This document shows positions 1 through 64,000 of a stretch of DNA of 64,000 nucleotides, in pieces; the first letter of the stretch is position 1, and each line of letters begins with the position of its first letter. Both the position numbers and the translations under genes were made by a program. The stretch is taken from the NCBI RefSeq assembly GCF_024298845.1, contig NZ_CP101156.1, positions 2,418,001 through 2,482,000 on the forward strand, read 5' to 3'. Source of the stretch: Natronosalvus amylolyticus (GTDB taxonomy: Archaea; Halobacteriota; Halobacteria; Halobacteriales; Natrialbaceae). The notes under the pieces are model-generated. The model worked only from the letters and a program-made list of their open reading frames with translations. It did no database searches and was not told the origin of the DNA.

Positions 1-125
1 AAGCTGTTCTCGAGTATGCCATCGATCACGAGATAGCGATCGTGCTTGAACCGAGTGAACTCTCACCCAGAACGTTGCGTGAACGAGTGTCCGACTTACG
101 AGAACTACTCGCTTCGATTTCATAG
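1..125 (+). CDS. C-terminal tail of an upstream gene (possibly WYL-type regulator)
   Basis: An open frame enters from the left edge (codons start at base 3) and stops at TAG 123-125, giving about 40 residues. The tail reads as a strand followed by an arginine/leucine-rich helix ending RERVSDLRELLASIS. The pattern of a strand carrying VLEP and then LRERV resembles the C-terminal end of WYL-domain transcriptional regulators, but only the end is visible, so the family is a guess. It converges on the phosphoesterase gene on the other strand. Confidence 0.45.
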   Translation, partial: AVLEYAIDHEIAIVLEPSELSPRTLRERVSDLRELLASIS

Positions 126-186
126 GCAATACACAAGCGAAAAATCCACCACTCAATTCGAAGGATACGATAATTCCGCATGTCGT

Positions 187-729
187 TCAAACCACCGAAC
201 GTAGGGTGGTGATCCGTTCATCCCGTTCAATTAGCTCAACGACGGTGTCGACGAGAACCGGTTTGTAATCCAGTAACTCGACAGAAACGTTGACACAATT
301 GGTCGCTGGGTTCACCAGTGGATACGCTTCCGGATGGGTGTTGTGGTGGTGTCCATGGATTACCCACCCATCCCAGAATCGAGGAGCGTTTTCCGGACGG
401 TGTGTACAACAAAATTCCCGATCGCCCTGGGTGAGAAAATAGTACTGGTGGGTGTGAACGCCATCGACATATCTGCTCGGTGAATCGTGATTTCCCTCGA
501 TAAAGACGATGCGACCATTGAGTTCGTCAAACCACGCCCGAAGGGCAGCCTCGTCTGCAAAATGGCCCAGATCACCGAGAAAGAAGACGATATCATCGGC
601 AGAAACGGTCGTATTCCAGTTATCGATGAGGGCCCGATTCATTTCGGTGACGCTATCGAACGGCCGATCGCAGTGCTCGATGATGTTTGCGTGGTCGAGA
701 TGGAGGTCGGAGACGAGATAGCGCGCCAT
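187..729 (-). CDS. Calcineurin-like metallophosphoesterase
   Basis: A 180-residue, single-domain metallophosphoesterase, probably a cytosolic hydrolase of phosphomono- or diesters with a two-metal centre; the substrate is unknown. The metal-ligand motifs are all visible: DLHLDH with D8 and H10, GDLGH with D53, GNHD at 79-82, and HGHHH with H125 and H127. The short length matches the stand-alone family with no accessory domain. The ATG at 729 is the natural start because it precedes the first strand directly. The gene is monocistronic, and its upstream region is shared divergently with the tyrosine phosphatase gene at 837. Confidence 0.85.
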   Translation of the reverse strand: MARYLVSDLHLDHANIIEHCDRPFDSVTEMNRALIDNWNTTVSADDIVFFLGDLGHFADEAALRAWFDELNGRIVFIEGNHDSPSRYVDGVHTHQYYFLTQGDREFCCTHRPENAPRFWDGWVIHGHHHNTHPEAYPLVNPATNCVNVSVELLDYKPVLVDTVVELIERDERITTLRSVV

Positions 730-836
730 GCTGGTGAAAATGGAGTGTGATGGTTCTTGGAACTATCGGGGCACTCGAGGAGATCACATCGTTCGTATCA
801 TTAAGTTAGTGTATCCCCCGCATTTCATTTGGATAT

Positions 837-1250
837 ATGTACGAAGTCAGCGAGAGGCTGTACTACGGTGGCCTTGAGGCAGCAGGGACAGATCTACGTC
901 GGGACATCGATCACGTGATTCAGCTCACGTACGAGAGCCCGGAAGCCGGGTATCCGGACGACGTTTCGGTACATACGTTTTCGATGATGGATGGACCGCG
1001 GAACGACGAAACTGTATTTTGCGGCGCAGTGTCCAAAGCGGTCGAATTGCTCGAACAGGAATATACTGTGTTAGTTCACTGTTCGGCAGGACGGAGTCGG
1101 TCGACCTGTGTAACAGCAGCGGCATACGCGCGACACGAATCGGTCTCGTTCGAAAACGCGATGGCACGGGTTAGAGAAGCAGGTCCAGTTAATGCACACG
1201 AAGCGCTGTTACGTCGCGGGAAACGCGCCGTGGCCGAAGGTTCGGAGTAG
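837..1250 (+). CDS. Dual-specificity protein phosphatase family protein
   Basis: A 137-residue cysteine phosphatase. The signature HCSAGRSRS lies at residues 81-89, with C82 as nucleophile and R88 as phosphate-binding arginine (CX5R). D52 in the preceding loop is the probable general acid. This is the minimal dual-specificity fold and should act on phosphoprotein or a small phosphorylated substrate in the cytoplasm. A TATA-like ATTAAG about 35 bases before the ATG suggests a very short leader. Its divergent neighbour is a metallophosphoesterase; whether the two act together is unknown. Confidence 0.85.
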   Translation: MYEVSERLYYGGLEAAGTDLRRDIDHVIQLTYESPEAGYPDDVSVHTFSMMDGPRNDETVFCGAVSKAVELLEQEYTVLVHCSAGRSRSTCVTAAAYARHESVSFENAMARVREAGPVNAHEALLRRGKRAVAEGSE

Positions 1251-1353
1251 TGGCTCCTCACGAATCGGCCCATGACGGCGAAATAGAAGACGAAGTGAAT
1301 AACGAGAAAACGTGAATCAGATTTCAAAAGCCGACATCCCTGCTCGAGTCACC

Positions 1354-3162
1354 TCACTCGACGGTAACGCTTTTGGCAAGGTGTCGAGGTTTGTCGATCG
1401 AGCGACCGAGTTCGTTGGCGACCCAGTATGCGACCAGCTGTAACTGGACGTTCGCGACCACGCTGCTCGCGATCGGCTCGAGGTCGGGGACCGAGAGGAC
1501 GTGGTCGGCGTAGCGTTCGACATCGGCGCGGCCGTCGGTGATGGCGACGATCGGGACGCCGCGGGCTTCGACCTCTTTGATGTTGCCGATCGTTTTGTTG
1601 GCGGCGCGGCCCTCGCCGGTAACCAGGGCGAAAACGGGGGTCTGTTCGCCGACGAGTGCCAGCGGGCCGTGTTTGAGTTCGCCGGCGGCGAATCCCTCGG
1701 CGTGTTTGTAGGTGATCTCTTTCATCTTGAGGGCGCCCTCGAGGGCGACCGGGTAGTGCAGGTCGCGACCGATGAAGAAGTACGATTCGGCGTCGCGGTA
1801 GGTTTCGGCGACGGTTCGTGCCTGGGTAGTGTCGAGGACCTGTTGGATGGCGTCGGGGATCGACCGAAGCGATTCGATCAGCTCTCGAGACCGGTGATCG
1901 CTCAGCAGGGCGGCGACCATGGTGAGCGCGACTTGCTGGCTGGCAAAGCTCTTCGTCGCGGCGACGCTGATCTCGGGGCCGGCACGGATGTAACAGACGT
2001 GGTCACACTCTCTGGCGGCCGAACTGCCGACGACGTTCGTCAGTGCGAGCGTGGTTGCGCCGGCACGCTGTGCCTCTCTGAGCGCACGGAGCGTGTCGGC
2101 GGTTTCGCCGCTCTGGGTGACGCCGAGGACGAGCGAAGACGACGTGAGCGGGAGCTGGTCGGCGTGGAACTGACTCGCCAGGATGGCCTGTGCGTTGATG
2201 CCCCAGCGTCGCAACAACGCCGCACCGAACAGCGCGGCGTGATAGGACGTTCCACAGGCGACGAGCGTCACCGGTTCGTCCCAGTCCGTCCCTTCGAGGA
2301 GGTCGAGGGTGACTCGGCCGGTGAGTTCGCTGAGTCGGCCGCGCAGACACTCACGAATGCCGGATGGCTGCTCGTGAATCTCTTTGAGCATGTAGTGGTC
2401 GTAGCCGCTTTTGCCTGCGTCCTCGGCGTCCCACTCGATCGTCTCGATCGAGGTTTCGACGCTCGTTCCATCATGGTCCGTGACCGTCACCGTCTCGGGT
2501 GTCAGAGTAGCGAATTCGCCATCCTCGAGGTAGATGACGCGGTCTGTGTGTTCGATGAAGGCAGGGACGTCGCTGGCGAGGTAGTGACCGTCGTCGCCGA
2601 TGCCGAGCACGAGCGGGGATTCGTGTCTGGCAGCGTAGATGGTGTCACTGCCTTCGAAGACTGCGGCGATCGCGTAGCTCCCTTCGAGTTGCCTCACGGC
2701 GCGACGAAACGCCCCTTCGTGCTCGAGGCCGGCCTCGAGATAGCTGGCGATCAGGTGTGGGACCACTTCGGTGTCGGTATCGCTCTCGAAGGAGACGCCG
2801 TCCTCGGCGAGGGAGCTGCGAAGCGACTGGTAGTTCTCGATGATGCCGTTGTGAACGACCGCGACGTGACTGTCCGCGTCCGTGTGTGGGTGGGCGTTGG
2901 CATCCGACGGTGGGCCGTGTGTACTCCAGCGCGTGTGGCCGATGCCGACTGCGTCGGCCCCCGACACTGGATCGGCAGACTCGAGCGCCGATTCCAGCGC
3001 GGACAGTTCACCCTCTCGTTTGTGGACGTCGAGTTCGCCGTTGCTCAGGGCAATGCCGGCCGAATCGTAGCCCCGGTACTCGAGCCCGGAGAGGCCCGAG
3101 AGCAGTACGTCTAGAGCGTCACTTCCGTCACCGTTGCCGACGTAGCCGATGATGCCACACAT
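1354..3162 (-). CDS. glmS: Glutamine--fructose-6-phosphate aminotransferase (isomerizing)
   Basis: A 602-residue GlmS that makes glucosamine-6-phosphate from fructose-6-phosphate and glutamine, the first step to UDP-GlcNAc. Cys2 (MCGIIGYVG) is the N-terminal nucleophile of the class-II glutamine amidotransferase domain (about residues 1-220). Two SIS sugar-isomerase domains follow (about 280-420 and 455-590), with CGTSYHA and TQSGETADT motifs and the conserved end PRHLAKSVTVE. The length is that of the bacterial-type enzyme. Its ATG shares one base with the stop of the upstream glmU-like gene (TAATG), so the two are translationally coupled. A long open frame on the opposite strand is only a shadow of this gene. 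Confidence 0.97.
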   Translation of the reverse strand: MCGIIGYVGNGDGSDALDVLLSGLSGLEYRGYDSAGIALSNGELDVHKREGELSALESALESADPVSGADAVGIGHTRWSTHGPPSDANAHPHTDADSHVAVVHNGIIENYQSLRSSLAEDGVSFESDTDTEVVPHLIASYLEAGLEHEGAFRRAVRQLEGSYAIAAVFEGSDTIYAARHESPLVLGIGDDGHYLASDVPAFIEHTDRVIYLEDGEFATLTPETVTVTDHDGTSVETSIETIEWDAEDAGKSGYDHYMLKEIHEQPSGIRECLRGRLSELTGRVTLDLLEGTDWDEPVTLVACGTSYHAALFGAALLRRWGINAQAILASQFHADQLPLTSSSLVLGVTQSGETADTLRALREAQRAGATTLALTNVVGSSAARECDHVCYIRAGPEISVAATKSFASQQVALTMVAALLSDHRSRELIESLRSIPDAIQQVLDTTQARTVAETYRDAESYFFIGRDLHYPVALEGALKMKEITYKHAEGFAAGELKHGPLALVGEQTPVFALVTGEGRAANKTIGNIKEVEARGVPIVAITDGRADVERYADHVLSVPDLEPIASSVVANVQLQLVAYWVANELGRSIDKPRHLAKSVTVE

Positions 3163-4343
3163 TAGCCACGCACCTCCACGTCGTTGTCGACGGTCCCACG
3201 GACGGTCGAGCCTGCCTGGACGTGTGCGTCCGCGCCGACGATCGTCCCCGGACAGTACGTGACGCCACCTTCGTCTCGCGTCTGGTCGGCGAGGAGGGCA
3301 CCGAACGCAACGTCCCGATGGACGCTATCGTCGACGATGACGTCGCCGGGCCCGCCAACGACGGTCGAGCCTGGACCCATGTTGACGCCGCGGCCGGAGA
3401 CACACTCACGGAGGGTTACCCCATCGCCGAGCCGGGTATCGGCATCGATGACGGACCGCGTGATGGTCCCGTTTGCACCGACCGTGACGTTCTCACCGAG
3501 ACAGACGTTCGGCCCGACGACCGCACCGGGGCCGACGACGCAGTCGTCAGCGATAGCCACCGGTTCGACGACGGTTGCCGTCTCGTGAATCTGTGCCGTC
3601 TCCGCGATCGTCCCGTTTTCGGCGTCAGCCTCGAGCAAGTCGTCGGCGATGGCGAGTAAGTCCCACGGGTAGGTTGCGTCCACCCAGACGCCGTCAGAGA
3701 TGACACCCCCGACGGTGTCATCGCCCTCGATCACGCTCGAGAGGGCGTCGATGAGCGAGTGCTCGCCGGCCCGGGGATCGACCGCCCGAATCGTCTCGAA
3801 GATAGCAGGCGAAAACACGTACACACCGGCGTTGAGGTAGTAATCTCGGTCATCGACCGGGTTTTCGACGATTTCGGTCACCGTTCCATCGCGACAGATG
3901 ACGCCACCGTACTCCGTGACGTCGGTGGTCGGAATCAGGCCGAGGGTTGCGAGGGTCGTCTCTGGGTCGTGGCCCTCGAGAACGTCAGAAATGATATTGC
4001 TGTCGACGAGTTGGTCCCCGTAGACGACGAGTGTGGGTTCGTCGAACGTGGACTCCGCAGCCAGTAGAGCGTGGCCGCTGCCGAGTTGTTTCGACTGTGT
4101 CACGTAGGTGATCGGCACGTTTCGGTAGCGTGGGCCGAAGTGCGATTGTACCCGATTTTGGCGGTAGCCAACGACGACGGTGATGTCCCTGATGCCGGCT
4201 TCGATCAGTGCGTCGAATACGTGGGCGAGAATCGGCTTGTTCGCGGCGGGAAGCATCGGTTTCGGCCGATACTTCGTCAGCGGTCGCAGTCGGCGACCCT
4301 CCCCAGCCGCGAGAACGATAGCCGAAGATGTGTGCATACGCAC
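3162..4343 (-). CDS. glmU: Bifunctional sugar-1-phosphate nucleotidylyltransferase/acyltransferase (GlmU-like)
   Basis: A 393-residue protein with an N-terminal nucleotidyltransferase domain (about 1-240) carrying the signature LAAGEGRRLRPLTKYRPKPM, and a C-terminal left-handed beta helix of hexapeptide repeats (about 255-393). Archaeal members of this family acetylate glucosamine-1-phosphate and/or make UDP-GlcNAc. Coupling to glmS immediately downstream supports that role, although a dTDP-glucose specificity cannot be excluded by eye. Two in-frame ATGs (4343 and 4337) lie close together. A GAAAGAATAAG stretch about 25 bases upstream may be the TATA element. Confidence 0.88.
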   Translation of the reverse strand: MRMHTSSAIVLAAGEGRRLRPLTKYRPKPMLPAANKPILAHVFDALIEAGIRDITVVVGYRQNRVQSHFGPRYRNVPITYVTQSKQLGSGHALLAAESTFDEPTLVVYGDQLVDSNIISDVLEGHDPETTLATLGLIPTTDVTEYGGVICRDGTVTEIVENPVDDRDYYLNAGVYVFSPAIFETIRAVDPRAGEHSLIDALSSVIEGDDTVGGVISDGVWVDATYPWDLLAIADDLLEADAENGTIAETAQIHETATVVEPVAIADDCVVGPGAVVGPNVCLGENVTVGANGTITRSVIDADTRLGDGVTLRECVSGRGVNMGPGSTVVGGPGDVIVDDSVHRDVAFGALLADQTRDEGGVTYCPGTIVGADAHVQAGSTVRGTVDNDVEVRG

Positions 4344-4629
4344 AGGAATCCATTCAACAGACCTTATTCTTTCGGCTTGCTATATCGGTTTCCAACGAGT
4401 ATACGGCACCGGGATATATAATATATTTTTATTTAGAAGTCAGCGGGAACAAGCCGCGAAAAGTCCCTCCAGCGTTGTGATTGGTACACCTCCATCGCAG
4501 CCTCGAGCGAGGGCCACTCCTCGGATGCGAATCAATCGATCGTCAAGAGGGTCGCAGTCGGCAACACCTGAGTTCCGTTGACATTCATCGCAACGGAGGT
4601 TTTTTACGCTGTGTCGGACACTTCGATGT

Positions 4630-5916
4630 ATGCACCGCGGGTACGCGTTCGGACTCACTGTCGCTGTCGTCGGCGTACTGTTCGCCGCGACGGTACTCGC
4701 AAGCGGCAGTTACGGACTCGCCGTCGACGATTCGATTGCGGTTCCGGAACAGACGGTCGAGATCGAGGGCTCGAGCTACGAAATCGACGGCATCGGTGTC
4801 GTCGAGCCTGGGGACTCGATCTCGATCACCGTCGACTCGAGCGAGGATTACCGGCTGTTCCTGTACAATCAGGATGAAGAAAGCGAGTTCAACGCGGGCT
4901 GGACGAGCGATACCGAACGCGTCACGATCGGTACCGATGACGACGATCTCGATACGGACGAACTCGAGGCTGGAACGTATTTGCTCTCACTCGAGCCCCG
5001 TGGCGAGGGACGACAGGCCGTGTATCCGATCGTCGTCATGGGCTATGATCTGACCCTGTCGTATCCGACAACGGTGGAGGCAGACGAGAACATCGAGATC
5101 ACGGCAACCGTCGAGCCGATCGCCGAGTTGGACGAGCCCGAGACCGTCCAGGTCGCCATCTGGGATGGGACAGACGTCACCGAAGTGCAACTGGACCACG
5201 ATGGTGACGGTCACTACAGCGCAATTCTCGAGTCAGGTTCGCTCGAACCCGGCTCCTACAACGTCTACGGTGGCGTCTCCGAGGATTCGGGCGGCGACTA
5301 CCGGACGGCACAGGCCGTAGCGAACGGCGGGGCGCTAACGGTCGAGGAACCGGCGGATGACGACGACTCGAGCGACGATGACGCAGATGACGACGACGCA
5401 AACGGTGACGATCCGGATGGCTCGGACGACGATGATGCAGCTGACGACGACTCGAGTGACGATGAAGCGGGTGACGACGCAGACGGTGACGACTCGAGCG
5501 ATGAGAGTGAAGAGAGTGATGATGACGGGTCCGGCGACGAATCGGACACTGAGGACGACTCAAGCGACGACGCGGATGACGATGTCGATAACGGCGATGA
5601 AAGCGACGGCGAAGAGCGGGAAGACGATACTGATGACACCGAGTCTGACGGAACCACGGACGATAGCGACGACGCTGACGATGTCGATGACGGGACGGAC
5701 GACGCCACCGAAAGCGATGACGACGAGGGGCCAGCCGATGACTCGAGTGGGGAAACCGATTCCGAGGACGATGGACCGACGGTTATCGACCGTAACGAGA
5801 CGACGGCTGACGAAAGTGACGACGCCCTCGCAAGCCCTGCACTCGGCGTGCTCGGCGCACTCGGCGTTCTGGGAGCAGTCCTGCTCGCTCGAGTGAATCG
5901 GACACGCACTCGGTGA
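4630..5916 (+). CDS. Secreted, membrane-anchored protein with Asp/Ser-rich stalk
   Basis: A 428-residue surface protein of unknown function. It has a hydrophobic signal peptide (about 5-28, FGLTVAVVGVLFAATVLA), then a predicted beta-rich ectodomain to about residue 240 with two segments that each include a GSYNVYGG- or GTYLLSLEP-like strand. An extremely acidic Asp/Ser-rich linker follows (about 241-380). The C-terminus is a single hydrophobic helix (LGVLGALGVLGAVLLA) and a short basic tail. This resembles a PGF-CTERM architecture, but the tripeptide before the helix is SPA rather than PGF, so archaeosortase processing is doubtful. The DNA of the linker is a degenerate GAC/GAT/TCG repeat. Confidence 0.8.
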   Translation: MHRGYAFGLTVAVVGVLFAATVLASGSYGLAVDDSIAVPEQTVEIEGSSYEIDGIGVVEPGDSISITVDSSEDYRLFLYNQDEESEFNAGWTSDTERVTIGTDDDDLDTDELEAGTYLLSLEPRGEGRQAVYPIVVMGYDLTLSYPTTVEADENIEITATVEPIAELDEPETVQVAIWDGTDVTEVQLDHDGDGHYSAILESGSLEPGSYNVYGGVSEDSGGDYRTAQAVANGGALTVEEPADDDDSSDDDADDDDANGDDPDGSDDDDAADDDSSDDEAGDDADGDDSSDESEESDDDGSGDESDTEDDSSDDADDDVDNGDESDGEEREDDTDDTESDGTTDDSDDADDVDDGTDDATESDDDEGPADDSSGETDSEDDGPTVIDRNETTADESDDALASPALGVLGALGVLGAVLLARVNRTRTR

Positions 5917-6109
5917 CTCACATTTGTGTCTGGAAAGAGAGGGTTTTCCCGAAGGTCATAGCCTCGAGTGGTCGCCCCCACGAGCATAGCCGTTCACTCC
6001 CTGGGTTCCTGTACCATAGAACCGAGACCGGAGGGCTCGATACGCACGATTCCTCCGAGTAGAATGAAATGTCCGGAAAGACTAAGAATAGAGAGTTTAA
6101 TCGTAGCGT

Positions 6110-8845
6110 ATGAAGTGTCGCTGTCGTCTGATTGTTCTCCTCACCGTTGTTGCAATGGTGACGCTTGCGCCGATCGCTGGCATCGCCGGTGCAACAGCTG
6201 GGGCGAACACTGGAACACAATCGTCCCAAACAACCAGTTTGGATGACGATGAACTGTATTCGGTAACCGATAACATCTCCGTCTGGGAACGCTCTGCACT
6301 GACCCTGCGAGCGGACCCCACGACAGGAGACCCTGTCAGCGTCGACTTCTTCGTCGACCTGAACGACCCGGATGACAGGACAGTTACAGAATTCCGAGAG
6401 GAACTGTCCGTCTACAAAGCGGGCGAAACTGTAACGGTCAACTTCGGGGCCCAGACCGACACGGGTGACCTCGCCGGTGAGGAGGTGCAGATACTCACCG
6501 CCGAACTCAATGAGGACGTCACGGCCGACGACGTCAACCTGAGCATGCTGCCGACGTCGGCTGACGACCTGGCAGACGAGCTGACCCAGGAGAACCTCGA
6601 CAACCTCAACGAGAACGTTACCTTCTCACTCGAGGACGCAACACTCGATTCGAACGGCGAACTCGAACACGAGTTCACGGCCGATCGTGCTGGACTATAC
6701 ACGGTCGTCGTTGCAACCGGCGACGGGCTCGACGAAGATAACGGCAACCTCGAAATCGTCGGTGACACGACCATCGTCGGCGCCGAATCGCTGGCCGCCC
6801 AGGAAAAGCCATCCGACGTGACCGTCGACGACGACGACCTCCTGCCGGGTGACACCGTGAGCTTCAATGCCACCGCAGGTGAACTCGATGGCGACATCGA
6901 CCACGCCGTCGTCCTGTACGACGAAGAGACGCTCACCTCCGTCGACAACGACCTCGTGATCAACATCACCGAAGAGATCGACGAGGACTTCTCCGAATCG
7001 GATATCCAGATCGAACACGACATCGCGACCGTCAACGGCGTCCACGAACTCGAGAGCGATGTGACTGTCATGGGGCAGACGCTCGGTGCACAGTCGGTTT
7101 CCGGACAGACACACCTCGGTGACGTCATCGATTTCGTCACCAGCGAGGCCGGTGACGCCGCCGGCGAAGACCTCGAGGGCCCAACCTCGATCGCTACTGA
7201 CGACGTCGTGTTGAACGCGTCCTCGACCGCGCTGGCAAACGTCGGACCGTCGGCGACCATCGACGTCGAAACGTACGGGAACTGGACGCCTGGTGAGTAT
7301 CGCTGGGTTCACGTCGCCAGCGGTGACTCGAGCGACGAGTTCCAGACGAGTACGGGAACGATCTCGCTCGGCGAGACGGCCTTCGACGTGAAGATCGACG
7401 AGGACGCCTCGACGACCGAAGTCGAGACCGACGAAACGGCAACGATCGTCGCGAACGTGACCAACGTCGGCGATCTGCCCGCCGAAACCCCTGTCGAGTT
7501 GACCGTCGACGGTGACTTCGAATCGGACACGACTGTCGACCTCGACGTCGATGAAACCGAGACCGTCGAATTCGATGTCACGCGTTCGGATGAAGGCGAG
7601 TACACGGTGACGGTTACTGCCGCCGAGGCGTCCGATTCCATAACGCTGACGGTGGACGATCCATCGCCGCCACCGATAGGACCACCTGCTCCACCGGGCC
7701 CACCGGATGACCCACCAGAACCGGGTCCACCAGAAGAAGTCCCCGGTGATGTCTACAGCGAGCGTGCGGTAGCCGAATTCGATGAGAAAGCCGAGCGGAT
7801 GGTCGTCACGTTCATCCAGGACTCGCCAGTGAGCGACGTCACGCTCGACACAGCCGACCCGGTCGAGGTCCTCGTCCAGGAGTTCGATGCGCAGAACCCA
7901 CCAAAGGAGCTGCCACGAACGCCGGGCGCTCAGATCTCACTGCAGCGAATCGCCCTCTCGCCGGGATACGAACTGACCGAAGGAACGATCAGGTTCACCC
8001 AACCCGCTGATGCGTTCAGTAGCGCCGCCCTCGAGGAGGAGGCACTGACTGCCTACCGATTCGACGAGGACACCCAGACGTGGGAACCACTCGAGACGAC
8101 CGTGCTCGAGGTAACTGACGACCGTGTGACGGTCGAAGCCGACACGCCACGGTTCTCGTACTTTGCCGTCGCTGAAACGCGTTCACCGACTGCCGTCATC
8201 GACGTCTCGCCGGACACCACGGTCGAAGCGGGAGAAACCCAGACGTTGTCCGCAACCTACTCCGACCCAGGGAGTGGTGAGATCGACGAGTACGAGTGGC
8301 GACTCGACGGCGAGTACCTGAGCGACGAACCCGAGGTCGAACAGACCCTCGAGGAAGGCACCTACGAGGTCGAACTGACGGTCACGAACGACGCTGGCAA
8401 CAGTGACACGGTGACTGAAACGCTGACCGTCGAAGAAGAAGATGACGATCCACCAGTGGATCCACCGGAAGATGAAACCTACGAGACCGAGATCGTCGTC
8501 ACCGACAGTGACGGCGAGCCGATCGCCGGTGCCACCGTCGAGATCGACGGCGAGACGTACACCACCGACGAGAACGGCGTCATCACCGTCGAACTCGAAG
8601 ACGGCGAGTACACCGCGACGATCACCGCAGATGGCTATGAAGAGATGACCCAGGACATCACCGTCGATGGCCAGGACGTGGCGATATCGACAGAGCTCGC
8701 CACCGTCGAAGAGGATGACGGCACTTCGTGGCTGACGATAGTGCTCGTCCTCATCCTGTTGGCAGTGCTCGCTGGCGTCGGCTACTTCGTCTACGTCGAA
8801 TACGAAGACGAGATTCAGTCGTTCATCGACGAAAAGCGTCAATAG
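6110..8845 (+). CDS. Large multi-domain surface protein with PGF-pre-PGF, PKD and carboxypeptidase-regulatory-like domains
   Basis: A 911-residue exported protein. The signal peptide spans about 6-30 and ends near AGATAGA. After an acidic beta-rich region comes a CARDB-like domain (about 423-512), a proline-rich hinge (about 515-545), a PGF-pre-PGF-like domain (about 547-687) ending TPRFSYFAV, a PKD-like domain (about 690-777), a carboxypeptidase-regulatory-like beta sandwich (about 787-863, GEPIAGATVEIDG), a transmembrane helix (about 873-893) and a short cytoplasmic tail. In PGF-pre-PGF domains the last motif is usually TPGFSYFA; here it is TPRF. The role is probably cell-surface structural or adhesive. 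It lies in the same orientation after the acidic-stalk protein. Confidence 0.8.
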   Translation: MKCRCRLIVLLTVVAMVTLAPIAGIAGATAGANTGTQSSQTTSLDDDELYSVTDNISVWERSALTLRADPTTGDPVSVDFFVDLNDPDDRTVTEFREELSVYKAGETVTVNFGAQTDTGDLAGEEVQILTAELNEDVTADDVNLSMLPTSADDLADELTQENLDNLNENVTFSLEDATLDSNGELEHEFTADRAGLYTVVVATGDGLDEDNGNLEIVGDTTIVGAESLAAQEKPSDVTVDDDDLLPGDTVSFNATAGELDGDIDHAVVLYDEETLTSVDNDLVINITEEIDEDFSESDIQIEHDIATVNGVHELESDVTVMGQTLGAQSVSGQTHLGDVIDFVTSEAGDAAGEDLEGPTSIATDDVVLNASSTALANVGPSATIDVETYGNWTPGEYRWVHVASGDSSDEFQTSTGTISLGETAFDVKIDEDASTTEVETDETATIVANVTNVGDLPAETPVELTVDGDFESDTTVDLDVDETETVEFDVTRSDEGEYTVTVTAAEASDSITLTVDDPSPPPIGPPAPPGPPDDPPEPGPPEEVPGDVYSERAVAEFDEKAERMVVTFIQDSPVSDVTLDTADPVEVLVQEFDAQNPPKELPRTPGAQISLQRIALSPGYELTEGTIRFTQPADAFSSAALEEEALTAYRFDEDTQTWEPLETTVLEVTDDRVTVEADTPRFSYFAVAETRSPTAVIDVSPDTTVEAGETQTLSATYSDPGSGEIDEYEWRLDGEYLSDEPEVEQTLEEGTYEVELTVTNDAGNSDTVTETLTVEEEDDDPPVDPPEDETYETEIVVTDSDGEPIAGATVEIDGETYTTDENGVITVELEDGEYTATITADGYEEMTQDITVDGQDVAISTELATVEEDDGTSWLTIVLVLILLAVLAGVGYFVYVEYEDEIQSFIDEKRQ

Positions 8846-8980
8846 CGATTCGACAGCTGGCCTGGTGACGATCGACCCTTTTTCGACACGCCTGAAATCC
8901 ACAGCACGACGTTTCTCAGAATCAGCAAACGCGGCCCGGTTTCAGAAGGTTGATTGAGCAGACACGCATTGTCGAGGGCA

Positions 8981-10624
8981 GTGAGCGACGATTCGGGCGA
9001 CTCGAGAGTGCCAAAGGACGAGGGCAACCCAGAGGAGGAGAGCGACACTGTCAATCATGGGGCCGAGAGTGACTCCGATACTGATACGCGCGATTCGATC
9101 ACGGAAGGCAGCCTGGTTCGTCCGCTCTTTCATCTCGCCTGGCCGATCGTCGTTATTCAGCTGTTGCAGGTAACGTACAACGTCGTCGACACGCTGTATC
9201 TCGGCCGCCTATCGGCTGAAGCCGTCGGCGCGATCAGCCTCGCCTTTCCCCTGATTTTTCTCCTGATAGCCGTGGCAGGCGGATTTACGACGGCCGGCGC
9301 AATCTTAGTCGCCCAGTACACCGGTGCCGAAGGCGATCGCTCGGCGGGACTGGTCGCCGGTCAGACGCTCTCGTTCGTCGCCATCCTCTCGGTGTTTATC
9401 GCCGTCGGAGGCTACTTTTACACCCGGCCAGCCCTCGAGTTGCTCCCGAGCGACCCAGACACGGCCGCGACCGTCATCCCGCTGGCGGCCGACTACATGG
9501 AGATTATCTTTCTCGGCATCCCCCTGATGTTCGGCTTTTTCGTCTTTTCAGCGCTGATGCGCGGCTACGGCGACACCCGCACCCCTATGGTCGTCATGAT
9601 CGTCTCGGTCGTGCTCAACGTCGTTCTCGACCCGTTCCTCATCTTCGGCTTTTCGAACAATCCGCTGTTCGTCTGGCTCGGCCTCGAGGGACTCGAGGCA
9701 ACCCTCCACGCTGGAGTGAGCTTCGACGGCTACGGTATCCAGGGAGCTGCACTGGCGACTATCCTCGCTCGAGGGGTTGCAACGGGGCTCGGCATCTGGC
9801 TGCTGTTCGCGACTGACCGTGGGCCCGACGTCACGGTTTCGCATCTGTGGCCCGATTTCGAGTTTATCGAGGATATCGTTCGCCTCGGCGTTCCGAGCAC
9901 CGTCGAACAGACCACGAGCGCGATGGCGATGATCACCCTGACGGCGATGGTAGTTACGTTCTCCCCGCCCGTCGTCGCCGCCTACGGCCTCGGCAATCGC
10001 CTGATATCGCTCGTGTTCTTACCCGCGATGGGGCTGGGGCGGGCTATCGATACGATGGTTGGCCAGAACCTGGGTGCCGACCGGGCCGACCGTGCCGCGC
10101 GGTCGGTCTGGCTGGCCGCCTCGACCGGAGCGGGCGTCATGCTCGTCGTCGCGGTCATCGCCGTCGCCTTCACCGAGCCCATCGTGAGCGTCTTCCTCGG
10201 GGACGTCCCCGACGCGCCGGCGACCATCGCCTACGGGGTCGAGTACGTCAGGATTCGGTCGGTCGAGTTCGCCTTTATCGGCGTCTCCCAGGTGATACTG
10301 GGTGCGTTCCGCGGCGCTGGAAACACGAAGACGGCGATGGTCATCTCGATGCTCACCCTCTGGATCGGTCGCGTCGGGAGCGTGCTCGTATTGGCCTTCT
10401 CCTGGTCGGTCACGGTACCCGGCGTGGGCCTCACGCTGTCGACGTTCGGCCTAGGCGCGACCGGCGTCTGGATCGGGATGGCGCTGGGGAACGTCCTCGG
10501 CGCCATCGTCGGCGTCGCCTGGTTCACCCGCGGCACCTGGAAAGAGAAGTACATTGAGGAGGACCCACTCGAGGACGAAACCGTCGGTGAGTCCGACCTC
10601 GAGGCCGCGGCCGTCGAAGAGTAA
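8981..10624 (+). CDS. MATE family efflux transporter
   Basis: A multidrug and toxin extrusion family antiporter with about 12 membrane helices in two MatE repeats. The first repeat opens with FHLAWPIVVIQLLQVTYNVVD and YLGRLSAEAVGAISLAFP; a second follows the cytoplasmic loop near DIVRLGVPSTVEQTTSAM. Members use cation gradients to export cationic or other small compounds. A charged N-terminal extension (about 40 residues) and an acidic C-terminus flank the core. I chose the in-frame GTG at 8981; a TTG at 8954 would add nine residues, and no ATG precedes the core. Length is about 547 residues. The gene is probably monocistronic. Confidence 0.9.
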   Translation: MSDDSGDSRVPKDEGNPEEESDTVNHGAESDSDTDTRDSITEGSLVRPLFHLAWPIVVIQLLQVTYNVVDTLYLGRLSAEAVGAISLAFPLIFLLIAVAGGFTTAGAILVAQYTGAEGDRSAGLVAGQTLSFVAILSVFIAVGGYFYTRPALELLPSDPDTAATVIPLAADYMEIIFLGIPLMFGFFVFSALMRGYGDTRTPMVVMIVSVVLNVVLDPFLIFGFSNNPLFVWLGLEGLEATLHAGVSFDGYGIQGAALATILARGVATGLGIWLLFATDRGPDVTVSHLWPDFEFIEDIVRLGVPSTVEQTTSAMAMITLTAMVVTFSPPVVAAYGLGNRLISLVFLPAMGLGRAIDTMVGQNLGADRADRAARSVWLAASTGAGVMLVVAVIAVAFTEPIVSVFLGDVPDAPATIAYGVEYVRIRSVEFAFIGVSQVILGAFRGAGNTKTAMVISMLTLWIGRVGSVLVLAFSWSVTVPGVGLTLSTFGLGATGVWIGMALGNVLGAIVGVAWFTRGTWKEKYIEEDPLEDETVGESDLEAAAVEE

Positions 10625-10695
10625 GGGATAGCTGGTCTTGTTGAAACCCTCAAGCGGTGATACTTTTCGCTCCTCGTGATGAATACAGAGCATGT

Positions 10696-11493
10696 ATGCA
10701 TCACTGGTCTCCGCGCGAGCCATTTAGCGCGTCCACCCTCGTCGTGATCGCACTCGTCGTGCTCCTCGCGGGAGCGGTCAACGGAGTCGCTGGCTTCGGC
10801 TTTGCCCTCGTCGGAACCATGGCGCTGTCGACCGTCCTCGAGCCAGCGACAGCCGTCGTGTTCATGATCGCTCCCATCCTCGCGGTGAACCTCTCGCTGG
10901 TGCGCGAGCTCTCGGCCTCGGAGGTACGCACGTGTGGGCGACGGTTTGGACCCCTGCTGCTGGCCGCAACCGCCGGGACGCTCGTCGGGATGTGGGCGCT
11001 CGAGTGGCTGCCCGCCTCGCCGTTGCGGGTCGGCCTCGGCCTGGTGACGCTGGCGTTCGTCGCGACGAACCAGCGAGTCGTGGCGATGCCGGGAGTCGCC
11101 GGGGTGAAAGACCGCTGTTTCGTCGAGTCGACTCGATGGATGACGGTCGTCGGCGGGCTCTCGGGACTGGTGTTTGGAGCGACCAACGTCGGCGTCCAGC
11201 TGGTCGCCTACCTGCGCAGTTGCAACCTCTCACACGGGTTGTTCGTCGGCGTGATCGCGATGGTGTTCGTCGGACTCAACGGTATTCGGGTCGTCGCCGC
11301 CGCGGCGCTCGGGCTGTACGAAGTGCAAGTCGCCTCGCTCTCACTGGCAGCCACCGTGCCAGCAGTGGGTGGTGTGGTGCTCGGTTCGCAGCTTCGACAT
11401 CGTCTCTCCGAGGGGTATCGCCGCCGCTTCGTGTTCGGTTTGCTCACGATCATCGGTGTTCGGTTGCTTCTCGGCGGATTCGGCGTGCTGTAG
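10696..11493 (+). CDS. Sulfite exporter TauE/SafE family membrane protein
   Basis: A 265-residue polytopic membrane protein with about eight hydrophobic helices arranged as two repeats. The pattern VVLLAGAVNGVAGFGFALVGTMAL near the N-terminus is the usual first repeat of TauE/SafE (formerly DUF81) proteins. These export sulfite, sulfonates or other organic anions; the substrate here is not evident. ATG at 10696 gives a normal-length protein; an in-frame GTG at 10657 would add a polar leader of 13 residues that is not needed. It follows the MATE gene by about 70 bases. Confidence 0.85.
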   Translation: MHHWSPREPFSASTLVVIALVVLLAGAVNGVAGFGFALVGTMALSTVLEPATAVVFMIAPILAVNLSLVRELSASEVRTCGRRFGPLLLAATAGTLVGMWALEWLPASPLRVGLGLVTLAFVATNQRVVAMPGVAGVKDRCFVESTRWMTVVGGLSGLVFGATNVGVQLVAYLRSCNLSHGLFVGVIAMVFVGLNGIRVVAAAALGLYEVQVASLSLAATVPAVGGVVLGSQLRHRLSEGYRRRFVFGLLTIIGVRLLLGGFGVL

Positions 11494-11547
11494 CGAGAGA
11501 GCGATAGGCAACGGCAAACCCCCAGGGCAGGCCAGCAAGCCCTCGAG

Positions 11548-11865
11548 TCAGAAACCCCGAAACACCACAACGGCGAGCACCCCACCACAGAGCGCCAGCA
11601 AGATGTTATCGGTTCGCCAGGCGATCACCACGACGACCGCAGCAGCTCCCCACTCGGCGGGACCCCCTGCTGCGAGTTCCGGTCCGAGAATCGCGATGAC
11701 GATGGCTCCCGGCAACACCGAAAGGCCGGCCTCGAGACGCTCACTCACCTCGAGACGGCTCAGAATCCAGAGGCCGCCAACCTTGGTCAGGTAGGTCAGG
11801 ACGGCCATCCCGAGGATGACGGCGACGACCAGTCCGTCGAGGGCGAAAGCATCCTCAGGAATCAA
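11548..11865 (-). CDS. azlD: AzlD domain protein, small subunit of branched-chain amino acid exporter
   Basis: A 105-residue hydrophobic protein with three or four membrane segments (DGLVVAVILGMAVLTYLTKVGGLWIL and two more). Size and order after azlC identify it as AzlD, the small partner of the LIV-E type branched-chain amino acid exporter. Its start overlaps the 3' end of azlC by 11 bases, so the two are translated together. It converges on the TauE/SafE gene. Confidence 0.9.
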   Translation of the reverse strand: MIPEDAFALDGLVVAVILGMAVLTYLTKVGGLWILSRLEVSERLEAGLSVLPGAIVIAILGPELAAGGPAEWGAAAVVVVIAWRTDNILLALCGGVLAVVVFRGF

Positions 11866-12658
11866 AGCGGATCACCTCGAGCAGTGCGGCCGTCAGCCCG
11901 CCGAGCAGGATGTACCACCGACCGGGGACGTATGCCGAGGCAACCAGCGCCGTCGCGAGCGCGACCAGCCACGGGACCAGCGTCGAGCGGCCGTCCCAGA
12001 GGTCGACCGCCAGCGCGAGGAAGACGGCCGCGAGGATGAAATCGAAGCCAAAACGGGCAGGGTCGCCGACAGCGTCACCCGCAAGTGCACCGACGACCGT
12101 CGAGAGGACCCAGAACGACCAGATGGCAATACCACTTCCCAGCAAGAACGCACCCCGGCCGGTGCCCGCCTGGAGGTCGCGAATCGTGAGCGCCCAGTTT
12201 TCGTCGGCCATCACGAACAGGCTGCCGTACACCTTCGTCGGCGACAGGTGTCGAAACCAGGGCTCGAGTGCCGCCCCCATCAACGAGTATCGCAGGTTGA
12301 CGGCGACGGTCGCAAAGAGGATGGCAGCGATCGGGATCGGATCTGCCCAGAGTTCGACCGCGATCAGCTGTGAGGCGCCGGCGACGACCGTGGCGCTCAT
12401 CAGTGTCGCCTCCGCAACGCTCAGCCCAGCCTGGTTGGCGATGACGCCGAAGGCGATGCCGTAGCCGGCGACGCCGAGAGCGACGGGGATGCACGTCAGA
12501 AAGCCGACGCGCAGTCCCTCGAGAGAGAACGTGACCGGCGACTCTCGCTGGATGACGCTCGTCTCCGCTTCCGACGACATCGTTTCGCCTACCGAGGATT
12601 CGTTTTCGTCAGCCGGGGACCCGTTTTCACTATTCTGGGACTCGTCTCGGTTGACCAT
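11855..12658 (-). CDS. azlC: AzlC family branched-chain amino acid exporter, large subunit
   Basis: A 267-residue membrane protein with the AzlC core starting near residue 50 (LRVGFLTCIPVALGVAGYGIAFGVIANQAG). It is preceded by a Glu/Ser-rich cytoplasmic extension not seen in most bacterial AzlC proteins. The conserved motif NLRYSLMGAAL is present. With AzlD it should export leucine, isoleucine, valine or analogues. I chose ATG 12658 (MVNRDES); another in-frame start ten residues upstream is possible, and starts further inside the polar extension cannot be excluded. Confidence 0.88.
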   Translation of the reverse strand: MVNRDESQNSENGSPADENESSVGETMSSEAETSVIQRESPVTFSLEGLRVGFLTCIPVALGVAGYGIAFGVIANQAGLSVAEATLMSATVVAGASQLIAVELWADPIPIAAILFATVAVNLRYSLMGAALEPWFRHLSPTKVYGSLFVMADENWALTIRDLQAGTGRGAFLLGSGIAIWSFWVLSTVVGALAGDAVGDPARFGFDFILAAVFLALAVDLWDGRSTLVPWLVALATALVASAYVPGRWYILLGGLTAALLEVIRFDS

Positions 12659-13069
12659 CGAAGGGTTCCCTCGAGTGGTTGGTGCCAACCTGAATAGGTG
12701 TCCCGGTTTACCCGACGAATCGGCGAGACTGTTCGACGATATGACTCACAAATATCGGTCTCGAGCAAGCCGGTTCCGTGTGAGTAGTACTCGAAAGATG
12801 GAAAACGAAGTCATAGTATTGCTTTCGTAGTATTTGATAGTACATTCGTATTCACGGGTATGAGCGGTCGCTGAAACTCGAGGAAAGCGGTACTGATACT
12901 CGAGAAAAGGAGCACCGATACTCGAGGAAAGAATCGTGATTGTTCGAGTGAAAATCGGGAGACGAAACCGATCAACGTGTGAGACAAACACACTGTCTGA
13001 CGTAGACTTAAGTGAATCCGGTTCAGTAGTACGCGCAGACACACTCACTGGTGTGCGGAGGACCCCAGG
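12659..13069. other. Gene-free interval upstream of oapA
   Basis: About 410 bases between the divergent azlC and oapA genes. It holds four 22-bp direct repeats (12872-12959, listed separately) and, nearer oapA, a TATA-like ACTTAAGT at about 13003-13010 that would place transcription start about 40 bases before the ATG. I see no convincing small gene. Confidence 0.6.
12872..12959. repeat. Four 22-bp tandem direct repeats upstream of oapA
   Basis: Units begin at 12872, 12894, 12916 and 12938. The shared core is GATACTCGAGGAAAG with one or a few changes per unit; the last is the most diverged. A constant 22-bp spacing puts each core on the same face of the helix two turns apart, as in iterons or multi-copy operator arrays. 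The array is 110-200 bases upstream of oapA. Confidence 0.75.
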
Positions 13070-15118
13070 ATGGGATTGTTTACAGGACTCAAAGATAGTA
13101 TCTCTCGCGTCACGGACCGGCTGTTTTCGGATCAGGAGCCAAAGCGAATCGGCATCTACGGGCCGCCAAACGCGGGAAAATGTCTGGCAGAAGGCGAGGA
13201 CGTGCTCCTCGCTGACGGGACGTACGAACCGATCGAATCGCTCTACGAGCGGGTTGCACGAGAAGAAAGCGACCCAGTCGACGTCAGCGACGAACCTCAC
13301 GAACGCTGGCTCGAGTGCAACGAGACGACGATTACCGTCCCGTCTGTGCGCGATGACCTTACAGTCGAGCCGAAGGAAGTGTCACACGTCTTCAGACAGC
13401 GGTACACCGGCCCGATGTACCGAATCAAGACCCGCCTCGGCCGTGAACTCACCGTTAGCCCCGAGCATCCGTTCATCTCGATGACCGCGGAGGGAGTAAC
13501 CGAACTCCCTGCCGAGGACCTCTCCGAGGGGACGGCGGTGGCGACGCTCGGCGAGTACACGCCAACGAGCGCGAACTATTCGCTCAAACCGAACGACGCT
13601 CTGTACGCAGATGGCGGAGCCGTCGTCTACGAATCGACCTACCACAATCCCAAACCGGTCACACCGCTGGAACTCGACCCGGCAGTCGGGCGATTCCTCG
13701 CACTGACGATTGCGGAAGCACAACACGATGCCCGGTCGATCGCCTTTGCGAACGATGACCCGGAACTCAGAGCCGAGTTCGAAGCAACCGCTCAGCGGTT
13801 CGGCATCGAAACGACGGCCTACGAGTACGACGACAAAACACCCATCGTCAAAGCCAACAGCCGTTCGCTCGTCGAGTATCTCAAAAAACTCGACTGTGAA
13901 CCGGCTTGTTCGGCCGAAAAACGGGTTCCACAGTCGATCCTCCTGGCCGACGACGAAACCGTCGCGGCGTTCTTGCGAGCCATGTTCGACTGTGAAGGAA
14001 GCGTCCAAGGAGCAGAGACGGATGCCCGAGGCCGGTATGTTACCATCTCGAGTGCGAGCCGTGAGCTCATCGTCGGGATCCAGATCCTGCTGTTGCGCTT
14101 TGGTATCGTTGGCAAAATCCGCGAGAAACGTCACGACGGAACGGACTACTACGAATTCTGTATCGGACGCAGTGACCAGCACCGGCGGTTCCAGGAGACG
14201 ATCGGCTTCGATTCGGAAGCGAAAGCGGATCGACTCGAGAAACTGTGTGCGGCCGGTTCGAGTCCAAACGTCCATACCCTCCCACTGATGGAGGAACTCG
14301 AGGACGCACGCGACGCCCTCGGAATGACCCAGGGAGCGTTTTACGGCGACAATAAACACGTTGCCAGAATGCGACGCCGGAACAGCATCTCGGTCGATCG
14401 ACTCGAAACGATGGCCGAAACACTCCCGGCTGTCGATGAAACCGAACTCGTACATCACATCGCCGACTCGACGCTCGAGTGGGACGAAGTCGTGTCCATC
14501 GAGACGGTCGACTACGACGGCTACATTTACGATCTGACGGTTGCGGACAACCACACGTTCGCCTCGAGTGAGGGACTGGTCGTCCACAACACGACGTTAG
14601 CCAATCGAATCGCACGTGACTGGACGGGCGACGCCATCGGGACGGAAAGTCACATTCCCCACGAAACACGACGGGCGCGCCGGAAGGAAAACGTCGAAAT
14701 CGAACGCAACGGCAAATCGGTGACCATCGACATCGTCGACACCCCCGGTGTGACGACCAAAGTCGACTACGAGGAGTTCACCGACGAGATGGACAAAGAC
14801 GACGCAATCAGACGCTCTCGAGAGGCGACCGAAGGGGTTGCCGAGGCCATGCACTGGCTCCGCGAGGACGTCGACGGCGTGATCTACGTACTCGACAGCG
14901 CTGAGGACCCGATCACGCAGGTCAACACCATGCTAATCGGCATCATCGAATCGCGGGACCTGCCCGTGTTGATCTTCGCGAACAAGATCGACCTCGAGGG
15001 GTCGAGCGTCAAGCGAATCGAAGACGCCTTCCCCCAGCACAAGACGGTGCCGCTATCGGCCAAAGAGGGAGACAACATGGACGAAGTGTACGAAAACATC
15101 GCGGAGTACTTCGGGTGA
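13070..15118 (+). CDS. oapA: OapA/ArvA Era-like GTPase interrupted by an intein
   Basis: A 682-codon precursor. Residues 1-37 and 508-682 are the GTPase extein (212 residues after splicing); residues 38-507 are an intein. G1 is split exactly as GPPNAGK / TTLANRI. Downstream are G3 DTPGV, G4 NKID and G5 SAK. This is the haloarchaeal origin-associated protein A, also known as ArvA, a small GTPase reported to be needed for extracellular vesicle formation. The host protein cannot bind GTP until the intein is removed, because the K-T pair of the P-loop is separated. It heads an operon with oapB and oapC (3-base and 8-base gaps). Reading frame is intact throughout. Confidence 0.92.
   Translation: MGLFTGLKDSISRVTDRLFSDQEPKRIGIYGPPNAGKCLAEGEDVLLADGTYEPIESLYERVAREESDPVDVSDEPHERWLECNETTITVPSVRDDLTVEPKEVSHVFRQRYTGPMYRIKTRLGRELTVSPEHPFISMTAEGVTELPAEDLSEGTAVATLGEYTPTSANYSLKPNDALYADGGAVVYESTYHNPKPVTPLELDPAVGRFLALTIAEAQHDARSIAFANDDPELRAEFEATAQRFGIETTAYEYDDKTPIVKANSRSLVEYLKKLDCEPACSAEKRVPQSILLADDETVAAFLRAMFDCEGSVQGAETDARGRYVTISSASRELIVGIQILLLRFGIVGKIREKRHDGTDYYEFCIGRSDQHRRFQETIGFDSEAKADRLEKLCAAGSSPNVHTLPLMEELEDARDALGMTQGAFYGDNKHVARMRRRNSISVDRLETMAETLPAVDETELVHHIADSTLEWDEVVSIETVDYDGYIYDLTVADNHTFASSEGLVVHNTTLANRIARDWTGDAIGTESHIPHETRRARRKENVEIERNGKSVTIDIVDTPGVTTKVDYEEFTDEMDKDDAIRRSREATEGVAEAMHWLREDVDGVIYVLDSAEDPITQVNTMLIGIIESRDLPVLIFANKIDLEGSSVKRIEDAFPQHKTVPLSAKEGDNMDEVYENIAEYFG
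13181..14590 (+). mobile_element. Intein in the P-loop of OapA, with LAGLIDADG-type endonuclease domain
   Basis: A 470-residue in-frame insertion. It starts with Cys (CLAEGEDVLLADG, block A), has block B (LTVSPEHPF with the T-x-x-H pattern), and ends with block F (YIYDLTVADNHTF) and block G (GLVVHN) followed by Thr as the +1 extein residue. Inside, FLALTIAEA and FLRAMFDCEGSV match the two LAGLIDADG helices, each keeping an acidic residue, although the first lacks the terminal Gly. So splicing residues look complete, and the homing endonuclease may be active. Base composition is like the host, suggesting an old or within-lineage acquisition. Confidence 0.93.
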
Positions 15119-15121
15119 ACC

Positions 15122-15520
15122 ATGCCTGAAGCTACTAACGCAGACGACGACCGCCGTGACGGCGTCCAGATCGACCTCATCAGCGGGGAGCGAATGGACG
15201 GCATGGCCAGTATGGAAAAGATTCGGATGATCCTCGACGGCGTTCACGACGGCAACATCGTGATCCTCGAGGAGGGACTGACGCCGGACGAAGAGAGCAA
15301 ACTGATCGAGGTGACGATGGCCGAGATCAGCCCGGACGAGTTCAACGGCATCGAAATCGAGACGTACCCGAAATCGAGCACGCGAGATTCCTCGTTGCTG
15401 GGTCGGATCATGGGCAACGACGAGACGCCGAAAAAGCTGACCGTGATCGGGCCGGCAAACCAGATCGAAACCTTGCACAAAGACGAGAACCTCATCAGTG
15501 CGCTTGTCTCGCGGAGTTAG
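15122..15520 (+). CDS. oapB: OapB/ArvB family protein (DUF2073)
   Basis: A 132-residue soluble protein. It begins with a short polar stretch, then GVQIDLISGERMDGM and a regular alpha/beta pattern that includes DGNIVILEEGLTPDEESKL, matching DUF2073. It always accompanies the OapA GTPase in haloarchaea, and its start lies three bases after the oapA stop. The biochemical role is unknown; co-translation with the GTPase suggests a direct partner. No catalytic motif is evident. Confidence 0.88.
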   Translation: MPEATNADDDRRDGVQIDLISGERMDGMASMEKIRMILDGVHDGNIVILEEGLTPDEESKLIEVTMAEISPDEFNGIEIETYPKSSTRDSSLLGRIMGNDETPKKLTVIGPANQIETLHKDENLISALVSRS

Positions 15521-15528
15521 TCAGACGA

Positions 15529-16344
15529 ATGCCACACCAGTGTACCAACTGCGACCGAACGTTTCCCGACGGCTCCAAGGAGATGCTGTCGGGCTGTCCC
15601 GACTGCGGCGGGAACAAGTTCCAGTTCGCGCCAGCCCAGTCCTCGAGTGCAGGCGGAGTGACGACACAGTCACAACCGAAATCGAGTACCGACGAGCGTT
15701 CGCGTGGAATCACCGACGGGCCCCCAGCGGAGTCGACGGCGGCGGGGGCTGATTCCAGTCAGAGCGAGACTGCGTTTCCAGAATGGCCGGATTCGGCCAG
15801 GCGTCCGGAAGACCGAAGCGGGGCCGATGGGCGGGCACCTGACCGGGAGAAGACGGTAGCTGAACACGCAGCACCCGATCGGATTCAGGAACCGGATTCG
15901 GGCGACCAACGAGCACGTGAGCCAGGGGACCAGCGTGAACGTGAATCGAAGGATCGGCGACCAGAGTCATCGAGCGATCAGTCAGTTCTCGATGGGCCTG
16001 TTGGACGCGAACACGACCAGCCCGAACAAGAAGACACGGCGCAGGCCAGTGCCCGGAGCGATATCGTCTCGAGTGACGAACTCCCACCAGTGACCGACAC
16101 ACCGAGTGAACCGGACTCGAGCGACGGCCGCGTCGTCAGCGAACCCGACTCGAACGATGAGCGACCGTCGCTCGAGGAGTTGCGCGAGGAACTCAACGAG
16201 CAGTTCGAGAGCATTAAAATCGTCCGCCCGGGCGAGTACGAACTGAACCTGATGGAGCTGTACAACCGCGAGGAGTACATCGTCTCCTTGCAGGAAGACG
16301 GTCGCTACGTCATCGACGTCCCGGATTCCTGGCGGGACGAGTAG
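15529..16344 (+). CDS. oapC: OapC/ArvC family zinc-ribbon protein
   Basis: A 271-residue protein with three parts: an N-terminal zinc ribbon (CTNC ... CPDCGG, residues 4-25), a long disordered linker rich in Asp, Glu, Ser, Arg and Pro (about 40-215), and a small conserved C-terminal domain (about 216-271) containing IKIVRPGEYELNLMELYNRE. The third gene of the oapABC operon, starting eight bases after oapB. The ribbon may bind nucleic acid or protein; its function is not established. The variable linker fits a tether between two conserved ends. Confidence 0.88.
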   Translation: MPHQCTNCDRTFPDGSKEMLSGCPDCGGNKFQFAPAQSSSAGGVTTQSQPKSSTDERSRGITDGPPAESTAAGADSSQSETAFPEWPDSARRPEDRSGADGRAPDREKTVAEHAAPDRIQEPDSGDQRAREPGDQRERESKDRRPESSSDQSVLDGPVGREHDQPEQEDTAQASARSDIVSSDELPPVTDTPSEPDSSDGRVVSEPDSNDERPSLEELREELNEQFESIKIVRPGEYELNLMELYNREEYIVSLQEDGRYVIDVPDSWRDE

Positions 16345-16380
16345 AAGAACACGATTTACCCCGTTAACGAGAGTTGTTCA

Positions 16381-16471
16381 CATACCCCTGTGTTTCGAGT
16401 GCAGACACCCATTCATGAACAAATATGTGGTTTTACTTTGGGATAAGTGTTCCAGTGGAAATAGAGGTTGG
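16381..16471. other. Inverted pair of ORB-like (Orc1/Cdc6-binding) motifs downstream of oapC
   Basis: On the minus strand 16406-16381 reads GCACTCGAAACACAGGGG, and on the plus strand 16449-16471 reads GTTCCAGTGGAAATAGAGG. Both resemble the haloarchaeal origin recognition box, whose core as I know it is close to TTCCAGTGGAAACAAAGGGG. The two are inverted with G-runs pointing outward around a 42-base A/T-rich middle. This is the same geometry as the clearer pair at 57.5-57.9 kb. It is only a pair and partly degenerate, so it may be a minor or decayed origin. Confidence 0.5.
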
Positions 16472-16602
16472 CCCGCGGCACATGATCCTTGAACCCGAGA
16501 GAACGACTCGAGGGGCCCGAGACAGTTTTCACACCGCAGTCGTCAGCCAGGCCGATAGTCGATACAGATGGATTTAAGCGACCTGACCGACGACGTGCGG
16601 GT

Positions 16603-16695
16603 ATGAGCACTGCAACGAAGGTCGTCGTAAGTACGATCGTTGTCTCGGCATTGCTGGCGCTGTTGCTTATCGCCCAATCGATCGTCGCTGCCTGA
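16603..16695 (+). CDS. 30-residue single-pass membrane peptide
   Basis: ATG 16603 starts a peptide with a short polar head (MSTATK) and one hydrophobic helix (VVVSTIVVSALLALLLIA), ending at TGA 16693-16695. The stop overlaps the ATG of the next gene (TGATG), so the two are translationally coupled. TTTAAG at 16572-16577 is well placed as a TATA element for a nearly leaderless transcript. Function is unknown. The coupling and the clean membrane helix argue that it is a real gene and not a chance frame. Confidence 0.7.
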   Translation: MSTATKVVVSTIVVSALLALLLIAQSIVAA

Positions 16696-17480
16696 TGTTC
16701 GAGGAACGCCAGCTCTCTTCGGCGGTCGACGCCGTTCGAGAGACCTATGCACCCGACGTCCGCGTTTTCGACGTCGGACAGGACTTCGAAACGCTCCCGC
16801 CAGCCCAGGCCACCGATCTCGGCCTCTTCGTCGAGGGCCTCGAGCCAGCGAGCTACCCCGACGACTGGCTGCCAGTGGACGCCCCCCAGCTCCTGGTCCG
16901 GTACGCCGGCAGTGACTTCACGATCGGGATGCCCGGTGACGGGAGCGTGGTCTGGACTCGTCAGACGGAGCCGCCCGTCGTCCTCGTCAAACCGCGCGTA
17001 CAGGGCTCACCCGAGTCGTTCATTGACTTCTTGCTTGCCGAAGCGATCGTTACCTGTTCGCTCGAGGTCCCCGAACACTTCCTGGGGTTTTTCGAAGCGG
17101 ACTATCGTGCGCTCGACGAGGCCGTTCCCCTCGACCCGGCCGACACCTACCAGATCGCCGCCGCGCTGTACGACGCCTGGGTTGGCATTCGGACCCGACC
17201 CGTGTTCGAAGCCTGGGAGTCGACACACCCAGCGCTGTTCGACGCGTGGGAAGACGCCGGCAATCGCCTCGAGGGACGCGTCAGCGGACTCCCAGGGGCG
17301 GTCGCCCGCGGGGAGACGAGCTTCGGGGATGGAACCGAACTCGCCTGTGCTGCCGTCAAACACGGGCTCGAGTTGCCGGCCCCGTTCGCGGCCCTCGATA
17401 CGGACGCCTACCGCGAGCACGGCTCGTCGTACGCGGTTCGATGGGCCGAAAAGACGTTCGCAGCTCTGGCAGAGGAGTAG
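16695..17480 (+). CDS. Conserved haloarchaeal hypothetical protein (possibly DUF7089)
   Basis: A 261-residue soluble, acidic protein with no motif I recognise. The first half has a mixed alpha/beta pattern (LLVRYAGSDFTIGMPGDGSVVW), and the second half is helical with many Trp and Ala. It may belong to the haloarchaeal family DUF7089, since the next gene looks like DUF7090 and I recall these as neighbours; I cannot verify this. Its ATG overlaps the stop of the 30-residue membrane peptide. It converges on the 17515-18099 gene. Confidence 0.75.
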   Translation: MFEERQLSSAVDAVRETYAPDVRVFDVGQDFETLPPAQATDLGLFVEGLEPASYPDDWLPVDAPQLLVRYAGSDFTIGMPGDGSVVWTRQTEPPVVLVKPRVQGSPESFIDFLLAEAIVTCSLEVPEHFLGFFEADYRALDEAVPLDPADTYQIAAALYDAWVGIRTRPVFEAWESTHPALFDAWEDAGNRLEGRVSGLPGAVARGETSFGDGTELACAAVKHGLELPAPFAALDTDAYREHGSSYAVRWAEKTFAALAEE

Positions 17481-17514
17481 TGTCGTCCCGCTCGAATAGG
17501 ACCGCCAAGAAGTT

Positions 17515-18099
17515 TCAGAACGCCGTGCTCACGTTTCCGTCTTCGTCGAGGTCGACGACGCCATCGAACAGCGCGCGGAACTGCTCGACGACATCGTCGT
17601 CGTGAACTTCTTCGGATAGGTGAAAGAGGCCGACCGCGTCGTGTTCTTCGAGCAGGGTGACCAGTCGCTCGACCGTCTCGAGGGCTGCGTCGTCGCCAGC
17701 GTAGTAGGCCAGTTCGGTCACCGAGTCGAAACTCAGGCGAACCTTTCCGTCGTGGTTTTCGAGGAAGCGCTCGACCTGGGCGACGATGCCGTCGACGTCG
17801 TCGGGGGCAGCGACGTAGTGGACGCCCTCACCCGAGCGTCGGGAGTAGCCACGTTCGATGCTCAGGGTGTCGAGGATGACGGCGCGAGATTCGTCGACGT
17901 CGTAGTACTCGAGTTTCTGGGAGACTTCGCGGGCGGTCGTTCGCGTCGAAACCACGAGGAAAGAGTCGGTGTCAGTTTTCAGAAAGTCGGTGTCGATTCG
18001 GTCGGTTTCGCCCGTGGAGGGGTGCAACAGGAGAATACCGGTGCCACCGGGTACGGTTTCTGGTGTTCCCTCGATTTCGAGGGCGTACTCGAGTGTCAT
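17515..18099 (-). CDS. KaiC/RecA-like ATPase-fold protein, possibly DUF7090
   Basis: A 194-residue protein. It opens with a beta strand and GGTGILLLHPSTGETD, where a Walker A lysine would be expected but is missing, followed by SFLVVSTRTTAREVSQKLEYY. This resembles the degenerate RecA/KaiC-like halves found in haloarchaea that lack ATP-binding residues. ATG 18099 follows an A/T-rich promoter-like segment; an open extension upstream runs into the transposon end and is not coding. Function is unknown; nucleotide binding is doubtful. Confidence 0.75.
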   Translation of the reverse strand: MTLEYALEIEGTPETVPGGTGILLLHPSTGETDRIDTDFLKTDTDSFLVVSTRTTAREVSQKLEYYDVDESRAVILDTLSIERGYSRRSGEGVHYVAAPDDVDGIVAQVERFLENHDGKVRLSFDSVTELAYYAGDDAALETVERLVTLLEEHDAVGLFHLSEEVHDDDVVEQFRALFDGVVDLDEDGNVSTAF

Positions 18100-18201
18100 G
18101 ATTAGCGGGAACAACTTTCGGCATCGACTTAAGTATGCGGATATCTGGCAGCCTCGAGTCTCCGCTCGCCACCTCCCAGACGTCGACCCGTTAGTCAACA
18201 A

Positions 18202-18300
18202 CCCCGACCTCAAGGGTCGGGGCTTGTCAGTGAACTCCCGCTCTGCCGCTAGACAGCGGAGGCGTTGAAATCGCCGTTCGCGTTCACCGTTCCTGACTTC
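18202..18300 (-). ncRNA. Probable omega RNA at the 3' end of tnpB
   Basis: In IS200/IS605 elements the omega RNA covers the last part of tnpB and the right end and guides the TnpB nuclease. Here the region contains tnpB's last codons, a GC-rich stem near CTCCGCTGTCTAGCGGCAGAG and the terminal hairpin CCCCGACC/GGTCGGGG. The guide would be the bases just past the element end, toward 18200 and lower. Limits are inferred from element architecture, not seen as transcript ends. Confidence 0.4.
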
Positions 18301-19472
18301 AGGGCTAGTTGACTGGTAGCCCGTCCAGACCCAGACTTGAGCCAGTTCTGGACAAGACGCCACGCCACGTTCCGGGCAGCATTGTAATCAGCGTGCAGTT
18401 CCTTCCCGCACTTTAGACACTCGAACTCGTCACCATCACGATTATCCTCGTGCGTAAACCCACACTCACCGTGGCTACACCGCTGTGACGTGTACTGTGG
18501 AGCCACGGTATCCACTTCGATACCGTGCGCTTCGGCCTTATACTCGACCTGTCGCTGAATCTCTCGGAACGCCCACTGCTGGAACTTAGACGCGTTCGAG
18601 ATGCGCGTCCAAATCCACGTCAATCGCTCGAACGCGATATGCGTGCACTCGTTCTCAACGGCCTCTCGAACGACACCGTTCGACACATCGTGCAGGCGAT
18701 GGCGACTCCACTCGGCAAACCTGCCTCCGAGTGATTGGATGGTGAGGTGTGCCGAGCGCGTCCCAGTCTGTTGCAAGTGTCCACGACAACGTTCGTACTC
18801 GTCGCGTTTGTGGTTGAGTTCGTCCGCGTTTCCAAGAAACGCTCCGGTGCTGGTAACGGCGAGGTAGCCGTCCACGTTCAAATCGACACCGAGAACCACT
18901 CCGTTCTCGGTCTTCTCGTCGGTAGAAACTGGGTCAACGTCATTCTCAACGGCAACGTGGAGGTAGTATTCTCCGTTGCGCTTGTGGAGCGTGGCTTCTC
19001 GCTTCTCCCACTTGTCCTCGTTCCAGTACTCCTCGAACGGTGTTCCCTCGTCGTGGTATGGGAAGACGTACTCGGCTTTCACGCGACCTTCCACGGTGGA
19101 GAGTGTCACGTGGTCGTCGTTGTACGTGATGGTGCGCCCGTTGTACACGATGACAGTACCCCGGAACTCTGGTTTGCTCGTGTTCGTATCATCTTCGAGC
19201 AAGTCGTGGCAGTTCGACAAGGCGTCGGCGGCGAGGTTTCTCGCGGATTGGACGAGACTGGCTTGGAGATTGGTCTGTTCGCGGACGTCGGTGTACGTGG
19301 CTTTGTGGAGTTTGTTTTTGGCTTTGACAAGGTGGTCTGGGTCGTCGCTCCATCCGTGGTCTGCGACGTGTTGGGCGGCTTGACGGAACTCTTCAAAAGT
19401 CTGGTCAACAGCCGAGTGTTGTGACTCGGGGATGTTGAGTTTGACTTGGATGTTCCTGACCACCTCTGCCAT
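18249..19472 (-). CDS. tnpB: RNA-guided endonuclease TnpB (IS1341-type OrfB)
   Basis: A 407-residue TnpB, the RNA-guided DNA nuclease of IS200/IS605 elements. RuvC residues are present: D197 (GVDLNVDG), E282 (AFERL) and D362 (ADYNAARN). A C-terminal zinc ribbon has C332, C337, C352 and C355. The frame is intact, so the enzyme may be active. Its family helps retain the element by cutting the empty donor site. Start ATG 19472 is followed directly by the conserved strand RNIQVKLNI. Confidence 0.93.
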   Translation of the reverse strand: MAEVVRNIQVKLNIPESQHSAVDQTFEEFRQAAQHVADHGWSDDPDHLVKAKNKLHKATYTDVREQTNLQASLVQSARNLAADALSNCHDLLEDDTNTSKPEFRGTVIVYNGRTITYNDDHVTLSTVEGRVKAEYVFPYHDEGTPFEEYWNEDKWEKREATLHKRNGEYYLHVAVENDVDPVSTDEKTENGVVLGVDLNVDGYLAVTSTGAFLGNADELNHKRDEYERCRGHLQQTGTRSAHLTIQSLGGRFAEWSRHRLHDVSNGVVREAVENECTHIAFERLTWIWTRISNASKFQQWAFREIQRQVEYKAEAHGIEVDTVAPQYTSQRCSHGECGFTHEDNRDGDEFECLKCGKELHADYNAARNVAWRLVQNWLKSGSGRATSQLALKSGTVNANGDFNASAV

Positions 19473-19747
19473 ACTTCATAAGAAGTGGTAGTAATAGATA
19501 GTGTTTGGCAGCATGGGAGAGTTGGCCGTGCTGTGATGCGTGGTTATATTCCCAAGTGTCGGCTTCCTCCCCGAGGTCAAGCCTCGGGGTATCCGCCTCG
19601 ACCGCCGATGAAATCGAAACGTACTGCGGGATTTCACGCATAACTGCAGTTTGGGAAGCGACGCAGTACTCCGTCACACGTCGACGTGTAAATCGAACGC
19701 GACATCCGCTATCGGTTCGGCTCACCCGTTCAAGCTTGATGAACCAC

Positions 19748-20908
19748 TCAGCCCGTTGGCCGGTCGTCAGTCGTCGGGAACCAGGCCAGGTCGTGGGTTG
19801 CGGCCAGTTCGACCGACACGGGTTCGTTCAGTTCGATCTGATCGGAGTGGTTGTGCATCGCTTCGACGACGTCGCCTGACTCGAGTTCGATACGGTACAA
19901 AATCGTCGGACCGAGATATCGACGGTAGGTCACACGGCCGTTGGCGTCTCTCTCGGTCGTCTGCCTCGCGAGGACGTCGTCGGGACGAAGCAAGACGTCG
20001 ATGTCGGTTTGGTCGTACTCGAGGGCGAGTCCGTGGATGCGGTCTCTGCCGATTGGACCGAGTTGGGTGTGGACGATGTCGCCCCGGACACGCCCCGAGA
20101 TGAAACTCGCGTGGCCCAGAAAGCCCGCGACGAACCGTGATTTCGGCTGCTGGAAGATCTGTTCGGGCGTGTCGACCTGTTTGAGTTGGCCGTCGGCCAT
20201 CACCGCAACGCGGTCGCTGATCGAGAGTGCTTCCTCCTGATCGTGGGTGACCGAAATCGCGGTGACACCCGTCTCTTTCAGGATGCGACGAACCTCCTCG
20301 CGCATCTCGACCCGGAGGTCGACGTCGAGGTTCGAGAAGGGTTCGTCGAGCAGCAGGATTTCGGGTTCCGGTGCGAGAGAGCGCGCGAGGGCGACTCGTT
20401 GCTTTTGTCCACCGGAGAGCTGTTCGGGCGAGGACTCGCCCTGGTCGCCGAGGCCGACTAACTCGAGTAAGTTCGTGACTCGACGTTTGCGCTCGCCAGC
20501 GGGCCAGTCGCTGATCCCGAACGCGACGTTTTCGGCGGCCGTCATGTGTGGGAACAGGGCAAAGTCCTGAAAGACGACGCCGACGTCTCGCTTTTCGGCG
20601 GGGACGAAGGTGTCGTCATCAGCGACCGAGACGGGCTCCCCGTCGATTCGAATCGTCCCCGTCGTTGGGCGCTCGAGGCCGGCGAGAAGCCTCAATGTGG
20701 TGGTTTTGCCACAGCCGGAGGGGCCGAGCAGGGTCAGGAGTTCTCCTTCCTGCACCTCGAGTGATAGCGTTTCGACGGCACATTCGTTTGCAAAGTGTTT
20801 AGAGACGCCTTCGATCTCGAGAATCGGCGTCTCCGAGACCGACGATTCGGAGTGTTCGACGACGGACTGTGGCGCCTGTGTGATCGTTCGTTCCTGTTCA
20901 GCAGACAT
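19748..20908 (-). CDS. ABC transporter ATP-binding protein, ferric iron type
   Basis: A 386-residue cytoplasmic ATPase of the FbpC/PotA class. Walker A GPSGCGKTT is at about 62-70, the signature LSGGQKQR precedes Walker B ILLLDEPFSNLD, and the H-loop reads SVTHDQEEA. A TOBE domain fills the last 120 residues. A Ser/Glu-rich N-terminal extension of about 28 residues precedes the fold. It is divergent from the iron-binding lipoprotein gene at 21288 and is taken to energise the permease at 22743. Two DtxR-type boxes lie in the shared upstream region. The gene abuts the left end of the tnpB element. Confidence 0.92.
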   Translation of the reverse strand: MSAEQERTITQAPQSVVEHSESSVSETPILEIEGVSKHFANECAVETLSLEVQEGELLTLLGPSGCGKTTTLRLLAGLERPTTGTIRIDGEPVSVADDDTFVPAEKRDVGVVFQDFALFPHMTAAENVAFGISDWPAGERKRRVTNLLELVGLGDQGESSPEQLSGGQKQRVALARSLAPEPEILLLDEPFSNLDVDLRVEMREEVRRILKETGVTAISVTHDQEEALSISDRVAVMADGQLKQVDTPEQIFQQPKSRFVAGFLGHASFISGRVRGDIVHTQLGPIGRDRIHGLALEYDQTDIDVLLRPDDVLARQTTERDANGRVTYRRYLGPTILYRIELESGDVVEAMHNHSDQIELNEPVSVELAATHDLAWFPTTDDRPTG

Positions 20909-21082
20909 AGGTAGCCTCCAGTGGGTGATCGACGGCTGAGCGGGCGAAACTGCGAGACGACAGGTGAGATGGCGCTCCGTGAGCGGCGAATCCGCTCCGT
21001 CGAGCGTTCTGTCTCCGTGTCATCGTCCGTTCTCGTATCAACGTCGGTACCACGAGTTGCACAGGAGTATGGGCGCCTAGGA

Positions 21083-21098
21083 TTTAGGCCTTCCTAAA
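21083..21098. promoter_or_regulatory. DtxR-type iron-repressor operator 1
   Basis: The 16-mer TTTAGGCCTTCCTAAA has perfect TTTAGG/CCTAAA half sites around a 4-base centre. This is the form of the DtxR/IdeR/SirR operator (TTAGG-N4-CCTAA). It probably controls the leftward ATPase gene. Confidence 0.8.
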
Positions 21099-21262
21099 AC
21101 ATAGTGAAACGCTCGAGGACTCGAGCAACCACGTGACCCCATCTCGTGACGGTCTCCACGCGGCAGTGCAAACGAAAGATGTGAGCGGATTGCGCGCGTG
21201 TAGTGCCCATAGATGGAGAAATCGAGGGTTTTTGGTCTACCAAATTCGGAAGGTATAAGTCA

Positions 21263-21278
21263 TTTAGGGCAGCCTAAA
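21263..21278. promoter_or_regulatory. DtxR-type iron-repressor operator 2
   Basis: TTTAGGGCAGCCTAAA, with the same half sites as operator 1, begins just downstream of the TATA-like element at 21252-21260 and ends nine bases before the ATG of the binding-protein gene. Binding here would block initiation directly. Confidence 0.83.
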
Positions 21279-21287
21279 ACTAGATAG

Positions 21288-22454
21288 ATGACGAAACAGA
21301 CACGGCGACGGTTGCTCGCAACGACTGGTTTCACCGCTGCTGGACTGGTCGGCCTCGCTGGCTGTCTCGGCGATGTCGGCGATAATGGCGGCAACGGCGA
21401 GGGATCGGACACTGCCGTCGCCGACGCCGAACCGCTCGGCTCACCCGTCGACGGACAGGCACTACAGTGGGACGATCTCGGTGACCTCGAGGGTGAACTG
21501 ACGATTTACTCCGGTCGAACTCGAGATCAGATCGACCCCGTGTTCGTCGCCATCGACGAACGCTACGACGACCTCGATCTCAACGTCTTCTACGACGATA
21601 ACGACGTGTACGTCAACCAGATTCTCCAGGAGGGTGATGCAGCTCCAGCCGACCTGATGTACTCACAGGACCCTGGTGCACTCGGAGAACTCGAGCGAAA
21701 CGGTGCGCTGCAGGCGCTTCCCCAGGACGTCGTCGATGCCGTACCCGAAAGCTACCGCGATCCCGACGGTTTCTGGACTGGCGTCACGGGCCGCGTTCGG
21801 TCGATTATGTACAACAGTGACCGACTGGGCGAGACCGACTTCGACAGCTGGGATGAGCTGCCGACAGACATCTTCTCGTACGCAACCGACGATCGCTTCC
21901 AGGACATCATTTCGACCCGCCCGAACTCCGGGACGTTCCGCGGGTTCATCCAGGCGATGGTCGAACTCGAGGGCGAGGACGAAACTCGGGAATGGGTGCG
22001 TGGGATGGTCAACGACCAGAACGCACAACTGTTCTCGGGCGGTTCCAGCCAGGCAGAAGCGGTCAACCGCGGGGGCGACGACGACCCGATCGTCGGCCTG
22101 GGCAACAGCTACTACGCAGCGCGCATCCTCAACGAGGATCCCGACGCACCAATCAGCGTCGCGTTCACCGAAAACGACCCCGGCTGTCTGTTCAGCGTTG
22201 CTGGCGTCGGCGTCATGAACGACGTCGACGACCCCGAACTCGTCGCCGAGTTCATCCGTCACCTGCTGGCCGCAGAGGGGCAGGAGTTCATGATGGATGC
22301 CAACGGCGAATATCCGGTCGTCGAAGGCGTCGACTACGTCGATGACCTACCCAACCTCGAGGATATCAACCCACCGACCTTCGATCTCAGTAACTTCGAC
22401 ATGGACCTGCGCGAAGCACAGGACCTCCTCAACGAAGAGGGCATGACGGTCTAG
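21288..22454 (+). CDS. Iron ABC transporter substrate-binding lipoprotein (Tat-exported)
   Basis: A 388-residue extracellular solute-binding protein of the FbpA/AfuA family. The N-terminus TKQTRRRLLATTGF is a Tat motif, and the lipobox LAGC puts the lipid anchor at C26. The mature protein has the usual two-lobe fold with LEGELTIYSGRTRDQI at its first strand and a DLMYSQDPGALGELERNGAL region. Ferric iron is the likely ligand, from family and from the DtxR operator upstream. It is followed 288 bases later by the permease in the same direction. Confidence 0.92.
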   Translation: MTKQTRRRLLATTGFTAAGLVGLAGCLGDVGDNGGNGEGSDTAVADAEPLGSPVDGQALQWDDLGDLEGELTIYSGRTRDQIDPVFVAIDERYDDLDLNVFYDDNDVYVNQILQEGDAAPADLMYSQDPGALGELERNGALQALPQDVVDAVPESYRDPDGFWTGVTGRVRSIMYNSDRLGETDFDSWDELPTDIFSYATDDRFQDIISTRPNSGTFRGFIQAMVELEGEDETREWVRGMVNDQNAQLFSGGSSQAEAVNRGGDDDPIVGLGNSYYAARILNEDPDAPISVAFTENDPGCLFSVAGVGVMNDVDDPELVAEFIRHLLAAEGQEFMMDANGEYPVVEGVDYVDDLPNLEDINPPTFDLSNFDMDLREAQDLLNEEGMTV

Positions 22455-22742
22455 ACAGGAGCAGTTTCAACCAAAATATCGCCATGGCGGGACGTTTTTT
22501 GCATTTTCGGATGTGACCGGCCGAAACGATTTCAACGAACCGGTAGTCACTCACCCACGACTCCAGTCGGGGCTTCCGCCTTGCGTGTCTGTGCATCGTG
22601 GACCTGTCGAGACACTCGAGTGACGTCGGCTGTGACCAACCGGCTGCGATTGACCGACCTGGCGGTGAGCGCGCTATCAGTGGGTTCAAGCGAACTGAGC
22701 GCAAAACAGCCCTAACGACACAGCGGTACACCCCGAGCACCG
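22455..22742. other. Interval between iron-binding protein and permease, with a degenerate IS-end-like hairpin
   Basis: The 288 bases hold T-runs just after the stop (GACGTTTTTTGC near 22490) that may terminate or attenuate transcription. Also present is CCCACGACTCCAGTCGGGG at 22554-22572, which resembles the terminal hairpins of IS1341-type elements. No gene is seen. Confidence 0.4.
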
Positions 22743-24353
22743 ATGAAATCACCGACCACCTATCTCGACGATCTTGACACGAGTCGACTGTCACCGAGCA
22801 ACGCCACCCAGTCGACGGCGGCCCTGGCGCTGCTCAGCGCGATCGTCGCCTTCCTCGTGGTCTCGCCGATGTTCTGGTTGCTCTGGCAAGCATGGACCGT
22901 CGACCCGTCTCGGGCCTTCGATATGTTTACCTCGAGTCAGACGGCGTCGGTGACGTTCAACAGTCTCCTGTTGATGCTGGGAGTGACCGTCGCCTCGATC
23001 GGACTCGGCGTTCCACTGGCCGTGTTGACGACGCGAACGGACCTCCCCTATCCCCGGTTTTGGACCATCGTCGCCGCGCTCCCGCTCGTTATTCCGAGCT
23101 ACATCGGCGCGATAGCGTTCGTTGCGATGTTCGGTTCCGGTGGCGAAATCGACAGCCTCCTTGGCGTGACTATCCCTCGAGTCGACGGCCTTCGTGGGGC
23201 GGCGTTCATCATCACGTTATACACCTACCCCTACGTCTTCCTGACGACTCGAGCGGCCCTGTTGTCGATGGACAGCTCACTGGTCGACGCCGCCCGGACG
23301 CTCAACCACAGCCGGCTGAGCGCGTTTCGTCGGGTAACCTTACCCCAGATCAGACCGGGTATCGCTGCGGGTGCGCTGCTCGCAGCCCTGTATGCGGTCT
23401 CCGATTTCGGTACCCCCGCGTTCATGCAAGTGAACGTCTTTACGAGTACGATTTATACTGAATTTCGCAGCTACAACGTCGAATATTCGGCCTTACTCGC
23501 CTTACAGTTGATCGCCCTCGTCGCCGTGATCCTCGTCATCGAGGCCGGTATCGGTCGAGACGAAGACGCGAGCGGTGCAACCGGTCAGGGAACGACCATC
23601 CGTCTCGGCGGCTGGAAGTGGCCCGCGATGGGCGCAATCACCCTCATCGGAACACTTGCACTCGTCGTCCCCGTGGCCATCTTCACACGGTGGCTGCTCA
23701 TCAGCCAGGGTGACCCCATCCCCTCCCTCGAGTTCCAGTGGGAGTTCGCCTACAACTCCGTCTACCTCGCCGTGCTCGCCGCACTCGCCGCCAGCGCGTT
23801 CGCCCTTCCCGTCGCCTACTACTCCGGCCGGCGTCACTCGCTGCTCTCGCGGCTGTTCGAGCGAGCGACCTACCTGGGCTTTGCCGTTCCGGGTGTCGTT
23901 ATCGGGCTCGCACTGGTGTTTCTCGGAACCAGAACCCTCCCCTCGCTGTACCGACAGGGCGTCTGGCTGCTCGTCTTCGCCTACGTCGTCCGGTTTCTCC
24001 CCCAGGCGGTCGGCGCGGTTCGCTCCTCGGTTTTACAGATCGACGCACGGACCCTCGAGGCCGCCCGAACGCTCAACGCCGGCCGACTCGAGACGTTTCG
24101 ACGCGTCACCCTCCCACTGATCGCCCCCGGCGTCGTCGTCGGTGCGGCACTCGTGTTTCTGACCACGATGAAGGAGTTGCCGATGACGCTGATGTTACAG
24201 CCGGCCGGATTGGACACGCTGGTCATTATTATCTGGGGCGCACAACGCTCCCTCGCCTACCGGTTCGCCGCTATTCCCGCGCTGTTGTTGATCCTCATCT
24301 CGGGACTCTCGATGTTGCTGCTCCTTCGACAGGAAGGGTACGACGTCAGTTGA
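22743..24353 (+). CDS. Iron ABC transporter permease (FbpB type, fused two-domain)
   Basis: A 536-residue permease with about 12 membrane helices. It carries two copies of the ABC inner-membrane EAA-like loop: DAARTLNHSRLSAFRRVTLPQ in the first half and EAARTLNAGRLETFRRVTLPL in the second. This fused arrangement is typical of ferric transporters related to FbpB/SfuB. With the 21288 lipoprotein and the 19748 ATPase it completes a high-affinity Fe(III) uptake system. Confidence 0.93.
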   Translation: MKSPTTYLDDLDTSRLSPSNATQSTAALALLSAIVAFLVVSPMFWLLWQAWTVDPSRAFDMFTSSQTASVTFNSLLLMLGVTVASIGLGVPLAVLTTRTDLPYPRFWTIVAALPLVIPSYIGAIAFVAMFGSGGEIDSLLGVTIPRVDGLRGAAFIITLYTYPYVFLTTRAALLSMDSSLVDAARTLNHSRLSAFRRVTLPQIRPGIAAGALLAALYAVSDFGTPAFMQVNVFTSTIYTEFRSYNVEYSALLALQLIALVAVILVIEAGIGRDEDASGATGQGTTIRLGGWKWPAMGAITLIGTLALVVPVAIFTRWLLISQGDPIPSLEFQWEFAYNSVYLAVLAALAASAFALPVAYYSGRRHSLLSRLFERATYLGFAVPGVVIGLALVFLGTRTLPSLYRQGVWLLVFAYVVRFLPQAVGAVRSSVLQIDARTLEAARTLNAGRLETFRRVTLPLIAPGVVVGAALVFLTTMKELPMTLMLQPAGLDTLVIIIWGAQRSLAYRFAAIPALLLILISGLSMLLLLRQEGYDVS

Positions 24354-24482
24354 GACGATCGACGCCCGAGACACGGTTACCTCGTGGAACTCTCGAGGAT
24401 GTCGACGCCGAAAAGCTATGGAGTGCTATGGGGCCAGATGCTCCGATGCCCACGGATGCGTGCTGGCCTCCACTCATCACTT

Positions 24483-24498
24483 TTTAGGCAGACCTAAA
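24483..24498. promoter_or_regulatory. DtxR-type iron-repressor operator 3
   Basis: TTTAGGCAGACCTAAA has the same perfect half sites as the two boxes at the iron transporter. It lies 66-81 bases upstream of the methyltransferase ATG and 130 bases after the permease stop, so it probably controls the methyltransferase. Confidence 0.8.
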
Positions 24499-24563
24499 AT
24501 AACTACCGGTCCCCGGCCGTAGCGAACGAAACTTCCTTTCCCGATGCGCTCGAGTGAACGTGT

Positions 24564-25244
24564 ATGAGCGTTCGCGAAGAGTTCGACGCGTGGGCGGCCG
24601 ACGGCCGCGACAAAGGGATGGAAACGCGCCACTGGCACACGGCGAAACACGCCCTGGCACGGATGCCCGTCGAGGCCGGCGACACCGTCCTCGACCTCGG
24701 CTGTGGCAGCGGCTACGCAGGCCGCGCAATCCGAGAGACGAACGACGCCGGAAGGGTGTACGGACTGGATGGCGCACCCGAGATGGCACACAACGCCGCG
24801 GGCTACACCGACGACCCCCGAGTCGGCTACGTCATCGGCGATTTCGGCTCACTTCCATTCGCCGACGACAGTATCGACCACGTCTGGACGATGGAGGCGT
24901 TTTACTACGCGAGTGATCCCCACGCCGCCCTCGAGGAGGTCCGACGCGTCCTGCGGCCCGGCGGCACCTTCTACTGTGCGGTCAACTACTATGAGGAGAA
25001 CGTCCACTCCCACGACTGGCAGGACAACATCAGCGTCGAGATGACCCGCTGGTCTCGAGACGAGTACCGAGAAGCCTTCCGAGACGCCGGGTTGTACGTC
25101 GCCGAACAGGACAGCATTCCGGATCGCGAAACCGAGATTCCCGACGCCGAAGCGTTCCCGACCGACAACTGGGAAACCCGCGAGGCGATGGTCGAGCGCT
25201 ATCGCACGTTCGGGACACTGTTGACCGTGGGCGTCGCGCCCTGA
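24564..25244 (+). CDS. Class I SAM-dependent methyltransferase, likely iron-regulated
   Basis: A 226-residue Rossmann-fold methyltransferase. Motif I is LDLGCGSGYAGRA (about 46-58), the acidic loop is YGLDGAPEM, and the post-I strand carries VIGDFGSLPFADDSID, with LRPGGTFYCAVNYYEEN later. It belongs to the UbiE/Methyltransf_11 group and the substrate is unknown. A DtxR-type operator upstream and the adjacent iron transporter suggest a role under iron limitation. Confidence 0.85.
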   Translation: MSVREEFDAWAADGRDKGMETRHWHTAKHALARMPVEAGDTVLDLGCGSGYAGRAIRETNDAGRVYGLDGAPEMAHNAAGYTDDPRVGYVIGDFGSLPFADDSIDHVWTMEAFYYASDPHAALEEVRRVLRPGGTFYCAVNYYEENVHSHDWQDNISVEMTRWSRDEYREAFRDAGLYVAEQDSIPDRETEIPDAEAFPTDNWETREAMVERYRTFGTLLTVGVAP

Positions 25245-25253
25245 GGTTGTCAG

Positions 25254-25877
25254 TCAATACTCTTGCTCGCCCGCCGCAATCGCCACCTCGAGCCAGTTCT
25301 CCTCTGGCGGGAGCGGACAGTCGAACGTTTCACTGAAGGCACAGAACGGCGAGTACGCCAGATTGAAATCCACGATGAGTTCCTGGCCGTCCTCGAGGTC
25401 GCCGGCCACGTCGAGTTCCATATATCGCCCCCCGCGGTAACTCTGCTGGCCCGTCGTCTTGTCCCGGAACGGAACGAACAGCGTGTCCGAGGAACCGTCC
25501 TGGCTGTAGGCCGTCAGTTCGTAGGTTCCATCTTCGAGATCCGGGTCGTCGCGCTCGAGATCGAACGTGAGCGTCGCGATGCGGAGATAGCGTACTTCCC
25601 GACCGCTCGAGGTATCCATCGCCACCGGGTTCGAATCGGGGTCGTCCTCGAGTGATACCGTCGCTGTCACCCGATACGTAGGGTCAGGCGGGAAGTACGT
25701 CAGCCCCGAAAAGTCCTCGCGTTCCTCGGGTGGAATCGGTGACTGTGGGTGGTCGGCAAAGAAGCGGTCTTTCTCCTCGCGTTTCGCCTGGAGTGCGTTT
25801 CGGTAGGCGTCCGGGTCCTCGAGCGGGTCGTCCGAGGTGGAGTCGCCCGCAGTCGTCGAATCGGTCGGCTCGCTCAT
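25254..25877 (-). CDS. DUF1684 domain protein
   Basis: A 207-residue soluble protein. The central motif DPTYRVTATVSLED, the run of beta strands with GREVRYLRIATLTFDL, and the C-terminal YSPFCAFSETFDCPLPPEENWLEV are typical of DUF1684, whose conserved C-terminus carries PYCAYS..ydCPlpP.EN. The biochemical role of the family is unknown; a hydrolase or dioxygenase-like beta barrel has been suggested by structure but not settled. ATG 25877 (MSEPTDS) is preferred, because the upstream extension overlaps the neighbouring gene's end. It converges on the methyltransferase. Confidence 0.85.
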   Translation of the reverse strand: MSEPTDSTTAGDSTSDDPLEDPDAYRNALQAKREEKDRFFADHPQSPIPPEEREDFSGLTYFPPDPTYRVTATVSLEDDPDSNPVAMDTSSGREVRYLRIATLTFDLERDDPDLEDGTYELTAYSQDGSSDTLFVPFRDKTTGQQSYRGGRYMELDVAGDLEDGQELIVDFNLAYSPFCAFSETFDCPLPPEENWLEVAIAAGEQEY

Positions 25878-25911
25878 AGTCGGGTTTCGGTCTCCGGACG
25901 GGTATGCTTGC

Positions 25912-26307
25912 TTATTCGGCGTCGAGTTCCGGCAAATCACCGCGCTCGCGAGCGGCCTCAAGTGCCAGCTTCAGTTCGTAACCGAACCAGCCGACGACGA
26001 GCAGGCCAGTCAACCCCAGAATGACTAGCTGTTCGAACGAACTCGCGCCCAACACGAACACGAACGCGAAGACGACGGTGAGAAAGACGACGATTCGGAG
26101 CCGCGTCACTGGCTCCCGACTCGAGTCCGTTTTCGCGAGGTACAGCTGTGGAGCGGCGACGCCGAGTCCGACGATGAGGAAGAAGCCAGCGAGTGGACCC
26201 GCCAATCCCTCGATTCCCACCGAGGTCGACAGCCACTCGAGGACTAGAAAGACGATGACGACGAGTGCCATCGCCCCCATCAGGACGCGGTTCTCTCGAG
26301 AGAGCAT
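25912..26307 (-). CDS. Small membrane protein, unknown function
   Basis: A 131-residue protein with four predicted membrane helices (around residues 8-24, 36-56, 70-88 and 91-108) and a short charged C-terminus ending LPELDAE. No family is recognised. It lies 34 bases upstream of the DUF1684 gene in the same direction and may be co-transcribed with it. Confidence 0.65.
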   Translation of the reverse strand: MLSRENRVLMGAMALVVIVFLVLEWLSTSVGIEGLAGPLAGFFLIVGLGVAAPQLYLAKTDSSREPVTRLRIVVFLTVVFAFVFVLGASSFEQLVILGLTGLLVVGWFGYELKLALEAARERGDLPELDAE

Positions 26308-26435
26308 ATCCGACCTATTCTCTGGAGGGATTCAGCCGTTGTGGTTTTCCCCCGCCGAGATTCAGCCGTTATCGGTTTCTCCGGCCGAGAGTGTTCGAGC
26401 GTGTGGCCCTGCTTTCGATCTCCACGTCGCGTGAT

Positions 26436-26939
26436 TCACTCGAGGACCGACCGAAAGCGAACTGTTTCCGAGAGCGTGTCGACGATGGCGACCGTGCGGT
26501 GTTCCTCGGGCACCGTCGGAAAGTGGGCACCGGGGTTGAGAACCATCGTCCGACCCACCTCCGTGAGTTTACGCTCGTGGTGATGGCCGTGACAGACCAG
26601 GTCGAACGTCTCGCTTTCGGCGATGGCGTCGACTTCCGCGAGCGATTCGCCGTGAAGCACCGCGACCGAGAGGCCGTCGAGTTCGAGCGTACCGAACCGA
26701 CCGTGGAGTTCGCTCTCGTTACCGAGACTCTCGAAGGTGGCCTCGAGACCCGATATTTCCCCGTCGTTGTTGCCGAGCACGCCGTGCAGTTCGAATCCCT
26801 CGAAACTCGAGAGCAACGGCGGAGCGATGAAGTCGCCGCAGTGGATAATCAGCTCGACGCCTTCCTCGGCGAAGAGATCGGTTGCCCGTTCGGCTGCCTC
26901 GACGTTGTCGTGGGTATCGGCGATGATGCCAACTTGCAT
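26436..26939 (-). CDS. YfcE-family metallophosphodiesterase
   Basis: A 167-residue phosphoesterase of the YfcE/MJ0936 group. Metal-binding motifs are DTHDN (8-12), HCGDF (with D near 37), GNND, GHHHE and NPGAH. Members hydrolyse phosphodiesters with Mn or Ni. ATG 26939 gives a protein that begins right at the first strand (MQVGIIADTHDN); an upstream open extension is basic and atypical and was discarded. Confidence 0.9.
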   Translation of the reverse strand: MQVGIIADTHDNVEAAERATDLFAEEGVELIIHCGDFIAPPLLSSFEGFELHGVLGNNDGEISGLEATFESLGNESELHGRFGTLELDGLSVAVLHGESLAEVDAIAESETFDLVCHGHHHERKLTEVGRTMVLNPGAHFPTVPEEHRTVAIVDTLSETVRFRSVLE

Positions 26940-27066
26940 ACCCGTGTTGGCTCCCGGAACGTACAAGAACGTTCGGGCGCGGCGGGCTCGAGGTGAAACG
27001 GTGGTGTGTGCGACGCTGTCGGCGCTCCGGGCGTGGACGAGCGCTTCGTCACGCGTTGGCGGAGGA

Positions 27067-27975
27067 CTAGCCAAGGAGAGCAATCAGCACGAACAGCGAC
27101 GCGACCGACGCCACCGTCGTCACAAACACGTTCAGGGAGGCAAAGCGTTCGTCGCCGCCGAGTTCACTCGAGAACACGTACGTCGAGACGGCCGTCGGCA
27201 TCGCGAGCATGATTACGGCTGCGGTGAACGTGTCCGAATCGACCGCCAGCAGCGAGAAGACCAGCCAGGCGAGCACCGGCATGGCGGCGATTTTGACCGC
27301 CGTCACCGAACCGGTCGCAAACGGGTCGAGGTCGGGAAGATCGAGGTCGAGTGAGGCACCGACACAGAGCAGTGCGAGCGGGAGCGCCAGCCCAGCGAGG
27401 GCATCGAGGCCGACGACGACTGTTCCGTGGACGGGAACACCGACTGAACCGATAGCCATCCCTGCAATCAGGGCGAGTAACACTGGGTTCGTCGCCAGGT
27501 TGTGAACCTGGTCGCGGATTCGGGTCGAGGTCCCGTTGACCAACACGAGAATTGACACGGTCAGTGGCACCTGGATCAGCGCCCCGAGACCGAGGATCAC
27601 GCTGGCGATGGCGGTTACCCCATCGTCGAACGTCGCAGCGATGAGCGGGACGCCGAGGTAGCCCAGATTCGAGTGATAGGACTGCACGACAGCAACGCTG
27701 CGACGGGCGCTCGAGGCCCGGTTTCGATGGATAAACCAGGCTACCGCCGCGGTCCCGAGCAGGACGGCGATCACCCCGACGAACAGCTCGAGTGAGACGA
27801 TCGAGGAAATCGCCTGGTCGTAGGTTGCGACGAAGACGAGGGCTGGCAGCGCGACGTAGTAGGCAGCGGCGTTCAGTCGTTTCGTTCGGGTAGCGTCGAG
27901 AATCCCAACGCTCCGAAGCCCCGTGCCGACGAGCAAGAGTCCAAGCAGCGCCAGCAACCGGAGCAGTACCTCCAT
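27067..27975 (-). CDS. AEC family (auxin efflux carrier-like) transporter
   Basis: A 302-residue membrane protein with about ten helices in two halves. The first half carries LNAAAYYVALPALVFVATYDQAI and VQSYHSNLGYLGVPLIAATF, the latter a family hallmark with conserved N and G residues. AEC proteins export organic acids or amino-acid derivatives; the substrate is not clear. The ATG at 27975 is preferred because it precedes helix 1 directly. It is divergent from srp54. Confidence 0.88.
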   Translation of the reverse strand: MEVLLRLLALLGLLLVGTGLRSVGILDATRTKRLNAAAYYVALPALVFVATYDQAISSIVSLELFVGVIAVLLGTAAVAWFIHRNRASSARRSVAVVQSYHSNLGYLGVPLIAATFDDGVTAIASVILGLGALIQVPLTVSILVLVNGTSTRIRDQVHNLATNPVLLALIAGMAIGSVGVPVHGTVVVGLDALAGLALPLALLCVGASLDLDLPDLDPFATGSVTAVKIAAMPVLAWLVFSLLAVDSDTFTAAVIMLAMPTAVSTYVFSSELGGDERFASLNVFVTTVASVASLFVLIALLG

Positions 27976-28077
27976 ATGGAGTTCCAGAAGATTGGCCCAT
28001 TTGACGGTTCCGAACGATGCAAAGAGCAGTCCGCACAGCACAACGCCCGGACAGCTGGTGGCCTCTCGGGCAGTCAA

Positions 28078-28160
28078 CTCGAGCGATGGAGTTCGCCCTC
28101 TCGAGCGATAAAGTCCTGCCTCGAGCGGTGGAGTTCGGCCTCGAGCGATTGGATGCCGTT
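28078..28160. repeat. Four approximate 20-bp repeats upstream of srp54
   Basis: CTCGAGCGATGGAGTTCG-like units start at 28078, 28100, 28120 and 28140. Units 1 and 3 are nearly identical, 2 and 4 are diverged. They occupy the leader/promoter interval between the AEC transporter and srp54. Confidence 0.6.
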
Positions 28161-28214
28161 TGGAAGAACCTAACGGACAAGGCTTTAACCGTATCGTCGC
28201 CTATCGACACCCAA

Positions 28215-29609
28215 ATGGTACTCGACGATCTCGGAAGCTCCCTCCGAGGCACCCTCGACAAACTCCGCGGCAAGTCACGCATCTCCGAGGAGGACGTCGA
28301 GGAAGTCGTCAAAGAGATTCAGCGCTCGCTGCTCTCTGCTGACGTCGACGTCTCGCTCGTGATGGAGCTCTCAGACAACATCAAAACCCGCTCGCTCGAG
28401 GAAGAGCCACCGGCCGGAACCCCCGCACGGGATTTCGTTCTCCACATCGTCTACGAGGAACTGGTGGGCCTCATCGGCGAGTCGACAGAGCTCCCGCTCG
28501 AAGAACAGACAATCCTGCTCGCCGGCCTACAGGGGTCGGGGAAGACGACCACGTCCGCGAAGATGGCCTGGTGGTTCTCGACCAAAGGACTGCGACCCGC
28601 AGTCATCCAAACCGACACCTTCCGACCCGGTGCCTACGACCAGGCCAAAGAGATGTGTCGCCGTGCAGAGGTCGACTTCTACGGCGACCCCGACGCGGAC
28701 GACCCCGTCCAGATCGCCCGCGACGGCCTCGAGGCCACGAGCGAGGCCGACGTCCACATCGTGGACACGGCCGGTCGTCACGCGCTCGAGGAGGACCTGA
28801 TCGACGAGATCGAAGACATCGAGTCGGTCGTCGATCCAGACGTGGGCTTGCTGGTTCTCGACGCTGCCATCGGTCAGGGAGCCAAAGACCAGGCACAGCA
28901 GTTCGACGAGTCAGTGGGCATCGACGGTGTCGTCATCACGAAACTCGACGGGACTGCAAAGGGTGGTGGCGCGCTGACAGCCGTCGACCAGACCGACTCC
29001 TCAATCGCGTTCCTCGGTACTGGCGAGGAAGTCCAGGACATCGAGCGCTTCGAACCCAACGGCTTCATCTCCCGACTGCTCGGGATGGGCGACCTCGCCC
29101 AACTCACCGAACGCGTCGAACGTGCGATGGAGCAGACGGGCGTCGAGGACGAAGACTGGGACCCCGAGGACATGCTCGAGGGCCAGTTCACGCTGAAGGA
29201 CATGCAAAAGCAGATGGAGGCGATGAACAACATGGGGCCGCTCGATCAGGTGCTGGACATGATCCCCGGCTTCGGCGGCGGGATCAAAGACCAGTTGCCC
29301 GACGACGCGATGGACGTCACCCAGGATCGGATGCGCACCTTCGAGTTCATTATGGATTCGATGACCGAAGCCGAAAAGGAGTATCCGCGTGCAATCGGTG
29401 CGAGCCAGATTCGCCGTATCGCTCGCGGGTCGGGCACCAGCGAGGAGAGCGTCCGTGAACTGCTCCAGCAGTACAAGATGATGGAAAAGACCCTCAAGCA
29501 GTTCCAGGGGATGGGGTCGGACAAGGAGATGCAGCGTATGATGCAACAGATGCAACAGCAAGGCGGTGGCGGTATGGGCGGAATGGGCGGTGGCGGCGGC
29601 CCGTTCTGA
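28215..29609 (+). CDS. srp54: Signal recognition particle protein Srp54
   Basis: A 464-residue SRP GTPase that binds signal peptides and 7S RNA and delivers ribosomes to FtsY at the membrane. N domain about 1-90; G domain with G1 [13 protein letters not shown], the DTAGRH motif and TKLDG; Met-rich M domain from about 300. The tail is Gln/Met/Gly-rich (MMQQMQQQ then Gly repeats), common in haloarchaea. ATG 28215 is chosen, giving the N-domain start [19 protein letters not shown] at 28183-28188 suits a TATA element. A T-run at about 29638-29643 follows the stop. Confidence 0.97.
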
Positions 29610-29637
29610 ATCCGCGTACTCGTTGATCCCTCGCGTC

Positions 29638-29643
29638 TTTTTT
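29638..29643 (+). terminator. T-run terminator after srp54
   Basis: GTCTTTTTTCG lies 29-35 bases beyond the srp54 stop. Archaeal terminators are typically simple T-runs, and no hairpin is needed. Confidence 0.5.
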
Positions 29644-29688
29644 CGAACCTCGAGCGAACGCGATAGCTCTGTCATCGACCCACGACTG

Positions 29689-29769
29689 ATACGGTTTACT
29701 GTAGTCTCTTGTCGATGATTGCCGGCGTCGTGAGGCCAAATACCGGTGAAGAGTTACAGTAAACCGTAT
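29689..29769. repeat. 81-bp element with perfect 15-bp inverted ends
   Basis: Left end ATACGGTTTACTGTA (29689-29703) and right end TACAGTAAACCGTAT (29755-29769) are exact reverse complements, with 51 bases between. No gene lies inside. It could be a MITE, a regulatory hairpin or a terminator-like structure between srp54 and the lipoprotein gene. Compare the elements at 40161-40244 and 60347-60447. Confidence 0.75.
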
Positions 29770-29859
29770 GAACTCCTGTGGACGGGAGTTTGCGGGTACG
29801 GGCAACCCTCCAGAGAATTGGCCGCCACGTTCAAGCGTCACGAGTAACTGACAGTCTGT

Positions 29860-30894
29860 ATGAACAGACGTCACTATCTTCTGACGCTCGGCACGGGGCT
29901 TTCGGCCTCGGCCCTCGCCGGCTGTCTGAGCGACCTCTCGGAGACGACCGATCTGGGGAACGGGACGGGTGACGGGAACGGAGACAGTGACGGAAACGGC
30001 TCGAGCGAAAACGGCGAGGAAACCGAAGAAAGCCGCGAGGCAGACCGTCAGATACGCACTGCGGCCGGGCAACTCAACCGTTCCGGTGCCTCCCTCAGGG
30101 AGTCCCAGGGTGAACTCGAGGACCCCGAAAATAGCGACTACGATCCGGACGAACCCAAGGAGTTCCTCGAGACGGGAATCGAGGCACTCGAAACCGCTCG
30201 GGACGCGGATCCGACGGCCGAACAGGAAGCCGATATCGAGGAACTCGCCGCCTACGCCTCGGTGCTCGAGGAACTGATCGCCGTCACGTCGACCGTTACC
30301 GACGACACGCTCGAGGGTCGAATCGACGAAATCAACGACGCCGTCGACGAGACGGACTTCGAGGCCGCACGTGCCGTCGCGACGGACCTTTCCGAGACGT
30401 TCGGTGCTGCCAGCGACCGCCTCGAGGACGCCCGTGATACGCTCGAGGAACTCGACGCCGACCGGCTCGATTCCCTCGCGATCACCGCTCTCGAGGACGT
30501 CGAAGAGGGGGCCGCCATCCTCGAGGATGTCGTGGACTCGCTCGCGACGCTTTCGGCGTCGACGGTCACCTTCGTCGACGCACACTCCGCGCTCGAAGCA
30601 GGCCGCGACCACCTCGAAGCCGAAGCCTACGACGACGCGATAGACGCGTTCGAAGGGGCAGCCGACACGTACGACGAGACGGCAGTGGTACTCGCGGAAG
30701 GCGAGTCAACGGCCCCAGACGGCCTCCTGACGTACTTCGAAACGCTCGGCTGTCAGGCGACCAACCTCGAGGACGCCGCACTCGCGTTCGCCGAAGCCGC
30801 GAGTGCCGCCAGAGACGACGACCCCGACGGGGCCGAAGCGGCCGAAGCCGACGCCGAGGATGCACTCGAGCGGGCCGAAAACTGTCGCGGATAA
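29860..30894 (+). CDS. Tat-type lipoprotein of unknown function
   Basis: A 344-residue exported lipoprotein. The N-terminus NRRHYLLTLGTGLSA has the twin arginine and LAGC places the lipid at C22. After a Gly/Asn/Asp linker the mature part is almost all helical and very rich in Ala, Glu and Asp, including several heptad-like stretches (DRLEDARDTLEEL), suggestive of a coiled-coil or helical repeat fold. No family is recognised. The convergent gene downstream is the UPF0201 gene. Confidence 0.75.
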   Translation: MNRRHYLLTLGTGLSASALAGCLSDLSETTDLGNGTGDGNGDSDGNGSSENGEETEESREADRQIRTAAGQLNRSGASLRESQGELEDPENSDYDPDEPKEFLETGIEALETARDADPTAEQEADIEELAAYASVLEELIAVTSTVTDDTLEGRIDEINDAVDETDFEAARAVATDLSETFGAASDRLEDARDTLEELDADRLDSLAITALEDVEEGAAILEDVVDSLATLSASTVTFVDAHSALEAGRDHLEAEAYDDAIDAFEGAADTYDETAVVLAEGESTAPDGLLTYFETLGCQATNLEDAALAFAEAASAARDDDPDGAEAAEADAEDALERAENCRG

Positions 30895-30913
30895 AACCTT
30901 CCAACAGACCGTA

Positions 30914-31324
30914 TCAGGACTCGAGCGGGCGACCGTCCTCGGTCGGTGGCGCGATGGTATCCACGTACTCCTCGAGGCCCGGCTCGTCCACTCGCACGCG
31001 GACGGAAATCTCGCCGAGTTCGTCCGGTTCGCCGACCGCGAAGTTCACCCGGCCTTCGAACGCTGCTTGCTTTTTCAAGGCGAACTCGAACGTCTGTCCC
31101 TCACGGTTTTCGAAAAACTCCCCGCGAGCGGTGTCGAGAATTTCCTGGCGATGGAGACACTCCGAGAAGTGCTCGAGCGAGTGAACCGTGCCAGTAACCT
31201 CGCCAAACCGTGATTCGAGGTCGGCGTTGGGGAACAGGTTCGTAATCGCATCTTCGACGCGACTGGTCACCTCCGTATCGTAGACGGGGGCGGTGATCTC
31301 TGCGGTAACGCGGTAGACACTCAT
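30914..31324 (-). CDS. UPF0201 family RNA-binding-like protein
   Basis: A 136-residue archaeal protein of the UPF0201 family, with an alpha/beta fold related to ribosomal protein L5-like RNA-binding folds. Conserved features include a first strand VYRVTAEITAPVYDTEV, SLEHFSECLHRQEILDTAR and FALKKQAAFEGRVNF. The ATG overlaps the upstream UPF0200 gene by four bases (ATGA), so the two are coupled. Function is unknown; pairing with the kinase-like UPF0200 is widespread in archaea. Confidence 0.88.
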   Translation of the reverse strand: MSVYRVTAEITAPVYDTEVTSRVEDAITNLFPNADLESRFGEVTGTVHSLEHFSECLHRQEILDTARGEFFENREGQTFEFALKKQAAFEGRVNFAVGEPDELGEISVRVRVDEPGLEEYVDTIAPPTEDGRPLES

Positions 31325-31923
31325 GGTTCTGACTCGAGCGTAATGCTCGCGGTATCGATGGCACCGATTCGTCCGTCTCTGGCCGCCTCGAGCACCGTTT
31401 CGATGCGCTCGCGGAACGCCTCGAGCGTATCGGTGTTGTCGATGGTGACGTCGGCCCGGTCAATCGCCTCGTCCATCCCGAACGATCGTTCGCGCTCGTC
31501 TCGCGCCTCGAGGGGTTCACCACCGTCACCAGCGCCCGCATCGCGCCCGCGAACGGTGATGCGCTCGTTGCGAACATCGAACGGGGCGTCGATACAGATG
31601 AGGGTGAACGCATCCTCGAATCGCTCCTCGAAGACGTCGACTTCGGTACCCGACCGGATGCCATCGACGAGGACGCCCTCGTGATTCTCGAGTCGGTCCT
31701 CGAGCATCGGCAGCGAGCGCTCGGCGATGGCGGCCGGACCGTTCTCTTCCCGAAGCGCTTTGGCGACCGTCCCGTGGTCCTTGGTTGGGTCGAGGCCGCG
31801 GTCGGCGGTCTCCTGACGAACAACGTCGCCCATCGTGACGACCGGGATGCCCTGCTCTCGAGCCACGGTCGCGGCTTCGCCTTTGCCGCTTCCCGGCAGT
31901 CCGACGGTTCCGATGACGTACAT
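31321..31923 (-). CDS. UPF0200 family P-loop kinase-like protein
   Basis: A 200-residue protein with a P-loop GLPGSGKGEAA at residues 8-18 near the N-terminus, a DGIRSGTEVDVF loop and an RGRDAGAG/ERERSFGM region. It resembles dephospho-CoA kinase and adenylate-kinase folds. This is the archaeal UPF0200 family, sometimes annotated as a dephospho-CoA kinase-like protein; its substrate is unproven. Translationally coupled to the UPF0201 gene. ligA is 41 bases downstream in sequence coordinates, in the same direction. Confidence 0.87.
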   Translation of the reverse strand: MYVIGTVGLPGSGKGEAATVAREQGIPVVTMGDVVRQETADRGLDPTKDHGTVAKALREENGPAAIAERSLPMLEDRLENHEGVLVDGIRSGTEVDVFEERFEDAFTLICIDAPFDVRNERITVRGRDAGAGDGGEPLEARDERERSFGMDEAIDRADVTIDNTDTLEAFRERIETVLEAARDGRIGAIDTASITLESEP

Positions 31924-31964
31924 CGCCTGCCAGTACAGGCGACGTGGGCATAAGGGCTGTGTCT

Positions 31965-35073
<3,109 letters not shown>

Positions 35074-35127
35074 CGTCGACACCCGATAGCAAGACCAGTT
35101 TGGGGCCCCAACTCGAGGAAACAGCCA

Positions 35128-35376
35128 CTACGATTCCGTCTCGACACCCCACTCGAGTGAGATCGAAATCTCTTCCCGACGTCGGCCGAGCATCGGTGAC
35201 CGTTCCTCGACGGTAATTTCGTACTCGACCGTTTCACTCGGCGTCAGCGTCACGACTTTGTTGCCGACGGTGACGTCGGCCGTTCCCTCCCCGCGGAGTT
35301 GGCTTGCCAGCGCTTGCAGAAGGTCAGCCGTTTCTTCTCTCGAGTGTTGCTCACTAGCGGTGGTTTTGTCGCCCAT
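35128..35376 (-). CDS. Amphi-Trp domain protein
   Basis: An 82-residue protein. After a polar N-terminus (SREETADLLQALASQL) comes a small beta domain with VEYEITVEERSPM and ISISLEW, matching the haloarchaeal amphi-Trp domain. These stand-alone domains are usually of unknown function; they may be membrane- or DNA-associated. ATG 35376 is chosen because the preceding part of the frame is promoter-like DNA. It lies 78 bases beyond the glmM 3' end. Confidence 0.8.
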   Translation of the reverse strand: MGDKTTASEQHSREETADLLQALASQLRGEGTADVTVGNKVVTLTPSETVEYEITVEERSPMLGRRREEISISLEWGVETES

Positions 35377-35453
35377 AGGCCACCGCCACCGACCAGGAGC
35401 AAAAATATTGGCGTCGGTACCATACTGTAGGATCTGGCTACCAGAATCCGGCG

Positions 35454-36872
35454 TCACGCCACCGACTCGAGCAATCGTTCACCCGCCTCGAGCAGTGTCT
35501 CCACTCGCTCGAGCGTCCCGGCTTCGGCGTACACTCGCAACACGGGTTCGGTTCCGCTCGGCCGAACGAGCAACCACGAGCCGTCCTCGAGAGCCAGTTT
35601 GTAGCCGTCAGCCGTATTCACCGAGTCGACGGCGGCCCCCGCGACGACGTCCGGAACGTCGTCAGCGAGCGCCTCGAGGCGGGCCACTTTCTCCTCGTCG
35701 GGACAGGGAACGCTCGTCTTTCGCTGGACGATGTGCCCGTGGGTCTCGAGCAGCCGGTCGACCCGGTCGTCGATCGGTTCGGCCGCGTGCATGCACGCGG
35801 TGAGCAGTCCCATGAGCACACCGTCTTTCTCGCGGACGTGCCCACGGACGCTGAACCCGCCCGATTCCTCGCCGCCGACGAGGGCGTCGTGCTCGGCCAT
35901 CCCCCGGGCAATCCACTTGAATCCGACGGGAACTTCGTGGACAGACTCGCCGTGTGCCTCGCCGATGCGGTCGAGCAGCGAGGTGGTCGATACCGTTCTG
36001 ATTGCCGGGCCCGAGCGGGACTCGAGCAGCCAGTCGAAAAGCGCCCCAAAGAGTAGGTTTTCGTCCAGATATCCGCGTTCGGGCGTGACGACGGCGATAC
36101 GGTCGGCGTCCCCGTCGTTCGCGATACCCAGGTCGGCCGCCCCCGAGGTGACGACCTCGACCAGTTCCTCGAGCGTCTCCGCCGCCGGTTCTGGCGCGCC
36201 ACCGCCGAACTCGGGGTCGCGCGTACACCGCAGTCGTTCGACCCCGGCACCGGCCCGTTCGAGAAGTGCGTCCGTGGCCTCCCGACCGCTGCCGTGCATC
36301 GCGTCGTAGGCGACGGTGAGACCCTCGAGGTGTGCGTGAACGTCCGCGTCCTCGGACCCGGAAGCATCCTCGAGGATCGATTCCGCGAGTTCGAGACAGT
36401 GGCTGGCGTGATCCTCGAGCGGGTCGAACTCCCGGACCGATCCGTGTTCATCAGCAGGGAGCGCTATTGGTTCGCCTAGCGAGTCGGCAATCGCGTCCAT
36501 CACCGGCGGCAGCGCCGGTGCGCCGTCGCTCGGAATGAACTTGATACCGTTGTCCGATGGCGGGTTGTGCGATGCCGTGATTACGACGGCCCCAGCACAC
36601 TCGCGGTCGACGACCGTGTACGCATACAGCGGCGTCGGTCGGTCACGCTCGCTGAGCAGGACGTCGAATCCGTTCGCACAGAGGACCCGCGACACCTCTT
36701 CGGCAAACCCTCGAGATCCCTCTCGAGCGTCGTAGCCGACGACGACCGGTTGGTCGTGTCCCTCCGCCTGAAGCGTCGATGCGATACCCTGGGCGACCAT
36801 CCGAACACGAACCGGCGTGAACGTCTCGAGCGGCGCTCGCCAGCCGTCAGTTCCGAACGCGATCTGCTCCAT
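35454..36872 (-). CDS. glmM: Phosphoglucosamine/phosphomannomutase (GlmM-like)
   Basis: A 472-residue alpha-D-phosphohexomutase. The phosphoserine loop TASHNPPSDNG, metal loop DGDADR, sugar loop GEESGG and C-terminal phosphate loop RPSGTEP are all present. With GlmS and the GlmU-like protein in this window it would convert glucosamine-6-P to glucosamine-1-P; a phosphomannomutase or phosphoglucomutase role cannot be excluded by eye. ATG 36872 (MEQIAFGTDGWR) is right at the first conserved strand. Confidence 0.9.
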   Translation of the reverse strand: MEQIAFGTDGWRAPLETFTPVRVRMVAQGIASTLQAEGHDQPVVVGYDAREGSRGFAEEVSRVLCANGFDVLLSERDRPTPLYAYTVVDRECAGAVVITASHNPPSDNGIKFIPSDGAPALPPVMDAIADSLGEPIALPADEHGSVREFDPLEDHASHCLELAESILEDASGSEDADVHAHLEGLTVAYDAMHGSGREATDALLERAGAGVERLRCTRDPEFGGGAPEPAAETLEELVEVVTSGAADLGIANDGDADRIAVVTPERGYLDENLLFGALFDWLLESRSGPAIRTVSTTSLLDRIGEAHGESVHEVPVGFKWIARGMAEHDALVGGEESGGFSVRGHVREKDGVLMGLLTACMHAAEPIDDRVDRLLETHGHIVQRKTSVPCPDEEKVARLEALADDVPDVVAGAAVDSVNTADGYKLALEDGSWLLVRPSGTEPVLRVYAEAGTLERVETLLEAGERLLESVA

Positions 36873-37025
36873 ACGCGTCCCTCGAGGCCGGTCCCGAAAA
36901 AACCGCTGATCATCCAACACGAGCGCCAACGAGAGAACTGTCAGCGGCCCGAACGCTCGGAAATGCTACGGCGTCGACAGTCCAGAAGTCGAGATTGTTT
37001 TATCTGCCTCGCCCGTGACTCCTGT

Positions 37026-37616
37026 ATGAGCCGTCCCCCACAGGTCCTCGCTGTCTCCTCGAGCCTCCGGGCGGAGAGTTACACGCGCACAGCCCTGAAA
37101 TACGTCCTCGAGGCAGCTGAAGATGCCGGAGCCGAGACGACGTTACTCGACCTGGGTGCGTACGATCTTCCGGTGTACAACCCCGATATTGACGATCAAG
37201 GCGATGGCGCTGCAGTACTGAAGCTTGCCCGTGAGGCCGACGCAATCGCCATCGGCACGCCGGTCTACCATGGCACGTTCTCGGGTGCGTTCAAGAACTT
37301 CCACGATTACTGTGGCTGGGACGAGTTCGAGGACACCACCGTCGGCCTGCTGGCGACCGCCGGCGGCGGCTCCTACGGCCCGACCCTCGATCACCTGCGA
37401 AGTACGATGCGAGGCGTCCACGCCTGGGTGTTACCCCACCAGGTTGGGATTCGAAACGCCTCTGACAAGTTCGAGTACGACCCCGCCGCCATCGACGAGC
37501 GCGCGTTCATCGACTCGAGTCTCGAAGACAGAGTAGAGAAACTCGGCCGTCAGCTCGTGGAGTACGCCTTCATCGACGACCGGCAGCCTCCAGAGATCCC
37601 GACCACGGACGACTGA
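37026..37616 (+). CDS. NADPH-dependent FMN reductase family protein
   Basis: A 196-residue flavodoxin-like protein. The FMN phosphate loop SSSLRAESYTR is at residues 11-21, and GTPVYHGTFSGAFKNFHDY carries the family's second FMN contact. Members reduce FMN, chromate or quinones with NAD(P)H. A TATA-like TTTTATC near 36998-37004 precedes the start by about 25 bases, so the transcript is nearly leaderless. It is divergent from glmM. Confidence 0.9.
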   Translation: MSRPPQVLAVSSSLRAESYTRTALKYVLEAAEDAGAETTLLDLGAYDLPVYNPDIDDQGDGAAVLKLAREADAIAIGTPVYHGTFSGAFKNFHDYCGWDEFEDTTVGLLATAGGGSYGPTLDHLRSTMRGVHAWVLPHQVGIRNASDKFEYDPAAIDERAFIDSSLEDRVEKLGRQLVEYAFIDDRQPPEIPTTDD

Positions 37617-37647
37617 GAGGGTCTGGGTGGCTTCCCCACTCTTTACG

Positions 37648-37687
37648 GATGCGTGAAACCGATGGGCGTTGTCCGGTTTCACGCATC
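37648..37687. repeat. Perfect 14-bp inverted repeat (hairpin)
   Basis: GATGCGTGAAACCG (37648-37661) and CGGTTTCACGCATC (37674-37687) are exact complements separated by 12 bases. It lies about 30 bases after the FMN reductase stop, between convergent genes, so it may work as a terminator or be a repeat element. Confidence 0.7.
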
Positions 37688-37815
37688 GGTCGACGCTTGG
37701 GAGGCTACTGAGACGGTCTGCTGTTCCTCGAGATCGGTGGCCCGCTATCGACTCCAGTCTCTGCATCTGATTTCAGATCGATTCGAGGTCGCGAAACAGA
37801 GCGCATCAAACTGCA

Positions 37816-38448
37816 TCACTCCGCCGATGGCCCGCCAAAGCGCATGAACATGTACGTGAGTGCCAGCACCGCAATCAGCGAGACGACGGTCGCGATCGCC
37901 AGCGTCCACGCCGAAAACGGGACGACCTCCGGAATTACGGTATCGTCGTCGGGTGTTGCCTCGGGATCGACCACGATCGTCGCGATCATGCCCAGCCCGA
38001 TATGTGGGGTACAGTGAAAGTCGTAGGTACCCTCGACTTCGAACGTGTACTCGTACTCGAAGCCGGTGTCCTCGATCGGTTCGTGCCCGTCCCAGTCAGC
38101 CGCTTCGGGTTGAGCGTCGACGACGATATTGTGGTTGTCGGTGATCCACACGAACTCGACCCGCGTTCCGGGCGGGATCTCGAGGTCGCTCGCTGTCCCC
38201 GGCTCGTAGGCGAAGTCGACCAGTTCGACGATGACGGAGTCGGCGGGCTGGGCAGCATCGTCTTCCTCTACAGGTTCATCGTCCTCCGGATCCTCGTCGG
38301 GTTCGTCCTGCGTTTCGTCCTCCTCCGTGTCGTCCTGTGCGGTGACCGTCCCCGGAACGAGGGTCGACGCAAGCAAAAAAGCGAGTCCGTGAAGGGCCGT
38401 TCGTCGATCAGGATGTACCGAACCTTGAGTTGAAAGGTCGCGAAGCAT
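37816..38448 (-). CDS. Membrane-anchored cupredoxin (halocyanin/plastocyanin-like)
   Basis: A 210-residue exported blue-copper protein. A Tat-like signal has RR at about 14-15 followed by a hydrophobic core, then a Glu/Asp-rich linker (about 40-65) and a cupredoxin domain (about 68-165). Copper ligands are visible: H in NHNIVVDA, and C, H and M in HCTPHIGLGM. A C-terminal membrane helix (SAWTLAIATVVSLIAVLALTYMF) anchors it outside. It is probably an electron carrier in respiration. ATG 38448 is used; the longer upstream frame runs through the tandem repeat and is not coding. Confidence 0.88.
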   Translation of the reverse strand: MLRDLSTQGSVHPDRRTALHGLAFLLASTLVPGTVTAQDDTEEDETQDEPDEDPEDDEPVEEDDAAQPADSVIVELVDFAYEPGTASDLEIPPGTRVEFVWITDNHNIVVDAQPEAADWDGHEPIEDTGFEYEYTFEVEGTYDFHCTPHIGLGMIATIVVDPEATPDDDTVIPEVVPFSAWTLAIATVVSLIAVLALTYMFMRFGGPSAE

Positions 38449-38526
38449 GTCGATCAGTATCGGTACACCCTCGAGGGTGAAAGTACAGGCCCCAACAACC
38501 ACGAAGACCTGAACATCCTCATGATC

Positions 38527-38638
38527 GAGTAGAGAGGTGGTTTCCCACCCCGGGTTCGAGTAGAGAGGTGGTTTCCCACCCCGGGTTCGAGTAGAGAGGT
38601 GGTTTCCCACCCCGGGTTCGAGTAGAGAGGTGGTTTCC
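38527..38638. repeat. 31-bp tandem repeat, 3.6 copies, each with a small hairpin
   Basis: Units begin at 38527, 38558, 38589 and 38620. The three full units are identical as read; the fourth is 19 bases. Each unit contains GGTGGTTTCCCACC, an inverted repeat with a 4-base loop, and CCCCGGG. No spacers are present. It lies between the cupredoxin gene (about 80 bases upstream of its ATG) and the GIY-YIG gene, in the presumed promoter region of the former. Confidence 0.93.
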
Positions 38639-38677
38639 TCGAGTTCGAGACGCTCCCAAAAAACACGCTGCAGGCGA

Positions 38678-38932
38678 TTATCCTCCCTCGAGACCGACCA
38701 GCCGTTCCTTCTGGACGCGCGTGAGTTGCTTGATAGCGTACTCCCGTGACATCGCCGCAGATTTGCTCTCGTAGCGCTCGCTGTAGACGACCTCGACGGG
38801 TGTTCGCCCGCGGGTATACTTCGCACCGACGCCGCGGTTATGTTCGTCGACCCGTCGCTCGAGGTCGGTGGTGTAGCCCGTATACAGTGACCCATCAGCA
38901 CACTCGAGCACGTAGACGACGTGGGCGGCCAT
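38678..38932 (-). CDS. GIY-YIG nuclease family protein (UPF0213-like)
   Basis: An 84-residue minimal GIY-YIG domain. [19 protein letters not shown] is the YV..YTG core, [10 protein letters not shown] follows, and the R and later E of the catalytic site are present, as is the ending QKERLVGL typical of UPF0213. Stand-alone members act as structure-specific or repair-linked nucleases, mostly uncharacterised. ATG 38932 is the natural start; an upstream extension is antisense to the zinc-ribbon gene region and is discarded. Confidence 0.9.
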
Positions 38933-39027
38933 CGTCTCGACGTACGGACGGTGGTTTAAAAAGCGTCCTGACCGGGGCCAAGTTATTCCTTGCAAGCGAT
39001 ACAGCGGGGTGTAGGGACCGTTCCCTA

Positions 39028-39177
39028 TCAGGTGCCTCTGGCGCGCTCTCTGGCGACTTCGGCGATTCCTGCGTTGGCCGAACAGCTGATGCACGCGTGA
39101 ATCTCGCCGTTCGCGTCCGCAAAGACGCGTGCAAAGCGTTCGGACACATGCGCGCCGCAATGGTTACACGTGGGCAT
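39028..39177 (-). CDS. 49-residue zinc-ribbon protein (DUF7563-like)
   Basis: A short gene with ATG at 39177-39175 and TGA at 39030-39028. The peptide begins [19 protein letters not shown] and has CISC at residues 29-32, so C4, C7, C29 and C32 could bind zinc. It belongs to the small CxxC proteins common in haloarchaea, often named DUF7563. Function is unknown; such proteins are often regulators or stress factors. It lies between the GIY-YIG gene and larB, all on the minus strand, with an A/T-rich promoter region just upstream. Confidence 0.82.
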
Positions 39178-39326
39178 GGTAACGCCGGCTCTCGTCCGGC
39201 AATACATCGTAACCGCTACATGGTTAAATAGGCTTAGCCAAACGCTGTTAACTTTTGGTCGTTAGGAAGATTTTCTTCGCCTTTTGAACCCGACGTTGAA
39301 CGAAGTGAAAACGGCTGTCATCTGCT

Positions 39327-40082
39327 TCACGAAACGTCCGCCACTGCCCGACCGATCAACGTCGCCTGAGCGCCAGCGACGAATCCTGCGTCGATATTGA
39401 CGACCGAGAGTACCGTACAGGACTGTAACATTCCGGCAAGTGCGGCCTCACCATCGCCACCGTGGCCATAGCCGCTCGAGACTGGCACCCCGATCACCGG
39501 AGTGTTCACCAGCCCCGCGACGACGGTCGCCAGCGCACCCTCGCGGCCAGCAACGACGATGCAGACGTCGGCCGCTCGCAACCGCTCGACCTGATCTAGC
39601 AGCCGATCCAGTGCCGCGACGCCGACGTCCTCCAGCCGGTCCACCTCGAGGCCGCCGTCGACACAGACGAGTTCCGCCTCGTCAGCAACCGGGCCATCGA
39701 CGGTTCCGGCCGTCACGATAGCGACCGTCGCCGGAACGCTCGGACGGTCGTCCGTCTCGGCGGTGACGAGCATCGTCGAGCCACGGCGGTCGACCGTTGC
39801 CTCGGGGGCTTCCCGTTCGAGGTGTGTCTCCAGTGGCGATACCTGTTCGTCGCGTAATCGCGTCAGTAGTGCCCGACCGGTCGTCTCGAGTGAGGTGACA
39901 GTCAAACTCTGTACCTGCGACACCGACTTACCCTCGGCCAGAATGGCTTCGGGAATGCCGCGTCGGGCAGGTCTGGCCGCGTCGAATCGGCCGGCCTCCT
40001 CGGTCACGTAGCCGTTGAGTCGTCCCTCGGCCTCGGCGGGTGAGATTTCTCCGGCCGCCACGGCCTCGAGCAGTTCACGCAT
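39327..40082 (-). CDS. larB: Nickel pincer cofactor biosynthesis protein LarB
   Basis: A 251-residue LarB. The C-terminal half is an AIR-carboxylase (PurE)-like domain with CIVVAGREGALATVVAGL and PVIGVPVSSGYGHGGDGEAALAG. LarB carboxylates and hydrolyses NaAD in synthesis of the SCS-pincer nickel cofactor used by LarA-type racemases. No larA, larC or larE lies within the window, so the pathway's other genes must be elsewhere. The N-terminal third carries a short helical segment with AEGRLNGYV typical of the family. Confidence 0.92.
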   Translation of the reverse strand: MRELLEAVAAGEISPAEAEGRLNGYVTEEAGRFDAARPARRGIPEAILAEGKSVSQVQSLTVTSLETTGRALLTRLRDEQVSPLETHLEREAPEATVDRRGSTMLVTAETDDRPSVPATVAIVTAGTVDGPVADEAELVCVDGGLEVDRLEDVGVAALDRLLDQVERLRAADVCIVVAGREGALATVVAGLVNTPVIGVPVSSGYGHGGDGEAALAGMLQSCTVLSVVNIDAGFVAGAQATLIGRAVADVS

Positions 40083-40160
40083 ACCAGAGGAGTCGGTCTC
40101 GAGGCTATAGGATTCTGTTGGTTACCGACGAGTTCGCCGAACACTCGAGCATCCATCTGG

Positions 40161-40244
40161 TATAGTAGCCAGTGAAACGACGGACACACCTAACGGGACG
40201 CCCGCTTGGGAGAGGGTGTGCAATGACTTTCACTGGCTACTATA
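40161..40244. repeat. 84-bp element with perfect 17-bp inverted ends
   Basis: TATAGTAGCCAGTGAAA (40161-40177) and TTTCACTGGCTACTATA (40228-40244) are exact reverse complements. An inner CACACC/GGTGTG stem (around 40184 and 40215) would extend the structure. It sits about 80 bases upstream of larB, between it and the histone-fold gene. Same architecture as 29689-29769 and 60347-60447. Confidence 0.8.
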
Positions 40245-40460
40245 GTTCGGGCCCGAGCGCTGAGTTCCGTATAAAAAAGATTCCGAAAAAGGAGAATCCC
40301 GGGAACCCGGTCGAGAGCGCGCGCGAGCGGTGATCCGGCCATACAGACCGGAATATTCACGCTCGGCAGGTCATTCGACATATACTTTCCGGTGGGGAAG
40401 GCCCGTAAACACGCCGTATCGGCCCGCTGTGAGCCGAATTCGAGGGTTGTAAACAGAACC

Positions 40461-40468
40461 TTTATAAG
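40461..40468 (+). promoter_or_regulatory. TATA box of the DUF1931 gene
   Basis: TTTATAAG lies 26-33 bases before the ATG at 40494, the normal distance for a leaderless or nearly leaderless haloarchaeal transcript. Confidence 0.65.
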
Positions 40469-40493
40469 ATGGAAACGGGAACGAGTAGCCTGT

Positions 40494-40661
40494 ATGGCAG
40501 ATCTTATCGTCAAAGCAGCCGTAAAGGAAGCACTCGATGACAAAAACGTCGCTTCGGACTTCTACGAAGCACTCGACGAGGAAGTTTCGGAACTGCTCGA
40601 GGACGCCGCCCGACGCGCCGAGGCCAACGACCGGAAGACGGTCCAGCCTCGCGACCTGTAA
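40494..40661 (+). CDS. DUF1931 family histone-fold-like protein
   Basis: A 55-residue protein starting MADLIVKAAVKEALDDKNVASDF and ending DRKTVQPRDL. The pattern of three short helices (VKAAVKEAL, FYEALDEEVSELLEDAARRAEAN) with the final T-x-x-P-x-D loop is that of DUF1931, whose fold is a histone-like fold. It may bind DNA or form a dimer; no function is proven. A TATA box is 30 bases upstream and translation is probably leaderless. Confidence 0.9.
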   Translation: MADLIVKAAVKEALDDKNVASDFYEALDEEVSELLEDAARRAEANDRKTVQPRDL

Positions 40662-40885
40662 GCAGGCGTAGATCCCCCATTTTATCGGACGCTACACCCT
40701 CGAGTGAAATCCATATCAGCTGGCAAACCAGCGGTGGAAGTAGCGACTACTCGACGATGGCAACATCCACTACAGCAGTGCAAACCCACCACGATGACGT
40801 TCAGTGGGTTCTCGAACCTGAACCGGCAAGTCGAATCGATAGCAGTTGTTAGGTTCGACTCACATGTCGACGCGGGGCGGAGTGC

Positions 40886-41995
40886 TCATGCTCGCAGTAA
40901 CTCCGAGAGCGGCCACCGCCCATCGGTACACGCCGCTAACTGTTCTCGCCCAGTTTCGGTCAGCGAATAGCGTCCGCCGTCGTCCATCCGGACCGCGCCC
41001 TCATCCCGCAAGTGCTCGAGGTGGGCGTACGCTTCACCAGGGCCGTGCAGGATGTGGATATTCGAGAGGTCGCCGAACAGTCGGGCACTGACCGTCCAGG
41101 CGTCGGCCGGCCCGTGCTCGGAGTACAGATCTTCCTCGACCCGCGTTTCGGGTTTCGCCAGCGCGTCTGCCACCCGGTAGGCTCGTTGCTCGTGATGGAG
41201 GAGGATGTCTCGAGCGCGCGTCGCGGGTTCTGCAATCGGCATTCGATGGCCGGGCCAGGCACGGACGAAATCGCGTTCGATGAACCACTCGAGCGTGCGA
41301 ACGTACGCCGCGAGCGCACCGTCGAGTCGGACGTCAGCCCCGCCGACGTTGGGCGTGTACTCAGGCAAGAGGGCATCGCCGGTGTAGACCTGATGGCTCG
41401 TTGCACGTTCGCCATCCTCGCCACTCGTTGCACGTTCACCGTCCGTCCCAGGCTCGCCGTCGCCCTCGAGTGGGACGAAACAACACAGCCCGGATGTGTG
41501 GCCGGGCGCGTGTACGACCTCGAGTGTGAGATCGCCGAGCCTGAGCGTCTGTCCGTCTTCGATCGGGGTCACGTCGACCGGATCGCCGTAGATACCCGCG
41601 CCTTCGCCTGCCTCGAGAAAGGTGACGAGTTCGTCCTGTGATTCCGGGGGCATTCCCCACTGGTCGAACAGTCGACGTTGGATCGACTCAAGTTCCTCCC
41701 AGGCGGCTTGCTCGCCAGCAATCAGGGGTGCGTCAGCCGCGTGGGCGTAGACGGTCGCTCCGCTCGCCGCCTGAATCTCGCCCGCCAACCCGGTGTGGTC
41801 GGCGTGATAGTGGGTCAAAACGATGGCGTCGATATCCGCAAACTCCACGCCCTGAGACTCGAGACCGGCCTCGAGTTCGTTTCGAGTCTCCCCGACAGCG
41901 ACGCCGGTGTCGAGCAAGACCGTCGACTCGCCGTCGTGGAGATAGGCGTTGTTCGCTCCCTCGAAGACCGTGTTTCCGAGTGCGATCCGGTGCAT
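40886..41995 (-). CDS. MBL-fold metallo-hydrolase with C-terminal helical extension
   Basis: A 369-residue metallo-beta-lactamase-fold protein. LTHYHADHTG is the HxHxDH metal site, with a later APGHTSG and TGDALL. The last 90 residues (RLFGDLSNIHILHGPGEAYAHL to AYS-like basic helix) look like a winged helix. Between APGHTSG and TGDALL is a duplicated 9-residue segment (GERATS twice), matched by a 27-base duplication in the DNA. The family is a general hydrolase; the substrate is unknown. It is a single gene. Confidence 0.9.
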   Translation of the reverse strand: MHRIALGNTVFEGANNAYLHDGESTVLLDTGVAVGETRNELEAGLESQGVEFADIDAIVLTHYHADHTGLAGEIQAASGATVYAHAADAPLIAGEQAAWEELESIQRRLFDQWGMPPESQDELVTFLEAGEGAGIYGDPVDVTPIEDGQTLRLGDLTLEVVHAPGHTSGLCCFVPLEGDGEPGTDGERATSGEDGERATSHQVYTGDALLPEYTPNVGGADVRLDGALAAYVRTLEWFIERDFVRAWPGHRMPIAEPATRARDILLHHEQRAYRVADALAKPETRVEEDLYSEHGPADAWTVSARLFGDLSNIHILHGPGEAYAHLEHLRDEGAVRMDDGGRYSLTETGREQLAACTDGRWPLSELLRA

Positions 41996-42098
41996 TACCC
42001 GTGGCTACGTACCCGGGGGATTACGGTTTTGCGGTCCGGTTGCTCGATGAACGACAGTAGCTCACTACCCCTCGAGTGCATCACACCTACCGTTCGTA

Positions 42099-43151
42099 CT
42101 ACCCTTCGAGGTACTCACGCGTCCGTCCGAGCACGACGTACTCGGTCTCCTGTAGCTCCTCGACCGTGGCCGATCCCGTGACAAACATCGCCGTTTTGAG
42201 CTCGAGCAGCAGGGTTTCGAGGGTGTCGACGACGGCATCCTGCCCCTGTCCCGCGGGCGAGAGGAACGGTTTTGCGAGGCCGCCAGCGGTCGCACCCAGG
42301 GCAATCGCCTTCGCGATATCGAGCCCCGACCGGACGCCGCCGCTGGCGATCACCGTCTCGTGGACGCCACTCGACTCGAGCGTGCTGACGGCCGTGGGGA
42401 CCCCCCAGGCACGAAACAGTTGGCCGACCTGTTCCTGTCGTCGCGCGCCGACAGCCGCCGCGCGATAGGATTCGATGCCCGACCACGTGGTTCCGCCCTT
42501 GCCGGCGACGTCGATGGCGTCGACACCCGCGTCGGTCAGCCGTTCGGCCGTCGACCGGGAGATCCCGTTGCCGGTCTCTTTGACGATGACCGGTACCGAG
42601 AGCGCACTCGCAACCCGTTCGATCGCTTCGAGACAGCCTCGAGCGTCAACGTCGCCTTCGGGCTGGACGGCTTCTTGCAGGAAGTTGAGGTGGATCGCCA
42701 TCGCGTCGGCCTCGATCATGTCGACGGCGCGTTCGACCGCGTCGACGTCGTACTCGAGCAATTGGGCCGCACCAACGTTACCGTAGAGGAACGCGTCCGG
42801 GGCCGCTTCGCGGACGACGGTGTAGGACTCGAGCACGCCATCGTCCTCGAGTTCGAGGCCAGCCCGTTGGCTACCGACGCCCATGGCCACGCCGACTTCC
42901 TGGGCCGCTCCGGCGAGCGACCGGTTGATTTTGGTCGTGTTCGGGTGGCCCCCCGTCATACTCTCGATGACGATTGGAGCTGCCAGCTCGTCGCCAAGGA
43001 ACTCGATACTCGTGTCGATTTCGTCCCGGTGAATCTCCGGGAGTGCCTCGTGCACGAGGTCGATATCGCCGAACCCGGTCCCCGAGGTTTCGACGTCTTC
43101 TTCTTCGATGATACGAATGTGGTCGTCTTTTCGGTCGGATGTCTCGGGCAT
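42099..43151 (-). CDS. fni: Type 2 isopentenyl-diphosphate delta-isomerase
   Basis: A 350-residue FMN-dependent isomerase that interconverts IPP and DMAPP for archaeal lipid and carotenoid synthesis. Features are RKDDHIRI at the start, [25 protein letters not shown]-type [23 protein letters not shown] and [22 protein letters not shown] 43151 ([11 protein letters not shown]) is preferred; MTRDEA six codons earlier is possible. It is divergent from the FilR1-type regulator. Confidence 0.95.
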
Positions 43152-43249
43152 CGCTTCGTCTCTGGTCACTCGTTGGGTGGCGCTGTTGAAAAGGTATCCC
43201 TTCGAAGCGAAGGGAACGCTTTATGCCGTGGTATGTGGTACCAAAATAC

Positions 43250-44095
43250 ATGGCCGAGGTGCTCGAGGAAGTGGAGTTTCTGACTCGGTCCCCTCACCGG
43301 GTCGACATACTGACAGCACTCGCTACCGGGCCGCGTGATCGGTCGAAGCTCAAAACAGAGACCGGGGCGTCAGCCTCCACCATCAGCCGGACGTTGCGGG
43401 CATTCGAGGACCGACACTGGGTCGAACGAATCGACCATCGCTACCAAGCCACAGAACTGGGTTCGTTCGTCGCAGACACCATCAGGGAAACCCTGGGCCG
43501 ACTCGAAACGGAGCAAAAACTTCGATCCGAGTGGCGGTGTCTGCCGGACGACGCCATCTCACTCGAGGCTGTCGTAGATGCAACGATCACCTGCGCCACA
43601 GTGGACGACCCGTATCGACCCATTAGCCGGTTCGCCACGTTACTCGAGGAGACGACGACGCTCCGATTTGTCGGCTTCGAACTCGGTTTAGTCGAACCCT
43701 GTATCGAAGACCTCTGTGAACAGATAATCGACGGCATGGATGCCGTCATCATCGACCAACCGGCTGTCGCCAGCTATATCCGATCGACGTATCCGGTCCT
43801 CTCACGGCGAACGCTCGAGAGCGGGAACATCACCGTCTTTCTACAGGAGAAGTTACCACAGTGTGGCCTGAGTCTGTTCGACCATCGAGCCGCACTCTGT
43901 TTTTACGTCCCCGATACCGGAACCGTGCGGACGCTGCTCGATACCGACAATCCCGCGGTCTACCAGTGGGTCGAATCGACCTACGAAACGATTCGGGACA
44001 ACGCAGAGCCAGTGACATTCGAAGATGGAGAGCTGCGTCCACTCGAGGCTGCAGCTGGCGAGGTCCCGACGTGGTCGCCGCCACCTCCCTGGTGA
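43250..44095 (+). CDS. Winged-helix transcriptional regulator with FilR1-type middle domain (DUF1724)
   Basis: A protein of about 281 residues. The N-terminal winged helix (about 5-75) has SPHRVDILTALATGPRDRSKLKTETGASASTISRTLRAFEDRHW in an ArsR-like arrangement, followed by a region matching the FilR1/DUF1724 middle domain. Its family includes methanogen and haloarchaeal regulators of unknown effector. TTTATG at 43220 is about 28 bases before ATG 43250, which fits a leaderless start there; an upstream ATG at 43223 overlaps that element. Its control target may be the neighbouring fni or the OsmC operon. Confidence 0.82.
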   Translation: MAEVLEEVEFLTRSPHRVDILTALATGPRDRSKLKTETGASASTISRTLRAFEDRHWVERIDHRYQATELGSFVADTIRETLGRLETEQKLRSEWRCLPDDAISLEAVVDATITCATVDDPYRPISRFATLLEETTTLRFVGFELGLVEPCIEDLCEQIIDGMDAVIIDQPAVASYIRSTYPVLSRRTLESGNITVFLQEKLPQCGLSLFDHRAALCFYVPDTGTVRTLLDTDNPAVYQWVESTYETIRDNAEPVTFEDGELRPLEAAAGEVPTWSPPPPW

Positions 44096-44190
44096 GCGTG
44101 TACCCACAGAACCCCCACTGGTAGCGTCTGTCGTGTCTCGAGAGACGTATCCGCCATTATTCGGGATATCCGCAGTTCGGCGTTGATTGC

Positions 44191-44278
44191 ACACCCTGCA
44201 ACGGTGTCATCCCGTGCACGACTCCCATGAGATGCCTACAACTGGTTGTATCATGTACCCTCTGTTGCAGGGTGTCAT
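44191..44278. promoter_or_regulatory. Inverted and direct repeats upstream of osmC
   Basis: ACACCCTGCAAC (44191-44202) and GTTGCAGGGTGT (44264-44275) are exact complements. GGTGTCAT occurs at 44203-44210 and 44271-44278. Between them TACAACTGGTTGTA (44237-44250) is a perfect 6-bp dyad with a 2-base centre. This nested symmetry 45-130 bases upstream of the ATG at 44322 is likely an operator region. Confidence 0.6.
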
Positions 44279-44321
44279 ACCACATGCAATACAACAGCGG
44301 ATGCACTCGAGGTGACCACCG

Positions 44322-44879
44322 ATGAGCGCCACGAACGGAGTCGACGTCGAAGCCTTAGGTGAGGCGATAGACGCGATCAGTGCCGAACCGGCCGCCGGTG
44401 AATTCACGTTTCGGGCCGAGACAGAGTGGGAGGACGCACTCCGGTGTGTGACCACGATCGACGAGTTCGATCAGGCGGGCGAACGGGTTTCGACGCGCGA
44501 GTTCCACATCGAAGGCGACGAACCCGAAGAGATCCTGGGCGAACGGACCGCACCGAACGCCGTCGAGTTGCTGCTGGCAGCGCTTGGGTCCTGTCTCAGC
44601 GTCGGCTACGCCGCCAATGCCGCCGCGATGGGCATCGAACTCGAGGAACTCCAATTCGAGATGGAAGGCGACGTTGACCTCAGGGGCTTCCTCGGCATCG
44701 ACGAAGACGTCCGACCCGGCTACGAGGGCATCACCTGCACCGCGTACGTCGACGCGAACGCCTCAGAGGAGGACCTGGCCGAACTCCGCGAACGGGTCGA
44801 AGCCACCTCACCGCTGATCGACTCGATCCGAAACACGGTACCTCTCGAGACGAACATGGTCCTCGCCAGTCGGCACTGA
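44322..44879 (+). CDS. OsmC family protein
   Basis: A 185-residue OsmC/Ohr-fold protein. Conserved cysteines are in ALGSCLSVGYAANAAA and GITCTAYVDA, the pair used for organic-hydroperoxide reduction in this family, although some OsmC proteins have other roles. The N-terminal half carries FHIEGDEPEEILGERTAPNAVELLLAAL. It is followed 45 bases later by an ArsM-like methyltransferase in the same direction, so a shared transcript for oxidative or metalloid stress is plausible. Confidence 0.88.
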   Translation: MSATNGVDVEALGEAIDAISAEPAAGEFTFRAETEWEDALRCVTTIDEFDQAGERVSTREFHIEGDEPEEILGERTAPNAVELLLAALGSCLSVGYAANAAAMGIELEELQFEMEGDVDLRGFLGIDEDVRPGYEGITCTAYVDANASEEDLAELRERVEATSPLIDSIRNTVPLETNMVLASRH

Positions 44880-44924
44880 ACACTGAAACGAGGACCCCTC
44901 AACACCGAAACGAGAATACGAAAA

Positions 44925-45701
44925 ATGAGCTACACAGACCAACTCGATACGAACAAACTCGAGGCAAAAGTCAAGGCGGTGTATCAGGACGTTGCGCAAT
45001 CGCCCGACGAGGACTTTCACTTCGAGATGGGGCGACCGCTCGCAGAGCGACTCGGATACGACCCCGCGAACCTCGATCAGGTACCGCAGGCCGCCGTCGA
45101 TTCCTTTGCCGGTGTCGGCTATCACTTCGACCTCGCGGCTATCGAACCCGGTGAGCGAGTGCTCGATCTCGGTAGCGGTTCCGGGATGGACGTCTTCGTC
45201 GCTTCGATACACGCGGGTGAAACCGGCGAGGTCGTCGGCCTCGATATGACCGACGAACAACTAAAAAAGGCGCGTCAACTCCGCGATGACGGCGGCTTCG
45301 AGAACGTCAGATTCGAACACGGGTACATCGAATCGTTACCGTTCGACGACGGCACGTTCGATATCGTCATCTCGAACGGCGTGATCAACCTCTCTCCCGA
45401 GAAAGAGCGCGTCTTCGAAGAGATTCGACGGGTTCTCGGATCTGACGGTCGGTTAGCGCTGTCCGATATCATCAGCGAGGAACAGATGCCCGAATCGATC
45501 AAAACCAGCGCAGACCTCTGGGCAGCCTGCATCGGCGGTGCGATGCAGGTCGATAACTATACTGACGCCCTCGAGGAGTCGGGACTCGAGGTTGCGACCA
45601 AACGGCGAAACGACGAGTACGCGTTCATCTCCGACCAGGCAGCAGGTGCCTGTGAAAAGTACGGCGTGAACAGCATCTCGGTGCTGGCACGGATGGACTG
45701 A
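44925..45701 (+). CDS. SAM-dependent methyltransferase, ArsM-like
   Basis: A 258-residue class I methyltransferase. LDLGSGSGMDVFVAS is motif I, GLDMTDEQLKKAR follows, and ISNGVINLSPEK and IRRVLGSDGRLALSDI match the arsenite methyltransferase (ArsM/UbiE) group. The AACIGGA motif of the arsenic-binding region is present; another of the classic ArsM cysteines is not clear, so arsenic as substrate is uncertain. In an apparent operon with osmC. Confidence 0.82.
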   Translation: MSYTDQLDTNKLEAKVKAVYQDVAQSPDEDFHFEMGRPLAERLGYDPANLDQVPQAAVDSFAGVGYHFDLAAIEPGERVLDLGSGSGMDVFVASIHAGETGEVVGLDMTDEQLKKARQLRDDGGFENVRFEHGYIESLPFDDGTFDIVISNGVINLSPEKERVFEEIRRVLGSDGRLALSDIISEEQMPESIKTSADLWAACIGGAMQVDNYTDALEESGLEVATKRRNDEYAFISDQAAGACEKYGVNSISVLARMD

Positions 45702-45794
45702 CGGGCCGGCCACGGTTTGGGCGGTTGTCGCCCAATTCCCCCGCGTCGGCAGCGAAGCCCCAGGTATTTGTGCACACTCGTGGACTCGAGACGT

Positions 45795-46196
45795 ATGTTC
45801 AGACCAATCGTCGTCACCCTTGCTATCCTCGAAAGCCTCTTTCCCGACCGGCTCATCGACTGGGGAGAGCGCCAGGCGTTCGAAAACCCCGAAACGGCCG
45901 AGTTACGACCCTGGACGATTCCGATGGCCCGACTCGAGGGACTCGTCTGTGCCTGGTTTGCGATCGGAAATCGGTGGCGCATGCCCATCGTCACCCGAAC
46001 GCTTTCGGTGTGTGGATTGGTCGCGCTCACAGCGCCTCGAGTGGTTCTCCGTCTGGCACTCGCCACCGCCTACGAGAATCCGGACGACATCGAGGTGAAA
46101 CCGTGGGTCATCCCGTTAACTCGAGTGCTTGGTGTTGCCTACATCGTGTGGGTAGTGGTCGGTGGTGACGAGGAGGCGGCACTCGAGGACCAATAG
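45795..46196 (+). CDS. Small membrane protein, unknown function
   Basis: A 133-residue protein with three likely membrane-associated stretches (residues 3-17, about 70-92, about 110-125). It has an internal duplication: FENPETAELRPWTIPMARLEGLVCAWF near the N-terminus matches YENPDDIEVKPWVIPLTRVLGVAYIVW near the C-terminus, so the fold is a two-repeat unit. No family name is recognised. It is monocistronic and converges on rpiA. Confidence 0.7.
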   Translation: MFRPIVVTLAILESLFPDRLIDWGERQAFENPETAELRPWTIPMARLEGLVCAWFAIGNRWRMPIVTRTLSVCGLVALTAPRVVLRLALATAYENPDDIEVKPWVIPLTRVLGVAYIVWVVVGGDEEAALEDQ

Positions 46197-46322
46197 ATCG
46201 TTTGAACCATTCATCCTTACTACCAACCAGTGATTAATTTACTATCGTAGATGGATTAACATACTATAATTGTGTTATCAATATACTATTATAACAGAAC
46301 CAATTTGGTAGTGAGTTACAAC
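46197..46322. other. A/T-rich interval between convergent genes
   Basis: These 126 bases are far richer in A and T than the surroundings (many ATACTAT and TTATCA runs). Partial symmetry exists between ACTACCAA near 46219 and TTGGTAGT near 46306. It probably terminates both convergent transcripts. No gene is seen. Confidence 0.5.
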
Positions 46323-47105
46323 TTAGTACTGACGCACGTCGACACCGTCCTCGGTCCCGATGTAGACGGTGTCGGCCATCTCGAGGAACAGCCCGTGCTC
46401 GAGGACGCCCGGCGTCGAGGATAGCGCCTGCTCGAGCGGTTTCGCGTCGTCGATCGGGCCGAACGCGCAGTCGAGCACGAAATTCCCGTTGTCGGTGACG
46501 ACCGGACCGTCTTTGTGGCTGGCGAGCCGGAGGGTTGGTTCGCCACCGAGGTCGCGAACGCGATCGGCAACGACGGTGTGTGCGGCGGGGATCGCTTCGA
46601 CTGGAACCGGGCGCTCGAGGACGGGGGTACACTTTGTGGGGTCGGCCACGACGAGAAAGCGGTCGGCCGCCGCGGCGATCAGTTTCTCGCGTGTGTGTGC
46701 CCCGCCCCCACCCTTGATCAGGTCGCCATCGGCTCCGGTGTGCTCACCTTCATCGTCGGTGTGCTCACTATCGGGCCCAGCGTGCCCGGGGGCTGTCCCG
46801 TCCCTGTCGTCGCCGCCATCGACAACCTGATCGGCCCCGTCGATTGCCAGGTCTACCCCAGAGACGGCATCGAGGTCCGTCAGGGGTATCTCACACTCGA
46901 GTGCGAGCTGGCGAGACTGAAACGAGGTCGGAACCCCCTGCACCTCGAGCCCGTCAGCGACCGCCCGACCGATGGCCTCGATGGCGTACGCGGTGGTCGA
47001 CCCCGTACCGAGACCGACGACCATGCCGTCTTCGACCGCCTTCGCTGCCCGTTCCCCCGCACGGCGTTTGGCTTCCGCGGAGCCACCCGTCGTTTTCGCA
47101 CACAT
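46323..47105 (-). CDS. rpiA: Ribose-5-phosphate isomerase A
   Basis: A 260-residue RpiA of the pentose phosphate and nucleotide pathways. LGTGSTTAYAI, LAIDGADQV and DLIKGGGGAHTREK (with the catalytic Glu at residue 140) are standard. An unusual acidic, His-containing insertion of about 28 residues (about 97-127) lies between the DGAD and KGGGGA motifs, exactly where other RpiA proteins have a short loop. ATG 47105 is chosen; a longer start at 47138 would add a basic stretch. It is divergent from the MacB-type ATPase. Confidence 0.92.
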   Translation of the reverse strand: MCAKTTGGSAEAKRRAGERAAKAVEDGMVVGLGTGSTTAYAIEAIGRAVADGLEVQGVPTSFQSRQLALECEIPLTDLDAVSGVDLAIDGADQVVDGGDDRDGTAPGHAGPDSEHTDDEGEHTGADGDLIKGGGGAHTREKLIAAAADRFLVVADPTKCTPVLERPVPVEAIPAAHTVVADRVRDLGGEPTLRLASHKDGPVVTDNGNFVLDCAFGPIDDAKPLEQALSSTPGVLEHGLFLEMADTVYIGTEDGVDVRQY

Positions 47106-47184
47106 ACGTTCACGAGCGCGGGCCGATGGGAAAAGCATACCCCCTCACGAACGTTTTTGCCCGTGGGAACCTGTAAACCCAGTA

Positions 47185-48066
47185 ATGGGAACTGTCGGTG
47201 ACGCCGTGGAGATGGTGGACGTACGCAAGACCTACCACATCGGTGAACCGGTACACGCACTCGATGGAGTCACGCTCTCGATTCCGCGCGGTTCGTACAC
47301 CGCAATCATGGGACCGAGCGGGTCCGGGAAGTCGACGCTGATGAATCTACTTGGCTGTCTCGACACGCCAACCTCGGGCACCGTCTCCGTCGACGGACAG
47401 GAGATTTCTGCGCTATCAGATCGCGAACGAACGACGCTCCGGGGAACCACTGTCGGGTTCGTGTTCCAGACGTTCAACCTCATGCCCCGACTGAACGCCC
47501 TCGAGAACGTCGCCCTCCCACAACTATTCCGTGGCGTCAACCGCGAAGACCGTCACGACCGTGCCCGTGACTTGCTCGAGCGCGTGGGCCTCGGCGACCG
47601 AATCGACCACCAACCGAACGAACTCTCAGGTGGCCAGCGCCAGCGCGTCGCCCTGGCTCGAGCCCTGGTGAACGACCCGGCGATTATCCTGGCCGACGAA
47701 CCGACCGGGAATCTCGACAGCGAGACCGAAGCCGACGTGCTCGATCTGTTCGAGGAGTTCCACGACGCCGGCACCACCATGATCGTCGTCACCCACGAAC
47801 GACACGTGGCCGAGCGAGCCGAACGAATTATTCACTTGCTCGACGGGGAAATCGAGTGGATCGAAACACTCGATGACGACTCGGTCTCTGCTAGCGATTC
47901 TCGAGGTGAAACGGAGGGGTCTGAGACGGGTGGTGATGCGGGTGCGATCGACGGTTGTGATGCGGATGCGACCGACGGTGATGATGCGGGTTCGACCGAC
48001 GATGTTGATGCGAACAGAAACCGCGAGAACGGTGCGAACGTTACCGACGAGAACGGGGGTCGATGA
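47185..48066 (+). CDS. ABC transporter ATP-binding protein (MacB/LolD type)
   Basis: A 293-residue ATPase. The Walker A motif GPSGSGKSTLMNLLG, signature LSGGQRQRVALARAL, and Walker B IILADEPTGNLDS match MacB/LolD-type exporters. A disordered, acidic C-terminal tail of about 60 residues with repeats of Asp, Gly and Thr (near GGDAGAIDGCDADATDGDD) follows the ATPase core and is unusual for the family. Its stop overlaps the permease ATG (4 bases), so the two are coupled. Confidence 0.93.
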   Translation: MGTVGDAVEMVDVRKTYHIGEPVHALDGVTLSIPRGSYTAIMGPSGSGKSTLMNLLGCLDTPTSGTVSVDGQEISALSDRERTTLRGTTVGFVFQTFNLMPRLNALENVALPQLFRGVNREDRHDRARDLLERVGLGDRIDHQPNELSGGQRQRVALARALVNDPAIILADEPTGNLDSETEADVLDLFEEFHDAGTTMIVVTHERHVAERAERIIHLLDGEIEWIETLDDDSVSASDSRGETEGSETGGDAGAIDGCDADATDGDDAGSTDDVDANRNRENGANVTDENGGR

Positions 48067-49346
48067 TGCGGCCACTCGAGTCTCTGCGACTGTCCTGGCG
48101 GTCGATCCGCGGGCACCGCCTCCGGTCGGCACTGACGACCCTCGGCGTGATCATCGGTATCGCTGCCGTCATCGCCTTCGTCAGTCTCGGCGCGAGTCTT
48201 CAGGCAGGAATCATCGGCGATATCAGCCCCGACGATCAACGAAACCTCTACGGCTGGGCGGCCGACCCCGAGACAGAAGGTGGACCACTGGCAGGTGCCC
48301 AGTTCATCTTCAGTCAGAACGACCTAGATAGCGTCAGCGAACTCGAGGAAGTTGACGCCGCCTACGGCTATGCGACCATCGACGCCCAGTCGATAACGTA
48401 CGGTGGTGAGACACGGTTACAGGGTGATGGACTGATAGCCGCCGGGCCCTCGTATATCCGCGATGACTCACTCGATGAGGGTCGCCAGTTCGAGATGGGT
48501 GAACGCGAAGCCGTCATCAATCCCGCTGCTGCAGGCCAGTTCGAGGAGAACGTGAGCGTCGGCGACGAACTCGAGGTAACGATCATCACTGGTGGAACGG
48601 AAACGATCACCGTCGTCGGGATCACCGATTCTTCCGAAGGACAGAGCCCGTTCGAAGGGTTCGAAGCCGCCCCACGGATCTACGTCCCGACCGACCCGTT
48701 CTACGTCGAACAGGCCGTTGGGCCCGCAGCAGGGAACGGCAATGCGGGCGAAGATAACGGTGGCAGTGGCGTCAGATTCCTTGCCATCGTCGTCGAAGCA
48801 CGCAGTGCCGACCAGGACGACGTCGACCGCACTCGAGACGCAGCTATCACGTACTTCGAGAGCGACGAATCAGACGCCAGCGAGTTCCTCGGGGACGATC
48901 TCGCCGTCATCTTACAGACGAGCACCGAACTCCTCCAGCAACTCGAGGACATCCTCGGCTTGCTCCAGAACTTTATCGTCGGCATCGCCGCGATTTCGCT
49001 CGTCGTTGGCTCGATCGGTATCGCCAACATCATGCTCGTCTCCGTAACCGAACGAACCCGCGAGATCGGGATCATGAAAGCTGTCGGTGCACAGAACCGA
49101 GATATTCTCACGCTCTTTTTGAGCGAAGCCGTCATCCTGGGCGTGATCGGCGCGGTACTCGGCACCGCGCTCGGATTAGCCGTCGGCTATCTCGGTGCAT
49201 GGTACATCGACCTGCCGCTGATCTACCCCTACGAGTACGTCGTCCTGGCGATCGGTGCTGGCATCGGTGTCGGCGTCGTATCCGGCCTGTACCCCGCCTG
49301 GCGGGCGGCCCGGACCGACCCGATCGACGCGCTCCGATATGAGTGA
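48063..49346 (+). CDS. ABC transporter permease (MacB/FtsX type)
   Basis: A 427-residue permease with an N-terminal membrane helix (ALTTLGVIIGIAAVIAFVSL), an extracytoplasmic MacB periplasmic-core domain (about 45-280), and three further helices near the C-terminus in the FtsX arrangement (LVVGSIGIANIMLVSVTERTREIGIMKAVGA). It forms a transporter with the coupled ATPase. Substrates of this class include lipoproteins, peptides and antibiotics; specificity is not visible. Confidence 0.92.
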   Translation: MMRPLESLRLSWRSIRGHRLRSALTTLGVIIGIAAVIAFVSLGASLQAGIIGDISPDDQRNLYGWAADPETEGGPLAGAQFIFSQNDLDSVSELEEVDAAYGYATIDAQSITYGGETRLQGDGLIAAGPSYIRDDSLDEGRQFEMGEREAVINPAAAGQFEENVSVGDELEVTIITGGTETITVVGITDSSEGQSPFEGFEAAPRIYVPTDPFYVEQAVGPAAGNGNAGEDNGGSGVRFLAIVVEARSADQDDVDRTRDAAITYFESDESDASEFLGDDLAVILQTSTELLQQLEDILGLLQNFIVGIAAISLVVGSIGIANIMLVSVTERTREIGIMKAVGAQNRDILTLFLSEAVILGVIGAVLGTALGLAVGYLGAWYIDLPLIYPYEYVVLAIGAGIGVGVVSGLYPAWRAARTDPIDALRYE

Positions 49347-49413
49347 CCGAGTTGATCACCCGATGACGGCCGAGAACCCGATGACGGTCGAGAGATGTTT
49401 CCACTCGAGGCCG

Positions 49414-49968
49414 TCAGCGCTCGTCGGGTGAATCGGACGTTTCGGTTTCCGAACGCGGAGTCTCAGTTCGAACGTCCCCCGCCTTCCTCGAGTCAATTGG
49501 ATCGACTGCAGGATCTGCGTCCACGGGCGCGCTGGTGACAGTCGAGTCGGTCGAAATCGAGTCGGTCGAAAAACCAAGCGTATCCCTGAGTCGATAGCGC
49601 TGTTCTGGATACTCTCGAGCGGCCCACGCACCCATAAATCCGCCGACTGCGGCGGCCCCGATCGTATAGAGGGCGACGACGAACCCGATGAAGCTGAGGA
49701 TGACGAAAGACAGCGCCAGACCTTCGAAGGGGAGGCCACCCAGTCCGAAGCCGAATCCAAGGAATCCGAAAACGAACAGCAACGACCCGAGCCCTGGTAT
49801 AAACAGGAAGATTCCGGCGAGCAGCCCAGCTAAAAAGCCTTCTGTGTTATCCGGTCCCTCGAGGAAGCCAGCAAGTGCACCGCCTATCACGGTCGAAAAC
49901 GGGATAAACGAGATGATCGCTCCAACCAGTGCACCGATGAGCGCGTGTATTGCTGTCGACTTGTTCAT
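49414..49968 (-). CDS. DUF5518 family membrane protein
   Basis: A 184-residue protein with four predicted membrane helices in a glycine-rich pattern (IHALIGALVGAIISFIPFSTVIGGALAGFLEG) typical of DUF5518, then a disordered acidic tail of about 55 residues. The Pro-Phe-Ser in the first helix is conserved in the family as I know it. Function is unknown. It is convergent with the MacB-type permease gene. Confidence 0.8.
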   Translation of the reverse strand: MNKSTAIHALIGALVGAIISFIPFSTVIGGALAGFLEGPDNTEGFLAGLLAGIFLFIPGLGSLLFVFGFLGFGFGLGGLPFEGLALSFVILSFIGFVVALYTIGAAAVGGFMGAWAAREYPEQRYRLRDTLGFSTDSISTDSTVTSAPVDADPAVDPIDSRKAGDVRTETPRSETETSDSPDER

Positions 49969-50139
49969 ATCGGCACTACGATAGCAAACGGAAAAAGTCA
50001 GTGGGTTAGCAAAACTGCGACGCCCGAAGCTTCATTTACAGTTCAATACGAAGGAGTAGCGACGCGTTTGGACAGACCAGGCTTCCGGTGACTCTCGAGT
50101 CGTTGTCTGCAATACCGACAACGGTTGACCACCCAGACA

Positions 50140-50214
50140 CTCGAGTCCTATCCTCACATGACTGTTCAGTCGCTCGAGTCCTATCCTCTCATGACCGTTC
50201 AGTCGCTCGAGTCG
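50140..50214. repeat. 33-bp direct repeat, two copies plus a partial third
   Basis: Copies start at 50140 and 50173 and differ at two bases; the third stops after about 9 matching bases at 50206. The unit begins CTCGAGTCCTATCCTC. It lies just beyond the 3' end of the AI-2E transporter gene. No coding role is evident. Confidence 0.75.
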
Positions 50215-50228
50215 AAGGCAGACCTCCC

Positions 50229-51440
50229 TCAGCGGTCGCTGTCGGTTGATGGCGTGCCTGTACGGTTCTCGTCGGAATAACCGTCTGCTCGTTCGCTTTC
50301 GGTCACGCTGGCCGAGAGGCCGTCGCTTCCACTCGAGGGCGAATCCACGCCTCTGGAGTCGTCGTCTTCGTAGGCCAGTGTGTCGTCTCCTCGTTCGGTC
50401 AGTGTATCCGGTCCCTCGTCGTCAACAGCGTGGAAATCGCTGAGAGTGACATCGGCGTTGACCTCTTCAGAAAGGAGATTGACCGACTCGACGAAAACCG
50501 CTACGATCAGCGGCCCGACGACGATGCCAATTGCACCGAGCGTAAACAGGCCGCCCGTAAATCCGACGAAATAGAGGCTCCCTGGAAGGCCAACCGAACG
50601 ACGCGCGAGGCGTGGACGGACGGCTACGTCCGGGAACCAGGCGACTAACCCGATACCGAGCACTGTCAGAAGGATAGCCGCACCGATTTCACCCATCGTC
50701 ACGTGAAACGCCGCCAGCGGAACGATCAACAAACTCGGACCGATAATCGGGACGAACTGCAAGAGTGCTGCTATAAACGCCATAGTAAAAGCCGACTCGT
50801 AACCGAGCAACAAAAAGAGCGGATAGCCGATGAGCAACGTCGCCACCGACGTCCCGGCCTGGAGGACGTAAATTGCGTACAGCGTTTCGCGTGCCCGTTT
50901 GTCGAGCGCGCCGACGATGTCTCGATACTCGTGTGGAACCGGAGCGATAGCCGCCTGCCCGGCGGCATCACCTTTGAGCAACAGGCCGAACAACAACAAG
51001 ACGAACAGTGCTAATTTAATCGCGAGTTCCGGCGCTGCTGCGCCCATACTCAGTGCGATATCCTGTACCTGTGCGGTGATCAGTCGCTGTACCTCCGCCG
51101 ACTCGAGCGTTATCGTCGAATCGAGGAGGGGGACGGCGATCAGAATTTCATCCGGAATCGTTTGAATAAACGCCAGCAACTCGCCTCGTCGCAGATACAA
51201 GGTCACAAAGATTGGTGCAAAAACAGCAAAAGCACCGAGAAACCCAACGATAGTCGCCCCAACAGCCGCAAACCACGGCGTCAATCCTCGGCGCTCGAGC
51301 CAGTTGCTCACCGGTACCAGGACGTACGCCACAGTCAAGGCGAACAGGATTGTTCCGAGCACCTCGAGTAAAATCGCACCCGTAACGAACCCGAGTAAGA
51401 CGACGATCCCCCCGAGCACGTAGCGACGATCCGGTGACAC
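50229..51440 (-). CDS. AI-2E family transporter (UPF0118)
   Basis: A 403-residue membrane protein with eight predicted helices. LFALTVAYVLVPVSNWLERRG and the ending LGAIGIVVGPLIVAVFVESV are characteristic of the AI-2E/YdiK/TqsA family, some of whose members act as Na+/H+ antiporters or export autoinducer-2. The cytoplasmic C-terminus is acidic and of low complexity. No binding-protein or luxS-like partner is nearby. Confidence 0.88.
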   Translation of the reverse strand: MSPDRRYVLGGIVVLLGFVTGAILLEVLGTILFALTVAYVLVPVSNWLERRGLTPWFAAVGATIVGFLGAFAVFAPIFVTLYLRRGELLAFIQTIPDEILIAVPLLDSTITLESAEVQRLITAQVQDIALSMGAAAPELAIKLALFVLLLFGLLLKGDAAGQAAIAPVPHEYRDIVGALDKRARETLYAIYVLQAGTSVATLLIGYPLFLLLGYESAFTMAFIAALLQFVPIIGPSLLIVPLAAFHVTMGEIGAAILLTVLGIGLVAWFPDVAVRPRLARRSVGLPGSLYFVGFTGGLFTLGAIGIVVGPLIVAVFVESVNLLSEEVNADVTLSDFHAVDDEGPDTLTERGDDTLAYEDDDSRGVDSPSSGSDGLSASVTESERADGYSDENRTGTPSTDSDR

Positions 51441-51610
51441 ACGGGATGGTAGTTCCCGACCAGCAAAACTGTTCGCCTGTCTGGCCGTTCCTCGAGTCTG
51501 ATACGTACTAGTTCTGTGACATCCTTAGCGAGTTGGAAATACGACTGGCCGAGGAGTTCTCGTTGCGAATCGACGTGGCCCTTAAGCCGCCTCGCCCCGA
51601 TATCGAGACG

Positions 51611-53017
51611 ATGGACCGGCGAACGTTCGTCCACGCACTGGCGGGTTCGACAGCCCTAGCGCTCCCTGCACTGAGCGGCTGTGCGAGGCGAGAAGACGAT
51701 CCAGAACCCGAGCCACCTGCAGCGGACGGAGACGCCGAACCGGACGAACCGGTCGAAGAGGGGACGCTACGCATCGCAACGACGAAACCGTTCGTCGAGG
51801 GCGAAGCGTCAGCAGCGATCTGGCTCAAAAAGACCTTTGAAGAACGCTTCGAGGACGCAGAAATCGACTGGGTTCTCCCCGAAGCAGGCATGGCACACTA
51901 CGTCGAACGTGACCGTCGAGATTTCCTCCCCGATGTCGACGTCTATCTCGGATTCACGGCATCCGATCTCGCCCTGGCCGACATCGAACTCGAGAACAGA
52001 CCCCTGTTTCGGTCACTCAACCGCGACCGGATCGACACCATCGATGAGATTCGGGACGGCCTCGACCTCCAAGATCCGACCGACCGAATCCTCCCAGTCA
52101 GTACCCAGTACGTGTCCTTACTGGTCGACGAAACCGCTGTTTCCCCACCCACATCCATCGAAGCACTCACCGAGCCGGACTACGAATCCGCGGTCGTCAC
52201 GACCTCACCGCGGTACAACCCCCGCGGCCGTGGCTTCCTGAGCTGGCTCATCGACGACGTCGGGCCAGATCGATATCTCGAGCAATGGCAAGCCCTCAGA
52301 GAAAACGATCTCGCAGTCGAACAAACCTGGGCCGATGCACTCGCCAGCTACGACGACGGACGAGCGATACTACCGGCGTTCGCCACCGATGCACTCGACA
52401 GAATCCTCGAGGGGAATGCGCCCGAGCGCAATCGCATTTCCTACCCGGGCAACGTCGGGTACGCCGAACCGCGGCTGGTCGGAATCTTCGAAGGGGCGAT
52501 CCAGGTCGACCTGGCCTACGAATTTGTCTCGTTCGTTCTCGAACCCGACGTTCAGGCCGCTATCGCACCCCGAATCGGACAGTACCCCGCACTGCCACTC
52601 GAGGGCCTCGACGTCGCTCCAGACGATGATGAGGATACCGACGGTGACGACAGTACAGGGTCCGACGACGAGACGGAACCGACCGGCGACGACACCGATG
52701 ACGGTAGCCAAACGGACGACACGAGTGGCGACCAAACCGGGGACGACAGTTCAGACACTGACAACGATACCGATGAGACGGACGACGGTGCTTCGGACGA
52801 CACGCAGGACACTGATGATGATACCGTAGATGTCGACGATGATGCTGAAGACACTGACGAAACGGAGGAAACCGACCTCGAACGGCGACAACGGGTGTTT
52901 GCCGAACACGCGATTGAACCCGCAGACATCGTGACGCTCTCCTACGAAACCCGACGAGACGACCTCCCCGAGTTGATCGAAGACTGGGCGCTCGAGTTCG
53001 ACCCGGGAAGCCTCTGA
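51611..53017 (+). CDS. Thiamine-type ABC transporter substrate-binding lipoprotein with acidic insertion
   Basis: A 468-residue solute-binding lipoprotein. DRRTFVHALAG is the Tat motif and the lipobox LSGC anchors at C24. The mature fold, LRIATTKPFVEGEASAAIWLKKTFEERF to FEGAIQVDLAYEFVSFVL, resembles the TbpA/ThiB thiamine family. An acidic Asp/Thr/Ser insertion of about 85 residues (about 338-422) splits the last part of the fold; the sequence after it (RVFAEHAIEPADIVTLSYETR) is again normal. No permease or ATPase lies nearby, so it must use partners elsewhere or act alone. Confidence 0.8.
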   Translation: MDRRTFVHALAGSTALALPALSGCARREDDPEPEPPAADGDAEPDEPVEEGTLRIATTKPFVEGEASAAIWLKKTFEERFEDAEIDWVLPEAGMAHYVERDRRDFLPDVDVYLGFTASDLALADIELENRPLFRSLNRDRIDTIDEIRDGLDLQDPTDRILPVSTQYVSLLVDETAVSPPTSIEALTEPDYESAVVTTSPRYNPRGRGFLSWLIDDVGPDRYLEQWQALRENDLAVEQTWADALASYDDGRAILPAFATDALDRILEGNAPERNRISYPGNVGYAEPRLVGIFEGAIQVDLAYEFVSFVLEPDVQAAIAPRIGQYPALPLEGLDVAPDDDEDTDGDDSTGSDDETEPTGDDTDDGSQTDDTSGDQTGDDSSDTDNDTDETDDGASDDTQDTDDDTVDVDDDAEDTDETEETDLERRQRVFAEHAIEPADIVTLSYETRRDDLPELIEDWALEFDPGSL

Positions 53018-53116
53018 GTAAAACGATTTGCTTCGAAAGCCTATGACATCCCCCTCGCGGTGAACGGCGGGACTCTCTCCTTGAGTCAGGTAGCACCACT
53101 ACCGTCCCTTCTCTTC

Positions 53117-55543
53117 TCAGCTATCTTCCTCGAGCCGTTTCCGAAACCGCTCGAGGCCGAACTCGAGCATATCGGGGCTGACCGGTTGAAACGCTGAATT
53201 ATCGGGGAAAAACGAGCGTACCGAATCCCAGCTATCGCGAGCGTACCGTTCGTCCAGGAGGATACGGACGCCCACGTCATCGGGACTGCGGATAACTCGC
53301 CCGATGGCCTGTCTGGCCTTTCGAACCGCCGGGACAGTGAGCGCGTAGGTAAAACCGTCACCGAACGTCTCGTCGTACGCTCGACGAACGGCTTTCGTGC
53401 GCGGACTCGAGGTGTTGACGATCGGGACGCCACAGACGGCGGCCGCACTCAACCGGTCACCGTGATAATCGACACCCTCAGTGAGCGTCCCCCGTAGACT
53501 CGTCACGAGAATCTTCCCGTCGCCGGCGAAGAACTCGTCTTTGAGCGATTGGGTCGCGTCGTCGCTGCTCGAGGAATCGAGCAAAACTGGCTTCTCAGTG
53601 AGTCGTGCCTCGAGCGTGCTGGCAGCCCATTCGGCCTCGCCGTAACTCGGCATCCCGACCAGGACGTTTCCCGGAAGCCGTGCAATCTGGGCGAGCGCCT
53701 CCGCGTAGGCAGTTCGCGTCGGCGACTCCTCGGCCGGACTGCCACGGTTTTGATACGTGAATTTCGGCAGCGAGACCGCGAAGCTCTCTCGGTTTCGTTC
53801 TGGAAAGTGCAGCCCGTACTGTCGTTCGACTACCGGTCGGTTTTCTTCCCGCTCGAGATATTCGAGCCCCGTCACTTCGGTAAACGCGTCCATGGGTTCG
53901 AGAGTCGCACTCATCAAAATCCCCCCACCGAACGCCGACAGCCTGGACCCAATGGCATCGCTCGGCACGCAGTTGTGTACGGCGAGTCGAGCCGTGTAGG
54001 CCCGACGCCAGGAATCGGCCGGCTCCATCTCGTCCCAGGTTCGCTCGAGTTCGATCTCCCGAAAGTTGGTCGTGTGGTCCCGACGGTACCACTCACCCAG
54101 CAACCGGCCGACAGCGGGCATAGCCCGGGATTTCTCCTCGTCTTCGGCCTCGTTCAGGATCCGCTCGACGATAGCGCCAACCGACTCGGCACGCACCCAG
54201 ACAGCATCGGTGTAGCCTGCTTCGCTGGCCCACACTGACAGCTCGTCTTCAGCCGGTTCGGTCGGCTCTCTCAACGGGATTTCGTCGTCCGTCAAGTCAG
54301 TCAGATCCGACTGCCACCCACGGTGGGTTCGCTCCAGATGCGCCCGAATCCGTCTATCGAGTTCACCACGAAGATCCTGTACGAACTCGAGTGTTCGCTC
54401 GAGTTCCTCGATAGAAACGTCGGTGTCGTTCAGTTCGGCCCGAACGAGGTCGGCATCAGCAGTTTTGGACCCACCCTGCGTCGACCGACCCTCCTGTTCG
54501 AATCGAACCGGCTGGAGGACCCGCGACAGTTCGGTTTCCGCGTCACGGAGGGTCGAATCGGCGACCCCATCGCTTACGAGGTCGCGAACGCGGGGCTCTA
54601 GCATGTGTGCTTCATCACAGACCACGAAGGTCGACGAGTCGAGCAGTGCGCCGGTGAATGCGGCCGTCGTCGTCGGATCGAACGCGTGGTAGTAGTTGCC
54701 GATCACCACCTCGACATCTCCCAGGACAGCCCCCATCACCGAGTGCGGGCAGGTCCCGTGTCGAACCGACTGTGCAACCAGGTCCTCTGGCGTGAGTAAG
54801 CCGGTTTCAGTGACGTCGAACGGGACTGCTTCGAGTGGACTCGCGTCGCTCGCTTCCTCCGGGAGGTCCTCGAGATACTGCGCATAGAACGGACAGTACT
54901 CGACCTCGCTGCCGGCCGGTCCACCCGTATTGTACTCGGGCATGTCGGGTGGATACGGTGTCGGTTCGTCAGCCGTCTCGAGATAGCTGGCACCCCGTGC
55001 ATTTCCAGTGGAACCAGCGGGAGATGAGGCGTTGGCGCTATCGGCCAGTCCGATCTGTTGACTTTTCGCGTTGGCAACGAGAGCGCCAGCGGTCGTCGAC
55101 CCACTCTCTCCGGTCAGGTCTCGCGTGCGCTCGCGCAGGGTTTCACACCGGTCGTAGACGTTGTCGTCGGTGACACCGCCGCGGTTTTCCCGGTTGTACG
55201 GACAGACGTCAGCTTTTCCGACGAGAGTGAGTCCAGATACCGGATTCCATTCGTCAGCGAGGTTCGCGTTGATCGTCTCGAGATCGGTTTCGAACTGACG
55301 CAGTTGCTGTTTCACGCTCGTCAGGACGAACACCCGGTCGTAGTCGGTGTCAGGATTCCGCACGAGGTCGATACCTGCGGTCAGCGCGATCATCGTCTTG
55401 CCAGTCCCGCAGGCTCCTTCGATAACCGTGTAGCCACCCTCTTTGGCAGTCTCAATCGCGGTTTCGATCCCGTCGACTTGCTCGTCGTAGGGTTCGTCGT
55501 GACCGAACACCGCACGCCAGTCCGTCATCGTGCCCGTACTCAT
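53117..55543 (-). CDS. XPD/Rad3-like superfamily 2 DNA helicase with Fe-S cluster
   Basis: An 808-residue 5'-3' helicase. Walker A GACGTGKT (43-50), DEAH box VVCDEAHML, and motif VI QAIGRVIRSPDD identify the XPD/DinG/Rad3 group. Four cysteines (in ADVCPY, DRCETL, VEYCPFY and HGTCPHS) are well placed for the 4Fe-4S domain. A low-complexity Ser/Gly/Ala stretch separates the second and third. It functions in nucleotide-excision repair or recombination. ATG 55543 gives MSTGTMTDW, directly before the Q-motif region. Confidence 0.93.
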   Translation of the reverse strand: MSTGTMTDWRAVFGHDEPYDEQVDGIETAIETAKEGGYTVIEGACGTGKTMIALTAGIDLVRNPDTDYDRVFVLTSVKQQLRQFETDLETINANLADEWNPVSGLTLVGKADVCPYNRENRGGVTDDNVYDRCETLRERTRDLTGESGSTTAGALVANAKSQQIGLADSANASSPAGSTGNARGASYLETADEPTPYPPDMPEYNTGGPAGSEVEYCPFYAQYLEDLPEEASDASPLEAVPFDVTETGLLTPEDLVAQSVRHGTCPHSVMGAVLGDVEVVIGNYYHAFDPTTTAAFTGALLDSSTFVVCDEAHMLEPRVRDLVSDGVADSTLRDAETELSRVLQPVRFEQEGRSTQGGSKTADADLVRAELNDTDVSIEELERTLEFVQDLRGELDRRIRAHLERTHRGWQSDLTDLTDDEIPLREPTEPAEDELSVWASEAGYTDAVWVRAESVGAIVERILNEAEDEEKSRAMPAVGRLLGEWYRRDHTTNFREIELERTWDEMEPADSWRRAYTARLAVHNCVPSDAIGSRLSAFGGGILMSATLEPMDAFTEVTGLEYLEREENRPVVERQYGLHFPERNRESFAVSLPKFTYQNRGSPAEESPTRTAYAEALAQIARLPGNVLVGMPSYGEAEWAASTLEARLTEKPVLLDSSSSDDATQSLKDEFFAGDGKILVTSLRGTLTEGVDYHGDRLSAAAVCGVPIVNTSSPRTKAVRRAYDETFGDGFTYALTVPAVRKARQAIGRVIRSPDDVGVRILLDERYARDSWDSVRSFFPDNSAFQPVSPDMLEFGLERFRKRLEEDS

Positions 55544-55918
55544 TGTCGGTCCTCCATAGCGTTGACGGACCGATCTTGTCGCGCTTTCATTCGTAAAGTA
55601 CTGGGTGGGATGGCACTCGAGAAGTGAACCGACAACAGACTGCCACGGTACATCCAGAACCCACGAACTTCGAGGACTGTTCGAAGCGGTCACGAACTGA
55701 CCGCACTGGTCAGCCGTGTCCCTGTATTCCCTTGTGGCCACCCCAGTGGCCATGTACTATCGTTGTGTCTCGAGATATGAATGTATGGGTAAATTGCACG
55801 TTCTGAGATGACAGCGTCAATAACTCCGACCGCAAGGGTCGGGGTATCCGCCTCGGCCGCCGATGAAACGGGAGAAGAAAACCGAACCGATTTCGCTTAA
55901 AAGTGGTGTGAGTGACCG
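55544..55918. other. Gene-free interval between XPD helicase and hemL
   Basis: About 375 bases. The left half is the helicase promoter and leader. The right part holds a solo IS-end-like hairpin (55824-55870) followed by an A-rich stretch. I see no gene. Confidence 0.5.
55824..55870. repeat. Solo IS1341-type element end
   Basis: A hairpin with CCGACC and GGTCGG arms around GCAAG is followed by TATCCGCCTCGGCCGCCGATG. The same hairpin-plus-tail arrangement with near-identical tail occurs at 19569-19610 beside tnpB. No tnpB remains here, so it is a relic or a non-autonomous element end. Confidence 0.65.
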
Positions 55919-57265
55919 TTAGAGGGCATGTTTATACGCCTCGAGCGTCCGCTCGACGTCTTCGGTCGTGTGTCCGTAGCTGATGAACTGGCTCTCGAAC
56001 TGATTCTGTGAGAGGAACACGCCCTGTTCTCGCATCTCGCCCCAGAAGATCCGTCGCCAGCGCTCGGTTTCGGCCCGTTTGACGTCCCCCGCGTTTTTCG
56101 GACAGGTATCGAATCGAGGACACTCCGGGTTCTGTGTACAGCCAGCCTCACACTGGCCCTCGAGGCCCTCTCGAGAGGGACCATCGCGCGTGAAGACCAC
56201 TTTGAACATGCTGTCGGTCCCGACCACGGTGTAGTTCGGTGCCTGGTCGGCGAGAATATCCGTCAGTCCGCCACGGAGCTGTTCCCCGAGGCCGTTAACG
56301 TGATCGTAGACATCGTTTTCGGCCGCGAACGTGAGCGTCTCCAGACCCGCAGCCATTGTCACGGGATGTCCGGAGAAGGTTCCCGCCTGGAAGACATCTC
56401 CAGTTGGGGCGAAGTGTTCGATCAGGTCGGCACGGCCGCCGATTGCTCCCACCGGAAACCCACCGCCGATGATCTTTCCGAAGGTGGTGAGATCCGGCGT
56501 GATGCCGAACCGACTCTGGGCACAGCCTAATCCACCCACACGGAAGCCAGTGATGACTTCGTCGAAGATCAGCAGTGAGCCGTGTGCGTCGGTGAGTTCG
56601 CGAAGCGTCTCGAGGTAGCCGTCGACAGGGTGAACGATGCCGTAATTCGCGAGGATAGGTTCGACGAGGACGCCAGCGATATCGTCGCCATGTTCGTCGA
56701 ACACGGACTGGACGGCCGCCTCGTCATTGAACGGGACTGGCAGGGTATGTTTAGCGAAATCGGTCGGAATCCCGGCAGAAGACGGAGCAGGAGTATCGGC
56801 GTCGCCTTCGACCAGCGTCGACTCCTGAGCCCCGTGATATCCACCCTGCATGATGACGATTTTGTTCCGTCCGGTGGCGCCTCGAGCGAGGCGGACGGCG
56901 GAGACCGTGGCTTCGGTTCCCGAGTTGACGAATCGAATCTTCTCGACGCTGGGGACGTGGCGGGCGACGAACTCAGCGAGGTCGACTTCGACTTCCGTTG
57001 GGGTGCCGTACATTGGTCCCTCACTGGCAGTCCGCTGGATGGCTGCCTGGACGGTGTCTGGGAGGTCGTGACCGAGAAGGAGCGGTCCGAGGCCCATCAC
57101 CCAGTCGATGAGTCGGTTCCCGTCCGCATCGATGACATGACCACCATCACCCTTCTGGACGAAAAACGGATACGGCTCGATAGCGGCGCGAACGGCAGAG
57201 TTGACGCCGCCGGGCATCACGGAAAGTGCCCGGTCGTACAGCGCACGTGAGCGTTCGTCGTTCAT
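55919..57265 (-). CDS. hemL: Glutamate-1-semialdehyde 2,1-aminomutase
   Basis: A 448-residue PLP enzyme that makes 5-aminolevulinate in heme and cobalamin synthesis. [13 protein letters not shown] holds the PLP-binding Asp and K264 (TFGKIIGGG) is the Schiff-base lysine. An insertion in the small domain carries four cysteines, C372, C376, C382 and C388 ([17 protein letters not shown]), spaced like a metal-binding knuckle. No heme-pathway neighbour is in the window. ATG 57265 gives the normal length. Confidence 0.93.
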
Positions 57266-57352
57266 GGTATAGTCGGCGCTTTGCGGGCCGACGGCAAAGA
57301 TGTACCGTCCGAGAGTCGGACGCCCGACCCCAGAGAGATGATGTCATCGACT

Positions 57353-57368
57353 CACGACTAAAGTCGTG
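57353..57368. repeat. IS200/IS605-like solo end hairpin
   Basis: CACGACT/AGTCGTG arms with an AA loop are followed by GGGCTTCCTCC. On the minus strand this reads GCCCACGACTTTAGTCGTG, matching the right-end hairpin style of haloarchaeal IS1341-type elements. No transposase is adjacent. Confidence 0.5.
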
Positions 57369-57450
57369 GGCTTCCTCCTTACATTCCTGTGAACCACCAT
57401 GGTCACTATCGTGCTAGTCCCTCGAGGAACCGGCAACTATCTCCGTATGT

Positions 57451-57473
57451 GTTCCAGTGGAAACGAAGGGGTG
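57451..57473 (+). other. ORB motif 1
   Basis: GTTCCAGTGGAAACGAAGGGGTG holds the full dyad TTCCAGTGGAA and the G-string of haloarchaeal ORBs. It is the best match of the set and points rightward. Confidence 0.8.
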
Positions 57474-57550
57474 TTCGAAGGAGTTACTAGATATTTTCGT
57501 CTATTTACTAGAGTGGAAGGAGGAAAAACCCCTAGATTTTGAGATTTGTA

Positions 57551-57580
57551 AACACCCCCACCCCTTCGTTTCGGGTGGAG
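57551..57580 (-). other. ORB motif 2
   Basis: Read on the minus strand, CTCCACCCGAAACGAAGGGG is followed by TGGGGG. It points leftward, so the G-run faces away from the A/T-rich core. Confidence 0.72.
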
Positions 57581-57871
57581 AAGGGAACAAGGGTGGGTGG
57601 GGTGTTGGTGGTTAGAGAGGGGGATTGGGAGATATCAGGGGATGATTTGGGCTCGAGAGGCCGAGAGAAAGAGGATAACGGGAGAATTCGGGCGGTAAGA
57701 GACCGCTAGTAACAGGAAGCGTCTATAGAGAGTTTTCTAGTACTCTCTAGTAACAACAATCAGTTCACCTAGTAACTTCTTGTTTTTGTTGAGGCTACGG
57801 ACCAATTTGTTCTTATCTATAATAAAACCTTCCAGTTCCAAACACCCCCTCCCACCCCCACCTTCGTACTG

Positions 57872-57900
57872 CTCTCCACTCGAAACAAAGGGGTGGGGGG
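57872..57900 (+). other. ORB motif 3
   Basis: CTCTCCACTCGAAACAAAGG is followed by GGTGGGGGG. It points rightward and closes the A/T-rich core from the other side. Confidence 0.78.
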
Positions 57901-58007
57901 CTTCGCAACCTCTATGGTAACAAGCCACATCCATCATTCACCACCCAGTACACTTCTTTTTATCAATCCCTGGACATCGTGTTCGGCTGGTTTTCGGTCA
58001 CGCGACT

Positions 58008-58067
58008 CTCGTATTCTCTCATCGGTTCTCGTATCCTCTCACCGGTTCTCGTAATATCTCACCTCTT
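58008..58067. repeat. Three 20-bp iteron-like repeats beside the origin-like locus
   Basis: Units begin at 58008, 58028 and 58048 with core CTCGTAT[TC]CTCTCA[TC]CGGTT; the third is more diverged. A constant 20-bp period places them on nearly the same face of the helix. They sit 100 bases from ORB motif 3 and 140 bases upstream of the carbonic anhydrase gene. Confidence 0.8.
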
Positions 58068-58205
58068 GTACTCACAGAGATGCAAGGAGGAGCCCACAAC
58101 TGAACTCGTGAGCCATTGAACGTACATTGACCGTCGGCTCTCGCTCGAGAAAATCAGCCACATCCGGTACACCCATTGGGTCCGATTGTGTACGTACGCG
58201 CAGCT

Positions 58206-58964
58206 ATGTGTCCACCGAAGGATTCTACAGCGGACGATTCGACTGACGAAGTCAGTTCGACACTGCTCGAGTTGCTCGAAGGGAACGACCAACACGTTGC
58301 GGGCCTCGAGGATGATTACTTCGACGGTTTGCAGTCGAAACAACGCCCTGATGTGGTGTCGATCTGCTGTTCGGATTCGAGAGTCTCACAGGAAGGGATG
58401 TGGGCGCTCGATCGACCGGGAGCAGTGTTCACCCCCAGTAACATCGGCAATCAGGCATGGGACGATCACGAAGGCGAACGAATCGTCGACGGGAGCCTCC
58501 TCTATCCCGTCCACTATGCGGGAACGGAGGCGATTGCCGTCGTCGGCCACACTGGCTGTGGCGCAGTAACCGCAGCCTATCAGGCTGCAACTGGAGGCAA
58601 TCTCCCGGAACCGGTCGGTGTTGGCAAGTGGGTCGACATGCTCGTCCCTGTCATCGAAGAAGGGCTCGAGAGTGATCTCGTCGATACCGAAGACGAAACC
58701 ACGGGTGACTCTCTCGAAGAGTTCGAAATCATCAATCAGCTCGTCGAGTACAACGTCGACTATCAGATTTCGTTTGTAACCGAATCAGACGATGTACCAG
58801 AAGGTGTCGACACGTTCGGCTTCGTCTACGATTTCCACGGTGTGTACGGTGATGGACAGGGCCGTGCGTATCTCGTCAACTACAACGGTGAGACGAAGCC
58901 GTCTGCAATCGAAGCGATGCTCCCCGACGGTCACGCGGGCGTCACACGAAGTCTCCTCTACTGA
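58206..58964 (+). CDS. Beta-class carbonic anhydrase
   Basis: A 252-residue carbonic anhydrase that interconverts CO2 and bicarbonate. Zinc ligands are C55 of CCSDSR (with D57 and R59 as the conserved dyad), H115 and C118 of GHTGCGAV. The chain has an acidic N-terminal extension and a long acidic loop (about 145-170), a common haloarchaeal trait. ATG 58206 places the start just before MCPPKDS. It is the first gene to the right of the origin-like locus. Confidence 0.93.
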   Translation: MCPPKDSTADDSTDEVSSTLLELLEGNDQHVAGLEDDYFDGLQSKQRPDVVSICCSDSRVSQEGMWALDRPGAVFTPSNIGNQAWDDHEGERIVDGSLLYPVHYAGTEAIAVVGHTGCGAVTAAYQAATGGNLPEPVGVGKWVDMLVPVIEEGLESDLVDTEDETTGDSLEEFEIINQLVEYNVDYQISFVTESDDVPEGVDTFGFVYDFHGVYGDGQGRAYLVNYNGETKPSAIEAMLPDGHAGVTRSLLY

Positions 58965-59071
58965 TCTACTCACCTGTACTGATTTACTCATTGTCAAAAC
59001 TCGAGTGGTATCTCGGCTCTCGGAGACAACAGATCCACCGACAAAAGAGTACAGAGCCACCGACAGACGTT

Positions 59072-59338
59072 ATGCTCATCCAGTTCGAACCCCCGAGCAT
59101 GCCTCGACCGCCACTGTGGGATTCACTCTGGGGAGTTCTCGAGAGTGACACCGGTTTCTACTATGCGATGGGAATTCTCACTATCATCGTCTTCATCGTC
59201 GCGCTCGTTGCTGTCACTATGGTGACCCCTGTCGAGATCGGTCAGGGTGGTTTTCTCGGTATCGTGATCGGATTCGGACTGTTTATGCTGGTCTTTTTCG
59301 TCTCGATTTACGCGCAGCAACTCGAGGACGAAGAATGA
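59072..59338 (+). CDS. Small two-helix membrane protein
   Basis: An 88-residue protein with two clear membrane helices (YYAMGILTIIVFIVALVAVTMV and GGFLGIVIGFGLFMLVFFVSI). Both termini look cytoplasmic, with a Pro-rich N-terminus (PPSMPRPPLWD) and an acidic end (QQLEDEE). No family is recognised. A start at the next Met (59099) is also possible. Confidence 0.65.
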   Translation: MLIQFEPPSMPRPPLWDSLWGVLESDTGFYYAMGILTIIVFIVALVAVTMVTPVEIGQGGFLGIVIGFGLFMLVFFVSIYAQQLEDEE

Positions 59339-59416
59339 CTGCTAGTGACTGGCTACAAACCAGCGAAATCCAATACCGGAACGGTTATCCGTACAGGGCC
59401 GCTCGATTCAAAGGCA

Positions 59417-59611
59417 ATGGCGAAAGGAACCGTTGATTTCTTCAACGACACTGGCGGCTACGGATTCATCGAGACTGAGGATGCGGACGACGACGTTTTC
59501 TTCCACATGGAAGACGTTGGCGGCCCGGACCTGGAAGAAGGACAGGAGATCGAGTTCGACATCGAGCAGGCCCCCAAAGGCCCACGCGCGACGAACGTCG
59601 AGCGCCTGTAA
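59417..59611 (+). CDS. cspA: Cold-shock-domain protein (CspA family)
   Basis: A 64-residue cold-shock domain. GTVDFFNDTGGYGFIET is RNP-1 and DDVFFHMEDV is RNP-2. It binds single-stranded RNA or DNA as a chaperone. The deduced start MAKGTVDFF is standard. CspA proteins are common in haloarchaea. Two T-rich runs lie soon after the stop. Confidence 0.95.
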   Translation: MAKGTVDFFNDTGGYGFIETEDADDDVFFHMEDVGGPDLEEGQEIEFDIEQAPKGPRATNVERL

Positions 59612-59960
59612 GGCGAATTCGCTGAGGTATTGATTTTCAAACTAATTCTCGCCCTCGAGTGGCAACTTCCCCACCGCTCGAGTAACCACTCTCCTCTCTT
59701 CGCTCTGGGTTCGACCCCATTTCCTCTCGAGTTGAAACAGGGGGCCGTTCCCGCATACCACGACTATGCCCCTTCACACCCCGGTTTGGGCCACCCTCGA
59801 GAAACCCGAACCCTAACTTTCCAGTGAGTTCCACTCGAGATTCCCCTCGAGAGACCGGTGTATTTCGAAAGAGGCCGTCGACGAGATTGAGGACGTGAAT
59901 GGGATGGCGAACGAATCCGGATGGGATTTACCTTCCTCCACGCGCAACAGTGACTCGAGT
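59612..59960. other. Gene-free interval between cspA and the cupin gene
   Basis: About 350 bases in which I see no coding pattern, hairpin or repeat beyond several CTCGAG sites. It probably holds the cspA terminator and the cupin promoter. Confidence 0.4.
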
Positions 59961-60341
59961 ATGTCCCATTCGACACCAACTGAAGCGGTTATTCGCCGCG
60001 GAGACGAAATCGAATACGAAACCGTCGAGGCAGCCGATGGACTCGAAAAAGGGGTCCTTATCGCGGATGAACACGGTGCCCCCAATTTCGCCATCCGCCG
60101 GTTTACCCTCGAAGCCGGTTCGGAAGTACCCAAACACACCAACGCGGTCGAACACGAACAGTACGTCCTCGAGGGATCGTACGTGGTCGGAATCGGCGAC
60201 GACGAACACACGGTCGAAGCCGGGGATAGCCTCCTGATTCCGGCCGGCGTCCCCCACTGGTATCGAAACGAGGGTGACGACCAGGGGGCGTTCCTCTGTG
60301 CCGTTCCCAACGGTGACGATGCCATCGAACTGGTCGAATAA
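59961..60341 (+). CDS. Cupin domain protein
   Basis: A 126-residue single-domain cupin. The motifs PKHTNAVEHEQYVLEG (metal-binding H-x-H-like and E) and AGDSLLIPAGVPHWYRNEG (G..P..H..N) form the beta-barrel metal site. Such proteins act as dioxygenases, isomerases or binding proteins; no function can be read from context. ATG 59961 is preferred over an upstream in-frame ATG because MSHSTPTEA directly precedes the first strand. Confidence 0.9.
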   Translation: MSHSTPTEAVIRRGDEIEYETVEAADGLEKGVLIADEHGAPNFAIRRFTLEAGSEVPKHTNAVEHEQYVLEGSYVVGIGDDEHTVEAGDSLLIPAGVPHWYRNEGDDQGAFLCAVPNGDDAIELVE

Positions 60342-60346
60342 CGTTC

Positions 60347-60447
60347 ATAGGGATTATCGTAGCCATCCGGGGATCCCGAAGTCCGGGCTTCGGCGTTATA
60401 TCTCGGTTCTTCGTTGGGAAACTATGAACTCCTACGATAATCCCTAT
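60347..60447. repeat. 101-bp element with perfect 16-bp inverted ends
   Basis: ATAGGGATTATCGTAG (60347-60362) and CTACGATAATCCCTAT (60432-60447) are exact reverse complements. A nested hairpin CCGAAG/CTTCGG lies within (around 60376-60393). It begins six bases after the cupin stop. It is the third element of this architecture in the window; the remaining stretch to 60688 shows no other structure. Confidence 0.8.
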
Positions 60448-60688
60448 CAGTCTCTGGCAAACAACCAGGTGATTGGTTCTCCATCTCAGCCGCGCACCCC
60501 AAGTGATCTCGCGGTTTCCTCCTCGCTCGGGTACCGAAACCGAAATCGCTCGAGCGACTGGATTCGAACCGCGTTGATCCGGCGACAAATCGACGAAAAC
60601 GTCCATCAAATGGCTTCAAATTCTCGCAAACCGGAGTTATCAAATACCCCCTTCAAGTGAGTTCGACGGCCAGGGTCGGATGCGAATC

Positions 60689-61135
60689 ATGAAACGACTA
60701 ACGCTCATCGCAGCCGTCATGGCAGTGCTTGTCGTAACGACCGGCTTCGTCGCCGCAACACCCGGAAACGCGTCGCCAACCGTGGACGCAGATGATAATA
60801 GCACCCCGGTTTCAGCAGAGGACCACGCTGGCAACGCTGATGACCGTGCCCAGAACGCTCACGCAAACGGTTCCCCCGCTGACGTCCAGACACAGGGACC
60901 AAACGCTGAGCTCCCTTCGCAGGTTCCCGATCACGTCTCGGCCATCCATGACACGATCATGTCCTTCCTGGATGGAAGCCTCGAGGGCTCGCTCGGTGAT
61001 GCAGTAAGCGACGTAACGCCGGGTGAGGGTGCGGACGAGAACGGTGACGACGCACACGAAAACAGCGAAGATGCACACGAAAACAGCGACGATGTTGCTG
61101 ATGACCATCAGCAGTCGAACGGACCCGACACGTAG
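60689..61135 (+). CDS. Small exported protein of unknown function
   Basis: A 148-residue protein. Residues 1-24 (MKRLTLIAAVMAVLVVTTGF) form a signal peptide. The mature part is acidic and of low complexity, with ASPTVDADDN near the start and a short repeat DDAHENSEDAHENSDD near the end. No domain is recognised and it has no C-terminal anchor, so it should be released or bound to the surface. An in-frame ATG three codons upstream is also possible. Confidence 0.65.
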   Translation: MKRLTLIAAVMAVLVVTTGFVAATPGNASPTVDADDNSTPVSAEDHAGNADDRAQNAHANGSPADVQTQGPNAELPSQVPDHVSAIHDTIMSFLDGSLEGSLGDAVSDVTPGEGADENGDDAHENSEDAHENSDDVADDHQQSNGPDT

Positions 61136-61386
61136 GCACCGTCAAACGGCTTTGGCCACTGACACACGCCCGTCCCCATCAGGGGACTGAATAACCACCC
61201 GCTGGCGCTTCCTCCTTCCCCTACCGACGATCCGTTAGCCTCGAGTGCTGACGGTGTTGACGGCAGACAAATGGTTCGGTCGCTGCACCGGCTTCGACGA
61301 ATCGGTTGTCAGTTACCGATTCAATCGATTTCGATCCTTATCACCCGTTCCGTGCATTTTAAGCGAGGTGGCAAGTACCAGTGCGT

Positions 61387-62583
61387 ATGAACGGTCGTGT
61401 CGGTGTAACAGTGCTGGTCACGCTGTTTGTTTTCGCCAGTATCGGTCCGGTTGCCGGCGTTCACGGTGCGACCGAAACTGGCGTTTCACAGCCGGAATCG
61501 TTCACGTTCCAGCAGGACCAGATCGACGCGGACGAGGTCCGGATGGACGTCTTCGTCCGGGCCGATGGAACTGCGGAGTGGACACTCGAGTTCTGGGTTC
61601 GTCTCGACGACGACGAGAGCGAGACGGCGTTCGAATCGTTGCAGTCGGATATTCAGGCGGATCCTGACAACTACACCGCCACGATGGCCGATCGGATGAG
61701 AGAGACGGCCGCAACTGCGAGTGACGCGACGGATCGAGAGATGAGTGTCGACAGCTTCGAGGTGGAAACACAGCGCCAGTCGCTCGCTCGCGAGTACGGT
61801 ATCGTTCGGTACACCTTCGACTGGCACGGGTTCGCCGTGGTCGACGATGAGACGATCCGAGCGGGCGACGCTATCGAGGGCATCTACCTGGACGAAGGCA
61901 CGCGGTTGCTCTTCGAGTGGCCCGAGGAATACGACCTCGAGACGGCCGCTCCCGAACCCGACGACGAACGCGATCAAGTGGTTATCTGGCGGGGTGGCGA
62001 CACCGATTTCGTCTCCGGAGAGCCTCGCGTTGTTCTCACTACGGGGACTGGCTGGCTCGGAATGGCTCCCCTCGTCGCCATCGCGCTCGCGGTCGTGGGT
62101 GCCGGGGTTTACGGAGTCTGGTGGTACAGTCGACGCGACCGGAGCGTTGATCCCAGTGAGGTGCCTGGAACGGACTCAGGCACGCAATCTGCGTCCGATC
62201 CGTCACGAGCAGATACCGAGGCGGAGCCATCAGTGGATCACGCCGAGAAACCGACAAGTGAATCCGAAGCCGGTACAGATCGGTCAGAACCACCCAACGC
62301 TGCAGCAGTTGATACGACCCTGCTCAGTAACGAAGAGCAAGTTATCCGGTTGCTCGAGGAACGCGGTGGACGGCTGAAACAACAGACTGTGGTCGAAGAA
62401 CTCGGCTGGACCGACGCCAAAACGAGCAAGGTGGTTACTGGGCTCCGTGAGTCTGGAGAACTCGAGTCGTTCCGCCTCGGTCGAGAAAACGTTCTGTCGC
62501 TGCCGGAGTCAGACGAGGCGAGTGGATCGTCCGAGGATGTCGACGTCGGCGGCGAGGGCGGCGAGGGCGGCGAGCAGGAGTAG
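61387..62583 (+). CDS. Membrane-anchored winged-helix regulator with extracellular domain (DUF7345/DUF7343-like)
   Basis: A 398-residue protein. It has a signal peptide (about 1-25), an extracellular beta domain (about 40-215), one membrane helix (about 222-242, LVAIALAVVGAGVYGVWWYS), an acidic linker, and a cytoplasmic winged helix (about 310-370) with LLEERGGRLKQQTVVEELGWTDAKTSKVVTGLRESGELE. This one-component layout couples an outside sensor directly to DNA. I believe the sensor and winged-helix parts correspond to haloarchaeal DUF7345 and DUF7343. The GTG at 61381 is a less likely start. Confidence 0.82.
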   Translation: MNGRVGVTVLVTLFVFASIGPVAGVHGATETGVSQPESFTFQQDQIDADEVRMDVFVRADGTAEWTLEFWVRLDDDESETAFESLQSDIQADPDNYTATMADRMRETAATASDATDREMSVDSFEVETQRQSLAREYGIVRYTFDWHGFAVVDDETIRAGDAIEGIYLDEGTRLLFEWPEEYDLETAAPEPDDERDQVVIWRGGDTDFVSGEPRVVLTTGTGWLGMAPLVAIALAVVGAGVYGVWWYSRRDRSVDPSEVPGTDSGTQSASDPSRADTEAEPSVDHAEKPTSESEAGTDRSEPPNAAAVDTTLLSNEEQVIRLLEERGGRLKQQTVVEELGWTDAKTSKVVTGLRESGELESFRLGRENVLSLPESDEASGSSEDVDVGGEGGEGGEQE

Positions 62584-62701
62584 CACCGTAAAATCGACAG
62601 ACTGAGCGGTGATTGAAAACAGCGTTGAACCGCGTTGATGATCGTTGAATCGGTCACAACGTCTCGAAGGTATATCACCGATCGTGTACAATGGGGAACT
62701 A

Positions 62702-63349
62702 ATGAACCGATATGCTTCCTCGATCACGCTGATGATCGCGGTGCTCGTGGTGGCGGTGGCGGTTCCGCTCGCTGCCGCGAGTGTTATTTCTGATGACTCC
62801 GTGGAGTCTGAATCCGATGTCGCGGCTGAATCGGTCGCGCCGGGTGAACAGCTCGCAGCAACTATCGGCGCGCAGAACGCCGAAATCGAGGGCGAAGTCA
62901 GCCAACGAGCGTTTGGTCTCACTGTCGCCAATGCCGAAACCGACGAGGCCAAAGCCACGCTCATCGCTGAACGGGTTGCAACGGACGAGACTCGTCTCGA
63001 AGAACTCGAAACCCGCCTCGAAGAGCTACAGGACGACAGAGACGAGGGGACAATCAGCGAGGGTCGCTACCGCGCCGAGGTCGCAACGGTCGTCGCTGAG
63101 ATGGGATCGATCGAGCGACGGGCCGAAATTGCCGACACTGTGGCTGGGGGAGTTCCAGCGGATGTCCTGTCCGAAGCGGGTGTCGATACTGATGCTATCG
63201 AATCGCTTCGAGAGCGGGCTGGAGAACGCGGCGGCTCAGATATCGCAGACACCGCCCAGGAGATCGTCGGTGACGGGGTCGGCGAGTCGATGAGCGACGA
63301 TCGACGGAGCGACCGCGGAAACGAGAGTACAGCGCCGACTGACAGCTGA
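62702..63349 (+). CDS. Exported coiled-coil protein, unknown function
   Basis: A 215-residue protein with a signal peptide or anchor (about 4-28, ASSITLMIAVLVVAVAVPLAAA) and then an alpha-helical mature region. A heptad-like stretch (ETRLEELETRLEELQDDRDEG) suggests a coiled coil, followed by a second helical section. No domain is recognised. It follows the membrane-anchored regulator by about 120 bases in the same direction, a pairing I have a vague recollection of in haloarchaea. Confidence 0.7.
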   Translation: MNRYASSITLMIAVLVVAVAVPLAAASVISDDSVESESDVAAESVAPGEQLAATIGAQNAEIEGEVSQRAFGLTVANAETDEAKATLIAERVATDETRLEELETRLEELQDDRDEGTISEGRYRAEVATVVAEMGSIERRAEIADTVAGGVPADVLSEAGVDTDAIESLRERAGERGGSDIADTAQEIVGDGVGESMSDDRRSDRGNESTAPTDS

Positions 63350-63427
63350 TACTTCCCCATAGATTCCGTATTCCCTGACGCGTCGAAGTTCGAACCGCTC
63401 AAGTAACCCACGCTGTTATCCACGCCC

Positions 63428-64000
63428 GTGTCAAAGCAGGTCCCCGAGGTCGAGACGCTCTTTTGCCACGAAACTGGGAGTGACTACCTCGTCGTCGTCA
63501 CTCGAGATGGCAAACGACTCTTTCGCGCCAAACTCGGCCTCTCGGAGACCTCAGCGGGCCCGCGACCGGCCAAATTCCGCGTCAAACGCGGCTCGAGCGA
63601 GGAACCACGCCAACCCGACGAGTTCGTCGACCTGGCTCGTCGCGCCTCCCGGATCCGTATCTCCGAACAGACCTCAAAAAGCGGGCGAGAGGCTCTCCTG
63701 GAAATGTTCGCGGGATACCAACTCGATGACAAAGCAAAAGCCGTCCGGACCTGCCGCTACTGTGCGTCCTCGGGCCGGTACTCACCGATCACGACCGAGA
63801 CGGCGATCAAGAGCGACGACGACTGGATCTGTACCGACTGTGCTTCTCGCGAACTCGAGCGTGAACTCTCCTACGTCGGCAACGTCACCGGTGCCGCCAA
63901 GGATCGACTCGAGGAACTCATGCTCGAGGTACAAGACCTCGAGCGAATCACAAATCTACTCAAGGGCCGCCTCGATCCCGATCTTACCAAGTTCGACACT
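63428..64000 (+). CDS. N-terminal part of a large protein, probable DEAD/DEAH helicase (truncated by window)
   Basis: GTG 63428 starts 191 codons that run off the right edge with no stop. A beta-rich start (SKQVPEVETLFCHETGSDYLVVVTRD), a zinc ribbon (CRYC ... CTDC), and then a helix-rich section (LERELSYVGNVTGAAKDRLEEL) resemble the N-terminal part of a large haloarchaeal Ski2-like helicase. The ATPase motifs would be beyond the window, so the assignment is tentative. GTG is favoured because no upstream in-frame ATG exists. Confidence 0.55.
   Translation, partial: MSKQVPEVETLFCHETGSDYLVVVTRDGKRLFRAKLGLSETSAGPRPAKFRVKRGSSEEPRQPDEFVDLARRASRIRISEQTSKSGREALLEMFAGYQLDDKAKAVRTCRYCASSGRYSPITTETAIKSDDDWICTDCASRELERELSYVGNVTGAAKDRLEELMLEVQDLERITNLLKGRLDPDLTKFDT

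Follow-up and report, generated by a model that had tools for sequence, protein, structure and literature searches.

The window, a 64-kb stretch of DNA (G000:C1:2418001-2482000) from a 4.2-Mb genome assembled in five contigs (G000), contains a group of ORB elements at positions 57440-57905. They lie in the divergent spacer between hemL, which encodes a class III aminotransferase (PF00202; 55919-57265, minus strand), and a carbonic anhydrase gene (PF00484; 58176-58964, plus strand), and the naming of these two as the nearest genes in the original prediction was correct. The three strong ORBs of that prediction were confirmed as the sole sites in the window that match at least 13 of the 15 core positions. 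The ORB 15-mer TSNAAACGAAGGGGT, with at most one mismatch, has seven matches in the whole 4.2-Mb genome, three of them at this locus. The outer ORB (57452-57473, plus strand; TTCCAGTGGAAACGAAGGGGTG) matches the core at 15 of 15 positions and has no long G-string. The inner left ORB (57554-57580, minus strand; CCCCCACCCCTTCGTTTCGGGTGGAG; 14/15) and the inner right ORB (57874-57900, plus strand; CTCCACTCGAAACAAAGGGGTGGGGGG; 13/15) both carry a G-string and face each other across an A/T-rich core. This core, a putative unwinding element at 57700-57845 (no strand assigned), was also predicted correctly, with a GC content of 37.7% compared with approximately 60% in the window. Just inside the left ORB is a G-rich element (57590-57602, plus strand), and a C-rich element (57844-57862, minus strand) is located inside the right ORB. 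The former had been described as a degenerate G-rich copy of the ORB; the element itself is real, but its interpretation as the left half of a G-rich inverted repeat fits better. A G-rich inverted repeat of this type is an oriC1 enhancer in Haloarcula hispanica (PMC3936714). The CTAGTAAC repeats were found as predicted at 57706, 57747, and 57769, with an inverted copy at 57483; the rest of the window has none. The CTAG array (57706-57772, plus strand) consists of four sites at 57706, 57737, 57747, and 57769, with spacings of 31, 10, and 22 bp. In addition, four more CTAG sites in G000 lie at 57414-57533, around the outer ORB and outside the inner pair.

We compared the locus with 61 genomes of the family from 29 genera; the window's genus is represented by eight genomes (G000 to G007). 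When the 61 family genomes were scanned with the pattern GAAAYRAAGGGGTGKG in head-to-head arrangement, about one pair per genome was found, and the reversed pattern, which was used as a control, gave almost none. The ORB pair, its orientation, and the CTAG array aligned with the oriC1 of 29 genomes from other genera. The core aligned with the outgroup oriC1 in one orientation only, and the ORBs were conserved. The inner ORBs are 315 to 328 bp apart within the genus, and the sister genus g2 has a spacing of 326 bp. The known oriC1 regions of Hbt. NRC-1 (orc7), Hfx. volcanii (orc1), Har. hispanica (cdc6A), and Nab. magadii (Nmag_1930) share with the window locus the inverted G-string ORB pair, the A/T-rich core, the G-rich inner inverted repeat, the CTAG cluster, and the orientation. 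On this comparison of sequences, we identify the window locus as the conserved haloarchaeal oriC1, orthologous to that of the sister genera. Thus, the evidence supports the original prediction of an origin candidate without a neighbouring orc1/cdc6 gene and allows it to be narrowed to oriC1. According to Wu et al. (2012), oriC1 is conserved in all haloarchaea and is named for the adjacent Orc/Cdc6 (PMC3528665). The window locus has the inverted G-string ORB pair, the A/T-rich region between its members, the orthology, and a cognate orc1 in the genome; in contrast, adjacency to orc1/cdc6 is absent in all eight members of the genus, and oapABC does not lie on the other side. The locus therefore stands as an uncoupled variant of oriC1, lacking orc1 adjacency, which is one of the defining characters. 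It also differs from the known oriC1 regions in its neighbours, hemL and the carbonic anhydrase gene, and in the extra outer ORB. The outer ORB was present in all eight members of the genus, at a distance of 98 to 131 bp from the inner pair, and was not found at the corresponding place in the aligned outgroups, among which L118 alone has an ORB-like site, at -220. This third ORB is a gain of the window's genus.

In archaea, origins are believed to pass down together with the genes of their initiators, and among these pairs oriC1-orc1 shows the strongest conservation. Linkage was assessed using the orc1 gene that matches G000:C1:2622599. In 52 of the 56 assessable genomes outside the genus, orc1 has the ORB pair, or at minimum one member of it, no more than about 3 kb away, and in these genomes oriC1 sits between orc1 and the oapABC operon. 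The link spans the start of the circular record in G034 and G047 and was visible only with a relaxed scan in G035. The four exceptions were three genomes of genus g11, with orc1 approximately 5 to 5.6 kb away, and G041, with orc1 158 kb away. In genus g11 (L125, L126, and L129), a small inversion flipped the orc1-sec11-polD block. G041 (L111 and L112) represents a second uncoupling, in which oriC1 keeps oapABC; two direct ORB-like repeats lie upstream of its orc1, and linkage persists in the sister genomes G014 and G059. The matches listed for nine other families came from 81 genomes, all of them linked, in a few cases via the circular wrap or contig ends, and seven genomes showed no match to the pattern. 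Among the 81, G137 was dropped as a case of uncoupling, as a degenerate ORB pair lies about 1 kb from its orc1.

Within the window's genus, oriC1 was apart from orc1 in all eight genomes. The distance was 147 kb in G000, 235 kb in G001, 205 kb in G002, 193 kb in G004, and 1,344 kb in G007; the drafts G003, G005, and G006 have the two on separate contigs. Because closed or nearly closed assemblies are among the eight, the separation is not an assembly artefact. The original prediction had noted that no orc1/cdc6 gene stands beside the candidate origin, and the initiator gene is indeed missing from its usual place. A search of the genome for the matching gene found it outside the window, at G000:C1:2622599. 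The comparison with sister species, also proposed earlier, extended the uncoupling to the whole genus, and an absence confined to this one assembly is therefore dismissed. The suggested loss of the initiator gene did not hold either: an orc1 of intact length and of the oriC1 type lies 147 kb away, and the gene is present and separate in all eight genomes. There is one such orc1 per genome in the genus, with Cdc6_C winged-helix and Cdc6 lid domains. No ORB pair was found in the upstream regions of orc1 in the genus or upstream of oapA in the window. An ORB-like box is located just before the start codon of orc1 in G000, G003, G007, and many outgroups, and is a plausible autoregulatory site.

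The ancestral gene order was aspK-c9-polD small subunit-sec11-orc1-[oriC1]-oapA-oapB-oapC, in which aspK and sec11 are named by sequence resemblance only. The order orc1-origin-three-gene operon published for Nab. magadii agrees with it. In the window, the displaced ancestral neighbours oapA (13070-15118, plus strand) and oapB and oapC (15122-16200, end approximate, plus strand; outgroup orthologues match PF09846 OapB and PF09845 OapC) occupy about 13.07 to 16.2 kb, 42 kb from oriC1. The operon was mapped in five genomes, and it was also far from oriC1 in the other four, G001, G002, G004, and G007. Since oriC1 is away from both orc1 and oapABC, the origin or its surroundings were rearranged. 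The carbonic anhydrase gene adjoins oriC1 in 8 of the 8 members of the genus and hemL in 7 of 8, the exception being G005, which keeps the carbonic anhydrase side and not the hemL side. In the single fitting orientation of the core alignment, hemL takes the former side of oapA and the carbonic anhydrase gene that of orc1. None of 16 outgroup hemL loci examined had a carbonic anhydrase gene beside hemL. On these loci, simple insertion of oriC1 into a pre-existing spacer between the two genes was rejected, and the present site is a rearrangement junction. At 53120-55753, a helicase gene remains near oriC1 in the window; in many outgroups, its distance from oriC1 is about 10 kb. This position of the helicase gene fits an inversion around the origin as a first step.

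Next, we examined the CTAG array. The arrangement CTAG-N25..28-CTAG-N6-CTAG-N16..19-CTAG was present in 41 of the 61 family genomes, once in each except G011, where it occurs twice on duplicated contigs, and in every match listed it was inside the oriC1 ORB pair. CTAG density was 16.6 to 18.6 per kb in the cores compared with 0.4 to 0.8 per kb in the surrounding 20-kb loci, and in both G000 and G007, the windows richest in CTAG within 400 kb were at oriC1. The pairwise distances between CTAG sites clustered at 10, 20 to 22, 31 to 32, 41 to 42, 52, and 63 bp; these are close to helical repeats and may partly reflect one ancestral arrangement. In the alignment with outgroup oriC1, CTAG columns were 90% conserved, compared with 54% for the other inner columns. 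Within the genus, the corresponding values were 100% and 70%, thereby indicating that the site was still constrained after the move, and such continued constraint argues for a working element. In the 1 kb upstream of orc1, six of the eight genomes of the genus have no CTAG, and the other two have one and three. Because the CTAG sites were kept with the ORBs and are scarce upstream of orc1, the cluster belongs to the origin. In haloarchaea that have an orphan methyltransferase for CTAG, Blow et al. (2016) reported clusters of this motif lying upstream of orc1/cdc6 genes (PMC4752239). The clusters described there and by Ouellette et al. (2018) (PMC5867850) show the same CTAG enrichment at haloarchaeal origins. 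However, they were tied to the start of the orc1/cdc6 gene, where gene and origin coincide, whereas here the cluster is tied to the ORBs with orc1 elsewhere, and the site spacing is fixed. The finding that the array stayed with the ORBs and not with the orc1 promoter resolves this ambiguity in the earlier work. As in a Dam/SeqA-like system, a cluster of an orphan methyltransferase motif is located at the origin. We put forward, only tentatively, a broader proposal for the family: an oriC1 CTAG array with fixed spacing in steps of about 10 bp, belonging to the origin and not to the orc1 promoter, might serve as a control element read by methylation or by a protein, like GATC at E. coli oriC, and the genus might run this origin with its initiator hundreds of kilobases away. 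The Sulfolobus ucm motif was considered as a parallel to the array (PMC12141716) and rejected; the published oligonucleotide has no CTAG, and no kinship is claimed.

Taken as a whole, the locus is very probably a relocated, still-functional oriC1 that is fired in trans by the distant Orc1. The ancestral oriC1 would have moved in the ancestor of the genus, through a rearrangement with breakpoints on both sides, and would now lie in the spacer from which hemL and the carbonic anhydrase gene diverge. Orc1 would diffuse to the site from its far gene (147 kb away in G000), bind the two facing G-string ORBs as well as the additional outer ORB, and load MCM at oriC1, after which the origin would fire. 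We infer roles for the CTAG array and the third ORB as well. Cdc6 proteins can act in trans on origins in Har. hispanica and Hfx. volcanii (PMC3936714). The site is most likely still a chromosomal origin. Cumulative GC skew was calculated for 400-kb stretches of G000 and G007. In G000, the minimum was at oriC1 and not at orc1, and in G007, no turning point was seen at oriC1. As the skew agrees with oriC1 in one genome and not in the other, it was given little weight. A second origin candidate was seen in G000 at C1:428 kb (L004), upstream of a different orc gene and with another repeat type (ACACTYGAC...GGGGTGGG). With this orc-adjacent candidate in the genome, the main role in replication need not fall to oriC1.

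Part of the conservation of the site could stem from recent shared ancestry or from a function outside replication, for example, as an Orc1 titration site. We consider it unlikely that oriC1 is dormant or dead and is kept as an Orc1-binding titration site, with the chromosome replicated from other origins such as that at 428 kb. Haloarchaeal chromosomes can carry dormant origins (PMC4595724), and both the ORB-type repeat region beside an orc gene at 428 kb and the missing skew turn in G007 agree with such a state. However, every element that a working oriC1 has, the A/T-rich core and the G-strings on both ORBs among them, was kept in all eight genomes at the 315- to 328-bp spacing, and these elements would be needless for titration, and the skew minimum of G000 falls at oriC1. 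It is far less probable that the CTAG-rich ORB region is mainly a bidirectional promoter of hemL and the carbonic anhydrase gene with Orc1 as a transcription factor. The divergent spacer is a suitable location, and the ORB-like box before orc1 in many genomes makes Orc1 at promoters plausible; nevertheless, the same element stands beside other genes (oapA/orc1) elsewhere, so that its conservation is not due to hemL, and G005 has the element without hemL beside it.

The remaining alternative concerns IS-like ends, which were found at about 57343-57394 and 58072-58111. They are short, palindromic, and repeated across the genomes of the genus, and no transposase was seen beside the two copies examined (L030 and L037). 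The original prediction that solo IS ends flank the origin was right as to repeated IS-like ends on both sides and failed as to their being the cause of the change. Such ends are present at the oriC1 locus in G000 and G003 and not in G001, G002, G004, and G007, which are nevertheless uncoupled. We thus attach very little probability to the idea that flanking IS ends once moved the origin or removed an orc1 copy here; although the ends lie on both sides in the window, orc1 is present elsewhere as one copy per genome. The IS-like ends are a recent local feature and not the cause of the uncoupling.

A relocated oriC1 served by a distant Orc1 can be compared with two known systems. In Natrinema sp. 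J7, the predicted oriC10 is not beside cdc6, and the vector pFJ6, which has no cdc6 gene, replicates (PMC5350488). These origins are likewise haloarchaeal, lack an adjoining cdc6, and are apparently served in trans, but they were not presented as oriC1, rest on the prediction for one strain, and show no evolutionary displacement. In Har. hispanica oriC5-cdc6H (PMC4441112), the origin likewise lies about 123 kb from a fragment of its initiator; that origin is broken and non-functional and its initiator is split, whereas both orc1 and the origin are whole in the window's genome. A genus with a stably split oriC1-orc1 pair shows that the linkage is not required. The split offers a natural test of whether expression of Orc1 beside its origin matters for copy control, and it sorts the features of the origin (the ORBs and the CTAG array) from those of the gene (the ORB-like box in the promoter). 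Origin finders that search only beside cdc6 genes will miss oriC1 in this genus.

The displaced oapA of the window also carries an insert of approximately 470 amino acids, which is intein-like and lies within the P-loop (GPPNAGK | CLAEGE...VVHN | TTLAN). An oapA in a 700-amino-acid open frame was also seen in G003 and G005, and oapA was split in G045 (L105).
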